Positions 1 to 64,000 of a stretch of DNA of 64,000 nucleotides are shown here, piece after piece. Both the position numbers and the translations under genes were made by a program. Numbering within the stretch: the first letter of the stretch is position 1; the number at the start of each line of letters is the position of its first letter. Below the pieces are notes generated by a model, which was not told the DNA's origin, made no database searches, and saw nothing but the letters and a program-made list of their open reading frames with translations. The DNA comes from Halarcobacter sp. (GTDB taxonomy: Bacteria > Campylobacterota > Campylobacteria > Campylobacterales > Arcobacteraceae). The DNA is taken from the NCBI RefSeq assembly GCF_963676935.1, contig NZ_OY781470.1, positions 1,274,680 through 1,338,679 on the forward strand. The letters run 5' to 3'.

Positions 1-134
1 AGTTTTACTAACTCTTCTGCATTTTGAAGTAGTTTTTTTTCAATATTTTCATATTTAAGATTTTTTAAATTTATTGTTCTATTTGTTGATAAAGAGTTAT
101 CACTTAATGAGCAAAATAATCCAAATCTATACAT
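1..134 (-). CDS. Partial CDS (N-terminus), possible UV damage endonuclease UvdE family
   Basis: An open frame enters the window on the minus strand and runs off the left edge, so only about 44 residues are visible. The ATG at 134 overlaps the stop of the upstream gene as TAATG and has an AAGGA about 8 nt upstream. An alternative ATG at 140 lies only 2 nt from the same AAGGA. The visible residues begin MYRFGLFCSLS and continue with STNRTINLKNL and a helical stretch. This recalls the first strand and helix of UvdE/UvsE TIM-barrel endonucleases, which start with an RFG or RLG strand followed by a TRT-like motif and LKxL. The upstream DUF2805 gene belongs to a family often found beside photolyase or cryptochrome genes, which fits a UV-repair role. 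The reading frame is well supported; the family assignment is tentative. Confidence 0.55.
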   Translation of the reverse strand, partial: MYRFGLFCSLSDNSLSTNRTINLKNLKYENIEKKLLQNAEELVK

Positions 135-379
135 TACCATGGTCCTTGAAATCTAATTGGTTTAAATTCGACTCTTTTTCTATGTTTTGTAACTCGACCT
201 TGAACTCTTTTTCTCCATCTTTTATATGCTTTAGGAGATATAAACTCTCTCATTAAATTTTTTATCTGATTCTCAGATAAATCAAATTGAGTTTTTATTA
301 CATCAAAAGTTGTTCTGTCTTGCCAAGCCATCTCAACTATTCTGTATTTTTCTTCATTTGTTAAATCTAAATTTTTCAT
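134..379 (-). CDS. TIGR03643 / DUF2805 family small protein
   Basis: An 81-residue basic protein. It begins with MKNLDLTNEEKYRIVEMAWQ, has a helix-turn-helix-like middle (FDVIKTQFDLSENQIKNLM) and ends in an Arg/Lys-rich tail with SPKAYKRWRKRV. This pattern matches the TIGR03643 (DUF2805) family of short proteins of unknown function. The HTH-like centre and basic tail suggest nucleic-acid binding, which is inference. The start overlaps the stop of the UbiB-family gene by 4 nt, and its stop overlaps the next start by 1 nt, so it is translationally coupled on both sides. In other genomes the family often neighbours photolyase or cryptochrome genes, so a link to light or UV response is possible. 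Confidence 0.85.
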   Translation of the reverse strand: MKNLDLTNEEKYRIVEMAWQDRTTFDVIKTQFDLSENQIKNLMREFISPKAYKRWRKRVQGRVTKHRKRVEFKPIRFQGPW

Positions 380-1854
380 TTGTAAAACAACCTTATAAAT
401 CCAAAAAGGAATAAAACTATTGAAATTTCTTTTGGTTCAAATCCATAAAGAAGATAAAAAATTGATGCAAAGATAAAAGCAAAAGAGATAAAACTACTTT
501 TTATATACTCTTTAGATATCTTAAAGATATACTCCATTTGATTTTTTGAAACTTCAACTTCAAGGGTTCCTTCACTAGCTTTTTTTATCATAGTTTTAAA
601 ATCTTTTGTAATAAAAGGTAACTCTTTAAACTCTTCAATTATAGTTTCAGTTATAGATTCTTTTGCTCCAATAGCTTTTGGTATATTTTTAATAAGTAGA
701 GGTAAAATATCTTTTACTCCATTAAAGTTTTCAATATAAGTAGTTCCCAAGCCTTCGATTATTGCACTAACTCGTAAAATATATATTGCATCACTTGGAA
801 GTTTAAAAGGTAAATCTCTAGTTCCTTCTAATACATCAAAAGCCAAAGTTTGCATAGATTGACTATCAAGACTATCATTTGAAAATATGTCAAACATTTT
901 TGAAGTAAACTCAGCTAATTGTGCAGTTGGAGCTTCATAGGCTATTGTTCCTAATCTTTTACTTGCACTAATATATGTTTCATAGTCTTGTTCATTTGCT
1001 GCTTTAATAAGTTCAATAATTGCTACTCTTTTTTCATTTGGAACAGTTTTTACCATACCAAAATCTAAAAGTATCAATTCCCCTTTTGTATTAACTAGAA
1101 GATTCCCAGGATGTGGATCAGCATGGAAATATCCGTTTATAAGCATTTGAGTAGTGTAAAAATTTACTAGATTTGAAATGATTTTTTTAAAATCAATATT
1201 ATGTTTTAAAATATTCTCTTTATCATCAAATCTAAATCCCTCTTCAAAACTCATAACTAAGGCATCATCACATGAGTATTTTCTATAAGCTTTTGGAAAT
1301 CTAATTTTCTCTTTTTTATACACTTTCTTGAAGTTTTTTAAGTTTTGCAACTCTTGATTTAAACTTACTTCTTGAACAATCATTTTAGAAAACTCAGAGA
1401 TAACTGCATCAATAGAGTTTTTTGTATATGAAGAGAATAGGGGATTAAATAATCTATTAAAAAAATTTATTATTTTTATATCAGCTAAAACTTGTTTTTT
1501 TATTCCATAACGTCTTAGTTTTACTGCAACTTTTTTATCATTTTGCAAGTATGCAATATGTACTTGTCCAATTGAAGCTGAAGCTATAGGTTCATTTTCA
1601 AACTCTTTGAATATACTTTTATCTTTGAAAGCTGTATTAAAAACTTCATTAAATCTTTTTTCTTTCATAGGTGGAATTTGGTCATGCAATGATTTTAATT
1701 CTTCTAAATACTCTTTAGAGAAAAAATCAGCTCTTGTTGCTAATACTTGAGCTAGTTTAATAAAACTTGCACCCAAGTCCAAGATATATTTTTTTAATCT
1801 TTTAGGAGATAAAGGTTTAAATATTAAAAATCTATCCCTTTTTTTTATAACCAT
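376..1854 (-). CDS. AarF/UbiB-family (ABC1) atypical protein kinase-like
   Basis: This ABC1/UbiB-family protein has 492 residues from the ATG at 1854. It carries the family marks: a KxGQ-type helix here written SFIKLAQVLATRADF (Gly replaced by Ala), an ASASIGQVH nucleotide loop, the HADPHPGN catalytic loop and the LLDFGM metal-binding motif. Two hydrophobic segments lie at the C-terminus (after about residue 455), typical of membrane-anchored UbiB. UbiB proteins support quinone or isoprenoid-lipid metabolism by an ATPase activity at the membrane. The ATG at 1854 has no ribosome-binding site. The frame stays open upstream to the preceding stop at 1918, giving up to 21 more residues (…FRIYKVFLFLLTIY) but only ATT or ATC as starts. 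The true start may therefore be non-canonical. It sits in a run with pdxH and an EAL gene, which gives no further clue. Confidence 0.9.
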   Translation of the reverse strand: MVIKKRDRFLIFKPLSPKRLKKYILDLGASFIKLAQVLATRADFFSKEYLEELKSLHDQIPPMKEKRFNEVFNTAFKDKSIFKEFENEPIASASIGQVHIAYLQNDKKVAVKLRRYGIKKQVLADIKIINFFNRLFNPLFSSYTKNSIDAVISEFSKMIVQEVSLNQELQNLKNFKKVYKKEKIRFPKAYRKYSCDDALVMSFEEGFRFDDKENILKHNIDFKKIISNLVNFYTTQMLINGYFHADPHPGNLLVNTKGELILLDFGMVKTVPNEKRVAIIELIKAANEQDYETYISASKRLGTIAYEAPTAQLAEFTSKMFDIFSNDSLDSQSMQTLAFDVLEGTRDLPFKLPSDAIYILRVSAIIEGLGTTYIENFNGVKDILPLLIKNIPKAIGAKESITETIIEEFKELPFITKDFKTMIKKASEGTLEVEVSKNQMEYIFKISKEYIKSSFISFAFIFASIFYLLYGFEPKEISIVLFLFGFIRLFYK

Positions 1855-1917
1855 ATAGATTGTTAATAAAAATAAAAATACTTTGTATATTCTAAATGGT
1901 GAATAGTTTTTGATAAT

Positions 1918-2982
1918 TTATCCTTTTATTTTTCTTATTGGTTCTGGCATTGGTTTAGAAAAGTAATAACCTTGCATATAATCAACACCTATATCTTTTA
2001 TAGCATCTAATTCATAAGCTGTCTCGATGCCTTCAGCTAGTATCTCAATACCGTTTTCTTTTGATAAATTATATAATGCTTTGTAAACTGATTGTTTTAA
2101 CTCATTAGTATCAATCTCTTTTATTATATTTCTATCAATTTTTATAATGTCAGGTTTTAAATCTATAATTCTATTTAATCCTGAATATCCTTCTCCTACA
2201 TCATCTAATGCTATCTTAAAGCCTTCATTTCTATAATATTCTAAAATAGTTTTTAAGTGTTTTTGGTCTCTCACCTGTTCTGTTTCTACAACTTCAAAAA
2301 TTATATTTGATGGGTCAAACTCTAATTGTTTAGCCCATTTGACAGTTGACCTTAGGCAAAATTCTGGGTCATAAATTGTAGTTGGTATAAAGTTGATAAA
2401 TATTTTTTTATCAATCTTTTTTGTTGCAGCAGTTTTTAAAGCACTTTCCCTACAAAGTCTGTCTAAATTAAAGTTCATATCATTTCTAGTTGATTTTTTA
2501 AATAAAACATCTGGATACATTAGTGAACCATCAGGATTTACCCCTCTAATTAAACATTCATAACCATAAATTGAATTGTTTTTTGATTCTATAATTGGTT
2601 GGAAATGTGATGTTAGTGATTGATTATTTATAACATCAAAAAAATCTTTATCATCTATTAAGTTCAAAAACCTTTGCATTGGTTTGGAATTTAAAACTGT
2701 TTTGTAAGAAAATCCTACGTCTTCGTATTCAATAAATAGTTTTATATCTTCTGTTTCTAGTAGATTAAAGTTTGATTTTATAGCATCAATATTTGAATAA
2801 AAAAACTCTTTTGTGTTTTCAGTCTTTATATAGTGCAAATCATGAACTTTATAAACATCTAAACCAAGCTTCATTAAAAATATTCTACTTTTTGACATTA
2901 GTTCATCATATTCACTAATAAAATAAATTTTTGATGGAAGATTTTCAAATCCAAATTTTTGATTACATTTATTACAAGCCAT
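1918..2982 (-). CDS. EAL-domain cyclic-di-GMP phosphodiesterase
   Basis: This 354-residue protein begins at the ATG at 2982, which has a clear AGGAGA about 5 nt upstream. The frame extends upstream to 3018, but that would run into pdxH. Residues 1-105 are a non-catalytic region that opens with a CxxC pair (MACNKCNQ), perhaps a metal or redox site. Residues from about 105 form an EAL domain with YECLIRG (ECL in place of EAL), an Asn in INFIPTTIYDP, Glu in FEVVETE, the double Asp in ALDDVGEGYSG, Lys in IIKID, Glu in AEGIET and Gln in QGYYFSKP. All catalytic residues known for EAL enzymes are therefore present, so hydrolysis of c-di-GMP is expected. No membrane segment is visible, so it is probably cytosolic. 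Confidence 0.9.
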   Translation of the reverse strand: MACNKCNQKFGFENLPSKIYFISEYDELMSKSRIFLMKLGLDVYKVHDLHYIKTENTKEFFYSNIDAIKSNFNLLETEDIKLFIEYEDVGFSYKTVLNSKPMQRFLNLIDDKDFFDVINNQSLTSHFQPIIESKNNSIYGYECLIRGVNPDGSLMYPDVLFKKSTRNDMNFNLDRLCRESALKTAATKKIDKKIFINFIPTTIYDPEFCLRSTVKWAKQLEFDPSNIIFEVVETEQVRDQKHLKTILEYYRNEGFKIALDDVGEGYSGLNRIIDLKPDIIKIDRNIIKEIDTNELKQSVYKALYNLSKENGIEILAEGIETAYELDAIKDIGVDYMQGYYFSKPMPEPIRKIKG

Positions 2983-2990
2983 ATTATCTC

Positions 2991-3629
2991 CTATGGTTCT
3001 AAACGATATATTTCCCAACTGTTATTTTTAATTTCATAAACAAATCTATCGTGAAGTCTATTTAATCCACCTTGCCAAAATTCAAAATATGTTGGAACAA
3101 TCTCATATCCACCCCAAAATGAAGGAAAAGGAACTTCTCCTTTAGCAAATTTTTTTCTCATTTCATCAAATTTTGTTTCAAGTATTGTTCTTGAGTTTAC
3201 TACTTGACTTTGGTGAGAAACCCAGGCACCAATTTGACTACCTCTTGGACGAGATAAAAAGTATTTCAAAGACTCACCCTTTGAGATTTTCTTTATACTT
3301 CCTTCAATTCTTACTTGTCTTTCTAATCCAAGCCATGCAAAGTGAGCTGAAACATAAGGATTCTCTTCTATTTGTAGTGATTTTTTACTATTATAATTTG
3401 AAAAAAATCTAAAACCTGTATTATCATACATTTTTAGAAGTACAGTTCTTTGACTTGGTTTTAAATCAAGGCCTACTGTACTTAGTGTAAAGGCATTTGG
3501 TTCTATCAGTTTTGCTTCTAAAGCGTTGTTAAACCAAGTTTCAAACTGTTTAAAAGGATTTTCATCTAAATCCTCTATCTCTAAACCTTTTGAAGTGTAT
3601 TCTTGCCTCATTTTAGACAAATCTGTCAT
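2991..3629 (-). CDS. pdxH: Pyridoxamine 5'-phosphate oxidase
   Basis: A 212-residue FMN enzyme that oxidises pyridoxine or pyridoxamine 5'-phosphate to pyridoxal 5'-phosphate. The protein matches PdxH throughout: MRQEYTSKGL near the start, the substrate motif PSQRTVLLK, FFSNYNSKK, the FMN-contacting QVRIEG, SRPRGSQIGAWVSHQS, and the C-terminal signature EFWQGGLNRLHDR. Length is normal for the family. The ATG at 3629 follows GGAG by 6 nt and is preferred over the GTG at 3641, which overlaps the upstream stop. The stop codon merges with the ribosome-binding site of the EAL gene. Vitamin B6 and thiamine genes (thiD, thiE) lie close by on the same strand, though the intervening 76 nt gap suggests a separate transcript is possible. 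Confidence 0.96.
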   Translation of the reverse strand: MTDLSKMRQEYTSKGLEIEDLDENPFKQFETWFNNALEAKLIEPNAFTLSTVGLDLKPSQRTVLLKMYDNTGFRFFSNYNSKKSLQIEENPYVSAHFAWLGLERQVRIEGSIKKISKGESLKYFLSRPRGSQIGAWVSHQSQVVNSRTILETKFDEMRKKFAKGEVPFPSFWGGYEIVPTYFEFWQGGLNRLHDRFVYEIKNNSWEIYRLEP

Positions 3630-3640
3630 ACTATTCTCCA

Positions 3641-3907
3641 CTATTTTTCTAACTCTTCTTTAAATTTCTTCAAATCTTTTTTTGTAACTAACCCCAATTC
3701 ATTTATTAGCTCTTTTAAGTGACCTCGAAGCTCTTTTTTTATTTTTTTATCTTCAAGTTTTCCTTTTTTTTCTAATTTTTTCAAGAAATCTTTGGCATCA
3801 GATTTTTTAATTTTGCCTTTTTTCTCAAGAATTTTTACTTCATCCTCAATTTTCTCTCTTAATAAAGAACCCGCACCAACTGTTGTAAGAATTAATTCTC
3901 TTAACAT
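3641..3907 (-). CDS. Phasin-like small coiled-coil protein
   Basis: An 88-residue, Lys/Glu-rich protein. It begins MLRELILTTVGAGSLLREKI and continues as an almost uninterrupted amphipathic helix with DAKDFLKKLEKKGK and a C-terminal LVTKKDLKKFKEEL segment. This resembles the short polyhydroxyalkanoate-granule/phasin-like proteins of COG3937. The start follows a strong AAAAGGAG. It is the first gene of the run that ends with ubiB, pdxH and the EAL gene. Small phasin-like or UbiJ/UbiK-like helical proteins are sometimes found with UbiB proteins, so a lipid-binding or membrane-accessory role is conceivable; that is inference. No catalytic motif is present. Confidence 0.75.
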   Translation of the reverse strand: MLRELILTTVGAGSLLREKIEDEVKILEKKGKIKKSDAKDFLKKLEKKGKLEDKKIKKELRGHLKELINELGLVTKKDLKKFKEELEK

Positions 3908-3983
3908 GATTTCTCCTTTTTTTATTTTATTTCTTATTTTATATATTTAAAACTCTTTTTTGTACTAAAAAAATGTTACTTTA

Positions 3984-4346
3984 TCATTTAATATTAATAT
4001 CTCTTAATATAATATCTTCTATAAAATCAGATTTTCCAAAATGTTCTAATAATTCAAATTTCAAATTTGGATTTTTATTTTCTAATTTTTCAATTATATT
4101 TGGAATATCACTAATTACATGTCTTCCTGAATTTAAGAAAAAAGGGTAGTAGTTTAGCTCCTTTACACCTTTTCTTATTAAATCATTTGTTATATCTTCA
4201 ATACTTGGACTTGCTAATTCTAAAAAAGAGGCTTCAACAAAATCATAGTTATTATCTTTATTTTTAATGTTTCCTACCATAGATATAAACTCACTGTTTG
4301 ATAACTCTTTTTTACTTCCATGTGCAATTATTATTAAGGCTTTCAT
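3984..4346 (-). CDS. CbiX/SirB-family sirohydrochlorin chelatase-like protein
   Basis: A 120-residue single-domain protein. IIIAHGSKK at residues 5-13 supplies the catalytic/metal His of class II chelatases, and YYPFFLNSGRHVISDIP supplies the second conserved His of the CbiX/SirB fold. The length fits short-form CbiX (about 120-130 residues), which acts as a dimer to insert cobalt, nickel or iron into sirohydrochlorin. The metal cannot be told from sequence; ferrochelation for sirohaem is plausible in an organism without other visible cobalamin genes here. The start lies 3 nt after the thiE stop, so it is co-transcribed with thiD-thiE. Confidence 0.85.
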   Translation of the reverse strand: MKALIIIAHGSKKELSNSEFISMVGNIKNKDNNYDFVEASFLELASPSIEDITNDLIRKGVKELNYYPFFLNSGRHVISDIPNIIEKLENKNPNLKFELLEHFGKSDFIEDIILRDINIK

Positions 4347-4349
4347 TTT

Positions 4350-4970
4350 TTATCCTAATTGTTTTTTAAACTCTTCACATTTTAATATTATATTTTCACT
4401 TTTCCAAATATCACTTATCACTGCTACCATATCTACTTTTTGTTCTATTAGTTTTGAAACATTTTTTGTAGTGATCCCACCAATGGCACATATTGGGATA
4501 TTTAAGATATTTTTAGCTTCATTTATAACATTTGTATTTACAACTGCAGCATTTGGTTTAGTAGAAGAAGCAAAAAACGAACCAAAGGCAACATAATCTA
4601 CTCCTAGATATTCCATCTCTTTTGCCTTTTTTATATCTCCATAACAAGAAACGCCTAAATATCCTAAAAAATTTGTTCTTATCTCTTTCATTCTATGGTA
4701 ATCACTTTTTCCTACATGTAAACCATCACATTGAAGCTTCATAGCTAGTTCAACCCTATCATTTAATATAAAAAGAGCTCTATAACTTCTACATAGATTT
4801 TGAAGTACAATGACCTCTTTTTCTATATCTTCATCACTATTTTTTTTATCTCTTAGTTGAATTATTTTAGCTCCACCTTGTAAAGCCTTTTCAACTTGTT
4901 GTAACATTGTATCTTTTGGTGTTAAAACATTATCTGTTATTACATAAAGTCCTTTTAGTTTGTTAAGCAT
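4350..4970 (-). CDS. thiE: Thiamine phosphate synthase
   Basis: A 206-residue TIM-barrel enzyme that joins HMP-diphosphate and thiazole phosphate to form thiamine phosphate. The family motifs are visible: GLYVITD at the start, GGAKIIQLRDK, LFILNDRVELAM, CDGLHVGKSD, LGVSCYG, VDYVAFGSFFASSTKPNA and the phosphate-binding IPICAIGGIT. The length is usual. Its start overlaps the thiD stop by 16 nt, a standard thiD-thiE coupling. No TPP riboswitch is visible upstream of the pair. Confidence 0.96.
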   Translation of the reverse strand: MLNKLKGLYVITDNVLTPKDTMLQQVEKALQGGAKIIQLRDKKNSDEDIEKEVIVLQNLCRSYRALFILNDRVELAMKLQCDGLHVGKSDYHRMKEIRTNFLGYLGVSCYGDIKKAKEMEYLGVDYVAFGSFFASSTKPNAAVVNTNVINEAKNILNIPICAIGGITTKNVSKLIEQKVDMVAVISDIWKSENIILKCEEFKKQLG

Positions 4971-5740
4971 TCAAATCCTTTCTTATGAGCTATTGGTCCC
5001 ATACCATGACCAATATTTGGAGCATTCTTGACAGCATAGTAGATAAAATCTTTTGAAATCTTTATAGATTCTTCAATAGATTTTCCTAAGGCAATATTTG
5101 CTGTAATTGCACTAGAAAAACTACATCCAGTACCATGGGTATTTGTTGTATCAATTAATTTTGTATAAAAAACTTTTTTTTCTTTATCTTCAAAAAGTGT
5201 ATCAATACTTAAAAGCTTTTCATCTTTTTGAACTTTGTCATTTTTAATGACAACTTTACAAGGCAAATTATTTATTTTTTTTATAGATTCTTCATCTAAT
5301 TTATCATAATTAAATAATGCTTTTGCTTCATAAAGGTTTGGAGTTATTATTGTAGAGTATTTAAATAATGTTTTTAAGTTTTCTACAGCATCATCATTTA
5401 AAAGTTTTGAACCAGCTTTTGAAATAAAAACAGGGTCAAATATAATTGGTATATCTAAATCTTTGATAATCTCTCTTACTGTATTAATTATTTCATTTGA
5501 AAAAAGCATACCTATTTTTATGGCACTAATCTCAAAGTCATCCAAAACTGTTTGTATTTGTTCTCTTACGAAACTTGCGGGAACTTCTTGTATATTTGTA
5601 ACTCCTTTTGTATTTTGTGCAGTTAAAACCGTAAGGGCACTGCATCCAAATACACCGAAAGCTTCAAAGGTTTTCAAATCTGCTTGAATACCTGCTCCTC
5701 CACTGCTGTCACTTCCTGCAATCGTTAAAACTGTTTTCAT
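4955..5740 (-). CDS. thiD: Hydroxymethylpyrimidine/phosphomethylpyrimidine kinase
   Basis: A 261-residue ribokinase-fold kinase that phosphorylates HMP and HMP-phosphate. Recognisable features are MKTVLTIAGSDSSGGAGIQ at the N-terminus, the KTFEAFGVFGCSALTVLTAQNT substrate region, KIGMLF, PIIFDPVF and the anion-hole/catalytic GTGCSFSSAITANIALG near residue 205. The length is typical. It is the first gene of thiD-thiE-cbiX on the minus strand and is divergent from the P-type ATPase across a 136 nt gap. That gap is AT-rich and has no recognisable TPP riboswitch elements. Confidence 0.96.
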   Translation of the reverse strand: MKTVLTIAGSDSSGGAGIQADLKTFEAFGVFGCSALTVLTAQNTKGVTNIQEVPASFVREQIQTVLDDFEISAIKIGMLFSNEIINTVREIIKDLDIPIIFDPVFISKAGSKLLNDDAVENLKTLFKYSTIITPNLYEAKALFNYDKLDEESIKKINNLPCKVVIKNDKVQKDEKLLSIDTLFEDKEKKVFYTKLIDTTNTHGTGCSFSSAITANIALGKSIEESIKISKDFIYYAVKNAPNIGHGMGPIAHKKGFECLTN

Positions 5741-5876
5741 CTAATCCCTTCTAAGTTTTTTGAAAGTTATTCTAACAATAATCTTATTATATGATATTGA
5801 ATTTTATTCTCTAAAAGTCTTATAAGAATTATTAACATAGAATAATAAATATAAGGATTTTTTATCGGAGTATATA

Positions 5877-8576
5877 ATGGAACATTTGATTGGAGAAAAT
5901 TGGCACGCTTTGAGTCTAGAAGAGACATTGGAACTTTTTGAAAGTGATGAGACTGAAGGTCTGTCCCCTTTAAATATTAAACATAGAGAAGAGTATTTCG
6001 GCTTAAACGAGATTAAACAAAAAAATAAAGAGACGAAATTAAAAAAGTTTTTTATGCAGTTTCATAATGCCTTAATCTATATTCTTCTTGCTGCTTCTTT
6101 TATCACTTTTCTTTTAGGAGAGTATATTGACAGCAGTGTAATTTTTGCGGTTGTTATAATAAACGTAGTTGTAAGTTTTATCCAAGAAGTAAAAGCGCAA
6201 GAGGCAATAGAATCTTTAAAAAATCTAATAGATACAAACGCAATAGTAATAAGAGAAGGTAAAAAACATGAAATCTCTTCAAAAAATTTGGTTCCAGGAG
6301 ATATTGTAATTTTAGAATCAGGTTCCAAAGTTCCTGCTGATATAAGATTAATAAACGTAAAAGATTTAAAAGTAGATGAATCTATGTTAACAGGAGAATC
6401 TTTACCTATAATGAAAAACATAGAAACAATGGATGAAAAGACATTGTTAAATGATAGAAACAATATGATATATTCAGGTACTTTTGTTACATACGGAAGA
6501 GCAAAAGGGATTGTCATAGCAACTGCTAAACATACTCAAGTAGGAAAAATAGCAAATTTAATACATGAAAGTGTCTCTTTACAGACACCTTTGACAAGAA
6601 AAATTTCTCAATTTAGTAAGTTACTACTTTATATAATTTTACTTTTAGCAGCCGTTACTCTCGCAGTAGGACTTTTACGAGATTATAGTTTTGTAGATAT
6701 TTTTATGGCTTCCGTTGCTTTAGCAGTAGGTGCAATACCTGAAGGATTACCAGCAGCTGTAACTATAACTTTGGCTATCGGTGTTCATAAAATGGCAAAG
6801 AAAAATGCAATAATAAGAAAACTACCAGCAGTAGAAACTTTAGGAAGTGTAACAACTATATGTTCGGATAAAACAGGAACTCTAACCCAAAATAAGATGT
6901 TTGTTACAAATATCTTTACAGCTTCTTCTTTGTATGAAGTAAAAGGAGTAGGGTATGAGCCAAAAGGGGAGTTTTTTTTAGATAAAAAAGTATTAAAAAC
7001 AATTCCAAAAGAGCTTTACGAAACACTTTTATCCTCTTATTTATGTAATGAAGCATATTTAATACAAAAAGATAAGGAATATGAAATTAGCGGAGATCCT
7101 ACTGAAGGAGCCTTGATTGTGGCTGCTTTAAAAATGGAAATTAATGAGTATGAAATAAATAAAGCTCATAAAAGATTGGATATTTTGCCTTTTGAGTCTG
7201 ATAGACAATATATGGCAACATTGAATAGAAATGAAGAAAAGCAGATAAATGAAATACATCTAAAAGGTTCTATTGAGAGAGTATTACCTTTATGTAGCAA
7301 TATGTTAACTCAAAAAGGAACTATAAAATTCAATTTAGCCGAGATTGAAAAAGAAGCAAAAAGTTTGGCATCAAAAGGTCTTAGAGTATTAGCCGTTGCT
7401 AAAAAAAGAGTAGAAGAGAATGAGATAGAAGACAGCAGATTAAAAGATGACTTTGTATTTTTAGGTCTTGTTGCAATGATTGATCCTCCAAGACAAGAAG
7501 CTATAGAGTCTGTAAAAGCTTGTAAAACTGCGGGAATAAATATTATTATGATTACAGGAGATCATGCTCTTACAGCCTTTTCTATTGCAAAAATGATGAA
7601 TATTTTAAATAAAGAGGATAAATTTGAAGATACGGCATTAAATGCAAAAGAGCTGCATAACTTATCAGATACACAGTTAATAGAAAAACTTAAAACTACA
7701 AAAGTTTTTGCAAGAGTAGAACCTGAACAAAAGCTAAGAATAGTTGATGCTTTACAAGCAAGAGGAGAAATTGTAGCAATGACGGGAGACGGGGTAAATG
7801 ATGCTCCTGCATTAAAACAAGCAGACATTGGAATAGCAATGGGAAAATCAGGAACCGAAGTTGCAAAAGAGGCTTCAGATATGCTTTTAACCGATGATAA
7901 CTTTAGTTCTATTGCAAAAGCGGTAAAAGAGGGAAGAAATGTATTTGATAATCTAATAAAATTTATAACTTGGACGCTTCCTACAAATTTAGGAGAGGGC
8001 TTGGTTATTTTGTTTTCTATTATGCTTGGCTTTAGTCTACCTATTTTACCTGTTCAGATTTTATGGATAAATATGACCACCGCAATATTTTTAGGACTTA
8101 TGTTGGTTTTTGAAAAAAAAGAGGAAAATATTATGACAAGACCTCCACGGATACCTTCTACTCCTATTCTTTCAAAAGAACTGATTATTATGATGTTAAC
8201 TGTAGGATTTTATATGTTTATATCTTCAACCACAATCTTTGAGTATTATATAAACAAAGGTGCAAATGAGGAGTATGCAAGAACGGTAGCCGTTAATATT
8301 TTTGTATTTATAGAAATTTTTTATCTTTTTACTTGTAAAAATTTAGAAAAATCAACGTTTAAAATAAACCCTTTTGATAATAGATATCTTCTTTACGGTG
8401 TTTTTTTAATGATTATTTTACAAATCTTATTTACAAACAGTTCTTTGTTTAATAGTGCTTTTGGTACAACTTCTTTATCCTTATATAGTTGGGGATTTAT
8501 AGTTTTAGTATCTTTTTTTATTATCTTTATAGTAGAGATTTTGAAGTATTTTCTTTTTTATAAGAAGAGAAATTAA
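5877..8576 (+). CDS. P2A-like cation-transporting P-type ATPase
   Basis: An 899-residue membrane pump. It has the TGES actuator motif (about residue 173), the phosphorylation motif DKTGTLTQNKM, the KGS nucleotide-site motif, the MITGDH and MTGDGVNDAPALKQADIG hinge motifs, and a C-terminal six-helix bundle. The N-terminal cation-ATPase domain (WHALSLEETLELF) and overall order match type IIA/IIC pumps. In M4 the ion-binding PEGLP is intact and M5 has TLPTNLGE with Asn and Glu. In M6, however, the motif is WINMTTA, without the Asp found in SERCA-type NxxTD. Ion identity therefore cannot be assigned as Ca2+ from sequence. The start has CGGAG 8 nt upstream. The gene stands alone between divergent thiD and the downstream ABC-F gene. 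Confidence 0.92.
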   Translation: MEHLIGENWHALSLEETLELFESDETEGLSPLNIKHREEYFGLNEIKQKNKETKLKKFFMQFHNALIYILLAASFITFLLGEYIDSSVIFAVVIINVVVSFIQEVKAQEAIESLKNLIDTNAIVIREGKKHEISSKNLVPGDIVILESGSKVPADIRLINVKDLKVDESMLTGESLPIMKNIETMDEKTLLNDRNNMIYSGTFVTYGRAKGIVIATAKHTQVGKIANLIHESVSLQTPLTRKISQFSKLLLYIILLLAAVTLAVGLLRDYSFVDIFMASVALAVGAIPEGLPAAVTITLAIGVHKMAKKNAIIRKLPAVETLGSVTTICSDKTGTLTQNKMFVTNIFTASSLYEVKGVGYEPKGEFFLDKKVLKTIPKELYETLLSSYLCNEAYLIQKDKEYEISGDPTEGALIVAALKMEINEYEINKAHKRLDILPFESDRQYMATLNRNEEKQINEIHLKGSIERVLPLCSNMLTQKGTIKFNLAEIEKEAKSLASKGLRVLAVAKKRVEENEIEDSRLKDDFVFLGLVAMIDPPRQEAIESVKACKTAGINIIMITGDHALTAFSIAKMMNILNKEDKFEDTALNAKELHNLSDTQLIEKLKTTKVFARVEPEQKLRIVDALQARGEIVAMTGDGVNDAPALKQADIGIAMGKSGTEVAKEASDMLLTDDNFSSIAKAVKEGRNVFDNLIKFITWTLPTNLGEGLVILFSIMLGFSLPILPVQILWINMTTAIFLGLMLVFEKKEENIMTRPPRIPSTPILSKELIIMMLTVGFYMFISSTTIFEYYINKGANEEYARTVAVNIFVFIEIFYLFTCKNLEKSTFKINPFDNRYLLYGVFLMIILQILFTNSSLFNSAFGTTSLSLYSWGFIVLVSFFIIFIVEILKYFLFYKKRN

Positions 8577-8605
8577 GGTTTTTGATATTATTAGTCAAGT
8601 TTTGA

Positions 8606-8611
8606 TATAAT
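8606..8611 (+). promoter_or_regulatory. Predicted sigma-70 -10 box for the ABC-F gene
   Basis: TATAAT in the context TTTTGATATAATCC, 31 nt before the ABC-F start, with an AT-rich run upstream and no clear -35, as is usual for Campylobacterota promoters. A GGAG follows before the ATG at 8642. Confidence 0.65.
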
Positions 8612-8641
8612 CCCGCCATAAAAAGAAATGGAGTTTAATAT

Positions 8642-10237
8642 ATGTTACAAGTAGTTAATTTAAAGAAAGCATTTGGTCCTAGAGTGCTGTTTCAAGATAT
8701 AAACTTAAAACTAGATACAGGAAAAAGATATGGTTTAATTGGTGCAAATGGTGCTGGTAAAACAACTTTTTTAAAAATTCTTTCTGGGATTGAAGATGCA
8801 ACAGAGGGTGATATTCAAGTTCAAAGTGGTAAAAAAATTGGGACATTAGGACAAAACCAATTTGCATATGAAAATTACACACTTTTTGATACTGTTCTTT
8901 TAGGAAATAAAAGATTATATGATGCAATAAAAGAGAAAGAAAAACTTTACATGAGTGAAGAGTTCACTGATGAAATCAATAACAGATTAGCAGAATTAGA
9001 GATTATTAGTGTTGAAGAAGACCCAACTTATGAATATGATATAAAAATTACTAAAATCTTAGAAGATTTAGGTTTTCCTGCTGAGATGCATCAAGATCTA
9101 ATGAGTTCAATTACAGGTGGAGATAAATTTAAAGTTTTATTAGCACAAGTGCTTTTCCCAAAACCAGATATTTTATTCCTGGATGAGCCTACAAATAACC
9201 TTGATATTAAAACAATTGGTTGGTTAGAAAATCAATTACAACATCATGATGGTACTATGGTTGTAATCTCTCACGATAGACACTTTTTAAATGCTGTTTG
9301 TACACATATTTTAGATGTTGATTATAAACAAATTAGAGAATTTACTGGTAATTATGATGATTGGTATATTGCTTCAACTGTATTGGCAAAACAACAACAA
9401 GCTGATATGAATAAAAAACAAAAAGAGAAAGAAGAGTTAGAAAAATTTATCGCTAGATTCTCTGCAAATGCTTCAAAAGCAAAACAAGCAACTTCAAGAC
9501 AAAAACAACTTGATAAACTTGACGTTGGTGCAATTCAAATCTCAAGCAGACGTGATCCTTCAATTATCTTTAGACAAAAAAGAGAAGTTGGTAAAGAGAT
9601 TTTAACAGTTAGCAATATCTCTAAATCTTATGATGGAGAAGTTGTATTAAATGATATTTCATTTTCACTTGAAAAAGGTGATAAAATTGCTCTAATAGGT
9701 CCAAATGGTATCGGTAAAACAACTTTATGTGAGATTTTAGTAGGAAATGTAAAAGCAGATTCAGGTGAAGTTCATTGGGGTGCAACTATTCAAAATGGTT
9801 ATTTCCCTCAAAATGCTACTGATATTATTGATGGAGATATGACTTTATATGATTGGTTAAGAGATTTTGATAGAGATGCTGATATTGCTGAGATTAGAAA
9901 CTGTTTAGGAAGAATGTTATTCAACGGTCAAGAGCAAGAGAAAAAAGTAAAATCTTGTTCAGGGGGAGAAAAGCATAGAATGATGTTATCAAAAATTATG
10001 CTTGAGCAACCAAATTTTATGGTTCTTGATGAACCTACAAATCACCTTGATCTTGAAGCTATTATTGCACTTGGAGAAGGATTACTAGAGTATCCTGGTT
10101 CTGTAATTTGTGTATCACACGATAGGGAATTATTAGACGCATATGCTAATAGAATTATTGAAATTCAACCTGATGGTTCAATTGTAGACTTTAAAGGTAG
10201 CTACGAAGAATATATTGAAAGTAAAGAAGAGAATTAA
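8642..10237 (+). CDS. ABC-F family ATPase, YbiT-like
   Basis: A 531-residue soluble protein with two ABC ATPase domains and no membrane segments. Walker A motifs are GANGAGKTT (about residue 36) and GPNGIGKTT (about 358). Walker B/EPTN motifs are ILFLDEPTNNLD and FMVLDEPTNHLD, each followed by a switch His in VISHDR and CVSHDR. The first signature motif is ITGGDKFK rather than LSGG; the second is SCSGGEKHR. A basic linker (TSRQKQLDKLDV) joins the domains, as in ribosome-binding ABC-F proteins. The layout and spacing resemble YbiT. ABC-F proteins act on ribosomes, for instance in easing stalled translation. It ends at a palindrome shared with the convergent thioesterase gene. Confidence 0.93.
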   Translation: MLQVVNLKKAFGPRVLFQDINLKLDTGKRYGLIGANGAGKTTFLKILSGIEDATEGDIQVQSGKKIGTLGQNQFAYENYTLFDTVLLGNKRLYDAIKEKEKLYMSEEFTDEINNRLAELEIISVEEDPTYEYDIKITKILEDLGFPAEMHQDLMSSITGGDKFKVLLAQVLFPKPDILFLDEPTNNLDIKTIGWLENQLQHHDGTMVVISHDRHFLNAVCTHILDVDYKQIREFTGNYDDWYIASTVLAKQQQADMNKKQKEKEELEKFIARFSANASKAKQATSRQKQLDKLDVGAIQISSRRDPSIIFRQKREVGKEILTVSNISKSYDGEVVLNDISFSLEKGDKIALIGPNGIGKTTLCEILVGNVKADSGEVHWGATIQNGYFPQNATDIIDGDMTLYDWLRDFDRDADIAEIRNCLGRMLFNGQEQEKKVKSCSGGEKHRMMLSKIMLEQPNFMVLDEPTNHLDLEAIIALGEGLLEYPGSVICVSHDRELLDAYANRIIEIQPDGSIVDFKGSYEEYIESKEEN

Positions 10238-10248
10238 TTCTCTTCTTT
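10223..10248. terminator. Bidirectional terminator palindrome
   Basis: A perfect 26-nt self-complementary sequence centred at 10235/10236 spans the stop codons of the convergent ABC-F and thioesterase genes. T-rich sequence follows on the plus strand and the flanking A-run gives a U-run on the minus strand. Confidence 0.7.
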
Positions 10249-10721
10249 TATTTAGAGTGTTTTGATGCCATTCTAATTTCCCTTCTTTTTATAGCATCAT
10301 TGTATCTTCTTTTTTCATCTTCTGTTTCTGGTTCTAATTTAGGTACAGAAGTAGGATTTCCATTTTCATCCATTGCAATCATTGTAAAGTAACAAACATT
10401 TGTATTTTTTATTGTATGGTCTTTAATATCTTCTGAAATAACTTTAATACCAATTTCCATAGATGTTCTTCCAGTATAATTTACTGAAGCATGAAATGTT
10501 ACTAAAGAACCTATTTTTATAGGGTTTTTAAATAATACCATATCAACTGATAAAGTTACTGCATACATACCTGTATATCTTGCAGCACAGGCATATGCAA
10601 CGTGGTCTAGCATTTTAAGGATTTCTCCACCATGGACATTGTTACCAGTAAAATTAGCTTTTTCTGGTGTCATTAACATTGTCATTGTTAATGATTTTTC
10701 CCTTCTATAATTTTCACTCAT
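10248..10721 (-). CDS. Acyl-CoA thioesterase, hotdog fold (YciA/BFIT-like)
   Basis: A 157-residue protein with the hotdog thioesterase pattern MLMTPEKANFTGNNVHGGEILKMLD, where Asn and His-Gly-Gly belong to the catalytic region. AVTLSVDMVLFKNPIKIGSLV is the central strand set and the C-terminus is charged and helical. This matches cytosolic acyl-CoA hydrolases of the YciA/BACH group, which hydrolyse acyl-CoA thioesters. The ATG at 10721 is chosen because GAAGG lies 8 nt upstream; the TTG at 10736 would lack spacing for it. It is a single gene converging on the ABC-F gene. Confidence 0.9.
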   Translation of the reverse strand: MSENYRREKSLTMTMLMTPEKANFTGNNVHGGEILKMLDHVAYACAARYTGMYAVTLSVDMVLFKNPIKIGSLVTFHASVNYTGRTSMEIGIKVISEDIKDHTIKNTNVCYFTMIAMDENGNPTSVPKLEPETEDEKRRYNDAIKRREIRMASKHSK

Positions 10722-10774
10722 TTTCACAGCCTTCAAATTGTTATAATTTATTATAGAATATTAATTGAAGAATT

Positions 10775-10800
10775 TAAGCAAAATTTATAAATTTTGCTTA
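10775..10800. terminator. Perfect 26-nt palindrome, possible ligA terminator
   Basis: A self-complementary AT-rich sequence in the 169 nt between the thioesterase start and the ligA stop. It lies 90 nt downstream of ligA and 54 nt upstream of the thioesterase start. It could be a terminator for ligA or an operator for the thioesterase promoter; no long T-run settles this. Confidence 0.45.
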
Positions 10801-10890
10801 TAGATTGAGAAAAATATAGAAAAAAGTAACAAGTGTGTAAGTATTAAATTAAAAAATAAAATTATTTTGAAAATTATTTGCAAGGATGAA

Positions 10891-13547
<2,657 letters not shown>

Positions 13548-13659
13548 TTGTTTCCTTTAAAGTTCGTATTATACAAAAATATCATATAAAATTTCTTCAG
13601 AAAATTAAATAATAATTTGATAGAATCTTATTACTACTTTTTATTAATGAGGAAACTTA

Positions 13660-14007
13660 ATGAGCTACGCAGATATTTTTGTTTATGGATGGAGTTTAAA
13701 CTTATTAATGTTTTTTATAAATTTGATTATTGGTATAAGATCTATGAATTCAAAAACAAAAGAGCAACTTTTACAAGAGAATAAGATACTTAGTCGTTTA
13801 AAATTTGAATTTGATAAATATTATCCATATAGAAAATATGAAACAATTATTAGTTATTTGATGCCTTTTACTGCTTTTTTTAGAGTTTGCTATAGACTAT
13901 TAGAGATGAAAATGTTTTTTAGTAAAAATATTGAGGCTACACTTTTTGATTATATGATTTTTAAATATGAAAACGATATTAATATTGCTAAAAACAAATT
14001 AGATTAA
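13660..14007 (+). CDS. Small membrane-associated protein of unknown function
   Basis: A 115-residue protein not recognised. A hydrophobic segment at residues 10-27 (WSLNLLMFFINLIIGI) could span the membrane. A second weaker hydrophobic stretch lies near residues 68-85 (ISYLMPFTAFFRVCYRL). The rest is charged, with EFDKYYPYRKYE between. The start has GAGGA 8 nt upstream. Its stop overlaps the next start (TAATG), so the two are translationally coupled. Confidence 0.7.
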   Translation: MSYADIFVYGWSLNLLMFFINLIIGIRSMNSKTKEQLLQENKILSRLKFEFDKYYPYRKYETIISYLMPFTAFFRVCYRLLEMKMFFSKNIEATLFDYMIFKYENDINIAKNKLD

Positions 14008-14756
14008 TGTTTGTAAAAACTAATCCTTATAACAATGATTCTTTAATCAAAGAATTTAAAGGATTAGAATTATTAAATAAATATATTAAAACTGCCAAAA
14101 ATTGTAATCTTAATATTCCAAAGGTTTATAGTGTTACAAAACAAGAACTTGTATTAGAAAAAATCGTATATAATTATCCCGATGAAAGTCAAATGGAAAC
14201 TTTTGCATACTCTTTAGCAAAACTACATGAATTAAAATTTAATTCCTATGGTTTGGAATATAATAACTACATAGGCTTATCTAATCAAAATAATATTTTT
14301 TCAAATAATTGGGGTGAATTTTTTTACAAGTATAGACTTTTATATCAAGTTCAGAAGATAGAAAATAAGATTATAAAAGAAGATTTTTTAATTATACTTA
14401 ATCAAGAAAAAGAAAATATTATAGATTTTTTAAACTCAAATACTGATTATGCTTCATTAGTTCACGGGGATTTATGGTCGGGAAATGTTCTTTTCTCAGA
14501 AAAAATATATTTAATTGACCCTGCGGTTTATTTCGCAGATAGAGAAGTAGATATAGCAATGACTGAGATGTTTGGTGGTTTTAGTAATAAGTTTTATGAA
14601 ACATATAATAATACTTTGCCTCTCTCATCTGAATATAATAATAAAAAAATTATTTATAATTTATATCACTATTTAAATCATTATAATTTATTTGGTGATT
14701 CCTATTTAAATGAATGTAATAAAGGACTTTTAGCTATTGAAAATATGAATAAATAA
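14007..14756 (+). CDS. Fructosamine kinase family protein
   Basis: A 249-residue protein of the fructosamine-3-kinase/aminoglycoside phosphotransferase-like fold. The catalytic loop reads SLVHGDLWSGNVLF (about residue 150), the metal-binding Asp sits in YLIDPAVYFADREVDIAMTE, and LAKLHELKF and GLEYNNYIG match the family's N-lobe. Such enzymes phosphorylate glycated amines for deglycation, or related small substrates; the substrate is not shown here. It is slightly shorter than the usual 280-290 residues, with a reduced N-terminal lobe. The start overlaps the stop of the small membrane protein by one base. Confidence 0.82.
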   Translation: MFVKTNPYNNDSLIKEFKGLELLNKYIKTAKNCNLNIPKVYSVTKQELVLEKIVYNYPDESQMETFAYSLAKLHELKFNSYGLEYNNYIGLSNQNNIFSNNWGEFFYKYRLLYQVQKIENKIIKEDFLIILNQEKENIIDFLNSNTDYASLVHGDLWSGNVLFSEKIYLIDPAVYFADREVDIAMTEMFGGFSNKFYETYNNTLPLSSEYNNKKIIYNLYHYLNHYNLFGDSYLNECNKGLLAIENMNK

Positions 14757-14836
14757 TATTGTTTCAAAAAATTATTTGTAACTAATATGTAATAAGAAAA
14801 AGATACACTTCAAATTACAATTAATTTGGAGTGTAT

Positions 14837-17797
14837 ATGAATAATCTATCTTTAAAAAATAAAATAAAACTTATCTTAGCTTTACCTATATTCGCAATAA
14901 TTTTTCTCTCTAGTGAAAATATTTATGAAAAGATTAAAGAGAAAAATAACCTTAATAAATCAAAAGAATATATAGAGTTTTCTTTACTTTCAAGTAATTT
15001 ATTACAATCAATACAAGATGAGAGAGAATATAGTTTAATATTTATTAATACATATGGTAAGAAGTTTTCAAAAGATTTAAAATCAGTTAGAAAAAACACT
15101 GATGATAAAATTAATAAAATAGATAACTTTTTAATTACATTTGATGTAAAACAATACTCGACAAATATTGAAAAAAAGATTTTAGATGTTAAAAAAGATT
15201 TTGGAAAATTAAAAGAGATCAGAAAAAAAGTTAATGAGATAGCTATTGGTAACAAGGAGTTACTTGATTATTATAAACAACTTAACAACAAACTTCTGTT
15301 TTTTATAGATGATTCACAAACATACAATAACGATGGAGTTTTATCTAAAAAGTTGCAAGCTTATTTAGCTATTGTAAAGATAACTGAGTTTTCATCTCTT
15401 GAAAGAAGAATACTAAGGGAGATATTTGAAAAAGGGATACTTGATTATAGAGATTATTCTGAGTATATTTCAAGTTTTTCATCTCAAAATATATATATAT
15501 CTTTATATAAAGATGTTTTAAATGAAAAAGAGAATGAACTTTTATTGAAAGATTTAAAAAGTTGTGATAGTTGTAAAGAGGTTGAGGATTTTAGAAAAAT
15601 AATAGAAAATAAAGCAATAAAAAATGAAATAATTTCAAGAGTGACTAGTTTAGCTGGTTTTGGAGGTTTTATTCAAACTTTTAAAGATTATATACTAAAT
15701 AAAGATCCAAAAAATCTAAATAGATTACAAAGATATCATTCTAGTATCTCAAGAGAATTAAATAAATATAGAAGGATAAAAGGTACAACAAAAGAAGAAA
15801 AACGTTTAGTAAAACAATTGAAGAATATATTTGATGAATATATGGGATATACTCTTGATATACAAGAAGCTATCTTAAGTGGAAAAAACACAAATGAGAT
15901 TAATACTATTATTCAAGTTGATGATAGTGAAGCAATTAATGCTTTAAAACAATTAAACAATAATATTTATGGGGTGAATTTTAATAAATGGTTTAATGAT
16001 TCAACTAAGCGTATTGAGTTTTTTTCACAAAAAGGAAAAAATATTTCAGATGAAATAGAAAAATATATTGAAAATAAAACCAATCAATTGTCAAATAGTT
16101 TTATTTTAACTAGTGTCATAATTTTAGTTTTACTTCTAGTTGTATTTATAGTAAGTAGTTATATTACTAGAAAAATTGTTCTTGCATTAAAAGAGTTTGA
16201 AAAAGATTTAGAGTATTCATTTCAATATGTAATTAGGGAAAAAGACTATCTTAAACCGATTGAAGTTAATGGAAAAGATGAATTTGCAAAAATGAATGAA
16301 CATATGAATAAACAAATGCAAAAAGTTAAATCAATAATTGAACAGGATAGAGAAGTTGTAGCAGAGATTACAGATGTAGTTGAAAAAGTTTCAAATGGTT
16401 TTTTAGAATACAATATAAATCAAAAAGGTGCGACAAATGAAGTTGAATCTTTAAGAGTAATAATAAATCAAATGATTTCATATACAAAACAAAAAGTTGA
16501 TAATATTAATCTTGTTTTAGATAATTATGCAGTTGGTAAATATGATTTTAGACTTTCAGAGAATCAAAAAATTGGTATGTATGGAGATTTTGGTAGTCTG
16601 TCAGCTGGTTCAGTTCTTTTAGGTCAATCAATTTCTCAATTAATTGCGATGATTACAAATGCTGGTAAAGAGTTAGAAAGCAATACAAGAGTTTTAACTT
16701 CTTCATCAAATAGTCTATCAAATAGTGCAAATGAGCAAGCAAGTTCCTTAGAAGAAACAGCGGCATCTATTGAACAAATCACAAGTAATATGAAATCAAG
16801 CAGTAATGATGTATCTAAAATGCTTAGTATCTCTGATGAATTGAATCAAACTGCAAAAATAGGTAATGAACAAGCGTTAAAAACTGTTTCATCAATGGAT
16901 GAAATAAATGAAAAGGTTAGTGCGATTAGTGAAGCGATATCTATTATTGATCAAATATCTTTTCAAACAAATATTTTGTCACTTAATGCAGCCGTTGAAG
17001 CTGCTACTGCTGGAGAAGCAGGAAAAGGGTTTGCTGTTGTAGCTCAAGAAGTTAGAAATTTAGCAAGTCGTTCTGCAGAAGCTGCAAAAACAATAAAAAC
17101 TTTAGTTGAAGAAGCATCAAATAAATCTTTAGAAGGGAAAAGTATTACAAATAATATGATTAAAGGTTATGGAAAACTTTCTGAAAAAATTGAAGATACA
17201 AAAAGTATAATTGATAATGTATCAACAGCAATAAAAGAACAAGAAAATGGGATGGTTCAAATTAATGATGCAATTACAACTTTAGATATGATGACACAAA
17301 AAAATGCAACAACATCTTCAAATATTGATAATTTGTCAAAAGAGGTGGAAAAATTATCATCAAGACTATTAGGAATTACTCAAAAGGCACAAATAAATGA
17401 AAAATATTATTATATGGTTGATGATGTTGATTTGATTCAAAATATATCAAAATATAAAAATGACCATATAAATTTCAAGAAAAAGCACTTTTCTTTTTTA
17501 AATGAGTTTAGAGATGTGGATGTAACTAAATATACAAATTGTAATCTAGGGAAATGGATTGTTAATACTCAAGAAAGTAACAAAGAGTTTATAAACTCTT
17601 CTGAATGGAAAATTTTAAAAGAAAAACATGAGGCAGTACATGATGCAGTTCAAAAATTTATGGATTTAAATGCTAAAAAAGCAAATAATAATGAATTAAA
17701 AGAAAAAGCAAAATATATTGAAGAATTAACTTCAGAAATCTTTAATTGCTTAAATGATATTGCAGTTGTAAATACTAAAATACTAAGAAAAGCCTAA
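14837..17797 (+). CDS. Methyl-accepting chemotaxis protein with NIT sensor and CZB zinc domain
   Basis: A 986-residue chemoreceptor. A membrane segment at residues 12-25 is followed by a periplasmic helical region with [20 protein letters not shown], typical of the NIT (nitrate/nitrite-sensing type) domain. A second membrane helix is near residue 420-443. HAMP-like helices follow, and then the signalling hairpin with [20 protein letters not shown] near residue 725. The C-terminus is a CZB domain: Asp-His in [13 protein letters not shown], Cys in TNCNLGKW and two His in [11 protein letters not shown] form the expected His3-Cys zinc site. CZB domains sense zinc and hypochlorous acid-type oxidants. 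The ATG at 14837 is preferred over the GTG at 14831 because GGAG is 6 nt upstream. The ligand is not deducible. Confidence 0.92.
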
Positions 17798-17914
17798 ATA
17801 CTATTATTTACAGAACTAAAGTAAAAATATTTTATACATAATATTCTTACTTATATATTTAGTATTATAATCCTAAGTTATAATAAAATTAACTTTTACT
17901 TAATATTAAAGTTG

Positions 17915-17920
17915 TATAAT
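17915..17920 (+). promoter_or_regulatory. Predicted -10 box of the cyd operon
   Basis: TATAAT in an extended form (TTGTATAATTCG) lies 34 nt before the DUF4492 start inside a 156-nt AT-rich gap. No clear operator for an oxygen regulator was found. Confidence 0.6.
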
Positions 17921-17953
17921 TCGAATAAGTAATAATTATAAAAGAATTATAAG

Positions 17954-18163
17954 ATGAACAAATACAATAAAATATTAAATTTATATATCGATGGTTTTAA
18001 AAACCTTACTTTAGGAAAAACTTTATGGAAAATAGTAATTATTAAAATACTTATAATATTTACTATACTTAACCTTTTTATATATGATAAATCAATAAAT
18101 AGTGAATATAAATCTAATAGTCAAAAAATTGAATTTGTTTATAAGAATTTGACAAAGGAATAG
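17954..18163 (+). CDS. DUF4492 small membrane protein of the cytochrome bd operon
   Basis: A 69-residue protein with one membrane segment at about residues 26-42 (KIVIIKILIIFTILNLF) preceded by the family pattern LYIDGFKNLTLGKTLWKI. DUF4492 proteins are found just upstream of cydA in Campylobacterota and Bacteroidota and are probably accessory to bd oxidase assembly or function; the exact role is unknown. The stop is 2 nt from the cydA start. Confidence 0.88.
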   Translation: MNKYNKILNLYIDGFKNLTLGKTLWKIVIIKILIIFTILNLFIYDKSINSEYKSNSQKIEFVYKNLTKE

Positions 18164-18165
18164 AT

Positions 18166-19692
18166 ATGGAAGAGCATTTAATAGATTGGTCAAGGGCTCA
18201 ATTTGCATTAACTGCAATATACCATTGGCTTTTTATTCCATTAACTCTTGGATTAGGTTTTATTGTTGCTTTTATGGAAACAATATATGTTAAAACAGGT
18301 GATGAATTTTGGAAAAAAATTACAAAATTTTGGATGGGATTATTTGCTATTAATTTTGCAATAGGAGTTGCTACAGGTATTATAATGGAGTTTGAGTTTG
18401 GTACTAACTGGGCAAATTACTCTTGGTTTGTAGGGGATATATTTGGTGCACCTTTAGCTGTTGAAGGGATATTAGCTTTCTTTATGGAATCAACTTTTTT
18501 TGCAGTAATGTTTTTTGGCTGGGATAAAGTTACTAAAGGTTTTCATCTTTTATCAACTTGGTTGGTTGCAATTGGGTCAAATTTGAGTGCACTTTGGATT
18601 TTAGTTGCTAATGGTTGGATGCAATATCCTGTGGGTATGAAGTTTAATCCAGATACTGTAAGAAATGAGATGTCAAATTTTTGGGATGTAATTCTTTCGC
18701 CAGTTGCTATAATCAAATTTTTACATACTATATCAAGTGGTTATATTGTAGCTTCATTATTTGTTGTTGGTATATCTGCTTGGTTTTTATTAAAAAGAAG
18801 AGAAATTACCTTTGCAAAAAGATCAATTGTTGTTGGAGCAGCATTTGGGGTAATAACTTCAATTTTTGTTATTCTAACAGGTGATGAATCAGCCCATCAA
18901 GTTGCTTTAAAACAACCAGTAAAATTAGCTGCAATGGAAGGTTTATATGAGGGGAAAGAAAAAGCTGGATTAGTAGGGATAGGTGTTTTAAACCCTAAGA
19001 AAAATGTTAATAATGATGAAGAAACATATCTTTTTGAAATAGAAGCACCTTATGCTCTATCTTTTTTAGCATATCATGATATAAATGCCTTTGTTCCAGG
19101 TTTAAAAGATTTAGTTTATGGAAATAAGGAATATGAAATTGAATCTGTAGAATCTAAAATACAAAAAGGTAAAATAGCAATTGAAGCATTAAAAAATTAT
19201 AAAAAAGCTAAAAAAGAGAATAATGTTTCAAATATGCAAAAATTTGAAAAAACTTTAGAAGAAAATATTAAGTATTTTGGATATGGACACTTAGAAAAAC
19301 CAGAGGATATTGTACCACCTGTTGGAATTACATTTTATTCTTTTCATATAATGGTTGCTTTAGGTAGTTGGTTTTTAGTTCTTTTTAGTTTGATTTTATA
19401 TTTTACATTAAAACAAGATATTTTATTAAGAAAAAAATTACTTATTAGTGCAGTTGCATCTATACCTTTAGGTTATATTGCAAGTGAAGCAGGTTGGATT
19501 GTTGCAGAGGTTGGTAGACAGCCTTGGGCAATACAAGATTTAATGCCAGTTGGTATTGCAGTTACTGATATCGCATCTTCTAATGTACAAATTACATTCT
19601 TTATGTTTGCCTTTTTATTTACAGCACTTTTAATTGCTGAAATAAAAATTATGATAAAACAGATAAAACTTGGAATAGAAGGGGGACACTAA
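18166..19692 (+). CDS. cydA: Cytochrome bd ubiquinol/menaquinol oxidase subunit I
   Basis: A 508-residue, nine-helix haem subunit of the terminal oxidase that oxidises quinol and reduces O2 with high affinity. The b595 ligand His is in LTAIYHWLFIPLT (about residue 19). The proton-channel Glu residues lie in VEGILAFFMEST. GDESAHQVALKQPVKLAAMEG matches the quinol-binding region (Lys and Glu). The b558 Met is in FHIMVALGS, and GRQPWAIQDLMP is the conserved C-terminal motif. The loop between helices 6 and 7 is long (about 130 residues), as in the E. coli L-type. It is co-transcribed with DUF4492 and cydB. Confidence 0.97.
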   Translation: MEEHLIDWSRAQFALTAIYHWLFIPLTLGLGFIVAFMETIYVKTGDEFWKKITKFWMGLFAINFAIGVATGIIMEFEFGTNWANYSWFVGDIFGAPLAVEGILAFFMESTFFAVMFFGWDKVTKGFHLLSTWLVAIGSNLSALWILVANGWMQYPVGMKFNPDTVRNEMSNFWDVILSPVAIIKFLHTISSGYIVASLFVVGISAWFLLKRREITFAKRSIVVGAAFGVITSIFVILTGDESAHQVALKQPVKLAAMEGLYEGKEKAGLVGIGVLNPKKNVNNDEETYLFEIEAPYALSFLAYHDINAFVPGLKDLVYGNKEYEIESVESKIQKGKIAIEALKNYKKAKKENNVSNMQKFEKTLEENIKYFGYGHLEKPEDIVPPVGITFYSFHIMVALGSWFLVLFSLILYFTLKQDILLRKKLLISAVASIPLGYIASEAGWIVAEVGRQPWAIQDLMPVGIAVTDIASSNVQITFFMFAFLFTALLIAEIKIMIKQIKLGIEGGH

Positions 19693-19693
19693 G

Positions 19694-20824
19694 ATGTTTG
19701 AAGAACTTACATTATTACAATTACAACAATATTGGTGGATTATAATCTCTTTACTTGGTGGTTTATTTGCTTTTATAATGTTTGTACAAGGGGGACAAAC
19801 TTTATTAGGACGAATCTCAAAAGGTGATGAAGTTTTAAAAACAATGCTGATAAATTCACTTGGTAGAAAATGGGAATTGGGTTTTACTACATTGGTTCTT
19901 TTTGGTGGAGCTTTATTTGCAGCATTTCCTTTATTTTATTCTACAAGTTTCGGAGGAGCCTATTGGGTTTGGATCTCAATTCTTTTTTGTTTTATTATTC
20001 AAGCTGTTAGTTATGAGTATAGAAAAAAAGAAGATAATTTTTTAGGTCAAAAAACTTATGAAATATTTTTATATATAAATGGTAGTTTGGGAGTTATTCT
20101 TTTAGGTATTGCAATTGCAACATTTTTTTCAGGTTCAAACTTTAGTGTTGATGAAAATAATTTCTCTCATTGGGATAGTTCTTTAAGGGGCTTAGAAGCT
20201 GCATTTAATCTTTTTAATTTATCTTTAGGTTTCTCACTTTTTTTCTTAGTTAGAATAACAGGAGCTTTATATTTTATAAATAATATAGATAATAATACTA
20301 TTAGACAAAGAGCGATAAAAAGTATAAAAATTGATATGCCAATATTTTTAGTTTTTTTCTTAATTTTTTTATTTTATCTTTTTACAAAAGATGGTTTTGC
20401 TTATGATTCAAACGGAATTATGTTTATTCAAGAGTATAAATATTTTATAAATTTTATTGAGATGCCAATTGTTTTTTTCATGTTTCTTGTGGGTGTTTTA
20501 TTTGTTGTAGTTGCAGTATTTCTTACTATACATTTTAATAAAACATGCTGCATTAAAACAGGTGGTTTAGGTGTAGTTTTAACCGTAATGGCACTATTTT
20601 TAAATGTGGGATTAAATAATACCTCATATTATCCATCTATTTCAAGTTTACAGAGTTCTTTAACTATTGTAAATAGTTCAGGTAGCCATTATACATTAAC
20701 TACAATGTCTTATGTTTCTTTGATGGTACCATTTGTTTTAGCCTATATTATTTATGTTTGGTATCAAATGGATAGAGTAAAAATTACAAAAGAAGAGATG
20801 GAAAGTTCATCTCACAATTATTAG
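19694..20824 (+). CDS. cydB: Cytochrome bd oxidase subunit II
   Basis: A 376-residue polytopic partner of CydA, starting one nucleotide after the cydA stop. LLQLQQYWWIIISLLGGLFAFIMFVQGGQT at the N-terminus is the CydB pattern, with several further hydrophobic helices and YEYRKKEDN in a cytoplasmic loop. CydB carries no haem in E. coli and stabilises the oxidase core. The length is typical. Confidence 0.96.
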   Translation: MFEELTLLQLQQYWWIIISLLGGLFAFIMFVQGGQTLLGRISKGDEVLKTMLINSLGRKWELGFTTLVLFGGALFAAFPLFYSTSFGGAYWVWISILFCFIIQAVSYEYRKKEDNFLGQKTYEIFLYINGSLGVILLGIAIATFFSGSNFSVDENNFSHWDSSLRGLEAAFNLFNLSLGFSLFFLVRITGALYFINNIDNNTIRQRAIKSIKIDMPIFLVFFLIFLFYLFTKDGFAYDSNGIMFIQEYKYFINFIEMPIVFFMFLVGVLFVVVAVFLTIHFNKTCCIKTGGLGVVLTVMALFLNVGLNNTSYYPSISSLQSSLTIVNSSGSHYTLTTMSYVSLMVPFVLAYIIYVWYQMDRVKITKEEMESSSHNY

Positions 20825-20833
20825 GAGAATAGC

Positions 20834-20929
20834 ATGGAGTATTTAAGTTCATTTATATGGTTACTTTCTTGGCCTGTTATTATATATCTTTCCTATAAGA
20901 TTATATTAAAAAGCGTTAAGAAGGTTTAA
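20834..20929 (+). CDS. 31-residue single-helix protein, CydX-like candidate
   Basis: A very short frame (MEYLSSFIWLLSWPVIIYLS then YKIILKSVKKV) placed 9 nt after cydB with TTAGGAG upstream. It forms one hydrophobic helix (residues 5-21) with a Trp-Pro pair and a basic C-terminus. Position, length and topology match the small third subunits (CydX/CydH type) of bd oxidases, although there is no clear sequence identity to E. coli CydX. The presence of a good ribosome-binding site and tight spacing support translation. The function is inferred from context. Confidence 0.65.
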   Translation: MEYLSSFIWLLSWPVIIYLSYKIILKSVKKV

Positions 20930-20930
20930 G

Positions 20931-21065
20931 ATGATTAAGTTAATGAAAAGAACATTTATATATTTCTTTTTTTTAATGTTAATAATAAATATGTCAGAAA
21001 ATGTATACAATCATTATCACGATAAGGAGAAAACAAATGATTACATTTCCAGTAAAAACGGATAA
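20931..21065 (+). CDS. 44-residue small protein with signal-like N-terminus
   Basis: This frame starts one nucleotide after the 31-residue ORF, with AAGAAGG about 6 nt upstream. It begins MIKLMKRTFIYFFFLMLIIN, a signal-peptide or membrane-anchor-like helix, followed by a polar tail with the His-containing VYNHYHDKEK. Its last 29 nt overlap the start of the NifX-like gene in another frame. It may be a small membrane protein or a translational coupler for the next gene. Not recognised. Confidence 0.45.
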   Translation: MIKLMKRTFIYFFFLMLIINMSENVYNHYHDKEKTNDYISSKNG

Positions 21066-21504
21066 AGAGAACGCGGCGGTTTCACCACTATTTGGAAAAG
21101 CAAAATATTTTGCTTTTTATGATGGAAAAGATTTAAGAGTTGAAAAGAACCCATATGAAAAAGGTTCACAACTTGTAAATTGGTTTTTAGAAAAAGGTGT
21201 TGATAAAATAGTTATTAAAGAGATGGGATCAAAACCTTTTAATAAAGTTATTCAAACGAATATAAAAGTTTTATTTGCAGGAGAGGGTAGAGTAACAACT
21301 AATGATGTTATAAAAAGTTTTGATGAAAATCTATTAAAAGAACTTTCACCTGATGAATTAAAAAATATAATCAAAGAACATGAATCAAATAAAGAAAGTT
21401 CTTCATGCGGAAGTCATAGTCATGATCATAATCATGACCATGAAAAAAATGAAAGAGCTTGTCATAAAAAAATTAGAGCACAAAACCCATATATTTTTAA
21501 ATAA
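21037..21504 (+). CDS. NifX/NifB-like (dinitrogenase FeMo-cofactor family) protein with His-rich tail
   Basis: This 155-residue protein starts at the ATG at 21037, with AAGGAG 6 nt upstream. Residues 1-105 match the small alpha/beta domain shared by NifX, NifY and the NifB C-terminus (MITFPVKTDKENAAVSPLFG, FLEKGVDKIVI, VLFAGEGRVTTND). The C-terminus holds CGSHSHDHNHDHE and a further Cys-His pair, a likely metal-binding tail. No nitrogenase genes are visible. Its place at the end of the cyd operon suggests a metal- or redox-related role, which is inference. Confidence 0.85.
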   Translation: MITFPVKTDKENAAVSPLFGKAKYFAFYDGKDLRVEKNPYEKGSQLVNWFLEKGVDKIVIKEMGSKPFNKVIQTNIKVLFAGEGRVTTNDVIKSFDENLLKELSPDELKNIIKEHESNKESSSCGSHSHDHNHDHEKNERACHKKIRAQNPYIFK

Positions 21505-21537
21505 TTAAGTACAAAGCATTTGCTTTGTACTTAATTA
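21502..21537. terminator. Bidirectional terminator hairpin
   Basis: A perfect 17-bp stem (21502-21518 with 21521-21537) and a 2-nt loop, made of a near-identical AAGTACAAAGCA arm and its complement. It overlaps the stops of the NifX-like gene and convergent fumC. Weak T-runs on both sides. Confidence 0.8.
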
Positions 21538-22932
21538 ACTTTTTGGATAAGTCATCTCTTTTGGTATGATATAATTATTAAATTCCTCTTCAGACAATAA
21601 GCCTAACGCAATTGCTTCTTCTTTTAATGTTGTACCATTTTTATGAGCTGTTTTTGCTATTTTAGCAGCATTTTCATAACCAATATAAGGGTTTAATGCT
21701 GTTACAAGCATTAAAGAGTCATTAAGATATTTTTCTATATTTTTATCATTTGGTTCAATACCAATTGCACATTTATCATTAAAAGCAAGCATAGTATCAC
21801 TTAAAAGTTTTATTGACTGTAAGATGTTATAAGCAATAACTGGTTTAAATACATTTAATTCAAAGTTACCTTGACTAGCACTTACTGAAATTGTTGTATG
21901 ATTACCCATAACTTGCACTGCTACCATAGTCATAGCTTCACTTTGTGTTGGATTTACTTTTCCTGGCATAATAGAACTTCCTGGTTCATTTTCAGGTATA
22001 TTAAGTTCTCCAATTCCACATCTAGGACCACTTGCTAACCATCTAATGTCATTTGCTATTTTCATAAGGTTTGAAGCAAGAGCATTTAATGCACCACTTA
22101 AAAATACTTCTCCATCATGTGATGTTAATGCATGGAATTTGTTAGGGTGAGATTTAAATCTATATTGAGTATTTGTGTGTTTATTTAAAACTTCACAAAC
22201 CATATTTGAAAACTCAGGATGAGAATTCAATCCTGTACCAACAGCAGTACCCCCAATTGCAAGCTCTACTAAGTATTTCATACTATCGTCTATTTGCATT
22301 AAGGCTTTAGTTAACATATCAACATATCCTGAAAGTTCTTGTCCTAATGTTAAAGGTGTTGCATCTTGCAAGTGAGTTCTTCCTATTTTTACAATATCAT
22401 TAAATTTTTCACTTTTTAATTGTAGGGTATCTCTTAAAGTTTCAATTGCTGGTATTAATTGTTTTTGTAGTTCTAAAACAAAAGAGATTCTCATTGCAGT
22501 AGGATAGGTGTCATTTGAACTTTGACCTTTGTTTACATCATCATTTGGATGAACATATTTTTCTTTTCTAAAATCATATCCAAGAATTTCAGTTGCTCTA
22601 TTTGCTACAACTTCATTCATATTCATATTTGATTGAGTACCTGAACCTGTTTGCCATACAACTAAAGGAAAGTTTCCATCAAGTTTTTTATCTAATACTT
22701 CATCGCAAGCTTTTATTATTGCTTCACATTTATTATCTTCAAGCCTTTTTAAATCATTATTTACAACTGCGCAAGCTTTTTTAAGATATGCAAAACCTTC
22801 TATTATCTCTGTAGGCATTTTTTCATTACCTATTGGAAAATTTTCAATACTTCTTTGGGTTTGTGCAGCCCAATATTTATCATTGGGAACTTTTATCTCT
22901 CCCATTGTATCTTTTTCAATTCTATAATTCAT
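21535..22932 (-). CDS. fumC: Fumarate hydratase class II
   Basis: A 465-residue iron-independent fumarase interconverting fumarate and malate. Motifs are [15 protein letters not shown], the substrate-binding [31 protein letters not shown] and the superfamily signature [16 protein letters not shown] (catalytic Ser loop). The length is normal. It lies just downstream of the iron-sulphur fumarase on the same strand with a 141-nt gap holding a hairpin, so the two can be transcribed separately. Confidence 0.97.
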
Positions 22933-23033
22933 AATACATCCTTTTGTAAAATTTAATTATAACAAATTATCTTTTAATTATAATAATTAGTATCAAAAAA
23001 GTGGTGTAAAAAATAAAGAAAATTTAAAAAGAG

Positions 23034-23061
23034 AACAATAAGAGGCAAAGCTCTTATTGTT
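23034..23061 (-). terminator. Terminator after the class I fumarase gene
   Basis: An 11-bp perfect stem (AACAATAAGAG with its complement) with a 6-nt loop, 12 nt beyond the stop at 23074. On the minus strand it is followed by T-rich sequence. Confidence 0.7.
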
Positions 23062-23073
23062 AAAGTTAAACTA

Positions 23074-24564
23074 TTAAATAGTTCTCCACTTCTGTGGCCC
23101 AGTAGTATGAATAGAGTTCCCCTCTGTGTCAACAGCAACAGTAACAGGCATATCTTTAACCTCAAATTCATAAATAGCTTCCATTCCCATCTCTTCAAAT
23201 GCTAATACTTTTGCATCTTTAATAGATTGAGAAATTAAATAAGCTGCTCCACCTGTTGCAATTAGATACATAGATTTGTACTCTTTAATTAAATCAATTG
23301 TTGGTTGCTTTCTTTCAGCCTTACCAATCATTCCCATGATTCCAATTTCCATCATATCTTTTGTAAATTTATCCATTCTTGTTGATGTAGTAGGTCCCGC
23401 AGGTCCAACCTTTTCATCTCTTACTGGATCAACTGGTCCAACATAGTAAATAAATCTATCTTTTAAATCTACTCCATTTGGTAATGGTTTATTGGCATTT
23501 TTATATTCAACTATTTTTTTATGAGCTGCATCTCTTGCAGTTAAGATTTTCCCACTTAATAGTAAAGTGTCACCTGATTTAAACTCTTGTAGTTTCTCTT
23601 TTGTTAAATCTTCTATATTTACTTTTTTAATAGTATCCATTGGTAATTCAATATCTGGCCATAGGTCTAAATCTGGTTTCTCAAATTTAGCAGCTCCATT
23701 ACCATCTAATTCAAAATGAATATGTCTAGTAGCTGCACAGTTTGGAATCATAGCTACTGGTAATGAAGCGGCGTGACAGGGATAATCTAAGATTTTTACA
23801 TCTAATACAGTTGTAATACCACCAAGTCCTTGTGCACCAATTCCTATTTTATTAATATCTTCATACAATTTAAGTCTTAACTCTTCAACTGCATTTTTAG
23901 GTCCTCTTTCTTTAAGTTCATGAATATCCACATGACCCATTAAAGATTCTTTAGCCATAAGCATTGCTTTTTCTGGATTACCACCAATACCAATACCTAA
24001 GATTCCTGGAGGACACCATCCTGCTCCCATTTGTGCTACATTTTCCATTACCCAATCATATACACTATCTGATGGATTTAATACAGTGAATTTAGATTTA
24101 TTTTCACTTCCTCCACCTTTTGCTGCAACTGTTATCTCTATTTTATCTGAGTTATCTACACTATAGTGGATTACTGCTGGAGTATTATTTTTTGTATTTT
24201 TTCTCTCACCTGCTGGGTCACTTACAATTGAGTATCTTAGAGTATTATCTGGGTGAGTATATCCTTGAGCTACACCTGCATTGATAATATCTTCTAATTC
24301 ATTTGTTATATCAAGTTGTGCTTTTGTACCTACTTTTATAAATACATTTACACTTCCTGTATCTTGACAAAGTGGTCTATGTCCCATTGCACACATTTTT
24401 GAGTTTATTAAGATTTGTCCTATTGCATTTTTTGCTGATTCACTTTTCTCTTTTTCGTATGCTTCTACCATACCTTTTACGAAATCTTCTGGATGGTAGT
24501 ACGAAATATATTGTACTGCATCTGCTATACTTTGTTTTATATCATTCTCTGTGATTTTTCCCAT
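23074..24564 (-). CDS. Fumarate hydratase class I, fused alpha-beta, [4Fe-4S]
   Basis: A 496-residue enzyme with both halves of class I fumarase in one chain. The three expected cluster Cys are in PLCQDTGSVN, GAGWCPPGIL and AMIPNCAATRH. GIGIGGNPEKAMLM and GIGAQGLGG are further alpha-part motifs. The beta part has KILTARDAAHKK, YYVGPVDP and KVGPAGPTTSTRMD. Such enzymes are oxygen-sensitive, which contrasts with fumC next door. A start at ATG 24564 follows AAAAGGCG. Tartrate dehydratases share the fold, but the single-chain form and sequence favour fumarase. Confidence 0.94.
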   Translation of the reverse strand: MGKITENDIKQSIADAVQYISYYHPEDFVKGMVEAYEKEKSESAKNAIGQILINSKMCAMGHRPLCQDTGSVNVFIKVGTKAQLDITNELEDIINAGVAQGYTHPDNTLRYSIVSDPAGERKNTKNNTPAVIHYSVDNSDKIEITVAAKGGGSENKSKFTVLNPSDSVYDWVMENVAQMGAGWCPPGILGIGIGGNPEKAMLMAKESLMGHVDIHELKERGPKNAVEELRLKLYEDINKIGIGAQGLGGITTVLDVKILDYPCHAASLPVAMIPNCAATRHIHFELDGNGAAKFEKPDLDLWPDIELPMDTIKKVNIEDLTKEKLQEFKSGDTLLLSGKILTARDAAHKKIVEYKNANKPLPNGVDLKDRFIYYVGPVDPVRDEKVGPAGPTTSTRMDKFTKDMMEIGIMGMIGKAERKQPTIDLIKEYKSMYLIATGGAAYLISQSIKDAKVLAFEEMGMEAIYEFEVKDMPVTVAVDTEGNSIHTTGPQKWRTI

Positions 24565-24636
24565 TAAAACGCCTTTTATAAAATTTAGAATATTATAACT
24601 AATTTGTGGTTATTAAAAGAAATAAAAAAGCTATAA

Positions 24637-24665
24637 GAGTGACTAGAAGTCAATTCAAGTTACTC
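24637..24665 (-). terminator. Terminator after the Cache histidine kinase gene
   Basis: An imperfect 12-bp stem (one A:A mismatch and one wobble) with a 5-nt loop, 11 nt beyond the kinase stop. On the minus strand it is followed by TTATAGCTTTTTTATTT. Confidence 0.6.
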
Positions 24666-24675
24666 TATTTCACAA

Positions 24676-26586
24676 TTATTTGTGAAGTTTTAATTTAATA
24701 GTAACAAGTGCACCTTTACATTGAATATTTTTATAAATAAATTCAGTATTTTCAATAGTTATTGAACCTCTCATATGTTTTACAATTATCTCTTCACTCA
24801 TATAAAGTCCAATACCTGTTCCTTGTGATTGATGTTTTGTAGTAAAATATGGTTCAAAAAGGTGTTTTAAGATTTTTTCATCTATTCCACCAGCATTATC
24901 TTTTATTTGTATTATTAGTTCTTGATTTTCTTCTTTAGTATCTATTAAAATAATTCTTTTTTGGTTATCTAATTTTAGTAACTCATCTCTTGAATTATTT
25001 AATATATTGATTAAAACTTGAACTAATTCTGTTTGTATACCGAAAATAGTAGTATCAGTTATATTTTTAGTGATTTCAATGTTATGGTTTTTAAATTGAA
25101 CATTAATTAGATTAAAGCAGTTTTCAAAGGCTTCTTTTATAGAGAAGTCTTTTTTTATTTTATTAGAATTAAAAAAATTTCTAAAGTCATCTATAGTTTT
25201 TGATAGATATTGGGTTGTTTGGTTTATTGTTTCTAAACCTTCTTCTAATTCTTTATCATCAAGAGAATTCATCTCTTTTTTTAATTTTGTGCCTGTAGCA
25301 ATTGTAGAGATAAGAGATAAAGGTTGTCTCCATTGGTGGGCTATATTACCAATCATTGTACCAATTGCTGCAAGTTTTGATTGTTGTGCTAATATCTCTT
25401 GTTGTTTAGTTAATTCTTTTAAATTATCTTCAATTTGATGTTGGTAATTTCTAAATTGTTTCTTTAAAAATTTTGACATATAAAAAGAGATAATAAGTAA
25501 AATTATAGTTAAAACAATTGTAAATAATATAAGCTGCTTTAGATTGTCTCTCAATCGTTTATTGATTAAGTTTTCTTCCTCTTTTATAATCTTATTAACT
25601 TCATTTTCATAGAAACCTTTTCCTATTACCCAATTCCAATTATCTAGACCTTTTACATAGCTAGTTTTTTTTGTAGGAGTATTTTTATAAGGACTTTTTA
25701 ATTGTATATAAGAAACAAAGTTTGAAGAGTTATTTCTTGATGCATTAATTATCTTGTTTATATCTTTTGATTTTGTATTACCTATTTCATAAGCGTTTGT
25801 ACCTATTAAATCTTCATCTATATGGTTAAGGTATTTCCCTTCATAATTGATTACAAAAAAATATTCATTATTCGTAAAGTTGTAGTTTTTTATATATTTT
25901 AATATCTTTTCTTTTAAATCATTTTCAAACTCATCAACATATTCACCAGTACCAATAAACCATTTATAGGGTTCAAAGTATTTATTAAAACCTAGTTTTT
26001 TATATTGTTTTTCCATATCATCTGGTTTATGGTATGACCAAGTTAAAAATGCTTCATTTTGATTTTTTATTCTCTTGATGATTTCTCTTGTTAAATATAA
26101 ACCTTTTGAATCTTGAAAATTATAAAAATTTGTTCCTTCTAGTTTTCTATTTATTGGTAATAAGATACATTCATAATCAAAAGAATAGATAAAGAAATAC
26201 CCTCTACCATTATTAAATCTTATCTCTCTAAGAGCATCTTTTATCAGTTTAGTTACTCTTTTTTTACCTAGATGTTTATTTTCTTTATAAATATTCATTA
26301 CAATAGAATAAGCTTCGTTTATTCGTTCTTTAAGATTTTCTTTTAGTTTTTGTTCAGTTAATGCTTGCTCTTTTTTTATAAAATCATATAAATGATTAAC
26401 ATCATTTTTTATAACCTTTTTATTGTTTTCAATAAATTGTTTTTGTGTTATTTCCTTTTCTTTTTTAAAAACATTTTTAGTATTTTCAAATAATATAATA
26501 GTGATTACAATAGACAGAAGTATTATAAAAAATGGTGGTGTATATTTAATAATTAAAAGAATGAGTTTTTCATTTGAATTTTTCAT
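24676..26586 (-). CDS. Sensor histidine kinase with tandem Cache domains
   Basis: A 636-residue membrane kinase. TM1 is at residues 9-32 and TM2 near 350-372. The periplasmic part holds two Cache-type units, each ending in a W-hhGxG-Y pattern: GRGYFFIYSFDYECILLP … PYKWFIGTGEYVDEF and NEYFFVINYEGKYLNH … NWNWVIGKGFYENEV. A coiled linker leads to the kinase core with H-box IGNIAHQWRQPLSLIS (about residue 415), N-box LVQVLINILNNSRDEL, and G-boxes KDNAGGID and GTGIGLYMSEEI. No adjacent response regulator is present, so it is an orphan. Cache ligands are small molecules such as carboxylates or amino acids; the ligand is unknown. AGGAAGTTAATG gives the start. Confidence 0.92.
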   Translation of the reverse strand: MKNSNEKLILLIIKYTPPFFIILLSIVITIILFENTKNVFKKEKEITQKQFIENNKKVIKNDVNHLYDFIKKEQALTEQKLKENLKERINEAYSIVMNIYKENKHLGKKRVTKLIKDALREIRFNNGRGYFFIYSFDYECILLPINRKLEGTNFYNFQDSKGLYLTREIIKRIKNQNEAFLTWSYHKPDDMEKQYKKLGFNKYFEPYKWFIGTGEYVDEFENDLKEKILKYIKNYNFTNNEYFFVINYEGKYLNHIDEDLIGTNAYEIGNTKSKDINKIINASRNNSSNFVSYIQLKSPYKNTPTKKTSYVKGLDNWNWVIGKGFYENEVNKIIKEEENLINKRLRDNLKQLILFTIVLTIILLIISFYMSKFLKKQFRNYQHQIEDNLKELTKQQEILAQQSKLAAIGTMIGNIAHQWRQPLSLISTIATGTKLKKEMNSLDDKELEEGLETINQTTQYLSKTIDDFRNFFNSNKIKKDFSIKEAFENCFNLINVQFKNHNIEITKNITDTTIFGIQTELVQVLINILNNSRDELLKLDNQKRIILIDTKEENQELIIQIKDNAGGIDEKILKHLFEPYFTTKHQSQGTGIGLYMSEEIIVKHMRGSITIENTEFIYKNIQCKGALVTIKLKLHK

Positions 26587-26650
26587 TAACTTCCTAAATA
26601 AATTATTATATATTTATATGTAATTATTTTATAGAAAAAATATATAAAAA

Positions 26651-27247
26651 CTACTGTATAGATGAAATAATAAAATTATTTAAGTCAATATAAAAGATAT
26701 TTGTAATCTCTTCTATAGTTTTTACAAATCCTAATGCATTATTTGTTGTACATTGTTTTTTATATGAAAAATTTTTAAAATACACTTTTTCAGTTTTGTT
26801 ATTTACTAAGTAGACTCGAATAGTAAATTTAGCAAATGATTTATTTTGTTCAAATAATTGATTAAAATCTACTAATTGAGTAATTAAATTATAATCACTT
26901 TCAATTTTTAAATTTGAAGTACTGATATATTTGTAATCTTTTGTTAGTGTAAGATATTTAGAGATTTGTTTTTGCAACATTTTAGTTGGTCTATCCATCC
27001 ATTTATTTATAGCATATTTATCGTATTCTAAATTATCTTTTGAATATAAGATATTTTTTGAATTATAACTAGTAATAGTTTTAGGCTCTAAGACATTAAT
27101 ACTTTTATCGAAATATTTTGTAGCTTTTACATTTTGTTCATTTACATTTAAATTATATGTATTATATGAAGGTAGTTCTTTAGTTACTGATAGGCAACCA
27201 CTTAATAGGAAAATAGTAAACAGAACTAATATAGTAGATTTAATCAT
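26651..27247 (-). CDS. Mla-type ABC transport auxiliary lipoprotein
   Basis: A 198-residue lipoprotein with signal peptide MIKSTILVLFTIFLLSGC, where the lipobox LSGC places the lipidated Cys at residue 18. The mature part resembles the ABC-type transport auxiliary component family (PF03886-like, PqiC group) in having strands around NSKNILYSKDNLEYDKYAINKW. The start at 27247 has AGGAG 6 nt upstream, inside the mlaD coding end; the ATG at 27265 is upstream of that site. It overlaps mlaD by 8 nt, so it belongs to the phospholipid-transport operon, presumably at the outer membrane. Confidence 0.8.
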   Translation of the reverse strand: MIKSTILVLFTIFLLSGCLSVTKELPSYNTYNLNVNEQNVKATKYFDKSINVLEPKTITSYNSKNILYSKDNLEYDKYAINKWMDRPTKMLQKQISKYLTLTKDYKYISTSNLKIESDYNLITQLVDFNQLFEQNKSFAKFTIRVYLVNNKTEKVYFKNFSYKKQCTTNNALGFVKTIEEITNIFYIDLNNFIISSIQ

Positions 27248-28190
27248 TTTTTTCTCCTGGACCATATGGAATCTCTCTTGTATTAAATATCATATTTCCA
27301 CCATTTTCATTGAAATCTTCAATTGTAGAATCGATTTTTTCAATAGTGTTTTCTAGTTTATTTAATACTTCGTCAATATTTTGAGAAGATTTAGCAGTTT
27401 TTCTTAAATCTTCTAATAAAAACCTAACATCTTCATTTATAATTATTTTAATGTCTGAACTAATAGAATTGAAATTTTTAGCTAAAATATCAACCTCTTT
27501 AGCAACATTTGATATATCTTTTTTTACTACATCATCAATACTATTTGTCATCTTATCAATATTATTTAATGTTTTAGGAAGAGAGGTTTCAACTAGTTTA
27601 TTAGCTTTATTTAATAATATATTTAAATTTTTTGTAGAGTCACTACTGTTACTTAAAATATTTTCGATATTTTTTATATTTTTATCGTTTAGTAATAATT
27701 CAATTCTTTTTAAAAGTGTTTCAACATTTGATGTAATATTTCCTGCACTTGAAGTTATTTTATCTAAGAATGATTTTTTTAATGGTATTTTTGTATAGTT
27801 AAGTTCTTTATTTTGTTCTAAAATCTCAGAATCTTGACTACCTCCACTTATCTCTATAAGTTTATTCCCTGTTACACCTTGTGATTCAATGATAGCAAAA
27901 CTATCAACTTTTATTAACTGAGGTTGAGTGATTTTAAGTATAATCTCTATCTCTTCTAGATTTTTTGGATTTACTCTAATATCTTTTACTGTACCAATAT
28001 TTAAGCCCTTATATTGAATTATAGAGTTTTTATTTAATCCAGCAACTGAGTTTGCACTATAGATTCTATATTCTCTTGCAGTTATTTCATCAACATCATA
28101 TCTGGCAAGCCAAAGTACAAATGCAACCATTGCAACAGAAAAAGTTAAAACAAAAAGTCCGACAGTAGTATATTTAGCTTTATTTTCCAA
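27240..28190 (-). CDS. mlaD: MlaD-type MCE lipid-transport protein
   Basis: A 316-residue periplasmic protein anchored by one N-terminal helix (residues 10-28). The MCE domain covers about residues 38-118 (YRIYSANSVAGLNKNSIIQYKGLNIGTVKDI … ESQGVTGNKLIEISGG). A long coiled-coil tail follows, rich in Asn, Lys and Ile, of the kind that forms a hexameric tube. The start codon is TTG at 28190 with AAGGAA 4 nt upstream. Together with MlaE and MlaF it moves phospholipids between the membranes; direction is not deducible. Confidence 0.9.
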   Translation of the reverse strand: MENKAKYTTVGLFVLTFSVAMVAFVLWLARYDVDEITAREYRIYSANSVAGLNKNSIIQYKGLNIGTVKDIRVNPKNLEEIEIILKITQPQLIKVDSFAIIESQGVTGNKLIEISGGSQDSEILEQNKELNYTKIPLKKSFLDKITSSAGNITSNVETLLKRIELLLNDKNIKNIENILSNSSDSTKNLNILLNKANKLVETSLPKTLNNIDKMTNSIDDVVKKDISNVAKEVDILAKNFNSISSDIKIIINEDVRFLLEDLRKTAKSSQNIDEVLNKLENTIEKIDSTIEDFNENGGNMIFNTREIPYGPGEKND

Positions 28191-28202
28191 GGGGTTCCTT
28201 CT

Positions 28203-28925
28203 TTATAATTTTAAAAATTTATTTATAACTGGATTATTTGCATTTTTAGCTTCTTCATATGTTCCAGTTATGGCTAGTTTTGTATTTGAGATTATTAAAA
28301 ATCTATCTAAAACATTTTTTATTGTATTTAATTCATGGGTAATTATTACTACAGTTAAATCTAACATATCTCTTAATTGTGCAATTAAAGTATCAAATGC
28401 TTTTGCACTAGCTGGGTCTAAACCTGAAGTTGGTTCATCTAAAAAAAGTATTTTAGGATCAAGTGCTAAAGCTCTTGCTAGTGCAACTCTTTTTTTCATA
28501 CCTCCACTTAACTCTTCAGGATAAAGTTTTCCAACACTTGGGTCTAATCCCACCATATTTAATTTTGTATATGCTATATCATCTATTAGATCTTGTGAAA
28601 AATTTGTATTTTCTTTTAACATAATACCTATATTTTCAAGTACAGTTAAAGAAGAGAATAGGGCACCGAACTGAAAAAGTACACCCCAATCTTTTTTTAC
28701 ATTATGTCTTTGCTTCATATTTAAACTATTTATATTTTTCCCAAAAATCTCTATCGTGCCACTTTGAATCTCATCTAACATAATAATTTGACGAAGAAGT
28801 ACACTTTTACCACTACCACTTCCTCCAAGTATTCCAAAAATTTCACCTTTTTTTATATCAAATGAGATATTGTCGTGAACTATTTTTTTATCAAATGCTG
28901 TTGAGATATTTCTTACTTTTATCAC
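28203..28925 (-). CDS. mlaF: MlaF-type ABC transporter ATP-binding protein
   Basis: A 240-residue ATPase. Walker A is LGGSGSGKSVLL, Q-loop FQFGALFSSLT, signature ELSGGMKKRVALARALALDP, Walker B KILFLDEPTSGLDP, and the switch His in VIITHELNT. The QFGALFSSLTVLENI region is typical of Mkl/MlaF rather than other importers. The start is GTG at 28925, directly after the mlaE stop, with AGGA 6 nt before it. Confidence 0.94.
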   Translation of the reverse strand: MIKVRNISTAFDKKIVHDNISFDIKKGEIFGILGGSGSGKSVLLRQIIMLDEIQSGTIEIFGKNINSLNMKQRHNVKKDWGVLFQFGALFSSLTVLENIGIMLKENTNFSQDLIDDIAYTKLNMVGLDPSVGKLYPEELSGGMKKRVALARALALDPKILFLDEPTSGLDPASAKAFDTLIAQLRDMLDLTVVIITHELNTIKNVLDRFLIISNTKLAITGTYEEAKNANNPVINKFLKL

Positions 28926-30008
28926 TTAAAATCCTAACTCAATTGATAGCAATGATATAAGTGCATTAACAATGATTAGCCAGAAGATTGAATCAACAAC
29001 AGCTTTTGTTGTATATTTACCAATATCAGTACCACTTTTTACTTGTAATCCTCTATAGCAACCAATTACTGCAATTAGTATACCAAAAAGGGGTGCTTTT
29101 AGAATACCTAACATAATATGTCTAATCTCAACATATTCATAAATTCTATTGATAAATTGTGTATATGAAATACCTAGATGATATTTAACTATAATCATCT
29201 CCCCTAACAATGAAGCCATATCCGCAAAAAATACTATTAGAGGTAATACAATAATTAGTGCAATGATTCTAGGAATTATTAAAAATATATCAATATCAAA
29301 ACCCATTGTACGCATTGCACTTATCTCTTCAGTAATTTTCATAGTTCCAATTTGAGCTGTATAAGAAGAGCCACTTCTACCTGCTATAACTACTGCTGCT
29401 AAAAAAGGAGCAATTTCTCTAAACATAGACATTGTTGACATCTCAATTACAATGATTGCTGCTCCAAATCTATTTAGTTGATCTGCTCCTTGATAAGCAG
29501 TTACAAAACCTACTAGAAAAAGTGCTAAAGCTATAATAGGTAAAATAGGTATTGCTGCTACTTCAATTTGGTTAATTATAGATTTAAATCTAAATTTTGA
29601 AGGATGAAGTAAAAGATAAAAAAAGTAAACACAAAGTTTTCCAATAAAATAAAGAAATTTTTTAAAAGTACTTGTAGAATCAAAAACCTCTTTTCCAATA
29701 TTTTGAATAAAAGAGGGTTCTTTTTCTATAATAGAATCTTTATGTACATAATTTCCTTTGTATAGTTCTAACATTTTTTTATGTTTATCACTAATATTTT
29801 GTATAGTTGTTTCAATACTATTTTTTTCAAATAAAACTAAATATTTTATTATTAGAATTATTCCTGATGAATCAATATTTTTTAATTCTTTAAAATCAAA
29901 GATAATATTAGCTTTGTTTTTATTTTCAGTAAAAAAAAGATTTATCTCTTTTATTTTATTATCTAAATTAAAATATTCCCAATTATCTTTAACTTTAAAT
30001 ATATTCAT
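28926..30008 (-). CDS. mlaE: MlaE-type permease with N-terminal STAS domain
   Basis: A 360-residue permease. Residues 1-85 look like a STAS (MlaB-type) domain: NIIFDFKELKNIDSSGIILI followed by LVLFEKNSIETTIQNIS. Residues 110-360 are the MlaE permease with QIEVAAIPILPIIALALFLVG, the coupling region REIAPFLAAVVIAGRSGSSYTAQIGTMKITEEISAM and several membrane helices. In E. coli MlaB is a separate subunit, so here its function is joined to the permease. The start lies 7 nt after the pepD stop. Confidence 0.92.
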   Translation of the reverse strand: MNIFKVKDNWEYFNLDNKIKEINLFFTENKNKANIIFDFKELKNIDSSGIILIIKYLVLFEKNSIETTIQNISDKHKKMLELYKGNYVHKDSIIEKEPSFIQNIGKEVFDSTSTFKKFLYFIGKLCVYFFYLLLHPSKFRFKSIINQIEVAAIPILPIIALALFLVGFVTAYQGADQLNRFGAAIIVIEMSTMSMFREIAPFLAAVVIAGRSGSSYTAQIGTMKITEEISAMRTMGFDIDIFLIIPRIIALIIVLPLIVFFADMASLLGEMIIVKYHLGISYTQFINRIYEYVEIRHIMLGILKAPLFGILIAVIGCYRGLQVKSGTDIGKYTTKAVVDSIFWLIIVNALISLLSIELGF

Positions 30009-30015
30009 TTTTTAC

Positions 30016-31305
30016 CTATATAGAATCTACTATCTCTTTTACTATTTTAGAAAGTTTATTTATTGATTCTATTTCAACTTTTTCTCTAGTAGAGTGGGGA
30101 TTAAAAATATTTGGTCCAATAGAGGCGATTTTCATATTAGGAAATTTATCTTTAAAAATTGCACATTCAAGCCCAGCATGAATTGCTTCTAAACTTGCAC
30201 CATCATCATATTTTTTATATATGTTTAAAACTTGATTTGTAAACTCATTTATGTCTGGTTTCCATGCAGGATATTTACCTGCTGTTTTAACTTCAAAACC
30301 AAAAGATTCTAATAAAACTTTTGTTTCTTTTTTGATTTTTTCTAATTCAAAATTTGACATTGATCTTGCACTTAATTCTATCTCAATATCATCAACATTT
30401 GTAGTGATTTTAGCTAAATTTATTGAATTTAAAACAACATCTAAATCTTTATCAAAACCTCTAACACCATTAGCAAATGTATAAATAAAATTAGTAATAT
30501 TACTATTCCAAATATTCAAATGTTCACTTTTTGTCTCAATTTTACTTATACAAATATTATCATGTACTTTTATTGATGGATAATTCTTAAAGGCTATTAT
30601 TGCTTTAACATTTACAGGAATTGAATTGATTCTCTCACCACCGTTTATGTCTAACAATAAACCCTTGTTTTCTTTTACAAATTCAGCTATTAATTTAATC
30701 CCATTTGGAACATTTTTGTGAATATCAACTCCACTATGACCACCTGGAAGCTTTGATATTTCTATCTCATAAAGTTCATAATTTTCTGTATTTTCAATAA
30801 TTGTTTTAGAGCTATTTTTTGCAAAAATATCAACTCCTCCAGCACAACCTATACAGATTTCACCTTCCTCTTCACTATCAATATTTAGCATATATGAAGC
30901 ATTTAATTCTAACTCTAAATGGTTCGCACCAATAAGTCCTATCTCTTCATCTGAAGTAAATAAGTACTCACAATCATAACCTTCAGACATTAACCAAAGC
31001 ATATATGAACAACCAATTCCATTGTCTGCTCCAAGAGTTGATTCTTTTGCTTTAAAGAAACCATCTTCTTCTACTATTGTTGGTATGCAATTATCTTTTA
31101 AACACACTATATCGTAGTGATTTTGAATACATAGTTTTGCTTTTGAATTTTCTTTTTTACATAATATATTATTGTAGTTGTCTACAAGGCAGATATAATT
31201 ATATTTTTTAGCATAATTTTTGATATATTCAATAAATGGTTGATGAGTTCCACTACATCTAGGAATAGTAGTAATCTCTTTAAAAATCTCTATTATTTTA
31301 TTCAC
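30016..31305 (-). CDS. pepD: Aminoacyl-histidine dipeptidase / Xaa-His dipeptidase (M20)
   Basis: A 429-residue zinc peptidase. It opens IFKEITTIPRCSGTHQPFIEY, a PepD hallmark. Metal ligands are visible as His in IQNHYDIVC, Asp in STLGADNGIG, Glu-Glu in TSDEEIGLIGA, Asp in MLNIDSEEEG and the C-terminal His in NPHSTREKVE. It hydrolyses carnosine-like and other dipeptides in the cytosol. It is somewhat shorter than E. coli PepD (about 485). The start is GTG at 31305, preceded by AAAGG. It is the first gene of the mla operon, 7 nt before mlaE. Confidence 0.93.
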   Translation of the reverse strand: MNKIIEIFKEITTIPRCSGTHQPFIEYIKNYAKKYNYICLVDNYNNILCKKENSKAKLCIQNHYDIVCLKDNCIPTIVEEDGFFKAKESTLGADNGIGCSYMLWLMSEGYDCEYLFTSDEEIGLIGANHLELELNASYMLNIDSEEEGEICIGCAGGVDIFAKNSSKTIIENTENYELYEIEISKLPGGHSGVDIHKNVPNGIKLIAEFVKENKGLLLDINGGERINSIPVNVKAIIAFKNYPSIKVHDNICISKIETKSEHLNIWNSNITNFIYTFANGVRGFDKDLDVVLNSINLAKITTNVDDIEIELSARSMSNFELEKIKKETKVLLESFGFEVKTAGKYPAWKPDINEFTNQVLNIYKKYDDGASLEAIHAGLECAIFKDKFPNMKIASIGPNIFNPHSTREKVEIESINKLSKIVKEIVDSI

Positions 31306-31424
31306 AAATAACCTTTTTATAAAAATTATAACTAATTTTATTTAAAATTAAATTTCCTAAGGGTTACATTTTAAGCTTTTATTTAACAGATTTTTATAAT
31401 ATATTCATTAAAAAAAGGGAATTT

Positions 31425-31988
31425 ATGATACTTGATTATGCTGATGTAAACGATTTAAACAGATATAAAATTATGTCCGATACTGTTGTACCTAGACCAA
31501 TTGCATGGATTATAACAGAAGATGATGGAGTAATTAATGCTGCACCATTTTCTTATTTTGTACCTTTATCATCAAATCCACCTGTTGTAATTGTATCTAT
31601 TGGTAAAAAAGATGATGGAAGCCCAAAAGATACACTTTTTAATATTAGAAAACATAAAAAAGCAACTATTTGTTTTGTAAATAAAGATAATTGTGATGAT
31701 GTTAAAAATTGTGCAATGCCATTGATGAAAGAGGAGAGTGAGATTAAAGCTTATGAAATTGATGTTCAAAAGCCTTTAGATGATTTTCCACCAATGATTA
31801 CTTCAACACAAACTGCATTGTTTTGTGAGTTTTATAAAGAGGTTGAATTGCCAGGTAAAACAACACCAATTATTTTAGAGATAAAAAAACAATTTATTGA
31901 AGATGGAAGATTAGATGAAAGATCTCATGTTCATGTGGATAATGTTGGTAGAAGTGGAGCATTTTTTAAAGCAATGATTGATTTATAA
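31425..31988 (+). CDS. Flavin reductase-like FMN-binding protein
   Basis: A 187-residue split-barrel flavoprotein. YKIMSDTVVPRPIAWIIT and NAAPFSYFVPLSSNPPVVIVSIG are the FMN-binding signatures of the flavin reductase-like domain, followed by KDTLFNIRKHKKATICFV. A C-terminal HVHVDNVGRSG follows. Members reduce FMN or donate electrons to a partner; the partner is unknown. It is a single gene with a strong terminator. Confidence 0.88.
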   Translation: MILDYADVNDLNRYKIMSDTVVPRPIAWIITEDDGVINAAPFSYFVPLSSNPPVVIVSIGKKDDGSPKDTLFNIRKHKKATICFVNKDNCDDVKNCAMPLMKEESEIKAYEIDVQKPLDDFPPMITSTQTALFCEFYKEVELPGKTTPIILEIKKQFIEDGRLDERSHVHVDNVGRSGAFFKAMIDL

Positions 31989-32001
31989 TTTTTAACTTTA
32001 T

Positions 32002-32037
32002 AAAAAAGTCTTGCATTTTTGCAAGACTTTTTTTATC
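32002..32037 (+). terminator. Rho-independent terminator
   Basis: A 14-bp stem (AAAAAAGTCTTGCA with its complement), a 4-nt loop and a T-run, 14 nt after the flavin reductase-like stop. Confidence 0.9.
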
Positions 32038-32094
32038 TTTATATTGTCTCAAATTGTTATAACATATTGAAAGTTTTTTTTAAGTTTTTTTATA

Positions 32095-32100
32095 TATAAT
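32095..32100 (+). promoter_or_regulatory. Predicted -10 box for the 105-residue basic protein
   Basis: TATAAT at the end of a T-rich stretch (TTTTTTATATATAATTACG), 32 nt before the start at 32132, which has AGGGGAA upstream. Confidence 0.65.
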
Positions 32101-32131
32101 TACGAGCTCAAAAACGAAAAATAGGGGAATT

Positions 32132-32449
32132 ATGAGAATTACGATTACAGATAATGAATTTAATGCAATACAAAAAATATTACTTCAAAATGATATAACT
32201 TTATATAACCGAGTTAATGAAGAGTTTAAAAAATCAGTATTATCTTGTACAAAAAAGAAAATAAAAGCAACAGTAAAAGCAAATAATGTAAAAAGAAAAA
32301 AAAGTAAAAATGCTGTTGTAAATGCAGTAAATGTTTTAAGATTAGAAAATAGAGATATAACAGTATATAGCGTAGCTAAAACAGCTCAAATAAGTTATAA
32401 TACTGCAAAAAAATATAAAGAATTTATTCTAGCACAAAAGGCTTCATAA
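32132..32449 (+). CDS. Small basic protein, possible HTH DNA-binding protein
   Basis: A 105-residue protein not recognised. The middle is Lys-rich (CTKKKIKATVKANNVKRKKS). The C-terminal 45 residues could form a helix-turn-helix (AVNVLRLENRDITVYSVAKT then AQISYNTAKKYKEF), similar in rhythm to replication-type or resolvase-like winged helices. It has its own promoter and terminator. A DNA-binding role is inference. Confidence 0.65.
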   Translation: MRITITDNEFNAIQKILLQNDITLYNRVNEEFKKSVLSCTKKKIKATVKANNVKRKKSKNAVVNAVNVLRLENRDITVYSVAKTAQISYNTAKKYKEFILAQKAS

Positions 32450-32485
32450 GTTAAAAGAGAAGCTTATAGCTTCTACTTTTTAACT
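32449..32485. terminator. Bidirectional terminator hairpin
   Basis: A long imperfect hairpin: inner AGAAGC/GCTTCT (32458-32463 with 32469-32474) with a 5-nt loop, outer AGTTAAAA paired with TTTTAACT. It separates the 105-residue gene from the convergent chemoreceptor. Confidence 0.75.
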
Positions 32486-34750
32486 ATTTTTTCCATCAAA
32501 CTCATTGATTTCAACATTTTTTACAACATCTAAAGCAATATTGTTAGTTCCTTTTGCAATATCATTTGTTTGGTCTGCAATTGCAGCATTTTCTTGAGTA
32601 AATTTATCTAATTGATTCATAGCATCTGCAATTTGTGTCATACCTAGATTTTGTTCTTTTGCTGCATTTGATACATCATCAATCAGATTATTTGTACTTG
32701 AAATTTTTTCTTCAAGACTACTAAAACCTTCAATCATTTTAGTACTAATTACTTTACCATTATTTGCTCTTGTTGTTGCATTTTCAACTAAATCTTTAAT
32801 CTCTTTAGCTGCTTCAGCTGATCTAGCTGCAAGGTTTCTTACTTCTTGTGCAACTACTGCAAATCCTTTTCCTGCTTCACCTGCAGTGGCTGCCTCAACA
32901 GCTGCGTTTAGTGATAAAATATTTGTTTGGAAGGCAATTTGATCAATAACTGAAATAGCTTCGTTGATATTAATTACAGTTTCATTTATCTCATCCATTG
33001 CTTTAACAGTATCGTTTGCTAAGTTTTTACCTGTTTGAGCTGATTCTTTAGTTTCATTTGATATATTTAACATCTCTTGAGCTTTTACACTTGTTTGTTG
33101 AATATTTCCTGTAATTTCATCAATTGAAGCAGCAGTCTCTTCTAATGAAGCAGCTTGCGAAGTTGCATTTTTACTTAATGTTTGAACATTTTGAGTTAAT
33201 TCATCTGAACTTTTTTGAAGATTTACACCATCTCTTTGACTATCTTGTAACATTTGAGTCATCATATTGTTCATTTCAATTAATTCTTGACCAATTTTAC
33301 CTGAAGTCTCTTTATTTAGTTTGGCTGTGAAATCTCTTTGTGTATATTTACTTAATACTTCACTTATTTTATTGATATCTTTACCAACTAATGATTCTAA
33401 ATTATCTAGCATATCATTTAACAATTTTTTTAATTCATTTAATGAATCTGTTGATGTATGTTCACTGATTCTTTTTTCCAAATAACCTTTACTTACATCA
33501 TTTACAACATTTTTAACATTTTCAATAAGATGATTATCTTCATCTATACTTTTTGATATTTTGACAATATTGTCATTTATATTTTTTGCCATTTGACCAA
33601 ATTCATCATTTGATATTAAATCAATTTGTTTTGTTGTATTAGACTCTTTATTAAGATATAAAAAGAATGATTTTAGACCATCTGTAATAACTGTAAGATT
33701 TGATTTAAGCTGTTTAACACTTAAAAATATCGTTATCCCAACAATTAAAATACCTAAAATAGCAGCTATTATAGAAAAGTTTCTAATGAAATTTGCTAAT
33801 GATAAATATTCATCAACGGGTGCATTTATAAAAATAGACCAATTTACGTCAGCCTTATTAATTTTAAAAGGTTTAACATAATTATATGTTTCTAAACCTG
33901 TAGTATATGATTTTTTTACAAATGTATAATCTTTTAGTTTTTTAACACTCTCTAAAGCATTCATATACTCTTTATCATTTTTAGTTATTTCAGATACTTT
34001 TTTTGAAATTAGTTTTTTATCAGGATGTCCAACAACAGTCCCATAGTTATCTACTATAAAAGCATATCCATGATCATAAACTTTAATAGATTTTGCTAGC
34101 TTCCCAAATGTATCTAAGGCAATTTCTGCACCAATAACACCAGCATACTTTCCATCTTTATATAATGGAATAGCAACTGTATTCATTAATGTATCAACTC
34201 CTGCTATTGGATAAATATAAGGAGCAGTAATAAACTCTTTATTCGCTTCTTTAGGACCTTTTATCCAACCATTTTCTTCATTATAAGTGGAACCTGTTTG
34301 TACAATAATTCCATCTTTTGAACGTGTCACATAAGGATTGAAATCACCTGATTTATCATACCAATTATCTGGGTTAGTAGTATTTTCAGCTTTTTTATCA
34401 AAAAGGATTGTACTATCTTTCATAGTCCACCAAAGACCTAATAATTGGTCATTGTCTTTTAAGATAGAAGTCAGTAAAGCAATTGTTTCTTTTTCATCAA
34501 GTTTCTTTCCATGATTTATAGCTTCTTGATATTTAGACCACAATGTTTTAACAACAGATACAGACAAATTCATATTTCCTTGAATTTCTGTAGCGTAACT
34601 ATTAGCCATCTCTTTTACATAAGATTTTGCACCCTCTTGAGCAGTTTCATAAGAATATTTAGAGATAAAAAATATAGTAACAATAAATACTATAGTTGTT
34701 GCCCCTAATATTCTTATTAATAACTTATTGCCAAAACTTGAACTTTTCAT
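32480..34750 (-). CDS. Methyl-accepting chemotaxis protein with dCache sensor
   Basis: A 756-residue chemoreceptor. TM1 is at residues 12-30 and TM2 near 328-350. The periplasmic domain is a double Cache fold: the distal part includes [36 protein letters not shown] and [20 protein letters not shown]; the proximal part has [23 protein letters not shown]-like repeats follow, then the signalling tip [20 protein letters not shown] near residue 605. The distal pocket resembles amino-acid-type dCache domains but lacks an exact match to the final Asp of that motif (GAEI here), so the ligand is open. The ATG at 34750 is preferred to the GTG at 34753 (AGGAGATAGTG upstream). No CZB domain or pentapeptide tail. 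Confidence 0.93.
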
Positions 34751-34853
34751 CACTATCTCCTAGTTTAAATATTGTTATTATATCATTAAATAGTATCTGA
34801 ATGGTTTCAATTATTAGTTATTTTAATACTTTTTCTAGTTTTATAATAGTTGC

Positions 34854-35696
34854 TTATTCAACTATTTGATGTAATTTACTGCATTTTGATAGATGAATAT
34901 CAACTCCTGACATATCTTTTTTTATATCTTCAAAAGAGTGAAAGTGTGCATCATATACATAAACAAAGATTTCGTCACCTTGTTTTAAAAAGTGGTGTTT
35001 ACCAAAATCAGCATATGCGGTTGCACCAGCAGCTATTAACAAGCCTTTATAATTAGTTAAATTTTCTAAATATTGTGGCAAGCCCTCAAGTGGTCCCATA
35101 TCTGGTTGATTATTAAATTGTTCAATCATCCAATTTTTTAATTGTCCAAAAAAATATGAGTATGATTTAACTGCACTAATTGCACCATAGTTTTTTAATA
35201 CACCATCTCTTCTAATAAATGAAGCTATATGGTATTTACTTAGGATACCTTTTTCTGTAAAATCATCAATTTTTATAAAATCAGGAGAAATCCCTTTTGA
35301 GTTTTTCCCCCAATTCTTTTTTGTACTTAATTTTTTACCATCTTGAACTCTACTTGAACAATCATTGAACGCCCCAAAATATTTTGGAATTAAATCAATT
35401 AGTTTTCCATCTTCATATACAAAATCACAAAGTAGAGCAACTTCAGCTTCAACTTGTAATTTTTCTAAATTGTTATAGTTTATTTTATCTGTAGAATAGG
35501 GTAAGTTTCCTAAATGTGAATTATCTTCAGGAATATAAAAAGGAAATAATCCTTTTGGTGCATTTTGTTCTGTAGTTTGAATAACTGAAAATTCGTCTGC
35601 TTCTCCCGCTTCACCAAGGTGTCCTGCAAAGTTTCCTGCAACACCAAATCCTAAATAATCTTTTAATTCATCTGTATTAATATTATATTTTTCCAT
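34854..35696 (-). CDS. DUF5718 family protein
   Basis: A 280-residue protein with LKDYLGFGVAGNFAGHLGEA at the N-terminus, which fits the DUF5718 family. FPFYIPEDNSHLGNLPYS, QVEAEVALLCDFVYEDGK, PKYFGAFNDCSSR and KGLLIAAGATAYADFGKHHFL are other conserved-looking blocks. The repeated acidic and small-residue motifs recall fumarylacetoacetase-like folds, but no function is established. The start has AAAGG upstream. It is 73 nt... downstream of a short candidate ORF and is probably transcribed alone. Confidence 0.75.
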   Translation of the reverse strand: MEKYNINTDELKDYLGFGVAGNFAGHLGEAGEADEFSVIQTTEQNAPKGLFPFYIPEDNSHLGNLPYSTDKINYNNLEKLQVEAEVALLCDFVYEDGKLIDLIPKYFGAFNDCSSRVQDGKKLSTKKNWGKNSKGISPDFIKIDDFTEKGILSKYHIASFIRRDGVLKNYGAISAVKSYSYFFGQLKNWMIEQFNNQPDMGPLEGLPQYLENLTNYKGLLIAAGATAYADFGKHHFLKQGDEIFVYVYDAHFHSFEDIKKDMSGVDIHLSKCSKLHQIVE

Positions 35697-35809
35697 TATA
35701 TTTGCCTTTAATTATAAATAATTTTGACAATAAGTTTTTTTATTTTAGTGTGATTATTTATTTGAGTGAGAATTTTTTTGAAGTTTATTGTGTAGTTAAG
35801 CTATATTGT

Positions 35810-35881
35810 CTATAAAAATCTACCGCGGAATAAACTCTTCTCACTGTAGTGGACGACGAGCATAAGTAATGTATATTTCAT
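35810..35881 (-). CDS. Candidate 23-residue mini-ORF in a GC-richer intergenic segment
   Basis: An ATG at 35881 with AAAAGGAG 5 nt upstream opens MKYTLLMLVVHYSEKSLFRG followed by RFL and a stop. It uses codons such as CGC, GTC and CTC that are rare in this window. The segment (about 35820-35870) is visibly richer in G and C than its surroundings. It could be a microprotein, a leader peptide, or a structured RNA that happens to contain a frame. Confidence is low. Confidence 0.3.
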   Translation of the reverse strand: MKYTLLMLVVHYSEKSLFRGRFL

Positions 35882-35902
35882 CTTTTCTCCTTTTACTTTT
35901 TT

Positions 35903-35928
35903 CAAGAGAGAAGCATACTCCTCTCTTG
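35903..35928. other. 8-bp stem-loop downstream of the mcl-like gene
   Basis: CAAGAGAG paired with CTCTCTTG around a 10-nt loop, 26 nt beyond the stop at 35954. No T-run follows on the minus strand (A-rich instead), so it is a weak terminator or a processed-RNA structure. Confidence 0.45.
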
Positions 35929-35953
35929 CAAAAATAAAACTTAAGATTTTAAA

Positions 35954-36937
35954 CTAAGAAAAAAATCTTTTTTCTGTTTCATCTAACAGTTTTGCACCAG
36001 AGAATTTTGCTCTTTGAACTAATTCCCAAAAATATCTGTATGTAGCTCTATCATGTAGCTCTCCATCATACTGAATTGGTCCCCATTCTGCATCTTGAGC
36101 AGCAAGTAAGATATTTTGTGCCGCTTCTAACTCAGTAAAGTCTGGTTTCATTGCATCAACAATTGCCTGTACTTGTGTTGGGTAAATTGACCACATTCTC
36201 ATAAATCCAAACTCATTTCTAGCTCTTTGGGCATCTTTATAAGTTTGGTAAGGATTTTTAAGGTCTAATGTTACATTATGACAAGGAATAACATGGTTTT
36301 GAATTGCTGCTTGACAAACTTTTGCTTTTGCTGCACCAATTAATCTATGATCAAATTGTCCTGGACTTCTCATGTTAATTGCTGGAATTGCTCCTTGGTA
36401 ACCTGAAACAAAGTCCATTAAACCAAAATCTAAAACTTGTAACCATGGTAATGTAGCAATTTTCTCTACATCTTGTAATGCCCCATGAGTTTCAATTAAG
36501 ATATGAATTGGAATCTCTCTACTAATTCCTGCTTTTTTAGCAACCTCTTGAATATATTCAATTTGAGTTTTAACATCTTCATAAGAAGTTGATTTTGGTA
36601 ATGTGATATATGCTAATTTTTCACCAGCACCTGGAACTAAGATATCAACATCTTGTCTCCAATCTGGATGAGAAAAATCGTGTATTCTTGTACCAGCCAT
36701 ACCATATGGATTCTCTTCTGAGTTTACAACTCTAACAATCATTTGGGCATGTTCAACCTCTTTACCAGTTTCTGCTCCATCCTCACAATCACAAGTAATA
36801 TCAAAAACAGGTCCAAGTTTTCTTTGCATATCAAAACCTTTTTTGATAAGTTTTTCGCTTCCTGCAAAGTGCTCACAAGTAGGAATAATCGGTAAAGATT
36901 TTCCAGATTCAAATAGTGCTTCATTAGGGTGTGTCAT
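35954..36937 (-). CDS. CitE/HpcH-family CoA-ester lyase (malyl-CoA or methylmalyl-CoA lyase-like)
   Basis: A 327-residue TIM-barrel lyase. Mg-site and CoA motifs are intact: FDITCDCEDGAE, the Arg in TRIHDFSHP, Glu in IHILIETHGAL and Asp in VLDFGLMDFVSGYQG. The start MTHPNEALFESGK and the IPTCEHFAGSEKLIKKGF block match a proteobacterial CoA-ester lyase subgroup rather than citrate lyase beta. Retro-aldol cleavage of a malyl-CoA-type ester to glyoxylate plus an acyl-CoA is the likely reaction. It is the last gene of the operon, after the hydratase gene (28-nt gap), which supports a hydrate-then-cleave sequence. Substrate is not proven. Confidence 0.85.
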   Translation of the reverse strand: MTHPNEALFESGKSLPIIPTCEHFAGSEKLIKKGFDMQRKLGPVFDITCDCEDGAETGKEVEHAQMIVRVVNSEENPYGMAGTRIHDFSHPDWRQDVDILVPGAGEKLAYITLPKSTSYEDVKTQIEYIQEVAKKAGISREIPIHILIETHGALQDVEKIATLPWLQVLDFGLMDFVSGYQGAIPAINMRSPGQFDHRLIGAAKAKVCQAAIQNHVIPCHNVTLDLKNPYQTYKDAQRARNEFGFMRMWSIYPTQVQAIVDAMKPDFTELEAAQNILLAAQDAEWGPIQYDGELHDRATYRYFWELVQRAKFSGAKLLDETEKRFFS

Positions 36938-36965
36938 AATAATTTTCCTCTCTTTAAATTAAATT

Positions 36966-38024
36966 TTATTTTTTAGTTTTATTTTTTGGAATGATTACAG
37001 TGTAATCTAAATCAAGTACTATATTTTTTAAGTACTTACCATCTTCATCTTTTGGATTACTAATCTCTTTAGATTTTTGATTTTTAACAGCAACTGTTCT
37101 TAATCTTAATAATCCAATATCATCTCTTTTATGGTCAATTGTATCAATCACTTCTGTATAAGCATAAATTGTATCTCCTGCATAAGTAGGGTTACAATGT
37201 GCTCCACTGTTTATTGCATAGATCCATTGTGCATTTTGTAAACCATTAAATGAAATTGCCCTTGCAATTGAGATAATAATCCCACCATACATCAACCTTT
37301 CACCCATAGGTGTAGATTTCATCATATGGTCATTGAAGTGAACTTTTGCATTGTTTTGATACAGTTTTGTTGCTAAAGTGTGGTCACTATTATCTATTGT
37401 TATACCTTCAGGGTGATTTAGTCTTTCCCCTTTTTCATAATCTTCAAAAAAGTATTTACCACCAGTTGCATCTGTATCAACCATACTTACTATTGGCATA
37501 TTGATATTGTCACTAATAGGTGTAGATTCTTTAAATGTTGGAATCTCTTTAATACCTGTTAATGTTGTTTTATCTTTTTTATGAACCATAACCCATCTTT
37601 TGAAGTTTAAAACTTCATCTTTATTTTGATTCAAACCAATAGAGTGTACATATACAACTCCACTTTTACCATTTGAGTTCTCTTTTAATCCAATTACTGT
37701 AGATGTCATAGAAACGGTGTCACCTACATAAACTGGATTTGGAAAACTAATCTCTGCATATCCTAAGTTTGCAATTGCATTTAAAGATATATCTTGTACA
37801 GATTTACCAAATGTCAAATGAAACATTAGTAGATCATCAATTGGTCTTTTGTCATATCCCATCTCTTTTGCTACTACATCAGAAGAGTGTAGGGCAAATC
37901 TAGAACCAGTAAAGGCAATGTATAAAGATACATCCCCTTGGCTTACTGTTCTTGGAAGTGGATGAACAATCTCTTGACCAATTGAAAAGTCTTCAAAAAA
38001 GTTACCTATATTTATTTTTGACAC
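36966..38024 (-). CDS. MaoC-type double-hotdog hydratase, mesaconyl-CoA hydratase-like
   Basis: A 352-residue protein made of two MaoC-like hotdog domains. The first has FEDFSIGQEIVHPLPRTVSQ and SRFALHSS, the second FEDYEKGERLNHPEGITI, HTLATKLYQNNAKVHFND and a C-terminal GAHCNPTYAGDTIYAYTEV. This length and two-domain plan fit Mch (mesaconyl-CoA hydratase / beta-methylmalyl-CoA dehydratase) of the ethylmalonyl-CoA and 3-hydroxypropionate pathways. The GTG at 38024 is chosen because AAGGAG lies 6 nt upstream; the TTG at 38045 would overlap the upstream gene. Itaconyl-CoA hydratase is an alternative. Confidence 0.85.
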   Translation of the reverse strand: MSKINIGNFFEDFSIGQEIVHPLPRTVSQGDVSLYIAFTGSRFALHSSDVVAKEMGYDKRPIDDLLMFHLTFGKSVQDISLNAIANLGYAEISFPNPVYVGDTVSMTSTVIGLKENSNGKSGVVYVHSIGLNQNKDEVLNFKRWVMVHKKDKTTLTGIKEIPTFKESTPISDNINMPIVSMVDTDATGGKYFFEDYEKGERLNHPEGITIDNSDHTLATKLYQNNAKVHFNDHMMKSTPMGERLMYGGIIISIARAISFNGLQNAQWIYAINSGAHCNPTYAGDTIYAYTEVIDTIDHKRDDIGLLRLRTVAVKNQKSKEISNPKDEDGKYLKNIVLDLDYTVIIPKNKTKK

Positions 38025-38034
38025 TTTCTTCTCC

Positions 38035-40554
38035 TTATTTACCAAATAGGTTTTGACCTAAAGCTTTATATGTTTCATAAAGTGTAATCATCTTTTTAGC
38101 CCATTTGATTTTACATTTATCAACAAGCTTATCTTTAAAAAGAATTACCTCTTTACCATCTTTCTCAGCCTCTTCATATTTTGCAATCATCTCTTCATAC
38201 TCTTGAACCTCTTTTTGTTTAGGAGTAAAGATATCATTGATATATTCAACTTGAACAGGATGAATCAATGCCTTACCATCAAATCCAAGATTAAAGGCAT
38301 CTTTTGTTGAGTCTTCGCAAGCAAACTCATCGTGTACATCATAGTGTGGTCCATCAATAACTGTTTTACCATAAGCTTTTGCAGATAATGCAATTCTTGC
38401 AAGGTAATTAAACATCGCTTTTGAACCTCTTTTTATATCAATTTGAAGTCTATTTGAAAGCTTATTTGAACCAACTACTACAACTTCAAGTTTAGAACTA
38501 ACTCTACAAATCTCTGGAGAGTTTAAAATAGCAAGTGGAGTCTCTATCATAACCATCATAGTTAAATTAGGATTTACTTCCATTAAAGCTTTTTCAGCTT
38601 CTAAAACTTGTTCCGGAGTTTCTATTAGTGCAAATAGTATGGCATCAACATCTAACTCACGAGCAAGTTCCATATCCTTTTTGAAGTCCTCAGTACCAAT
38701 AGTATTTACTCTTAATACTCTTTCAGATTCACCAAATTTAGAACCCTCTTCTTTGTAAACTTCTCTTATTACTTCCCTTGCAATCTCTTTTTGTTCTTGT
38801 AAAATAGCTTCTAAATCAAATACAACACAATCAGCTAGAATTGATTTTGATTTTTGTACATACTTTTTATTGTATGCTGGTACAAATAGCATTGATCTTC
38901 TTGCTTTATATTCAATGATCTCTTCACCAGTTTCTTTTGCATGATATTGTTCATGTAATTGTTTAACTAGTTGTTTTCTTAATACTTTTCCATTTTTTGT
39001 TCTTGGATAATCTTTTAATCCAAAAATCATTTTAGGAGCTTTATATTTTGCTAAATTGTTTTGAGAATAAGCTAAAACTTCTTCCTCTTGTTCTTTTGTT
39101 AATTCTTGGTGACCAATAACTGCAATAGCAACTAATGTTTTATCTTTACCAATTTCAAGTCCAAAAGCAACACAATCCGCAACTAAATCGTGAGTTTTAA
39201 CAACTCTTTCTATTTCATGTGGTGATACTCTAAATCCAAAAGTATTGATAATATCATCTTTTCTACCTATAAACCAGATATATCCATCTTTATCTCTTTT
39301 TGCATAATCACCAGTAAAGAAATAACCATCATGTTTAGCTTTTGCTGTTTCCTCTTCTAATTGCCAATATTCTAAGAATAATCCTGGGTCATCCATACCT
39401 ATACAAATCATCCCTTCCTCTTCAACATCAACTTCTTCTAAAGTTTCTGGGTTAAGAAGTTTAACAATATGTCCAGGTTGTACAAATCCAGCACTTCCAG
39501 GTCTAATTGGATTATTTATTGAGTGTGAGATGTAATAAGAACATTCACTCATACCAATAGCTTCAAAGATATCTTGCTTAAATCTATCTCTCCATAAACC
39601 AATCATTTCATCTGATAAATGCTCTCCAGCACTCATACAATATCTTAAGCTTGGACAATCATCAATTGTAAAATCTGTTTTTTGGATAATCTGTCTATAG
39701 ATTGTTGGAACTCCAATAAAGATAGTACATTTGTGTTTTTTAATTAAATCAATCCAAGTTGAAGCATCATTTGCACCTTCATATGCAATAACAGTGTGAC
39801 CGTTATATAATGGATCCATTAAAGCTGAACCTAATACATAAGTCCAGTTAAATTTACCAGAGTGCATAATTCTGTCATTTTCTTTAAAGTTAAACCAATA
39901 TTCAGTTGCTGGAGTTCTTCCAACTAATGATCTATGTGAATGTAAAACCCCTTTTGGATAACCAGTTGTTCCTGACGTATAAACTAAATATGCAGGCTCA
40001 CCAGCTTTCGAGTTATAATGGTTTGGTGTTTTATCTGTATCTTTTAAAATCTGATTTAAAGAATATACATTTATACCTTTTGGCTTTTTTAAATCCTCTA
40101 CTGAATCTGTTGCTGCAACTATAATTGTTTTTAGGTTATCAACATTTTCTAAATATGGAACTAAGTTTTCATACATAGAAGCTGATAATACAATAGCACT
40201 TGCTTGAGAATCTTCTGCTAAATACTTAACTTCTGAACCACTTAATAGTGTTGAAGTTGGAACTGCAATAATCCCTGCTTTTATAGCTCCAAAAAACGAA
40301 ATAGGGTAAGCAAGCGAGTTTTTAAGACAAACTAATACTCTATCCCTTGGAGCAATTCCAATTGATGTTAGGAAGTTACATACTTGGTCAGATTTTTCAG
40401 CTAAATCTTTATAAGTAATTTCATCTGTACCTAATTTATCATCTTCAATAATCATTGCTGTATTATTCTCTTTAGGTGTACCTACATGAGAAGATGTACA
40501 AGCAACACCAATATTTAAAAATTCAGGTACTTCTATAGTTAGATTTGTAGTCAT
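38035..40554 (-). CDS. Fusion: acyl-CoA ligase (AMP-forming) plus degenerate CitE/HpcH aldolase domain
   Basis: An 839-residue two-domain protein. Residues 1-540 are an AMP-forming acyl-CoA synthetase with YTSGTTGYPKGVLHSH (about 186), EAIGMSECSYY, TGDYAKRDKDGYIWFIGRKDD, FGFRVSPHEIE and the C-terminal catalytic Lys region TKNGKVLRKQL. It resembles benzoate/medium-chain acyl-CoA ligases. Residues 550-780 are CitE-like: RRSMLFVPAYNKKYV, CVVFDLEAILQEQ, RVNTIG, MMVMIETPLAI and VVGSNKLSNRLQ. The usual DLEDA is DLEAI and the usual metal-binding Asp (GSNDL-type) is Lys, so this lyase domain may be inactive or altered. A polar helical tail follows. The ATG at 40554 has GGGAG 6 nt upstream. The ligase presumably activates a carboxylate for the operon's hydratase and lyases. 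Confidence 0.88.
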   Translation of the reverse strand: MTTNLTIEVPEFLNIGVACTSSHVGTPKENNTAMIIEDDKLGTDEITYKDLAEKSDQVCNFLTSIGIAPRDRVLVCLKNSLAYPISFFGAIKAGIIAVPTSTLLSGSEVKYLAEDSQASAIVLSASMYENLVPYLENVDNLKTIIVAATDSVEDLKKPKGINVYSLNQILKDTDKTPNHYNSKAGEPAYLVYTSGTTGYPKGVLHSHRSLVGRTPATEYWFNFKENDRIMHSGKFNWTYVLGSALMDPLYNGHTVIAYEGANDASTWIDLIKKHKCTIFIGVPTIYRQIIQKTDFTIDDCPSLRYCMSAGEHLSDEMIGLWRDRFKQDIFEAIGMSECSYYISHSINNPIRPGSAGFVQPGHIVKLLNPETLEEVDVEEEGMICIGMDDPGLFLEYWQLEEETAKAKHDGYFFTGDYAKRDKDGYIWFIGRKDDIINTFGFRVSPHEIERVVKTHDLVADCVAFGLEIGKDKTLVAIAVIGHQELTKEQEEEVLAYSQNNLAKYKAPKMIFGLKDYPRTKNGKVLRKQLVKQLHEQYHAKETGEEIIEYKARRSMLFVPAYNKKYVQKSKSILADCVVFDLEAILQEQKEIAREVIREVYKEEGSKFGESERVLRVNTIGTEDFKKDMELARELDVDAILFALIETPEQVLEAEKALMEVNPNLTMMVMIETPLAILNSPEICRVSSKLEVVVVGSNKLSNRLQIDIKRGSKAMFNYLARIALSAKAYGKTVIDGPHYDVHDEFACEDSTKDAFNLGFDGKALIHPVQVEYINDIFTPKQKEVQEYEEMIAKYEEAEKDGKEVILFKDKLVDKCKIKWAKKMITLYETYKALGQNLFGK

Positions 40555-40569
40555 TTTTAACTCCCTCAA

Positions 40570-41703
40570 TTATATTTGACCATAAGGCCAGTTTTCTTTA
40601 AATGTATGAAGTGGCATTCTATTTAACACTTTAAGTGCAAATATTTTGTCCTCTTCTTTTAAACTATTTAAGGCATATGCTCTTAAGATATTTTGTAAAG
40701 ATTTACCAAACATTGGTGGATCTAACATCTCTCCTTCATATCTAATTGCACCAGATAATAAGGCATCAGTTTTAATCGCTTCATTTAATATATCAACATC
40801 TTTTGCAATCTCTTTTGGACTTGGAGTAAAAGCAACTTTACAAATATTAATATGATTTGGAGTAATTACTTGTTTTCCTGTAAGACCCATAGCTGTTTCT
40901 CTTTGTGCATGAGAATATACATGTCTAGATGCATCATCACCATGCAAATCTAGCCATCTTCTAATATCTTTTTTCTCAACACATGAATCTGGTAATGAGT
41001 TTGGTGTTAAAAGTACTTCAACTCCTCCAATAACTCCTTTACCTTTAACTCTTGCTTCCATTGTAAGCATATTGAAAAAAGTTTTTAACTCTTCAATCCA
41101 ACCCTCAGGTGTGATTTTATACGCCATAGCTTTTGAAAAGTCATGGATACCAAATACTACATGTTGTACAGTTGAGTGATTCATAAGTTTATCTGCAATT
41201 TGTAAAGATTTTGGATGTTCAATAATTGGTTGAATTTGTAAATTACTTCCGATCGATACTAGCCAAGAAGATAAATCTCTAATCTCTGCATCCCCATAAA
41301 CTTCACCAGCTTTTGCCAAAACAATTGCATCAATATGTTTATGGATTTTTTTAATCATTTTTAAATCTTCTTCATACTCTGCTGTTCTGAATGGATTTAT
41401 TCTAACTGCAATTTGAAAATCTCTTTCGGGAAATTTAGGTAACTCTTCAACTAAAAGTTTTCTCGACATCTCCTTCATTCTACAACCATCTTCTAAGTCA
41501 AATAAAACTGTATGTGCTTTTGTTTTATAAGCATGCTTCTGTAATCTATACTTAGCTTGTTCCATAGTTTCATATGTCCCATCAAGTGGATTAAACTTAA
41601 TTGGTGGATAATAAATCTGAATACCTGGCCATTTTCCTCCAAGTACTGGTTTTAAGTCATCATTAGCGGTTAATTTTGATAAATCTATGAAAGATGAACT
41701 CAT
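40570..41703 (-). CDS. CitE/HpcH-family CoA-ester lyase paralogue
   Basis: A 377-residue lyase, longer than the 327-residue relative at the operon end. Active-site marks are intact: HTVLFDLEDGCRMKE, RINPFRTAEYEEDL, IIEHPKSLQ and HVVFGIHDFSKAM. The N-terminal 60 residues (KWPGIQIYYPPIKFNPLDGT) and a long C-terminal part (TGKQVITPNHINICKVAFTP) are typical of a CitE-like subgroup of unknown substrate. It is the first gene of the operon, with an AGAGGAAATAATT leader, 15 nt before the fusion gene. Confidence 0.85.
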   Translation of the reverse strand: MSSSFIDLSKLTANDDLKPVLGGKWPGIQIYYPPIKFNPLDGTYETMEQAKYRLQKHAYKTKAHTVLFDLEDGCRMKEMSRKLLVEELPKFPERDFQIAVRINPFRTAEYEEDLKMIKKIHKHIDAIVLAKAGEVYGDAEIRDLSSWLVSIGSNLQIQPIIEHPKSLQIADKLMNHSTVQHVVFGIHDFSKAMAYKITPEGWIEELKTFFNMLTMEARVKGKGVIGGVEVLLTPNSLPDSCVEKKDIRRWLDLHGDDASRHVYSHAQRETAMGLTGKQVITPNHINICKVAFTPSPKEIAKDVDILNEAIKTDALLSGAIRYEGEMLDPPMFGKSLQNILRAYALNSLKEEDKIFALKVLNRMPLHTFKENWPYGQI

Positions 41704-42073
41704 AATTATTTCCTCTTTTTCTTTTTATTTTTTATTAATTTTTACAGATTAATGATTCTGATAGGGGAATTAATCCATAGAAAAAATAAGTTGAAATAGA
41801 AATTTATTTATTAATTTTATAATTAAGTTTTATTTTATAAAGCCTTATAGATACGATAAAATCGAGCTTTTTTAAAGTGAGAATATGATAGTTTCACATT
41901 GTGAGAAAAATTAGTAAAATTATCTTAGAATATAAAAAAAAATCTTTTAAATTTGTGGTTACTTTTTACACATTTTGCAGATTTTGTAACAATGTAGTAT
42001 AGATTTAGTACAAATTTATTTATATAAAAGATGTTAATATATAAAAAATCTAATAACGAAAGAATAATAAAAA
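41704..42073. promoter_or_regulatory. Divergent control region, iclR-type regulator and CoA-ester operon
   Basis: A 370-nt AT-rich gap between the divergent citE-like gene and the IclR gene. It contains GTGAGAA twice (41877-41883 and 41901-41907), the second inside an imperfect dyad with TTTCACA at 41892-41898, and an inverted CGAT/ATCG pair with a TACGATAAAAT -10-like element near 41852-41863. These are candidate IclR operator and promoter sites. No gene is seen in it. Confidence 0.45.
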
Positions 42074-42811
42074 GTGCAACCAAGTAAAAATAAATCGTTT
42101 ACTAAAGGGCTTCAAGTATTAAAAGAGATTATGAGTTGTAATAAACCTATTACAGCAAATGTTTTATGCCAAAAATTAAATATTGATAAAAGTACAATGT
42201 CAAGACTTATAACAACACTTATGAATGAAGACTTTATAGAGTATAAAGGGGATTCAAAAGAGATAATTTTAAGTGATATTCTTAGAAAAATTGTAAATAA
42301 AGATGATAGAGAAAAAATTGTTGAAAGAACAGTTTCTTTACTTGATGAAATCTTTTACTTAACAGATGAGGCTTCATACTTAGGAATACTAGATAATAAT
42401 TCAACCCTATATTTAAATCAAATTGATAAATCAAATAGGGTAATAAAAACTAGAGATTCAATTGGTTTACATGCACCTTTACATTCAAATGCCTTTGGGA
42501 AAGTGATTATGGCTTTTTCAAATGAAGTAGATATCACTTCACTTACTTTGACAAAATTTACTTCAAATACTATTACAACTGTTTCAAAACTTGAAAAAGA
42601 GTTAGAAGATGTAAAAGAAAATGGTTATGCTATAGGAGATGAAGAACATGAATTTGGTTTAAAATCTGTTGCCGTACCATATTTTAATAAACAAAATAAA
42701 TTTATTGGTGCTGTAGGTATTTCTGGCTTGTCTGTTAGATTAGATGAAGAAAAACTTCATAAATATGGAAATGAAATGCTTAAAATATCAAAAGGGTATC
42801 ATAATCTATAA
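42074..42811 (+). CDS. IclR-family transcriptional regulator
   Basis: A 245-residue regulator. The N-terminal winged helix (TKGLQVLKEIMSCNKPITAN, LNIDKSTMSRLITTLM) is followed by an effector domain with SIGLHAPLHSNAFGKVIMAF, VKENGYAIGDEEHEFGLKSVAVPYF and AVGISGL, the IclR pattern. The start codon is GTG at 42074; only a weak AACGAAAG precedes it. IclR regulators often repress or activate adjacent catabolic genes, and this one faces the CoA-ester operon across a 370-nt gap, so it is the likely local regulator. It converges on lipA. Confidence 0.9.
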   Translation: MQPSKNKSFTKGLQVLKEIMSCNKPITANVLCQKLNIDKSTMSRLITTLMNEDFIEYKGDSKEIILSDILRKIVNKDDREKIVERTVSLLDEIFYLTDEASYLGILDNNSTLYLNQIDKSNRVIKTRDSIGLHAPLHSNAFGKVIMAFSNEVDITSLTLTKFTSNTITTVSKLEKELEDVKENGYAIGDEEHEFGLKSVAVPYFNKQNKFIGAVGISGLSVRLDEEKLHKYGNEMLKISKGYHNL

Positions 42812-42812
42812 A

Positions 42813-42836
42813 GAAAGTCTTAAAGACTTCCTTTTT
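42813..42836. terminator. Bidirectional terminator between iclR-type gene and lipA
   Basis: AAGTCTT-A-AAGACTT perfect stem spanning the lipA stop, followed by CCTTTTTG on the plus strand. Confidence 0.7.
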
Positions 42837-43716
42837 GATTAGCTAAATATTCATGGGCCATATAAGAACTTCTTGCATATGGAGTAGAGTGAACAAAATC
42901 AAATCCCATATCTAAAGCTATTTTTTTGTATCTCTCAAATTGTTCAGGTTTTACAAACTCTTTTACTTTTTCATAATCTCCTGAAGGTGCTAGGTATTGC
43001 CCAATACTTAAAAATTTACATCCAACTTCAAGTAAGTCTTTAAAAACTTGAATCATCTCTTCTTCTGTTTCACCAAGTCCAACCATAAGTGCTGATTTTG
43101 TTTTAACTTTTTCTCCACCTAATTCTTTTAGTTTTCTAAGAACTTCTAGACTTCTTTTGTATGTAGAGTTTCTTCTAATATGATATAAAGATGGAACTGT
43201 CTCTACGTTATGCCCAATAATAACTGCGCCGCTATCTACAACTCTTTGTAGAGATTCAACTTTACCTTTAAAATCAGGAATTAAAATCTCAACTTGTGTT
43301 CCAGGAGACTTTTCTAAAATATTTTGTGTAACTCTATAAAATTGTTCTGCGCCACCATCTTCTAAATCGTCTCTTGCTGGACTTGTAATAACTACAAATT
43401 TTAATCCTAATTTTAATACAGAAGTTGTAACCCCATCAATCTCAGCTAAATCAACTTCTGTTGGTTTTCCTGTATGAACATTACAATAAGTACATCTTCT
43501 TGTACAGATATTTCCTAAGATTAAAAATGTTGCATTTCTTTTTGAGTAACACTCACTAATATTTGGACATTTTGCTTCTTGACAAATAGTATGTAATCCA
43601 TGTTCACCTAATAAGTTTTCCATCTCTTTTTGTGCAGTTGGAACAAGTTTTTTTCTTAGCCATTCTGGTTTTTTGAAATTAACTGTTTTTTTTGTTTCAT
43701 TTACTGCCATTGTCAT
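42820..43716 (-). CDS. lipA: Lipoyl synthase
   Basis: A 298-residue radical-SAM enzyme that inserts two sulphurs into octanoyl groups on E2 and related proteins. The radical SAM cluster motif is CTRRCTYCNVHTG; the auxiliary cluster Cys are in CQEAKCPNISEC near the N-terminus; the C-terminal RSSY motif is present as ARSSYMAHE. ATG at 43716 follows AAAGGAAAAAT. It overlaps the lipM-like gene by 20 nt and lies beside the PDH genes whose lipoyl domains need modification. Confidence 0.96.
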   Translation of the reverse strand: MTMAVNETKKTVNFKKPEWLRKKLVPTAQKEMENLLGEHGLHTICQEAKCPNISECYSKRNATFLILGNICTRRCTYCNVHTGKPTEVDLAEIDGVTTSVLKLGLKFVVITSPARDDLEDGGAEQFYRVTQNILEKSPGTQVEILIPDFKGKVESLQRVVDSGAVIIGHNVETVPSLYHIRRNSTYKRSLEVLRKLKELGGEKVKTKSALMVGLGETEEEMIQVFKDLLEVGCKFLSIGQYLAPSGDYEKVKEFVKPEQFERYKKIALDMGFDFVHSTPYARSSYMAHEYLANQKGSL

Positions 43717-44431
43717 ATTTTTCCTTTAATAAATTATTTTTTAAATTCTCTTCCTCTTTTGTTAATTGTGTAAATTCTAATTCTACATTAAATGTATCTT
43801 CAAAAGATTGAGTTAATTTGTTTTGTACTGTTTCAAAATCAATATTTTTTCCAATATCTTCAAGTGATATTCCAATCTTATTGTCAATTGTGTTACCTTT
43901 TTTCACACTAGTAACTGGAATTGAACCATGTTGAAATATAGCTTTTTTTGTTCTTCTTTGTGCATTTCCACCAATTTTTTGTCCATTTACTAATATATCA
44001 TATGCTTCAAACCCAACTTGACAGTACTCACTTTTAGATAGTTGTATATTCAAGTTATCCTTTGCATAACACACTTCTAAACCTAGTTTTTTATAAAAAT
44101 CAAGTATAAAAAGACATATCTTTTCATAAGATTCTTTTATATTAAAACCCTTTAAAAGGTTTACTGGAAGTATTAAAGAATAAGATACATCATGTCCATG
44201 AAACAGTACACCACCACCAGTTATTCTTTTTGCAATATTATTAAAATCATAGTTTTCAACTTTTTGTGAAATACCAATAGTTACGCTATTTTCATCCCAT
44301 GTGTAAAGTCTTAATATTGGTAAATCATTATCTTTTAATGATAATAACAATGCTTCATCTGTAGCCATGTTAACTTTTGATGAATTTTTTTCTGATATAA
44401 TTACTCTAAATTTAGTGTGTTCATTAATCAA
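43697..44431 (-). CDS. LipM/LplA-type octanoyl- or lipoyl-protein ligase
   Basis: A 244-residue biotin/lipoate protein-ligase fold. KRITGGGVLFHGHDVSYS and NGQKIGGNAQRRTKKAIFQHG match the family. A Cys in SEYCQVGFEAYDI sits where LipM octanoyltransferases have their catalytic Cys. With lipA immediately downstream and no LipB seen in the window, octanoyl transfer from ACP is likely, with lipoate ligase an alternative. The start codon appears to be TTG at 44431 with AAAGG 9 nt upstream; no ATG lies nearby. Confidence 0.85.
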   Translation of the reverse strand: MINEHTKFRVIISEKNSSKVNMATDEALLLSLKDNDLPILRLYTWDENSVTIGISQKVENYDFNNIAKRITGGGVLFHGHDVSYSLILPVNLLKGFNIKESYEKICLFILDFYKKLGLEVCYAKDNLNIQLSKSEYCQVGFEAYDILVNGQKIGGNAQRRTKKAIFQHGSIPVTSVKKGNTIDNKIGISLEDIGKNIDFETVQNKLTQSFEDTFNVELEFTQLTKEEENLKNNLLKEKYDNGSK

Positions 44432-44602
44432 TGCTTTATACCTTTTTATTATAAAAAAATCTTATTTTTATAAAGTGTGTCATATAAATAAAATAACTGA
44501 AATTTGTCACTATTTTTTCATTATAATTTCATTTTTATAGAATAAAACTTATAAAATAGACATAATTTTAAAAATAAAAAAAAATTAAGTTAAACAAAGT
44601 AT

Positions 44603-44670
44603 CATATGTTCATAATTCGATAAATTGGTATCTAATGATACATAATTTTTACATAATGAACATATGTTCA
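44603..44670 (+). promoter_or_regulatory. Palindrome cluster upstream of aceE
   Basis: The 297-nt gap between lipM-like and aceE holds TGAACATATGTTCA, a perfect 14-nt palindrome (44657-44670). The 10-mer CATATGTTCA is repeated directly at 44603-44612. A second dyad GTATC-TAAT-GATAC lies at 44628-44641. These look like operator sites for a regulator of the PDH operon. No TPP or other known riboswitch was recognised. Confidence 0.55.
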
Positions 44671-44728
44671 CTCATTATTGTAAGAATAAGATGCGAATTT
44701 TATTAAAATCTTTTATAAGGAATTGTGA

Positions 44729-47401
44729 ATGTCAGAATTAAACTTAAACGACATCGACCCTCAGGAAACGCAAGAGTGGCTTGATGCTTTAGAGGCAGTT
44801 ATTAAAGAGGAAGGGAGCCAAAGAGCTCATTTCTTATTAGACCAACTAATTGATAATGCTAGAAGAAATGGAGCAGATATACCACATAGTGCTAACACTT
44901 CATATCTTAATACTATCCCTGTTGACCAAGAACCTAAAATGCCAGGTGACAGAGATCTTGAGCGAAAAATTAGATCTATTATTAGATGGAATGCGCAAGC
45001 AATGGTTTTAAGAGCTTCTAAAAAGAATCTTGAACTTGGAGGACATATTGCATCTTTCCAATCTTCTGCTACTTTATATGATGTTGCATTTAACCACTTT
45101 TTTAAAGCACCAAATGAAAAAGATGGTGGGGATTTAGTGTTTTATCAAGGACATATATCTCCAGGTATATATGCAAGATCTTTTGTTGAAGGAAGATTTA
45201 CTGAAGAACAAATGGATAATTTTAGACAAGAAGCATTCGCTGATGGTTTATCTTCATATCCACACCCAAAATTGATGCCTAATTATTGGCAATTCCCAAC
45301 TGTATCTATGGGGCTTGGACCAATACAAGCTATTTATCAAGCTAGATTTTTAAAATACTTAACAGATAGAGGTATTAAAGATTGTTCTGAACAAAAAGTA
45401 TATTGTTATATGGGAGATGGTGAGTGTGACGAACCAGAATCTTTAGGGGCAATTGGATTAGCTGGTAGAGAAGGTTTAGATAACTTAGTATTTGTTATTA
45501 ACTGTAACTTACAAAGACTTGATGGTCCAGTAAGAGGAAATGGTAAAATCATCCAAGAACTTGAAGGACAATTTAGAGGTGCTGGATGGGAAGTTATCAA
45601 AGTTATCTGGGGTAGACACTGGGATGCTCTATTAGATAAAGATAAATCTGGTAAGTTAAAACAACTTATGGATGAAACTGTTGATGGTGAGTACCAAAAC
45701 TTCAAACAAAAAGGTGGAGCTTATACAAGAGAACACTTCTTTAATAAACATCCAGAAACTGCAAAACTTGTAGAGAATATGAGTGATGATGAAATTTGGA
45801 GATTAAATAGAGGTGGACATGATCCAGTTAAAGTTTATGCTGCATACAAAAAAGCAAATGAAACTAAAGGTAAACCATCTGTAATCCTTGCTAAAACTGT
45901 AAAAGGTTATGGTATGGGTGAAGCAGCTGAAGGTAAAAATATTGCACATGGTGTTAAAAAAGTAGATACATCTGTATTAAGACAATTTAGAGATAGATTT
46001 GACATTCCTATTTCTGATGAAGATGTAGAAAACTTAAAATACTATAGACCAGCAGAAGATTCTACTGAAATGAAATATATGAAAGAAAGAAGAGCAGAAC
46101 TTGGTGGTGTAGTACCACAAAGAAGAGAAAAATTTTCAACTGCTTTAGAGATTCCTTCAATAGATAAATTTGATGCTGTATTACAAGGAAGTGGTGAGAG
46201 AGAAATCTCTACTACTATGGCATTTGTAAGAGTATTAAATATCTTAGTAAAAGATAAAAAAATTGGAAAACAAATTGTTCCTATTGTTCCGGATGAAGCT
46301 AGAACATTTGGTATGGAAGGTATGTTTAGACAACTTGGTATCTATTCATCAGAAGGGCAAAAATATATTCCTCAAGATAAAGATCAAGTTGCATACTATA
46401 AAGAGGATAAGAAAGGACAAGTACTTCAAGAAGGTATTAATGAGTTAGGTGCAATGGGTTCTTGGGTTGCAGCAGCAACATCTTACTCAATCAATGATTG
46501 TCCTATGATTCCATTCTATATTTTCTATTCTATGTTTGGATTCCAAAGAACTGGAGATATTTGTTGGGCAGCAGGTGACCAAATGGCAAGAGGTTTCTTA
46601 GTTGGTGGTACTTCAGGTAGAACTACACTTAATGGTGAAGGTTTACAACACGAAGATGGACATTCACATGTTATTGCAAATACAATTCCAAATTGTGTTA
46701 CTTATGACCCTACTTATGGATATGAAGTTGCAGTTATCGTTCAAAATGGTATTGAAAGAATGTATGGAGAGAAACAAGAAAATGTATTCTTCTATCTTAC
46801 AACATTAAATGAAAACTATAAACAACCAGCTATGCCAGAAGGTGCACAAGAAGGTATCTTAAAAGGTATTTATAAACTTAAAGATGTAGAAGCTAAAAAC
46901 AGCTATAAAGTTAAATTACTTGGTTCTGGTTCTATTTTAGAGCAAGTTAGAGTGGCATCTGAAGTTTTAGCTAGTGAATATGGAATTGCTTCTGAGCTTT
47001 ACTCTGTAACTTCATACAATGAGTTAGCAAGAGAAGCACAAGAGACAGAAAGATACAACTTATTACATATTGATGAAGAGGATAAAGTACCATATATCCA
47101 AACTGCACTTGATAGTGATGAAGACACAATTATTATCTCTGCAACTGATTATATTAAAGCATACTCTGAGCAATTAGCTCCATTTGTAAAAGGTGACTTT
47201 AAAGCACTTGGTACTGATGGTTTTGGAAGATCTGATTCTAGAGCAAACTTAAGATCGTTCTTTGAAGTTGATACTGACTTTATTGTATTTACTACTTTAG
47301 CTCAATTAGCTAAAAAAGGTAAGATTGAAAAATCTGTATTAGTTGATGCAATGAAAAAATATAATATTGATCCAGAAAAAATCAATCCATTAAAAGCGTA
47401 A
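44729..47401 (+). CDS. aceE: Pyruvate dehydrogenase E1 component (homodimeric)
   Basis: An 890-residue thiamine-diphosphate enzyme that decarboxylates pyruvate and transfers the acetyl group to lipoyl-E2. HIASFQSSATLYDVAFNHFF and YQGHISPGIYARSF mark the E1 N-terminal domain. The ThDP/Mg motif is GDGECDEPESLGAI … NLVFVINCNLQRLDGPV from about residue 229. Later blocks VPIVPDEARTFGMEG and NEGLQHEDGHSH-like (NGEGLQHEDGHSHV) are typical of AceE. The length matches the homodimeric type. AAGGAATTGTGA precedes the ATG. Operon with aceF and lpd. Confidence 0.97.
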   Translation: MSELNLNDIDPQETQEWLDALEAVIKEEGSQRAHFLLDQLIDNARRNGADIPHSANTSYLNTIPVDQEPKMPGDRDLERKIRSIIRWNAQAMVLRASKKNLELGGHIASFQSSATLYDVAFNHFFKAPNEKDGGDLVFYQGHISPGIYARSFVEGRFTEEQMDNFRQEAFADGLSSYPHPKLMPNYWQFPTVSMGLGPIQAIYQARFLKYLTDRGIKDCSEQKVYCYMGDGECDEPESLGAIGLAGREGLDNLVFVINCNLQRLDGPVRGNGKIIQELEGQFRGAGWEVIKVIWGRHWDALLDKDKSGKLKQLMDETVDGEYQNFKQKGGAYTREHFFNKHPETAKLVENMSDDEIWRLNRGGHDPVKVYAAYKKANETKGKPSVILAKTVKGYGMGEAAEGKNIAHGVKKVDTSVLRQFRDRFDIPISDEDVENLKYYRPAEDSTEMKYMKERRAELGGVVPQRREKFSTALEIPSIDKFDAVLQGSGEREISTTMAFVRVLNILVKDKKIGKQIVPIVPDEARTFGMEGMFRQLGIYSSEGQKYIPQDKDQVAYYKEDKKGQVLQEGINELGAMGSWVAAATSYSINDCPMIPFYIFYSMFGFQRTGDICWAAGDQMARGFLVGGTSGRTTLNGEGLQHEDGHSHVIANTIPNCVTYDPTYGYEVAVIVQNGIERMYGEKQENVFFYLTTLNENYKQPAMPEGAQEGILKGIYKLKDVEAKNSYKVKLLGSGSILEQVRVASEVLASEYGIASELYSVTSYNELAREAQETERYNLLHIDEEDKVPYIQTALDSDEDTIIISATDYIKAYSEQLAPFVKGDFKALGTDGFGRSDSRANLRSFFEVDTDFIVFTTLAQLAKKGKIEKSVLVDAMKKYNIDPEKINPLKA

Positions 47402-47411
47402 GGGGTAAAAG

Positions 47412-49142
47412 ATGAGTAAAATTGTAGATATTTTTATTCCTGATTTAGGAGCTGATAAAGACGTTGATTTAATTGATATTATGGTTGCTGTTGGTGATAC
47501 AGTTGAAGAGGAAGATGGATTAATCACACTTGAAACTGAAAAAGCATCTATGGATGTTCCAACAACTCATGGTGGAGTTATTAAAGAGATTCTTGTTAAT
47601 GTTGGTGATAAAGTAAATAGTGGTGATTTAATTGCTAGAGTTGAAGTTGAAGAAGAGGGTACTTCTGAAGAAGCACCAGCTGCTAAACCTGCAAAAGCAG
47701 AAACTCCAGCTCCAACTACTTCTGCACCTACAACTGAATCTGCTAATTCTTCAGAACCAATGGATTTAAAATCAGCAGAAGATGAACTAAAAGCAATTTC
47801 TGCTTCAGGTGCTGAAATCTCTTGTCAATTTGTAAATGAACAAACTATTTGTTCAGTGGTTGAAGAGGTTTATATCCCAGATTTAGGTGCTGATAAAGAT
47901 GTAGATTTAATCGATGTTATGGTTTCTGTTGGAGATACAGTTGAGCTTGACGATGGTTTAATCACTCTTGAAACAGAAAAAGCATCTATGGATGTTCCTG
48001 CACCATTTGCTGGTGAGATTTTAGAACTGTTTGTTAAAGTGGGAGATAAAGTAAATAGTGGTGATTTAATTGCTAAGATGGTTAAAACTGTTGTTATGGA
48101 AAGTAAAGTACCAACTCCTGCAAAAGCTGCACCAGTTGCTGCACCTGAAAAGAGAGAAGAAAAAGAACCAGCAACTGTTCAAGCAGCAGCAGCTAGTGTA
48201 ACAGCTGAGAGTTCAACTGTACTTCAAGAAAAATCTAAAAAAGTTTACGCTTCACCTTCTGTTAGAAGATTAGCTAGAGAGTTTGGTGTAGATTTAGGTT
48301 TTGTTAAAGGTAGTGGTAGAAAAGGAAGAATCCTTAAAGATGATGTTAAAGCTTATGTAAAAGAGCAGTTAAATAAACCTGCTGTTGCAGCTGGTGGAAC
48401 TGGTCTTGGATTTGCATTCCCAGAACTTAAAGAGGTTGATTTCTCTCAATTTGGTGAGATTGAAACTGTAGAATTAAGTAGAATTCAAAAAATCTCTGGA
48501 CCATCATTACATAGAAACTGGGTTTCAATGCCTCATGTTACTCAATTTGATGAAACAGATATAACTGAAATGGAAGAGTTTAGAAAAGCTCAAAATGCAA
48601 TTGCTGATGGATTTAAATTATCTCCACTTGTATTTGTAGTAAAAGCTGTTGCTAAAGCACTTGCAATTCATCCTAAATTTAATGCATCATTAACTCCTGA
48701 TGGACAATCATTGGTTATGAAAAAATATTTCCATATTGGTGTTGCAGTTGATACTCCAAATGGACTTGTTGTTCCAGTTATCAAAGATGCAGATAAAAAA
48801 GGGTTTAAAGAGATTGCTCTTGAATTAGCTGATTTATCTGCTAAAGCAAGAGAAGGTAAGTTAAAAGCTCCTGATATGCAAGGTGCAAGTTTTACTATCT
48901 CATCATTAGGTGGAATTGGTGGTACATACTTTACTCCAATTATCAACGCACCTGAAGTTGCAATTTTAGGATTATCTAAATCTCAAATGAAACCAGTATG
49001 GAATGGTGAAGAGTTTGCACCAAGACTTATGTTACCATTATCATTATCTTATGACCATAAAGTTATTGATGGTGCAGATGGTGCAAGATTTACAACTACA
49101 TTATCACAACTATTAAGTGATATTAGATTGTTAAGTCTATAA
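47412..49142 (+). CDS. aceF: Dihydrolipoamide acetyltransferase (PDH E2), two lipoyl domains
   Basis: A 576-residue E2. Two lipoyl domains (about residues 1-80 and 153-230) each have the lipoyl-Lys motif LETEKASMDVP (Lys near 43 and 190). Ala/Pro/Glu-rich linkers follow. The peripheral-subunit-binding domain is ASPSVRRLAREFGVDLGFVK (about 278-312). The catalytic domain has SMPHVTQFDETD and the active-site SYDHKVIDGADG near residue 545. Between the lipoyl domains is an unusual spacer with ISCQFVNEQTICSVVEEV containing two Cys. The start lies 10 nt after aceE. Confidence 0.97.
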   Translation: MSKIVDIFIPDLGADKDVDLIDIMVAVGDTVEEEDGLITLETEKASMDVPTTHGGVIKEILVNVGDKVNSGDLIARVEVEEEGTSEEAPAAKPAKAETPAPTTSAPTTESANSSEPMDLKSAEDELKAISASGAEISCQFVNEQTICSVVEEVYIPDLGADKDVDLIDVMVSVGDTVELDDGLITLETEKASMDVPAPFAGEILELFVKVGDKVNSGDLIAKMVKTVVMESKVPTPAKAAPVAAPEKREEKEPATVQAAAASVTAESSTVLQEKSKKVYASPSVRRLAREFGVDLGFVKGSGRKGRILKDDVKAYVKEQLNKPAVAAGGTGLGFAFPELKEVDFSQFGEIETVELSRIQKISGPSLHRNWVSMPHVTQFDETDITEMEEFRKAQNAIADGFKLSPLVFVVKAVAKALAIHPKFNASLTPDGQSLVMKKYFHIGVAVDTPNGLVVPVIKDADKKGFKEIALELADLSAKAREGKLKAPDMQGASFTISSLGGIGGTYFTPIINAPEVAILGLSKSQMKPVWNGEEFAPRLMLPLSLSYDHKVIDGADGARFTTTLSQLLSDIRLLSL

Positions 49143-49151
49143 GGAGTTAGA

Positions 49152-50918
49152 ATGGGAAAAATTGTAGATATTGTTATTCCTGATTTAGGTGCTGACAAAG
49201 ATGTTGACTTAATAGATGTAATGGTTGCTGTTGGTGATACAGTTGAAGAGGAAGATGGACTAATCACTCTTGAAACTGAAAAAGCATCAATGGATGTACC
49301 AACAACTCATGGTGGAGTTATTAAAGAGATTCTTGTAAAAGTTGGTGATAAAGTAAACTCTGGTGATTTAATTGCTAGAGTTGAAGTAGAAGAGGAAGCA
49401 GCAACAACTGCTGCTCCTACACCAACTACAGAAGCTCCAAAAGCAGAACCTATAAAACAAGCACCAACTTCTACTGATACAAGTGGAGCAAGTGAAGTTA
49501 AAGGTCAAGTTTTAGTTATTGGTGCTGGTCCTGGTGGATATTCTGCTGCATTTAGATGTGCAGATTTAGGTCTTGATACAGTATTAGTTGAGAGACATGA
49601 TACTTTAGGTGGTGTTTGTCTAAATGTTGGATGTATTCCATCAAAAGCTCTTTTACACGTAGCAAAAGTTATTGAAGAAGCTGAGCATATTAATCATGCT
49701 GGTATCAAGTTTGCTAAACCTGAGATTGATTTACCAGGTGTAGCCGCATATAAAAGTGGAGTTGTTAAAAGACTTACTGATGGACTTGCTGGTATGGCAA
49801 AGATGAGAAATGTAAAAGTTATCCAAGGTACTGCAAGTTTTATTGATGAAAATTCTGTTATTGTAAATCATACAAAAGATGATGGAAAAACAGTAGTTAA
49901 ATTTGATAATTGTATTATTGCTGCTGGATCTCAAAGTTCTAAAATGTCATTTATCCCTCATGAGGATCCTAGAATTTGGGATTCTACAAATGCATTAGAG
50001 GTAAAAGAAGTACCTAAGAAAATGCTTATCATGGGTGGTGGTATCATCGGACTTGAGATGGGTACTGTTTACCAAAAATTAGGTTCTGAAGTTGATGTGG
50101 TTATTAGAGGACCTCAAGTTATGACTGGAACTGATAAAGATATCGTTAAGGTATATACAAAAGCAAATGAGAAGAGATTTAACTTTATGTTTAAAACTCA
50201 AACTCAAGCTATTATCCCTAAAGAAGATGGTATTTATGTTGAATTCAAAGGCGATAATGCACCAGAACCAAAAACTTATGATGCAGTTTTAGTTGCTATG
50301 GGAAGAACACCAAATGGACTTAAAATAGGTCTTGAAAATACTGGTATTGAAGTTGATGATAAAGGATTTATCTCAGTTGATAACCAAATGAGAACAAAAG
50401 TTCCTCATATTTTTGCTATTGGTGATATTATTGGTGGACCAATGTTAGCACATAAAGCGGTACATGAAGGTCATGTGGCAGCAGAAGTTATTGCAGGTCA
50501 CAAAGTATTCTTTGAACCAAAACAAATCCCAGGAATCGCTTATACATTCCCAGAGATTGCAACAGCTGGTATGAGTGAAATAGAAGCTAAAGAAGCTGGT
50601 ATCAATTATGAAGTTTCATCATTCCCATGGTCTGCTTCTGGACGTGCATTAGCAGCAGATGTTGCAGATGCTGGTATGACAAAACTTATCTTCGATAAAG
50701 ATACTCACCAACTAATTGGTGGAGCAATCGTAGGAGATAACGCAGGAGAGTTATTAGGAGAAATTTCACTAGCTCTAGAGATGGATTGTGATGCAGAAGA
50801 TATAGGACTTACAATTCACGCTCACCCAACACTACACGAGTCTGTAGGTATGTGTGCAGAGATATTCCACGGAAGTATTACTGATTTACCTAATGCGAAG
50901 GCTGTAAAGAAGAAATAG
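49152..50918 (+). CDS. lpd: Dihydrolipoamide dehydrogenase (PDH E3) with N-terminal lipoyl domain
   Basis: A 588-residue flavoenzyme that reoxidises lipoyl groups on E2 with NAD+. Residues 1-80 are a lipoyl domain (LETEKASMDVP). After a Pro/Ala/Thr linker, the FAD site is LVIGAGPGGYSAAF, the redox pair is GGVCLNVGCIPSK (about residue 157), the NAD site is MGGGIIGLEMGTVYQ, and the C-terminal catalytic His-Glu is HAHPTLHESVG. The N-terminal lipoyl domain is almost identical to the first one of AceF, at DNA level too. A decayed copy of its 3' end lies at 51932-52109. Confidence 0.97.
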   Translation: MGKIVDIVIPDLGADKDVDLIDVMVAVGDTVEEEDGLITLETEKASMDVPTTHGGVIKEILVKVGDKVNSGDLIARVEVEEEAATTAAPTPTTEAPKAEPIKQAPTSTDTSGASEVKGQVLVIGAGPGGYSAAFRCADLGLDTVLVERHDTLGGVCLNVGCIPSKALLHVAKVIEEAEHINHAGIKFAKPEIDLPGVAAYKSGVVKRLTDGLAGMAKMRNVKVIQGTASFIDENSVIVNHTKDDGKTVVKFDNCIIAAGSQSSKMSFIPHEDPRIWDSTNALEVKEVPKKMLIMGGGIIGLEMGTVYQKLGSEVDVVIRGPQVMTGTDKDIVKVYTKANEKRFNFMFKTQTQAIIPKEDGIYVEFKGDNAPEPKTYDAVLVAMGRTPNGLKIGLENTGIEVDDKGFISVDNQMRTKVPHIFAIGDIIGGPMLAHKAVHEGHVAAEVIAGHKVFFEPKQIPGIAYTFPEIATAGMSEIEAKEAGINYEVSSFPWSASGRALAADVADAGMTKLIFDKDTHQLIGGAIVGDNAGELLGEISLALEMDCDAEDIGLTIHAHPTLHESVGMCAEIFHGSITDLPNAKAVKKK

Positions 50919-50948
50919 TTTAAATAGTTTAAACATTTTGAAATAAAG

Positions 50949-50980
50949 CCCATCTTCTATTTTGAAGGTGGGTATTTTAT
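50949..50980 (+). terminator. Terminator of the PDH operon
   Basis: A 9-bp stem (CCCATCTTC with GAAGGTGGG, one wobble), a 6-nt loop, then TATTTTATTT, 30 nt after the lpd stop. It is shared with the convergent DUF2238 gene. Confidence 0.8.
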
Positions 50981-51579
50981 TTAAATTTTTTTAAGCCCCA
51001 TAGTCTTTTGTAACTTCTATAAAATATAATATTTATAAGTGCACCAATACAAGCTAAAAGTGTATCTTTATGTGCATCCCACATATCTCCTTGTGTGCCT
51101 AAGAAAGCCATTCCTAATTTAGGATAGAAATTAATAGCAACAAACCATTCTACTAATTCATAAATTGTAGAAATACAAACGATTAAAGAAAAAGTAAAAA
51201 ATAGGGCACTTTTTAAACTACTTGAATAAACAAGGACTATTTCAAATAAACTTCTAAAAACAAGTAGTCCAAAAAGAAAATGTACTATTCTATCAAAATG
51301 ATTTCTTTCAAAGCCAAATAGTTGTGTTATAAAATCAAAGTATTCCATCTCAGCATAGGTAAAATGAGCACCCAAAGAGTGTAAGCTTGCAAATACTAAA
51401 AGAAAAATAATACTTAAAAGGGTGTATTTGTATCTTATATCAGACCAAAGTACAAATGGAAAAAATAAAAATACTAATATATTCTCTAGAAACCAGTCTT
51501 CTGGATATTTAGGGTTTATTGCTAGAATAATCCAAATCAATATATAAATACTATAGATGTTTTTATGAGATTTTTCCAT
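50977..51579 (-). CDS. DUF2238 (YjdF-like) membrane protein
   Basis: A 200-residue protein with about six hydrophobic helices. The family blocks are SLHSLGAHFTYAE, RNHFDRIVHFLFGLLVFR and FLGTQGDMWDAHKDTLLACIGA. DUF2238 proteins are inner-membrane proteins of unknown function, with conserved His and Asp suggesting metal or lipid chemistry. ATG at 51579 follows AAAGGAAATATA-type sequence. It lies between the lpd 3' end and a decayed duplicate of it. Confidence 0.88.
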   Translation of the reverse strand: MEKSHKNIYSIYILIWIILAINPKYPEDWFLENILVFLFFPFVLWSDIRYKYTLLSIIFLLVFASLHSLGAHFTYAEMEYFDFITQLFGFERNHFDRIVHFLFGLLVFRSLFEIVLVYSSSLKSALFFTFSLIVCISTIYELVEWFVAINFYPKLGMAFLGTQGDMWDAHKDTLLACIGALINIIFYRSYKRLWGLKKFK

Positions 51580-51610
51580 TATATTTCCTTTATGTTTCAG
51601 TGTAGAGTCA

Positions 51611-51825
51611 TCAAGCCCTAGTTTTTTCCAATTGCTTGATTAATTTTGAATTATCATCTTTAAATAATTTTCGATAGTATCTAGTATGAAAAGCAATTCT
51701 GCTAACTCTTCTTTGACTTTCTCTTATGTAGTTTTTGTCATCATATGCTAAATGTTTTGTATTTTTGGTAAAGGTAATATCTCTTTAAAAGAATTTGATA
51801 CATTATTTGAAGATTCTATTATCAT
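51611..51825 (-). pseudogene. Frameshifted small gene remnant
   Basis: From an ATG at 51825 one frame reads MIIESSNNVSNSFKEILPLP and stops soon after. The next frame then continues as KHLAYDDKNYIRESQRRVSR and HTRYYRKLFKDDNSK up to the TGA at 51611. The total length is not a multiple of three. Joined across an A-rich stretch near 51756, they would give a coherent basic protein of about 71 residues. The parent family is not recognised. It is either a decayed gene or a sequencing/assembly frameshift. Confidence 0.5.
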
Positions 51826-51931
51826 ATGAATTCTCTTTAGACTATTAAAAAGAATTGTATTATTTGTTTTATTAATAATGGTTTAAGTTATATATAATTT
51901 AATGTTACTATTAAGTGTATTTCTTAAAATA

Positions 51932-52109
51932 GATTGTGATGCAGAAGATATTGGATTTGCAATTTATGCTAATTTAATATTTATGAGTTTGTAAGTATGT
52001 ATGTGGAGATATTTTACGGAAGTATTTAATGTCAAGGCTGTTAAGAATAAATATTTTTTAGGCTATTTTTAAAAAAATTAAAAACATCTTTATTTTTTGA
52101 AGGTGGGTA
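51932..52109 (+). pseudogene. Decayed duplicate of the lpd 3' end and its terminator
   Basis: GATTGTGATGCAGAAGATAT at 51932 repeats the lpd sequence starting at 50784. Similarity continues with substitutions and small gaps (GAGATATT-T-ACGGAAGTATT, AAGGCTGT, AAGAA) through the stop region and into the terminator arm GAAGGTGGGTA at 52099-52109, matching 50964-50974. Stop codons interrupt the frame. It is about 1.15 kb from the original in direct orientation, with the DUF2238 gene and a small remnant between. It shows that this junction was duplicated and then decayed. Confidence 0.8.
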
Positions 52110-52157
52110 ACGGTTGACTTCAGTGATGCTGTGCGTTCACTGCTAGATTTTGTTATG
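52108..52157. repeat. Hairpin downstream of the NACHT gene, weakly attC-like
   Basis: CAGTGA (52121-52126) pairs with TCACTG (52137-52142), flanked at equal 9-nt spacing by TAAC (52108-52111) and GTTA (52152-52155). Base composition is richer in G and C than the surroundings. It begins 28 nt past the NACHT stop on the minus strand. Terminator, recombination scar or a shortened attC-like site are all possible; attC consensus is not met. Confidence 0.35.
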
Positions 52158-52184
52158 TTTTTTATTTAAAATTATGTATCACCG

Positions 52185-55100
52185 TTAATTTGAAACTGAT
52201 TCACTCAATCCATTGTGTTCCAGCCAAATTTTATAAATTCTACCTACTAACGGGTTAATTAGTTTATCTCGTTGTTGTTCAAATTTTATTAGTTGTTCTC
52301 GAGTTAATATTTGAGCATAAAAATCTGTATATTTTTCAAACATTTGTGCAGATATTTGATCCCAATTGTAGTTAAGAAAACTAGACAAAAATATATTTGA
52401 TAACTCATCATTCCAATTTTGTTCACATACTATTTGAATCGTTGGATAAAACATATGGTGCGATATAAAAAAAGGTAAATATTGTTTAATAAGTCCTATT
52501 GGATCAACAGTGAAATTATTTTTTAGTAAATAGTCTGATACATAAATCTTTACTTCTTCATCTTTTATCTTGTTTGCAAAGTCTTCAATTTTAGAGAGAT
52601 CAATTTTACTGAGAACTTTTGTTTTTATCTCATCACTTTCAAGGGTATGCTTTGTATCTATTAAAAGGAGTTTTAGGGCTGTTGAATCATCAAAAGTTAT
52701 GTTTTCATCTAAGTTAAAAAAATCAAACACTCTTGTAGTTAGGTAATTAGAATAGCTATATTGATCATGAGTTATTGTTTCAGGAGATAGATTTATTAAT
52801 AGTTTTTCTACAGTTTCAGATACTATTTGAATAGCTGTTTCATTCTTATCGAGTTTTAAATAGTACTTGGCATAATTCAATTTAATTCCATAACTTTCTT
52901 CTTCAACATGAGAAAAATAATTATCAATTTTATTCGCAAGATCATCGCTAATATTTAATTTTTCTCGGGATGTCAAGTAAAACATTGCTTGGTTTTTTTC
53001 TTCTGAATAATTTCGAGAAAAAGTCAAATCAACAACAGGAAGGAAAAAATTAGTTTTACTTTCAGAAGCTATCTCCCATATAAACCAGTAAATATAAAAA
53101 TCATGTGGAAATTTTAAACTTTTATATGTTTTTATTAATATGTTAATTTGTGATGAAGTTAATTCAAATTTTTTAATAAATTCCATCAGTTCCATCAACC
53201 CATGTTGTATCTCAATTAGTTCTGCTTCTGATTTATTACATTGCTCAATAAAGAAATTAAATTCTTCACTAATATCAGTCTTAATTCCTAAAAACAAAAG
53301 TACTTTTTTTGCATTATGTGCATTATCGTGTCTATCATGAATAAGTGCATTTAATTTGGTTATTAATAAATCTTGGTTAATTGCATATAAGGCCATACAT
53401 GCTTGATTGAATTCTTTTCTTATTTTTGTATTTTCAATAACTAAAACTAAAATTTCTATATCATAACTATCTCCAAACAATTCTATGGTTTCTAAAGAAA
53501 AGCATAGAGGTATTCTTTTATTATTAATCCATTTGTCTAAACGAGATCTTGCAATATCTGTAATAATTGATGGAGGAGATTTAAACCAAATCTCATATGT
53601 TCCTCCTGAAACTCTAACTGGAGCTTGTGCCATACGCTCTTCTTTGGCAAGAATTGTATGCAAAGTTTTCTTATCACCATTTACAGCAAGTGAACGTAAC
53701 TTTTGTCCTAAATGATGTGCATCAATGTCGTTCGTTGTTGAACGAAGTCTTTCTAAACAATTTTCAGTTCCGAGTATTCCTAATGCATAAATAGCTTCAC
53801 CTCTTTTAAGAACTTTTTCACTCTGTTCATTTTCTAAAATAATCTTTTCGACTTTTTCTATAAGTTCTTGGCCAAACTTCTTACTTACTTTTGCAGCTAA
53901 TATGAGATTGAATGGTAATAATGCAGCGAGAAATTCTTCTCTTTCTTCTTCATCTATAAAGTTACTTGTGTATAGCCATATATCATAAAAAGAGTTGACT
54001 AAAGATGTATCTAAATGGCTCCTCCAGTTTTTTGCAAAGACTTTTGCAACAAGATAATCAGAGATAATTGGATGTGGAGTAGAAAAATAGCTATCATCTT
54101 CTAGAAGCAATATCTCATAATGAGAAATCATAGATACAAATTCATTCAAGTTTAAACATTTAGCTATATATGAATTAGATGATGATAGTTCGTCATAAGA
54201 CTCTATGATAATTTCATGAAAACTGTCCTTTGGAATTGAAAATAAATTTTTCTCAATCTTAGATTTATATAGAATTAGTGAAAAAGCTTGCTCTATATAT
54301 TTGGAAGGTACCTGATTCACTTTATTACTAGTATCTCTGACTTTTGATGCATCATTTTTAATTTTTGATTGAATCCAATTTTCTAAAATGTCTTCAATTT
54401 TATTAGGTATGTTTTTATTTTTTTTATAAAACTCTATGGTTATAGAAAGGAAAAAAGGCAAAGATAGGAAATTAAAGCCTATGGAACTTAGCCTTTGTCT
54501 ATATTCATCATAAAATTTTTGCAACTCTTCACCTTGAAAAGTTTTTTCAGCTATCTGAAATGCACTACGATATGATAAGGGTTGAATTGAGATTGAATAA
54601 TCTAATGAAGGTAATACAGTTTCAATATTTAGCCCCGTACTTCTTGTGGTAAGAATAAAACTATTACCATCAATGACTGTACTAATCTCATCAATAAATG
54701 CCTTCGTATCATGCTGAAGCATTTCATCAAGCCCATCAAATAAAAATATAAATTTAAAGGGAAGACTTCTCCATGATCCATAGTTTATATTTAACTCTTG
54801 ATCTATTTTTTGCTTCAAAGTATTTCGAGAGTAGTTTCTCAAATTTATTCTAATTGGTAAAAATTGAATATCATTAAGAGAATTTATTAATTCATTTTCA
54901 ATTATTGAGAGTGTACTAGACTTTCCACTACCACCTAATGATGAAATGAGAATGCTCTTCTCTTCTTTTAAAGATGAAATAACATCATTTGTTGACCATA
55001 CTTGACCCTCGATACTATTTCTGTTTCCTACCACAGTTAAATTGTTTGGCAAAGGTGCTTGTTGAAACTGTAAAGGTATTAAATTTTGATTTTTACTTTG

Positions 55101-55796
55101 TGTTTTTTTTAGATAATCAGAAAGATTGAAATCTGGACGTGGATGTTCTTTAAATACAACCGCTAAGGAGAAGTGGTTTTCTAAAATATCGTGCAATCTA
55201 CTCCATATTACTACTAATTCATTTTGAAAGTCTACACCAGACCAAACAATCAAATCATTCAAAGAATCAAGATAACTACATATTGCATCATATGGATCTA
55301 TATTTTGACTTTTTGCTTTTTCAATCAAAGTCAACTGCAATTTTTTTTCATCTATTAGTTTTTTTGAAGCTGCTTTTAAGTCAGTATATCCAGCTTGTCT
55401 AAGTTCTTTTCTGAGCTGTGTACCTACGTTTCCAGATGTAATTATATAGTGGTATTTTGGTATCGCATTATCCAGTACACCATTTAAAGCGACCTTTACT
55501 ATTTCTTCAACAACTGTTCCCGTATATAAAGTGCTATTGTATCGTTTACATTGTATACAAACTAATTCATTATCCGTTGTCTTTTTTGCTGTGCAGTCAA
55601 AACCTTCATCCCTTGATGGCTGACGACCTGATTGCATTTGGAAATTTTTTTCTTCTCCAAGTACAACTAAGGACCGATACACAAAATCTTCAAAAGAGTC
55701 AGAGGAAAGTTCACCTAAAGGTAAATTGCCATTTTGATATAAATTAGGTTTGGAAGTATTAGCAATGTTCAAAATCAACTTTTCCTTTTTTGTCAT
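52185..55796 (-). CDS. Mrr-like nuclease-NACHT NTPase fusion, candidate anti-phage defence protein
   Basis: A 1203-residue protein. Residues 30-130 match an Mrr-type restriction endonuclease fold with Glu36, Asp67 (DEGFDCTAKK) and the Q-x-K pair Gln82/Lys84 (VCIQCKRYNS), followed by YHYIITSGNV. Residues about 275-450 are a NACHT P-loop NTPase: Walker A SSLGGSGKSSTL (Lys292), Walker B IFLFDGLDEM (Asp354, Asp357, Glu358) and sensor FILTTRSTGL. The remaining 700 residues are helical with HEAT/TPR-like rhythm, expected to be the sensor. This nuclease-NACHT-repeat order is that of bacterial bNACHT/Avs-like immune proteins, which detect phage proteins and trigger nucleic-acid cleavage. It uses CGN arginine codons noticeably (for example CGT and CGA near the N-terminus), unlike neighbours. 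No partner gene is present. Family function is known; activity here is inference. Confidence 0.88.
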   Translation of the reverse strand: MTKKEKLILNIANTSKPNLYQNGNLPLGELSSDSFEDFVYRSLVVLGEEKNFQMQSGRQPSRDEGFDCTAKKTTDNELVCIQCKRYNSTLYTGTVVEEIVKVALNGVLDNAIPKYHYIITSGNVGTQLRKELRQAGYTDLKAASKKLIDEKKLQLTLIEKAKSQNIDPYDAICSYLDSLNDLIVWSGVDFQNELVVIWSRLHDILENHFSLAVVFKEHPRPDFNLSDYLKKTQSKNQNLIPLQFQQAPLPNNLTVVGNRNSIEGQVWSTNDVISSLKEEKSILISSLGGSGKSSTLSIIENELINSLNDIQFLPIRINLRNYSRNTLKQKIDQELNINYGSWRSLPFKFIFLFDGLDEMLQHDTKAFIDEISTVIDGNSFILTTRSTGLNIETVLPSLDYSISIQPLSYRSAFQIAEKTFQGEELQKFYDEYRQRLSSIGFNFLSLPFFLSITIEFYKKNKNIPNKIEDILENWIQSKIKNDASKVRDTSNKVNQVPSKYIEQAFSLILYKSKIEKNLFSIPKDSFHEIIIESYDELSSSNSYIAKCLNLNEFVSMISHYEILLLEDDSYFSTPHPIISDYLVAKVFAKNWRSHLDTSLVNSFYDIWLYTSNFIDEEEREEFLAALLPFNLILAAKVSKKFGQELIEKVEKIILENEQSEKVLKRGEAIYALGILGTENCLERLRSTTNDIDAHHLGQKLRSLAVNGDKKTLHTILAKEERMAQAPVRVSGGTYEIWFKSPPSIITDIARSRLDKWINNKRIPLCFSLETIELFGDSYDIEILVLVIENTKIRKEFNQACMALYAINQDLLITKLNALIHDRHDNAHNAKKVLLFLGIKTDISEEFNFFIEQCNKSEAELIEIQHGLMELMEFIKKFELTSSQINILIKTYKSLKFPHDFYIYWFIWEIASESKTNFFLPVVDLTFSRNYSEEKNQAMFYLTSREKLNISDDLANKIDNYFSHVEEESYGIKLNYAKYYLKLDKNETAIQIVSETVEKLLINLSPETITHDQYSYSNYLTTRVFDFFNLDENITFDDSTALKLLLIDTKHTLESDEIKTKVLSKIDLSKIEDFANKIKDEEVKIYVSDYLLKNNFTVDPIGLIKQYLPFFISHHMFYPTIQIVCEQNWNDELSNIFLSSFLNYNWDQISAQMFEKYTDFYAQILTREQLIKFEQQRDKLINPLVGRIYKIWLEHNGLSESVSN

Positions 55797-56002
55797 TGAT
55801 TAATAACTTATATTTACATAACTAATTATTAATAATACATTATATATAAATAATATATAAAAACATCTAATATCTTAACATTAAAAATGTAAAGATATTG
55901 ACTTAATTAAGGCTTAAATAGTCTAAAGTCAACGATATACAAAATAATATAAGAAAAAATATAATATTTTTAGAGGGTTTTCATGATTTTTTTATGTTAG
56001 AT

Positions 56003-56080
56003 TATCAAAGTATATTCTTAATATCTTATCATTTTGTATGACTATTGGACAAATTCTTTGATAGTTTAACAAAATGATAA
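56003..56080. repeat. Interleaved inverted repeats (pseudoknot-type order)
   Basis: TATCAAAG (56003-56010) pairs with CTTTGATA (56056-56063), and TTATCATTTTGT (56026-56037) pairs with ACAAAATGATAA (56069-56080). The arms alternate A-B-A'-B'. Both pairs are perfect (8 and 12 bp). Confidence 0.7.
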
Positions 56081-56123
56081 ATATATTATGTTTTTAAATG
56101 AACTTTCATTCTATATTTTACTT

Positions 56124-56159
56124 TTTGGTACTTTCTTTTATGAAAAAGAAAGTACCAAA
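56124..56159. repeat. 16-bp perfect hairpin, REP- or terminator-like
   Basis: Arms TTTGGTACTTTCTTTT and the complement, loop ATGA, 58 nt beyond the acyl-ACP thioesterase stop on the minus strand. There is no T-run after it in either direction, which argues for a repeat element or RNA-end structure over a classic terminator. Confidence 0.65.
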
Positions 56160-56216
56160 GAACTCATCTCTGTGAGTATAAGAGAGCAAAGAGGAGTATC
56201 TAACTCCTAAAAAAAT

Positions 56217-56969
56217 CTATTTTTCTATCTTCTTCCAAACTGATTTACCAGTTGCACAAACTACATCACTCCCTTTTATCTTTATAGTATGTATAAAAGA
56301 GTTCTCTTCAACATCCTTTTTTGTTAAAGATAAAATCGAATCACCATAATGAGCCTCTGAAATAAAACGTCCATCAATAAAGTATAAATAGTAATTGTCT
56401 AATATTTCATCAGGAATTGATTCCATAAGCCATTGTAGATATCTAAGATTATTAACATGTTTATTGGTATCTGTATCATACATATTAACTTTAAACTCTT
56501 TTTTGTATTCAAAAGAATTGAGAGGTTCAATTTTATTACTTATATCATGTTCAAGAGATATTGTATTACAAGATGACCATTTTTCTATAAAATCAGGGTG
56601 TATTTTTTTAGGTCTTCTTTTTTTTATATCGTAAAATACCCATAAACCTCTGGCTCTACCTATTATATTGTAGTTTTCATCATAAATAATATTTTCTCTA
56701 AAACCTCTTATAGAATGATATTTTGATATCCATGTTCTTATAATTATTTTTTCTTTATAAAGTGGATAACGTTCCATTTCCATTGCTCCAGCAAGGAGTA
56801 CCCAGCCAAGATTTTCAGACATTAAAGATAAAAGGTCATGCCCAGCATAATGACAATGTTCAGCGGCAGTCTCTTGAAGTAGAGTTAATATAGAAATAGC
56901 CGAAGCTTCACCTAATCTATTCATTTCAAAAAATCTTAATTCAAACTCTTTATCAAAATAGTTTTCCAT
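56217..56969 (-). CDS. Acyl-ACP thioesterase (FatA/B-like double hotdog)
   Basis: A 250-residue protein with two hotdog units. FDKEFELRFFEMNRLGEASA and ILTLLQETAAEHCHYAGHDL form the first; YKKEFKVNMYDTDTNKHVNNLRYLQWL holds the Asp-Asn-His type active-site region of the second. It releases fatty acids from acyl carrier protein. The length fits bacterial members. ATG at 56969 with AGAAGGA 6 nt upstream is chosen over the ATG at 57002. It is a single gene divergent from the downstream ABC-F gene. Confidence 0.88.
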   Translation of the reverse strand: MENYFDKEFELRFFEMNRLGEASAISILTLLQETAAEHCHYAGHDLLSLMSENLGWVLLAGAMEMERYPLYKEKIIIRTWISKYHSIRGFRENIIYDENYNIIGRARGLWVFYDIKKRRPKKIHPDFIEKWSSCNTISLEHDISNKIEPLNSFEYKKEFKVNMYDTDTNKHVNNLRYLQWLMESIPDEILDNYYLYFIDGRFISEAHYGDSILSLTKKDVEENSFIHTIKIKGSDVVCATGKSVWKKIEK

Positions 56970-57067
56970 AATATGTCCTTCTAATAAATGAATATATACC
57001 ATTTAAACATAATTGTCAAATATAAAATAAAAAAGAATGCTAAACTATTTTATAACCCACATTATCA

Positions 57068-57073
57068 TATAAT
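57068..57073 (+). promoter_or_regulatory. Predicted -10 box of the second ABC-F gene
   Basis: TATAAT in ATCATATAATCCC, 46 nt before the start at 57119, close in form to the -10 found before the first ABC-F gene. Confidence 0.6.
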
Positions 57074-57118
57074 CCCATATTCAAAAAAACAATTTAATTT
57101 TTATAAACAAAGAGCATT

Positions 57119-58948
57119 ATGATACAACTAAAAAACCTTTCAAAACATTTTGGTGAAAAAACACTTTTTACAGACTTGAATCTTATCTTAGGACAAGGGC
57201 AAAGAGTAGGGTTAGTAGGTCGAAACGGAACTGGAAAATCTACACTTTTTAAACTAATACTTTGTGAAGAGCATGCAGATGATGGTGAGATTTCTATACC
57301 TAAGGGGTATAAAATAGGTGCACTTAAACAGCATTTGGAATTTACAGAGAAAACATTGGTAGATGAAACTGCACTTGCACTTAATGAAGATGATAAATAT
57401 TCTATTTACAAAGTAGAGAAGATACTTTTTGGACTTGGATTTACACAAGAAGATTTAGATAAAGATCCTTTATCTTTTTCAGGTGGGTATCAAATTCGTA
57501 TAAATCTAGCTAAACTTTTGATAACTGAGCCAAATCTATTATTACTAGATGAGCCTACAAACTACTTGGATATTTTATCTTTGAGATGGTTAAAGAACTT
57601 TTTAAAAAATTTTGATGGAGAAGTTATCCTTATCACTCATGATAGAGATTTTATGGATGCAGTTTCAACTCATACGATGGGTATTGTTAGAAAATCTTTA
57701 TCTATACTTGAAGGTGATACTTATAAGTTTTATTCTCAACTTGAAGCAAATGATGAACACTATGAAAAACAAAAAGAGGCACAAGATAAAAAAAGAAAAG
57801 AGTTAGAGGAGTTTATTGCTAAAAACAAAGCAAGGGCCTCAACAGCTGCACAAGCACAATCAAAAGTAAAACTGTTAGAAAAAATGGATGAGATGGATGG
57901 TATAGTTGAAGAAGCTACATTAAAATTTGATTTCAATTATAAAGATACACCAGCGAAAGTTTTACTTGATGTTAAAGATTTAACTTTTGGATATAGTGAA
58001 GATAATATTCTTTTTAAAAATATCTCCTTTACACTTAAAAAAGGTGAGACTTTAGGGATTATTGGTAAAAATGGTAAGGGAAAATCTACTTTATTAAACA
58101 ACATTGCAAGAGAATTAACACCTATAAGTGGGACTATTGATTACCATGTAAGTACTTCGTATGGTCATTTTGGACAAACTAATATTTCCCATCTTAATCC
58201 AAACAATACTATTATGGATGAGATATATGTTGCTGAACCAAAACTTCCTGAATCTACTGTAAGAGGTATTTGTGGTGCTATGATGTTTAGTGGTGATGAT
58301 GTAAAGAAAAAAATCTCACTTTTGTCAGGTGGTGAGAAAAGTAGGGTGATGTTAGGACAGATTATTGCAAAAGATGTAAATCTATTGTTCCTAGATGAGC
58401 CTACAAACCATTTAGATATGCAATCGATTGATTCCTTGACTGAAGCTATTAAGAACTTCTCAGGCTCAACTATAGTCGTTACACACAGTGAAAAACTATT
58501 AAGAGAAGTTTGTGATAGACTTATTGTATTCTCAAAAGAGGGTGCAGATTATTTTGATGGAACTTATGATGAGTTTTTAGAAAAAATTGGTTGGGATGAA
58601 GAAGAGGTAGAAGAGAAGGTTAAAAAAGAGCCTAAAGTAAACAAAAAAGAGAACAAAAAATTAAGAGCCTCAATTATTCAAGAAAGAAATAAACTAACAA
58701 ATCCTTTAAGAAAAGCAGTTGAGAAATACGAAGCAGAGATTATTGAGCTTGAAGATTATATAGAAAAAGAGCAAGCCCAACTTATACAAGCTTCAAATGC
58801 TGGAGACAATAGTAAAGTAATTGAACTTTCAAAAAATGTAATAACTAGTGAGAAAAAAGTCGAAGAGTTATTTGAAAAGTTAGAAGAAAACCAACTTGAA
58901 CTAGATGAAATAATGGAAGAGTATGATAAAAAATTAGAAGAGATATAA
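57119..58948 (+). CDS. ABC-F family ATPase with C-terminal coiled coil (Uup/YheS-like)
   Basis: A 609-residue soluble protein with two ABC domains. Walker A motifs are GRNGTGKST (about residue 35) and GKNGKGKST (about 319). Signature motifs are FSGGYQIR and LSGGEKSR; EPTNYLD and EPTNHLD follow with switch His in ITHDRDF and VTHSEK. The linker has AASTAAQAQ-like KARASTAAQAQSKVKLLEKM. Residues 500-609 form a charged coiled coil, typical of Uup/YheS. It probably acts on ribosomes. A perfect 11-bp hairpin overlaps its stop. Confidence 0.92.
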   Translation: MIQLKNLSKHFGEKTLFTDLNLILGQGQRVGLVGRNGTGKSTLFKLILCEEHADDGEISIPKGYKIGALKQHLEFTEKTLVDETALALNEDDKYSIYKVEKILFGLGFTQEDLDKDPLSFSGGYQIRINLAKLLITEPNLLLLDEPTNYLDILSLRWLKNFLKNFDGEVILITHDRDFMDAVSTHTMGIVRKSLSILEGDTYKFYSQLEANDEHYEKQKEAQDKKRKELEEFIAKNKARASTAAQAQSKVKLLEKMDEMDGIVEEATLKFDFNYKDTPAKVLLDVKDLTFGYSEDNILFKNISFTLKKGETLGIIGKNGKGKSTLLNNIARELTPISGTIDYHVSTSYGHFGQTNISHLNPNNTIMDEIYVAEPKLPESTVRGICGAMMFSGDDVKKKISLLSGGEKSRVMLGQIIAKDVNLLFLDEPTNHLDMQSIDSLTEAIKNFSGSTIVVTHSEKLLREVCDRLIVFSKEGADYFDGTYDEFLEKIGWDEEEVEEKVKKEPKVNKKENKKLRASIIQERNKLTNPLRKAVEKYEAEIIELEDYIEKEQAQLIQASNAGDNSKVIELSKNVITSEKKVEELFEKLEENQLELDEIMEEYDKKLEEI

Positions 58949-58960
58949 TTCTTCTAATTT
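58931..58960. terminator. Bidirectional terminator
   Basis: Perfect 11-bp stem (58931-58941 with 58950-58960) and 8-nt loop spanning the convergent stops of the ABC-F and GGDEF genes. Confidence 0.7.
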
Positions 58961-59930
58961 AATAATAAACTCTATTTTTACCCTCTTCTTTGGCTTGATA
59001 AAGGTTATAATCTGCTTTTTGTATTAAGCTTGTAATATTTTCACCTTTTTTATAAGAAGCAACGCCAAAGCTTGCTGTAACAGTTTCTACCTTATCAAAA
59101 TGGTGATTTGCAATTATATCTTTTATTTTATTTGCTAAAATACAACTAGTTTTTATATCTTGATTTTCACATATTATTATGAATTCTTCTCCACCCCATC
59201 TTCCAACAATATTTTTATTTTCTATATTTGACTTTAGTAAATTAGCTATAGTTATAAGTACTTTATCCCCAATTATATGTCCATAGGTGTCATTTATACT
59301 TTTAAAATTATCTATATCTAAAAATATTATTGATAAATGTTGTAAACTGTAACTATCTATATTTTGAAAGCATTCAAATAGTTTATTATCTATATATCTT
59401 CTATTGTAGATTGATGTTAGGTTATCAGTTATTGCTAATTTATTCAAAATTATATTGTCATTTTTTATCTCTTTATATTTATTTTCTAATTCTAAATATG
59501 TTTTTTCCCTTTTTATTTTACTTATAACTGAAGATAGAGTATTTACTAGTATTTCGTATTCTATTGGTTTTTGTATAAATTTATAAATACCAATATTTAA
59601 TAGTTCTAATAGTTTATCTGATTCTGTATGTGCTGAAATAACTAATATAAGTTGATTTGGATTTTTTTCTATTAAACGCTTTGATAGTTCGATTCCATTG
59701 AGTTTTGGCATACTTATATCTGTGATAACTAAATCATAAAATTTATCATTTTCTTCATTAAATTTATTATACTTTTCTAAAGCAATTTGCCCATCAGTTG
59801 CATCATCTATATTGGGAAAAAAGTTGTTAAAGAGTTTAAATAGTTGAACTTTTACATCATAATTATCCTCAACAAATAATACATTAAGGTTTTGACTAAA
59901 AATCAGCAGGTCTTTTATATTATTCAGCAT
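58959..59930 (-). CDS. Response regulator-diguanylate cyclase (REC-GGDEF)
   Basis: A 323-residue two-domain protein. The REC domain (residues 15-130) has acidic VEDN, the phospho-acceptor Asp in LVITDISMP, and Lys in FIQKPIE. The GGDEF domain (about 165-323) has LTSIYNRRY, FLDIDNFKSINDTYGHIIGD and the active-site GRWGGEEF; no RxxD inhibition site is obvious just before it. It makes c-di-GMP when phosphorylated, probably by the kinase whose 3' end it overlaps by 11 nt. Confidence 0.94.
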   Translation of the reverse strand: MLNNIKDLLIFSQNLNVLFVEDNYDVKVQLFKLFNNFFPNIDDATDGQIALEKYNKFNEENDKFYDLVITDISMPKLNGIELSKRLIEKNPNQLILVISAHTESDKLLELLNIGIYKFIQKPIEYEILVNTLSSVISKIKREKTYLELENKYKEIKNDNIILNKLAITDNLTSIYNRRYIDNKLFECFQNIDSYSLQHLSIIFLDIDNFKSINDTYGHIIGDKVLITIANLLKSNIENKNIVGRWGGEEFIIICENQDIKTSCILANKIKDIIANHHFDKVETVTASFGVASYKKGENITSLIQKADYNLYQAKEEGKNRVYY

Positions 59931-62766
59931 TATTTTTCTCTTTTCTATTTAATAATGGTAATTCGATTGAGAAAGCAGCACCTTTGTCTCTATTTGTAAC
60001 TTTTAAATTTCCTTTACAATGTTCATTAATAATTATTTTACTCATATACAATCCTAGCCCTGTACCATCTTTTTTATTTTTTGTTGAAAAGTAGGGATCA
60101 AATATTCTTTCAATAATAGCTTTATCAATTCCTCCACCATTATCTACAATATCAATCACTACAGTTTTTTCATTTTTTTTATAAGTATTTATAAAAATTT
60201 TTCTATCAAAGTCTTTCTTTTCAATTAAGGCATCTTCAGCATTTTTTAATAGATTTAGTATTACTTGTTGTAGTTCACTAGGGTAGGTAAAAAGGTTATA
60301 GTCATCGTTTAAATTTTTTATTAATGATATTGACCTTGCATCTAAAGAGGTTTTAATGATAGATAAGGATTTTTCAATTATATCATTTAGTTGAAATACA
60401 ACTTTTTCTTTATCTGACTTAAAAAAGTTTCTAAAATCATCAATTGTAGATGATAAGTATTGAGAGTAATCAGTTATAAGTTTTAGCTCTGTATCAAAAT
60501 ATTTTTTATCTATAGTATCTTCAAGAATCATTTTTAATACAAGGTTATTAGTTGTAGCAGATATAGCAGAAAGTGGTTGTCTCCATTGGTGTGCAATCAT
60601 TGAAATCATTTCACCCATTTGAGCTAGTCTACTTTGTTGGATTAACTGTTGAGTATTTATCTCATTTTTTTCTATCTCTTCTTTTACTCTTCTTTCTAGA
60701 TTTGTATTTAAATCTTCAAGTTTTTGTTCTAGATATTTTCTATTAGTAATATCTCTAATAACAGCATGTATAACTTTTCTTTCTTCAATCTCTATAACTG
60801 TAAAAACTATTTCTGTCCATATATTTTCATTTGAACCGTTTGTAAATACCCATTCAAAATTCACAACACCATCTTTAAGTGATTTATTAATATATTCTTC
60901 AGCTCTTTGTTTTGAATCTACACCGCATGGTTGTTTGGGAGGTGATAATTCATCTATAGTTTTATTTAAAATTTCATTCTCTTTGTATTTTAATATTTTT
61001 ATTGTTGATTCATTACAACTTGATAATATTCCATTATTAATTAGTATAACCCCATCAGCAGATTTATTATAAATATTTTCAAAAAGTAGTTTTTGTTTTG
61101 CTAACTCTATTGTTTTATTTTCAATCTCTTCATTTGCTTGTGTTAATTCTTTATTTAATTTATCCAAAATATAGTGTCTATATGCAAATATTGAAATTAA
61201 TAAAAATAAAATTGTAACTGCTTCCCAAAAATATTTAAAATCAAAAATTGTTTCAAATGAAATAGTAGTCCATCTATCAGATATCTCTTTGTATTGATTC
61301 TCTGTAATTAAATTTAATGATTTATTTAAGATATTTAATAATCTTGTATTATCTTTATTTACTGCCATATTTACACTATAAGACATATTTGTATATCTTG
61401 ATATATAAAGGTTTTTCATGGCATATTTGGAAATATAGTATGAAGCAATAGGCAAAGGTTCTAATGCAAAATAAGCTTGACCTGAACTAACTGCTTCTAA
61501 TGCTTTTCTATGAGAACTGGCGTATATTACTTTTATATCTGGATTAAGTGATTTAATAAATGGTATTAGTTCTGAATTCTGTTTTAAAGCAATTGTTTTA
61601 TCTAGAATATTATTCAAACTTGAAACTACGGGTTTGTTATTTTGAGTTATAATTGCAAGTTTATAGTTAAGAAAAGGTTTTGTTGTATTTGCAAAGTCTA
61701 TAAGGTCACTACTATTTGTTACTGTAGATATAAAATCACATCGACCACTTTTTAAATACTGTTTTGCATCATACCATGATAAAGTATTAACATAATCTAA
61801 TCTCATATTAGTTAATTCTGTGATTATTTTAAGAACATCTATAACTATACCTTTATAGTTACTATTTTCTTTAAATTCTATAGGTTTTATATCATCTCTT
61901 GCACATACTCTAAATACTTTTCTATTTGCTATATAACTAAGTTCATCTTCATTAAAAAAATCTTTTGATGTATAAGTTATATCTTTTGTACCAAACCATT
62001 TCCTTTTTAATTCTAGTAGTTCTGCATCAGATACACTTTTTTGTGCCTTTTCTAGTATATCTTTTAATATTTTATTTTTTTTATTTACTCCAATACGAAT
62101 TAAACTAACCATCCTATTATCATCAACATAATTGGTTGGAATTATTCCTGAAATATTATTTTGTGCAATAATATAATCAATAACATTTTTCTTTCCAATG
62201 GTAGCATCTGCTTTACCAAGAGATAACTCTTTTAATGCTTCTAAAGAATCTTTTACTAATATTTGTTTTATATCAGGATAATATTTTTCAATAGCTTTTT
62301 GTGCAAAAAAACCTTTTGGCATAATAATAGTTTTGTTTTTTAGTTTTTCAAGAGAATCTATATTTTCATTTCCCTCTTTTACATATATAGCATTTACTGC
62401 TGTATGGAAAATAGATGTAAATTCTATAGTTTTAGCTCTTTCACTGTTTTTTGAAATATTTACCATTGCATCGATATCACCATCTTGAAGCATCTTCATA
62501 AATTCATCCCAAGATGGTCCTGTTATATATTCAACTTTTACACCTAGTTTTTTAGCTAAAAGATTCATATAATCTATAGAGAAACCTTTTGCTACTCCAT
62601 TTTCATTATAATTAAATGGGGGCCAGTTTAGTTCATTGTGTAGTTTTAAAGGTGTTCTTTTTTCTAAAAAATCTTTTTCTTTTTGTGTTAGTTTTATAGT
62701 TGTTTGAGAAAATAAATTAGTAGTTAATATTATGATTAATAAAAAAGATAAATTGATTAGTTTCAT
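59920..62766 (-). CDS. Hybrid-type sensor histidine kinase with two periplasmic SBP domains and PAS
   Basis: A 948-residue kinase. A signal peptide (residues 1-20) precedes two tandem family-3 solute-binding domains (about 28-262: LKLHNELNWPPFNYNENGVA, EYITGPSWDEFMKMLQDGDI; and about 275-510: FRVCARDDIKPIEFKENSNY, YLKSGRCDFISTVTNSSDLI). One membrane helix follows near 516-533, then a PAS domain (ILINNGILSSCNESTIKILK) and kinase core with H-box MISMIAHQWRQPLSAISA, N-box QQVILNLLKNAEDAL and G-boxes DNGGGID, GTGLGLYMSKII. Such BvgS-like sensors bind small ligands, often amino acids. There is no receiver on the chain; partners are the regulators on each side. Confidence 0.93.
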   Translation of the reverse strand: MKLINLSFLLIIILTTNLFSQTTIKLTQKEKDFLEKRTPLKLHNELNWPPFNYNENGVAKGFSIDYMNLLAKKLGVKVEYITGPSWDEFMKMLQDGDIDAMVNISKNSERAKTIEFTSIFHTAVNAIYVKEGNENIDSLEKLKNKTIIMPKGFFAQKAIEKYYPDIKQILVKDSLEALKELSLGKADATIGKKNVIDYIIAQNNISGIIPTNYVDDNRMVSLIRIGVNKKNKILKDILEKAQKSVSDAELLELKRKWFGTKDITYTSKDFFNEDELSYIANRKVFRVCARDDIKPIEFKENSNYKGIVIDVLKIITELTNMRLDYVNTLSWYDAKQYLKSGRCDFISTVTNSSDLIDFANTTKPFLNYKLAIITQNNKPVVSSLNNILDKTIALKQNSELIPFIKSLNPDIKVIYASSHRKALEAVSSGQAYFALEPLPIASYYISKYAMKNLYISRYTNMSYSVNMAVNKDNTRLLNILNKSLNLITENQYKEISDRWTTISFETIFDFKYFWEAVTILFLLISIFAYRHYILDKLNKELTQANEEIENKTIELAKQKLLFENIYNKSADGVILINNGILSSCNESTIKILKYKENEILNKTIDELSPPKQPCGVDSKQRAEEYINKSLKDGVVNFEWVFTNGSNENIWTEIVFTVIEIEERKVIHAVIRDITNRKYLEQKLEDLNTNLERRVKEEIEKNEINTQQLIQQSRLAQMGEMISMIAHQWRQPLSAISATTNNLVLKMILEDTIDKKYFDTELKLITDYSQYLSSTIDDFRNFFKSDKEKVVFQLNDIIEKSLSIIKTSLDARSISLIKNLNDDYNLFTYPSELQQVILNLLKNAEDALIEKKDFDRKIFINTYKKNEKTVVIDIVDNGGGIDKAIIERIFDPYFSTKNKKDGTGLGLYMSKIIINEHCKGNLKVTNRDKGAAFSIELPLLNRKEKNNAE

Positions 62767-62833
62767 AATACTCTCATTCTTGTTTTTTAGAATTTTTATC
62801 TAAAGAGTGTCAAAAGTTCATCTCATAAGATTT

Positions 62834-63568
62834 TTATTCATTTTTAAAGTTTAGTTTGTACCCATGTCCATAAATTGATTCAAATAGTTCATATCCTAAT
62901 TTTGTTTTCAATCTAGACATTAAATTTCGAACTCTTTTACTATTTGAAGTTAAATCATCAAATACATATTCTTCTATTTCATTATAACTTTTAAGTGAAC
63001 CTTTTGAATTAGAAAACAATTTAAAAAGTTTTATCTCAGATTTTGTTAATTTAATTATCTTTTCATTTTTAAAAAGTGCATTCTCTTCATTGTTCCAAAC
63101 AAAATTATTTTCTAAAGGTAATATATGTTCATTTAAGCTAGATAATTCCTCTTTTTCAATCAAATTCATCAATGAATTTGAAATCTGTTCAGCATTATAA
63201 GGTTTTAATACATAACCTACAATCCCCGCATCAATTGTTTTTAAAAAATAATCAGTTCTACTATGAGCTGAAAATATAAGTATTGGAATTTTTTTATCTA
63301 TTTCTCTAATTTTATTAATCATTGAAATACCATCAATTTCCGGCATCTCAATATCTGTGATAATTAAATCAAGTGATGATGATTCATATTTATTTTTTTC
63401 TTTAAAGATTGATAAACCTTCATTACCATTTGTACCTACAGTAATATTGTCAAAAAAAAGATTTAACATTTTTAGAGTTTGTTCTCTAACATCAATATTG
63501 TCTTCCAGATATAATATATTTAATTTTTTTGTAATATTGATAATCTTTTTTAGTTTTTCTTGATTCAT
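62834..63568 (-). CDS. OmpR-type response regulator
   Basis: A 244-residue regulator. The REC domain has LEDN, the phospho-acceptor Asp in LIITDIEMPEIDGI and Lys in YVLKPYN. The winged-helix DNA-binding part runs from IIKLTKSEIKLFKLFSNSKG to SIYGHGYKLNF, with RVRNLMSRLKTKLG as the recognition region. First gene of a three-gene signalling operon with the SBP kinase (67-nt gap) and REC-GGDEF. Confidence 0.93.
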   Translation of the reverse strand: MNQEKLKKIINITKKLNILYLEDNIDVREQTLKMLNLFFDNITVGTNGNEGLSIFKEKNKYESSSLDLIITDIEMPEIDGISMINKIREIDKKIPILIFSAHSRTDYFLKTIDAGIVGYVLKPYNAEQISNSLMNLIEKEELSSLNEHILPLENNFVWNNEENALFKNEKIIKLTKSEIKLFKLFSNSKGSLKSYNEIEEYVFDDLTSNSKRVRNLMSRLKTKLGYELFESIYGHGYKLNFKNE

Positions 63569-63657
63569 TTTAACCTTCGAGTTATTTTAAACTTAACTAA
63601 TTGTCTTAGTAAACTAACTTCATATAATATTAAAAAAAACTTTTAAAGTAAGTTAAC

Positions 63658-63677
63658 TTAGGCGAATAATCGCCTAA
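63658..63677. terminator. Hairpin between ccsBA end and response regulator start
   Basis: TTAGGCGA-ATAA-TCGCCTAA, a perfect 8-bp GC-containing stem, 36 nt beyond the ccsBA stop. Short T-runs only. Confidence 0.6.
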
Positions 63678-63712
63678 ATTATTATTTTGTGAAAGAAGGT
63701 AACAAGAAATTG

Positions 63713-64000
63713 TTATTTTATAGTAAGATCTTTATTTTTATATGCTAATGCAATTGTAACAAATACGGTTGCAGTAACATAATAAACCCACATTGGAATT
63801 GGAACAGGGTCACCAGTAGCATATGAATGCATTCCTGATAAGTAGAAGTTAACTCCAAAATATGTCATTAAAATTGTTGCGAAAGCTAATAATGATGCAA
63901 CAGAGAACACAAATTGATTATTAAATATTTTTACAAATCTTAAGTGTAAAACTAAAACATATACTACAATTGAAACATATGCCCAAGTCTCTTTAGGATC
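63713..64000 (-). CDS. Cytochrome c biogenesis protein CcsBA/CcsA, partial C-terminus
   Basis: The frame enters from the right edge and shows the last 95 residues. It opens with DPKETWAYVSIVVYVLVLHL, the end of the WWD haem-handling motif of CcsA, and has further membrane helices with MTYFGVNFYLSGMHSYATGD, which carries a conserved haem-ligand His of system II. Campylobacterota usually encode this as a fused CcsBA that exports haem and attaches it to apocytochromes c. The GTG at 63910 is internal. Confidence 0.9.
   Translation of the reverse strand, partial: DPKETWAYVSIVVYVLVLHLRFVKIFNNQFVFSVASLLAFATILMTYFGVNFYLSGMHSYATGDPVPIPMWVYYVTATVFVTIALAYKNKDLTIK

What the first reader, a model, noticed from the sequence alone, without database searches (positions are those of the whole stretch)
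52185..55796. Single-gene Mrr-nuclease-NACHT immune protein in an accessory insertion
The 1203-residue protein joins a restriction-type nuclease (Glu36, Asp67, Gln82-x-Lys84) to a NACHT NTPase (Lys292, Asp354, Glu358, Arg385) and about 700 residues of repeat-like helices with no recognisable family. All catalytic motifs look intact, there is no partner gene, codon use differs from neighbours, and both sides show scars. That is the expected build of a bNACHT/Avs-like anti-phage system. The large C-terminal sensor could define a new subgroup.
Basis: partly seen in the sequence, partly recalled or inferred. Interest (0 to 1): 0.75.

Follow-up and report, generated by a model that had tools for sequence, protein, structure and literature searches.

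The report
Immune-type nuclease gene on orphan integron
A large bacterial gene that looks like an anti-virus immune sensor with a DNA-cutting end sits as a swappable gene cassette in a capture site that has lost its own recombinase, and related species carry other immune-type genes at the same kind of site.

Summary
The ORF is real but on the minus strand (52185-55796, 1203 aa): an Mrr-type nuclease, a NACHT-like STAND NTPase and a long helical (HEAT-like) C-terminus. It is absent from the 15 other genus genomes held. Overall codon use is ordinary.

It starts at an attI crossover (G|TT, 55822|55821), ends in an attC (52155-52108), and sits behind an attI/promoter leader whose copies elsewhere lie beside intact or broken integron integrase genes. 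None is left here.

Such integrase-less leaders stand at three chromosomal loci in several species, with different cassettes; recognisable ones are AbiU, AbiL, a DRT reverse transcriptase, TIR proteins and a second STAND protein. Eleven of 12 form one clade, but a few other leaders also lack integrase, so loss occurred more than once. Most likely function: abortive anti-phage nuclease switched on through NACHT. Not shown: anti-phage activity, or cassette movement by integrase in trans.

The parts
52185..55796 (-). CDS, 1203 aa: Mrr-type nuclease - NACHT-like STAND NTPase - helical C-terminus
55395..55712 (-). Nuclease domain, residues 29-134 (Mrr_cat; E36, D63, D67, Q82, K84 conserved)
   Evidence: Pfam PF04471 28.2 bits, cut-off 21; invariant columns
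54534..54956 (-). NACHT-like NTPase, residues 281-421 (GGSGKSS, FLFDGLDE, TTR)
   Evidence: Pfam NACHT over 345-421, E 4.5e-4, below cut-off; K292, D354, E358, R385 invariant in homologue
52188..54416 (-). C-terminal helical region, residues 461-1203, presumed sensor
   Evidence: weak HEAT matches; all-alpha model of the C-terminal 764 residues, mean pLDDT 60.6
52111..55821 (-). Integron gene cassette, 3711 bp, from attI crossover to attC crossover
52108..52155 (-). attC site, 48 bp, 29 bp after the stop codon
   Evidence: only match of the attC pattern in 64 kb, 0.03 expected; 43 of 48 bases equal to the attC at the end of an AbiL cassette in G014
55822..55971 (-). attI/promoter leader of an integron, ending at G|TT
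   Evidence: copies lie next to integron integrase genes; sequence similarity stops at the crossover in 29 leaders
55972..56153 (-). Upstream part of the leader unit (matched part 55995-56092) and palindrome at 56130-56153
   Evidence: related DNA at lpdA, rodA-side and kinase loci of several species
51929..52115 (+). Decayed second copy of the lpdA 3' end and its terminator, abutting the attC
   Evidence: 70% and 76% to the lpdA 3' ends of G014 and G010
50977..51579 (-). DUF2238 membrane protein gene between true lpdA and the decayed copy
   Evidence: Pfam PF09997; 85-90% homologue behind lpdA in G003 (one ORF between), G005, G009, G012
49152..50918 (+). lpdA, left core border of the site
   Evidence: 16 of 16 genus genomes
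56217..57002 (-). Acyl-ACP thioesterase-like gene (name recalled), right border
   Evidence: 5 of 16 genus genomes

Best explanation
The gene is an integron gene cassette that codes for a single-protein NLR-like immune nuclease. Shown by sequence: it begins at an attI site (G|TT), ends in an attC, and lies directly behind a leader which elsewhere is the integrase-attI intergenic region; no integrase gene remains at this locus, and the only integron integrase found in this genome is broken. Inferred: the leader's promoter drives it; the helical C-terminus recognises an infection cue, the NACHT-like module then binds NTP and oligomerises, and the Mrr-type nuclease is activated and degrades DNA, stopping the infected cell. 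Inferred too: this leader is one of several orphan capture sites in the genus whose cassettes were exchanged, by integrase acting in trans or before its loss.
For: Protein. Absence from 15 of 15 other genus genomes. Site occupied by other genes in relatives. Leader = integrase-attI region. attC. Immune-type genes at sister platforms: AbiU E 1e-151, PDC-M54A 4e-14; RT_UG36 3e-161, AbiLi 3e-102, AbiLii 7e-21, TIR 4e-23; SpbK 4e-43. Precedent for a nuclease-NACHT immune protein whose nuclease degrades DNA on phage infection: bNACHT25, PMC12169576 (passages). Precedent for defence cassettes in integrons: PMC12409362 section 5 (passages).
Against: NACHT score is below Pfam's cut-off in both homologues tested. 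No obvious ribosome-binding site before the ATG (by eye). The Methylophaga homologue is followed 32 bp later by a SLATT gene, so a partner may be missing here. The window attC is not found by the sequence model of the commoner attC type and folds only modestly better than shuffles (z -1.8 and -1.2). No integron integrase over cut-off in this genome, so the cassette may now be frozen. Leader matches beside the three intact integrases are short.
Confidence: 0.75

Rival explanations
1. Ordinary decay: each orphan site was a complete integron that lost intI by deletion, and present cassettes were captured in cis before that or exchanged by homologous recombination between conserved flanks. No trans-acting integrase and no spreading orphan lineage is needed.
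For: Many leaders in the genus carry truncated or broken intI (stubs at G006c, G001b, G005, G003, G013, G001d, weak at G011d; broken at G011c, G017b, G009, G000c). Leaders outside the orphan clade also lack a clear intI piece (G033, G008, G015a; G017a has one weak hit, E 0.005), so loss happened more than once. intI loss is a proposed origin of CALINs (PMC8618304, passage), and CALINs sit at fairly conserved places in Xanthomonas (PMC12444791, passage). Core genes flank the lpdA and rodA-side sites (16 of 16 and 15 of 16 genomes). One rodA-side leader (G001) belongs with the integrase-linked leaders.
Against: 11 of 12 orphan leaders form one clade (96/97); at seven orphan copies over three loci the same upstream joint stands where intI would be, which points to one loss followed by spread for this clade.
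Confidence: 0.52
2. The protein is a restriction or plasmid-control enzyme that acts on foreign DNA directly, not an NLR-like abortive sensor.
For: Mrr_cat family match; the Methylophaga record annotates its homologue as restriction endonuclease.
Against: STAND-type NTPase motifs and the long helical part are conserved over nearly the full length.
Confidence: 0.12
3. The attC is just a terminator hairpin and the leader just a repeated promoter; no integron is involved.
For: attC sites fold as hairpins; the region is AT-rich, and a palindrome lies upstream.
Against: intI starts lie about 90-170 bp from the leader in intact integrons, similarity ends at G|TT, and the same attC classes punctuate multi-cassette arrays.
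Confidence: 0.04

Closest known systems
bNACHT25/bNACHT32 (clade 6 bacterial NACHT proteins)
   Same: N-terminal PD-(D/E)XK-type nuclease, central NACHT, C-terminal sensor (PMC12169576, passages); single gene (recalled)
   Different: C-terminus here is a long HEAT-like helical region; no NCH1 match at E<=1; not shown to defend
Avs (antiviral STAND NTPases)
   Same: nuclease-STAND-repeat plan (recalled)
   Different: no Avs profile at E<=1 in PADLOC
LmuA of Lamassu
   Same: nuclease domain matches, E 3.4e-10, residues 30-192
   Different: neighbouring genes are not SMC-like; the STAND and helical parts lie outside the match
Defence cassettes of chromosomal and mobile integrons
   Same: anti-phage type gene with attC, in first position behind the promoter (PMC12409362 section 5, passages)
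   Different: 3.7-kb cassette, whereas that review calls integron-borne defence systems size-reduced and systems of more than two genes absent; no integrase and no array here
CALIN (attC clusters lacking an integrase)
   Same: attC without neighbouring intI
   Different: single attC here, attI/promoter leader kept, one leader clade at several loci; by default IntegronFinder 2 needs two attC sites and it does not detect attI outside class 1 (PMC9024848, passages)

Membership tests
bNACHT / NLR-related protein | central NACHT module | tested here: inconclusive
   Pfam NACHT E 4.5e-4, 20.5 bits vs cut-off 26.7; homologue 24.8 bits; Walker A, Walker B and Arg residues invariant
bNACHT / NLR-related protein | N-terminal effector domain (nuclease) | tested here: met
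   Mrr_cat 28.2 bits vs 21, 30.3 bits in homologue
bNACHT / NLR-related protein | C-terminal sensor domain | tested here: inconclusive
   all-helical model, mean pLDDT 60.6; Foldseek only generic helical repeats, TM below 0.36
bNACHT / NLR-related protein | anti-phage activity | not testable with these tools
   needs plaque assays
Avs | match to Avs profiles | tested here: not met
   PADLOC at E<=1 lists only LmuA
Lamassu | SMC-like LmuB partner gene | tested here: not met
   adjacent genes are a DUF2238 gene and a thioesterase-like gene (by eye)
Integron gene cassette | attC after the ORF | tested here: met
Integron gene cassette | start at attI crossover G|TT | tested here: met
   29 leaders: pairwise identity 0.76 in the 30 bases before, 0.38 in bases 4-30 after (0.34 expected)
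Integron gene cassette | excision and insertion by IntI | not testable with these tools
   needs a recombination assay
Complete integron | intI beside attI | tested here: not met
   no intI piece in 3 kb upstream at this site, best hit E 0.37; own-genome intI is broken and elsewhere
CALIN | two or more attC sites without intI | tested here: not met
   one attC pattern match in the window

The most novel reading that the evidence does not exclude
A lineage of integrase-less attI/promoter platforms has spread to at least three chromosomal sites in this genus (beside lpdA, a rodA-side gene and an FGGY-kinase-like gene). It works as a set of satellite capture-and-expression slots, served in trans by an integron integrase elsewhere, and preferentially holds large immune genes.
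Probability: 0.37. Interest if true: 0.75.

Novelty: new variant of a known kind. Interest (0 to 1): 0.58.

Why it matters
It links a large NLR-like protein to integron capture, although integron-borne defence systems are described as size-reduced. It also suggests that attI sites without integrase persist, keep one lineage and hold swapped immune genes. Standard integron searches would by default miss such single-attC, integrase-less units. Whether they are dead relics or slots served in trans is directly testable.

Tried and rejected
Reading the locus as a mere insertion with unusual codon use: not borne out. Avs membership: not met. My by-eye label 'SLATT' for the 170-aa gene in G014: no Pfam or PADLOC match, dropped. 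Rfam search of 51500-56500: only sub-threshold matches. Structure of residues 1-669: mean pLDDT 41, not used. Structure of the C-terminus: pLDDT 60.6, Foldseek hits generic. Model of attC: RNAalifold gave no base pairs, so sequence only; it does not find the short window attC. Profile search of the PDB with residues 1-669: only a nucleotide-binding protein ExpZ (E 5e-4) and chance-level hits. More relatives: none in viral contigs or phage records, one plasmid record of 72,556, one genome-contig locus (only two short patterns were used), 1 of 397 genomes of the phylum full length, the own one, 1 of 369 of the Methylophaga genome's class, the centre genome itself; at most two candidates per genome appear as scored, so distant relatives may be missed. 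Two partial hits and one were set aside; one (L036) keeps 45 residues at 56% near an attC-like site in another genus.

Full report
Observation. The ORF 52185-55796 is on the minus strand and intact, 1203 aa. Pfam gives Mrr_cat at 29-134 over cut-off and NACHT at 345-421 below cut-off. PADLOC gives only LmuA over the nuclease (E 3.4e-10). The only full-length relatives found are in Methylophaga: a plasmid protein (P0002, 1222 aa; 23% identity over nearly the full length, E 1e-71) and a near copy in a Methylophaga MAG. In the Methylophaga plasmid the gene is followed 32 bp later by a SLATT_5 gene (Pfam E 8e-33) and lies near a RES-family gene. The second STAND protein of this genome shows no clear similarity to P0001 (best E 0.02).

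The gene is accessory. None of the other 15 genus genomes held has it. lpdA is found in 16 of 16 and the thioesterase-like neighbour in 5 of 16. Between lpdA and that neighbour, G010 and G014 carry other genes; in G011 an AbiU homologue lies behind lpdA, on a contig that ends soon after. The leader described below is present at the lpdA site in 4 of 16 genomes; G006 has only a 57-bp piece there. Codon use is ordinary overall, though GC3 is third highest of 43 ORFs.

The carrier. The DNA just upstream of the gene has matches in 28 of 60 genomes searched, the own one included (E <= 1e-4, many of these short); the best ones besides itself are 82-91% identical. In the own genome a 91% copy stands before a second STAND ORF of 1424 aa with a nuclease-like N-terminus by eye. 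An integron integrase search (TIGR02249) gives matches over cut-off in 4 of 16 genus genomes and a gene in two frames, below cut-off, in the own genome; all 16 genomes and all 14 controls match at E <= 0.001, which is the level of tyrosine recombinases in general, and none of the controls passes the cut-off. Nearly full-length leader matches lie beside broken or truncated integrases (G011, G017, G003, G013, G009), and short matches ending at the same crossover lie beside the broken one of G000 and the intact ones of G010, G001 and G015; G012 has an intact integrase but no leader match in the stretch held. In 29 leaders similarity stops at the G|TT crossover: mean pairwise identity 0.76 in the 30 bases before, 0.38 in bases 4-30 after, 0.34 expected from composition there. 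So the leader is the integrase-attI region, and the start codon lies 25 bases into the cassette.

attC. A search with three attC sequences gave 67 hits in the held loci, many being one palindromic site read on both strands; 35 sites were aligned, the others being partial, reverse readings or left out. They punctuate arrays, including the one beside the broken integrase of the own genome. The window site is of a shorter class: TAACAA-N(28-50)-AAMCGTTA occurs once in 64 kb (0.03 expected), 29 bases after the stop codon, and 43 of its 48 bases equal the attC at the 3' end of the AbiL cassette of G014, which overlaps the last codons of AbiLii. Against: the sequence model of the commoner class misses it and its fold is only mildly better than shuffles.

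Orphan platforms. Leaders without an integrase piece (no hit better than E 0.16) stand at lpdA (4 of 4 copies), at the rodA-side gene (5 of 5, plus G010 with best E 0.28) and at the FGGY-kinase-like gene (2 of 2). Outside three lpdA copies only 600-1200 bp upstream were read, and 209 bp for G011's lpdA copy; where present, intI starts about 90-170 bp away. The names rodA and FGGY are recalled. Of the 15 genomes where the rodA-side gene was found, 7 have a leader at the site and 8 do not in the stretch read, which was 2.6 kb for G007 and 8 kb for the others (G013's leader is much diverged, and a weak hit in G002 lies 5.7 kb away). A tree of 30 leaders puts 11 of 12 orphan ones in one clade (96/97); the exception is G001. 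Against a single loss of integrase: G033, G008 and G015a, whose leaders fall with the integrase-linked ones, also show no clear integrase piece. Two same-genome groupings appear (G006 pair 88/86; the two G000 leaders with G010's lpdA leader 94/89), but not for G011 or G014. Some leaders have long branches, so placement is uncertain. A search with the upstream module of one copy found 17 places in 8 of 16 genomes: nine are orphan sites at the three loci, seven of them spanning the joint; its 3' part also matches beside some integrase-linked leaders, as the integrase promoter region should. The window copy keeps only that 3' part.

Cargo. First genes at orphan sites: the window protein (LmuA 3e-10), AbiU, PDC-M54A, RT_UG36, AbiLi, SpbK; no PADLOC match at E<1e-9 for those of the G010 lpdA, G014 lpdA, G001 rodA-side, G011 rodA-side, G006 kinase and G011 kinase sites. 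That is 6 of 12 (the diverged G013 site was not scanned), against 1 of 9 first genes scanned at leaders with intact, broken or truncated intI, that one an HNH protein (nine chosen, not all). First ORFs are longer at orphan sites, median 368 vs 172 aa, 12 sites vs 18 other leaders, Mann-Whitney p 0.012. These are small samples of related genomes, not independent events.

Mechanism. By analogy with bNACHT25, whose nuclease is needed for protection and degrades DNA on infection (PMC12169576, passages), I expect sensing by the helical C-terminus, NTP-driven oligomerisation and DNA degradation. This is inference. The C-terminal model is all-helical but of low confidence, and Foldseek hits are generic helical-repeat proteins.

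Known and new. Defence genes in integrons are known; the review passages read (PMC12409362) say such systems are reduced in size and that systems of more than two genes are absent. CALINs are known, loss of intI is one proposed origin (PMC8618304, passages), and they sit at fairly conserved places in Xanthomonas (PMC12444791, passages). By default IntegronFinder 2 requires two attC sites, and it does not detect attI outside class 1 (PMC9024848, passages). Searches for orphan or multiple attI sites without integrase listed no paper on such dispersed platforms in titles and abstract openings (20 of 396 papers shown, 20 of 20, 15 of 67, 10 of 12, 12 of 14); the nearest were cassettes with attI-derived 3' sites in mobile integrons (PMC12901181, abstract and passages). 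The library holds open-licence papers only, so this is a weak negative.

Noticed in passing
L099:3935-8209 (own genome, G000:C1 about 1044.4-1048.7 kb, minus): Second large STAND protein of this genome, 1424 aa, with a nuclease-like N-terminus by eye, also behind an orphan attI leader; PADLOC PDC-M54A 4e-14.
   Followed up: partly
L149 (G000:C1:1778000-1797800): Multi-cassette integron array beside a broken integron integrase in the same genome.
   Followed up: partly
window 50977-52115: DUF2238 gene between the true lpdA and a decayed second copy of the lpdA 3' end; looks like recombination with an lpdA-DUF2238 allele of relatives.
   Followed up: partly
L006:11669-12433: SLATT_5 gene 32 bp after the Methylophaga homologue, a possible partner effector missing from the window.
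   Followed up: no
L109:2892-3647: Cassette at the G001 rodA-side site with a penicillin-binding transpeptidase-family (PF00905) protein, resembling class D beta-lactamases by recall.
   Followed up: no
L036 (other genus of the family): 45 residues 56% identical to P0001 residues 157-201 near an attC-like site: a possible decayed relative.
   Followed up: partly
window 56130-56153: Palindrome of the type ACTTTCTTTT...AAAAGAAAGT, also upstream of other orphan leaders; seems part of a longer interspersed repeat.
   Followed up: partly
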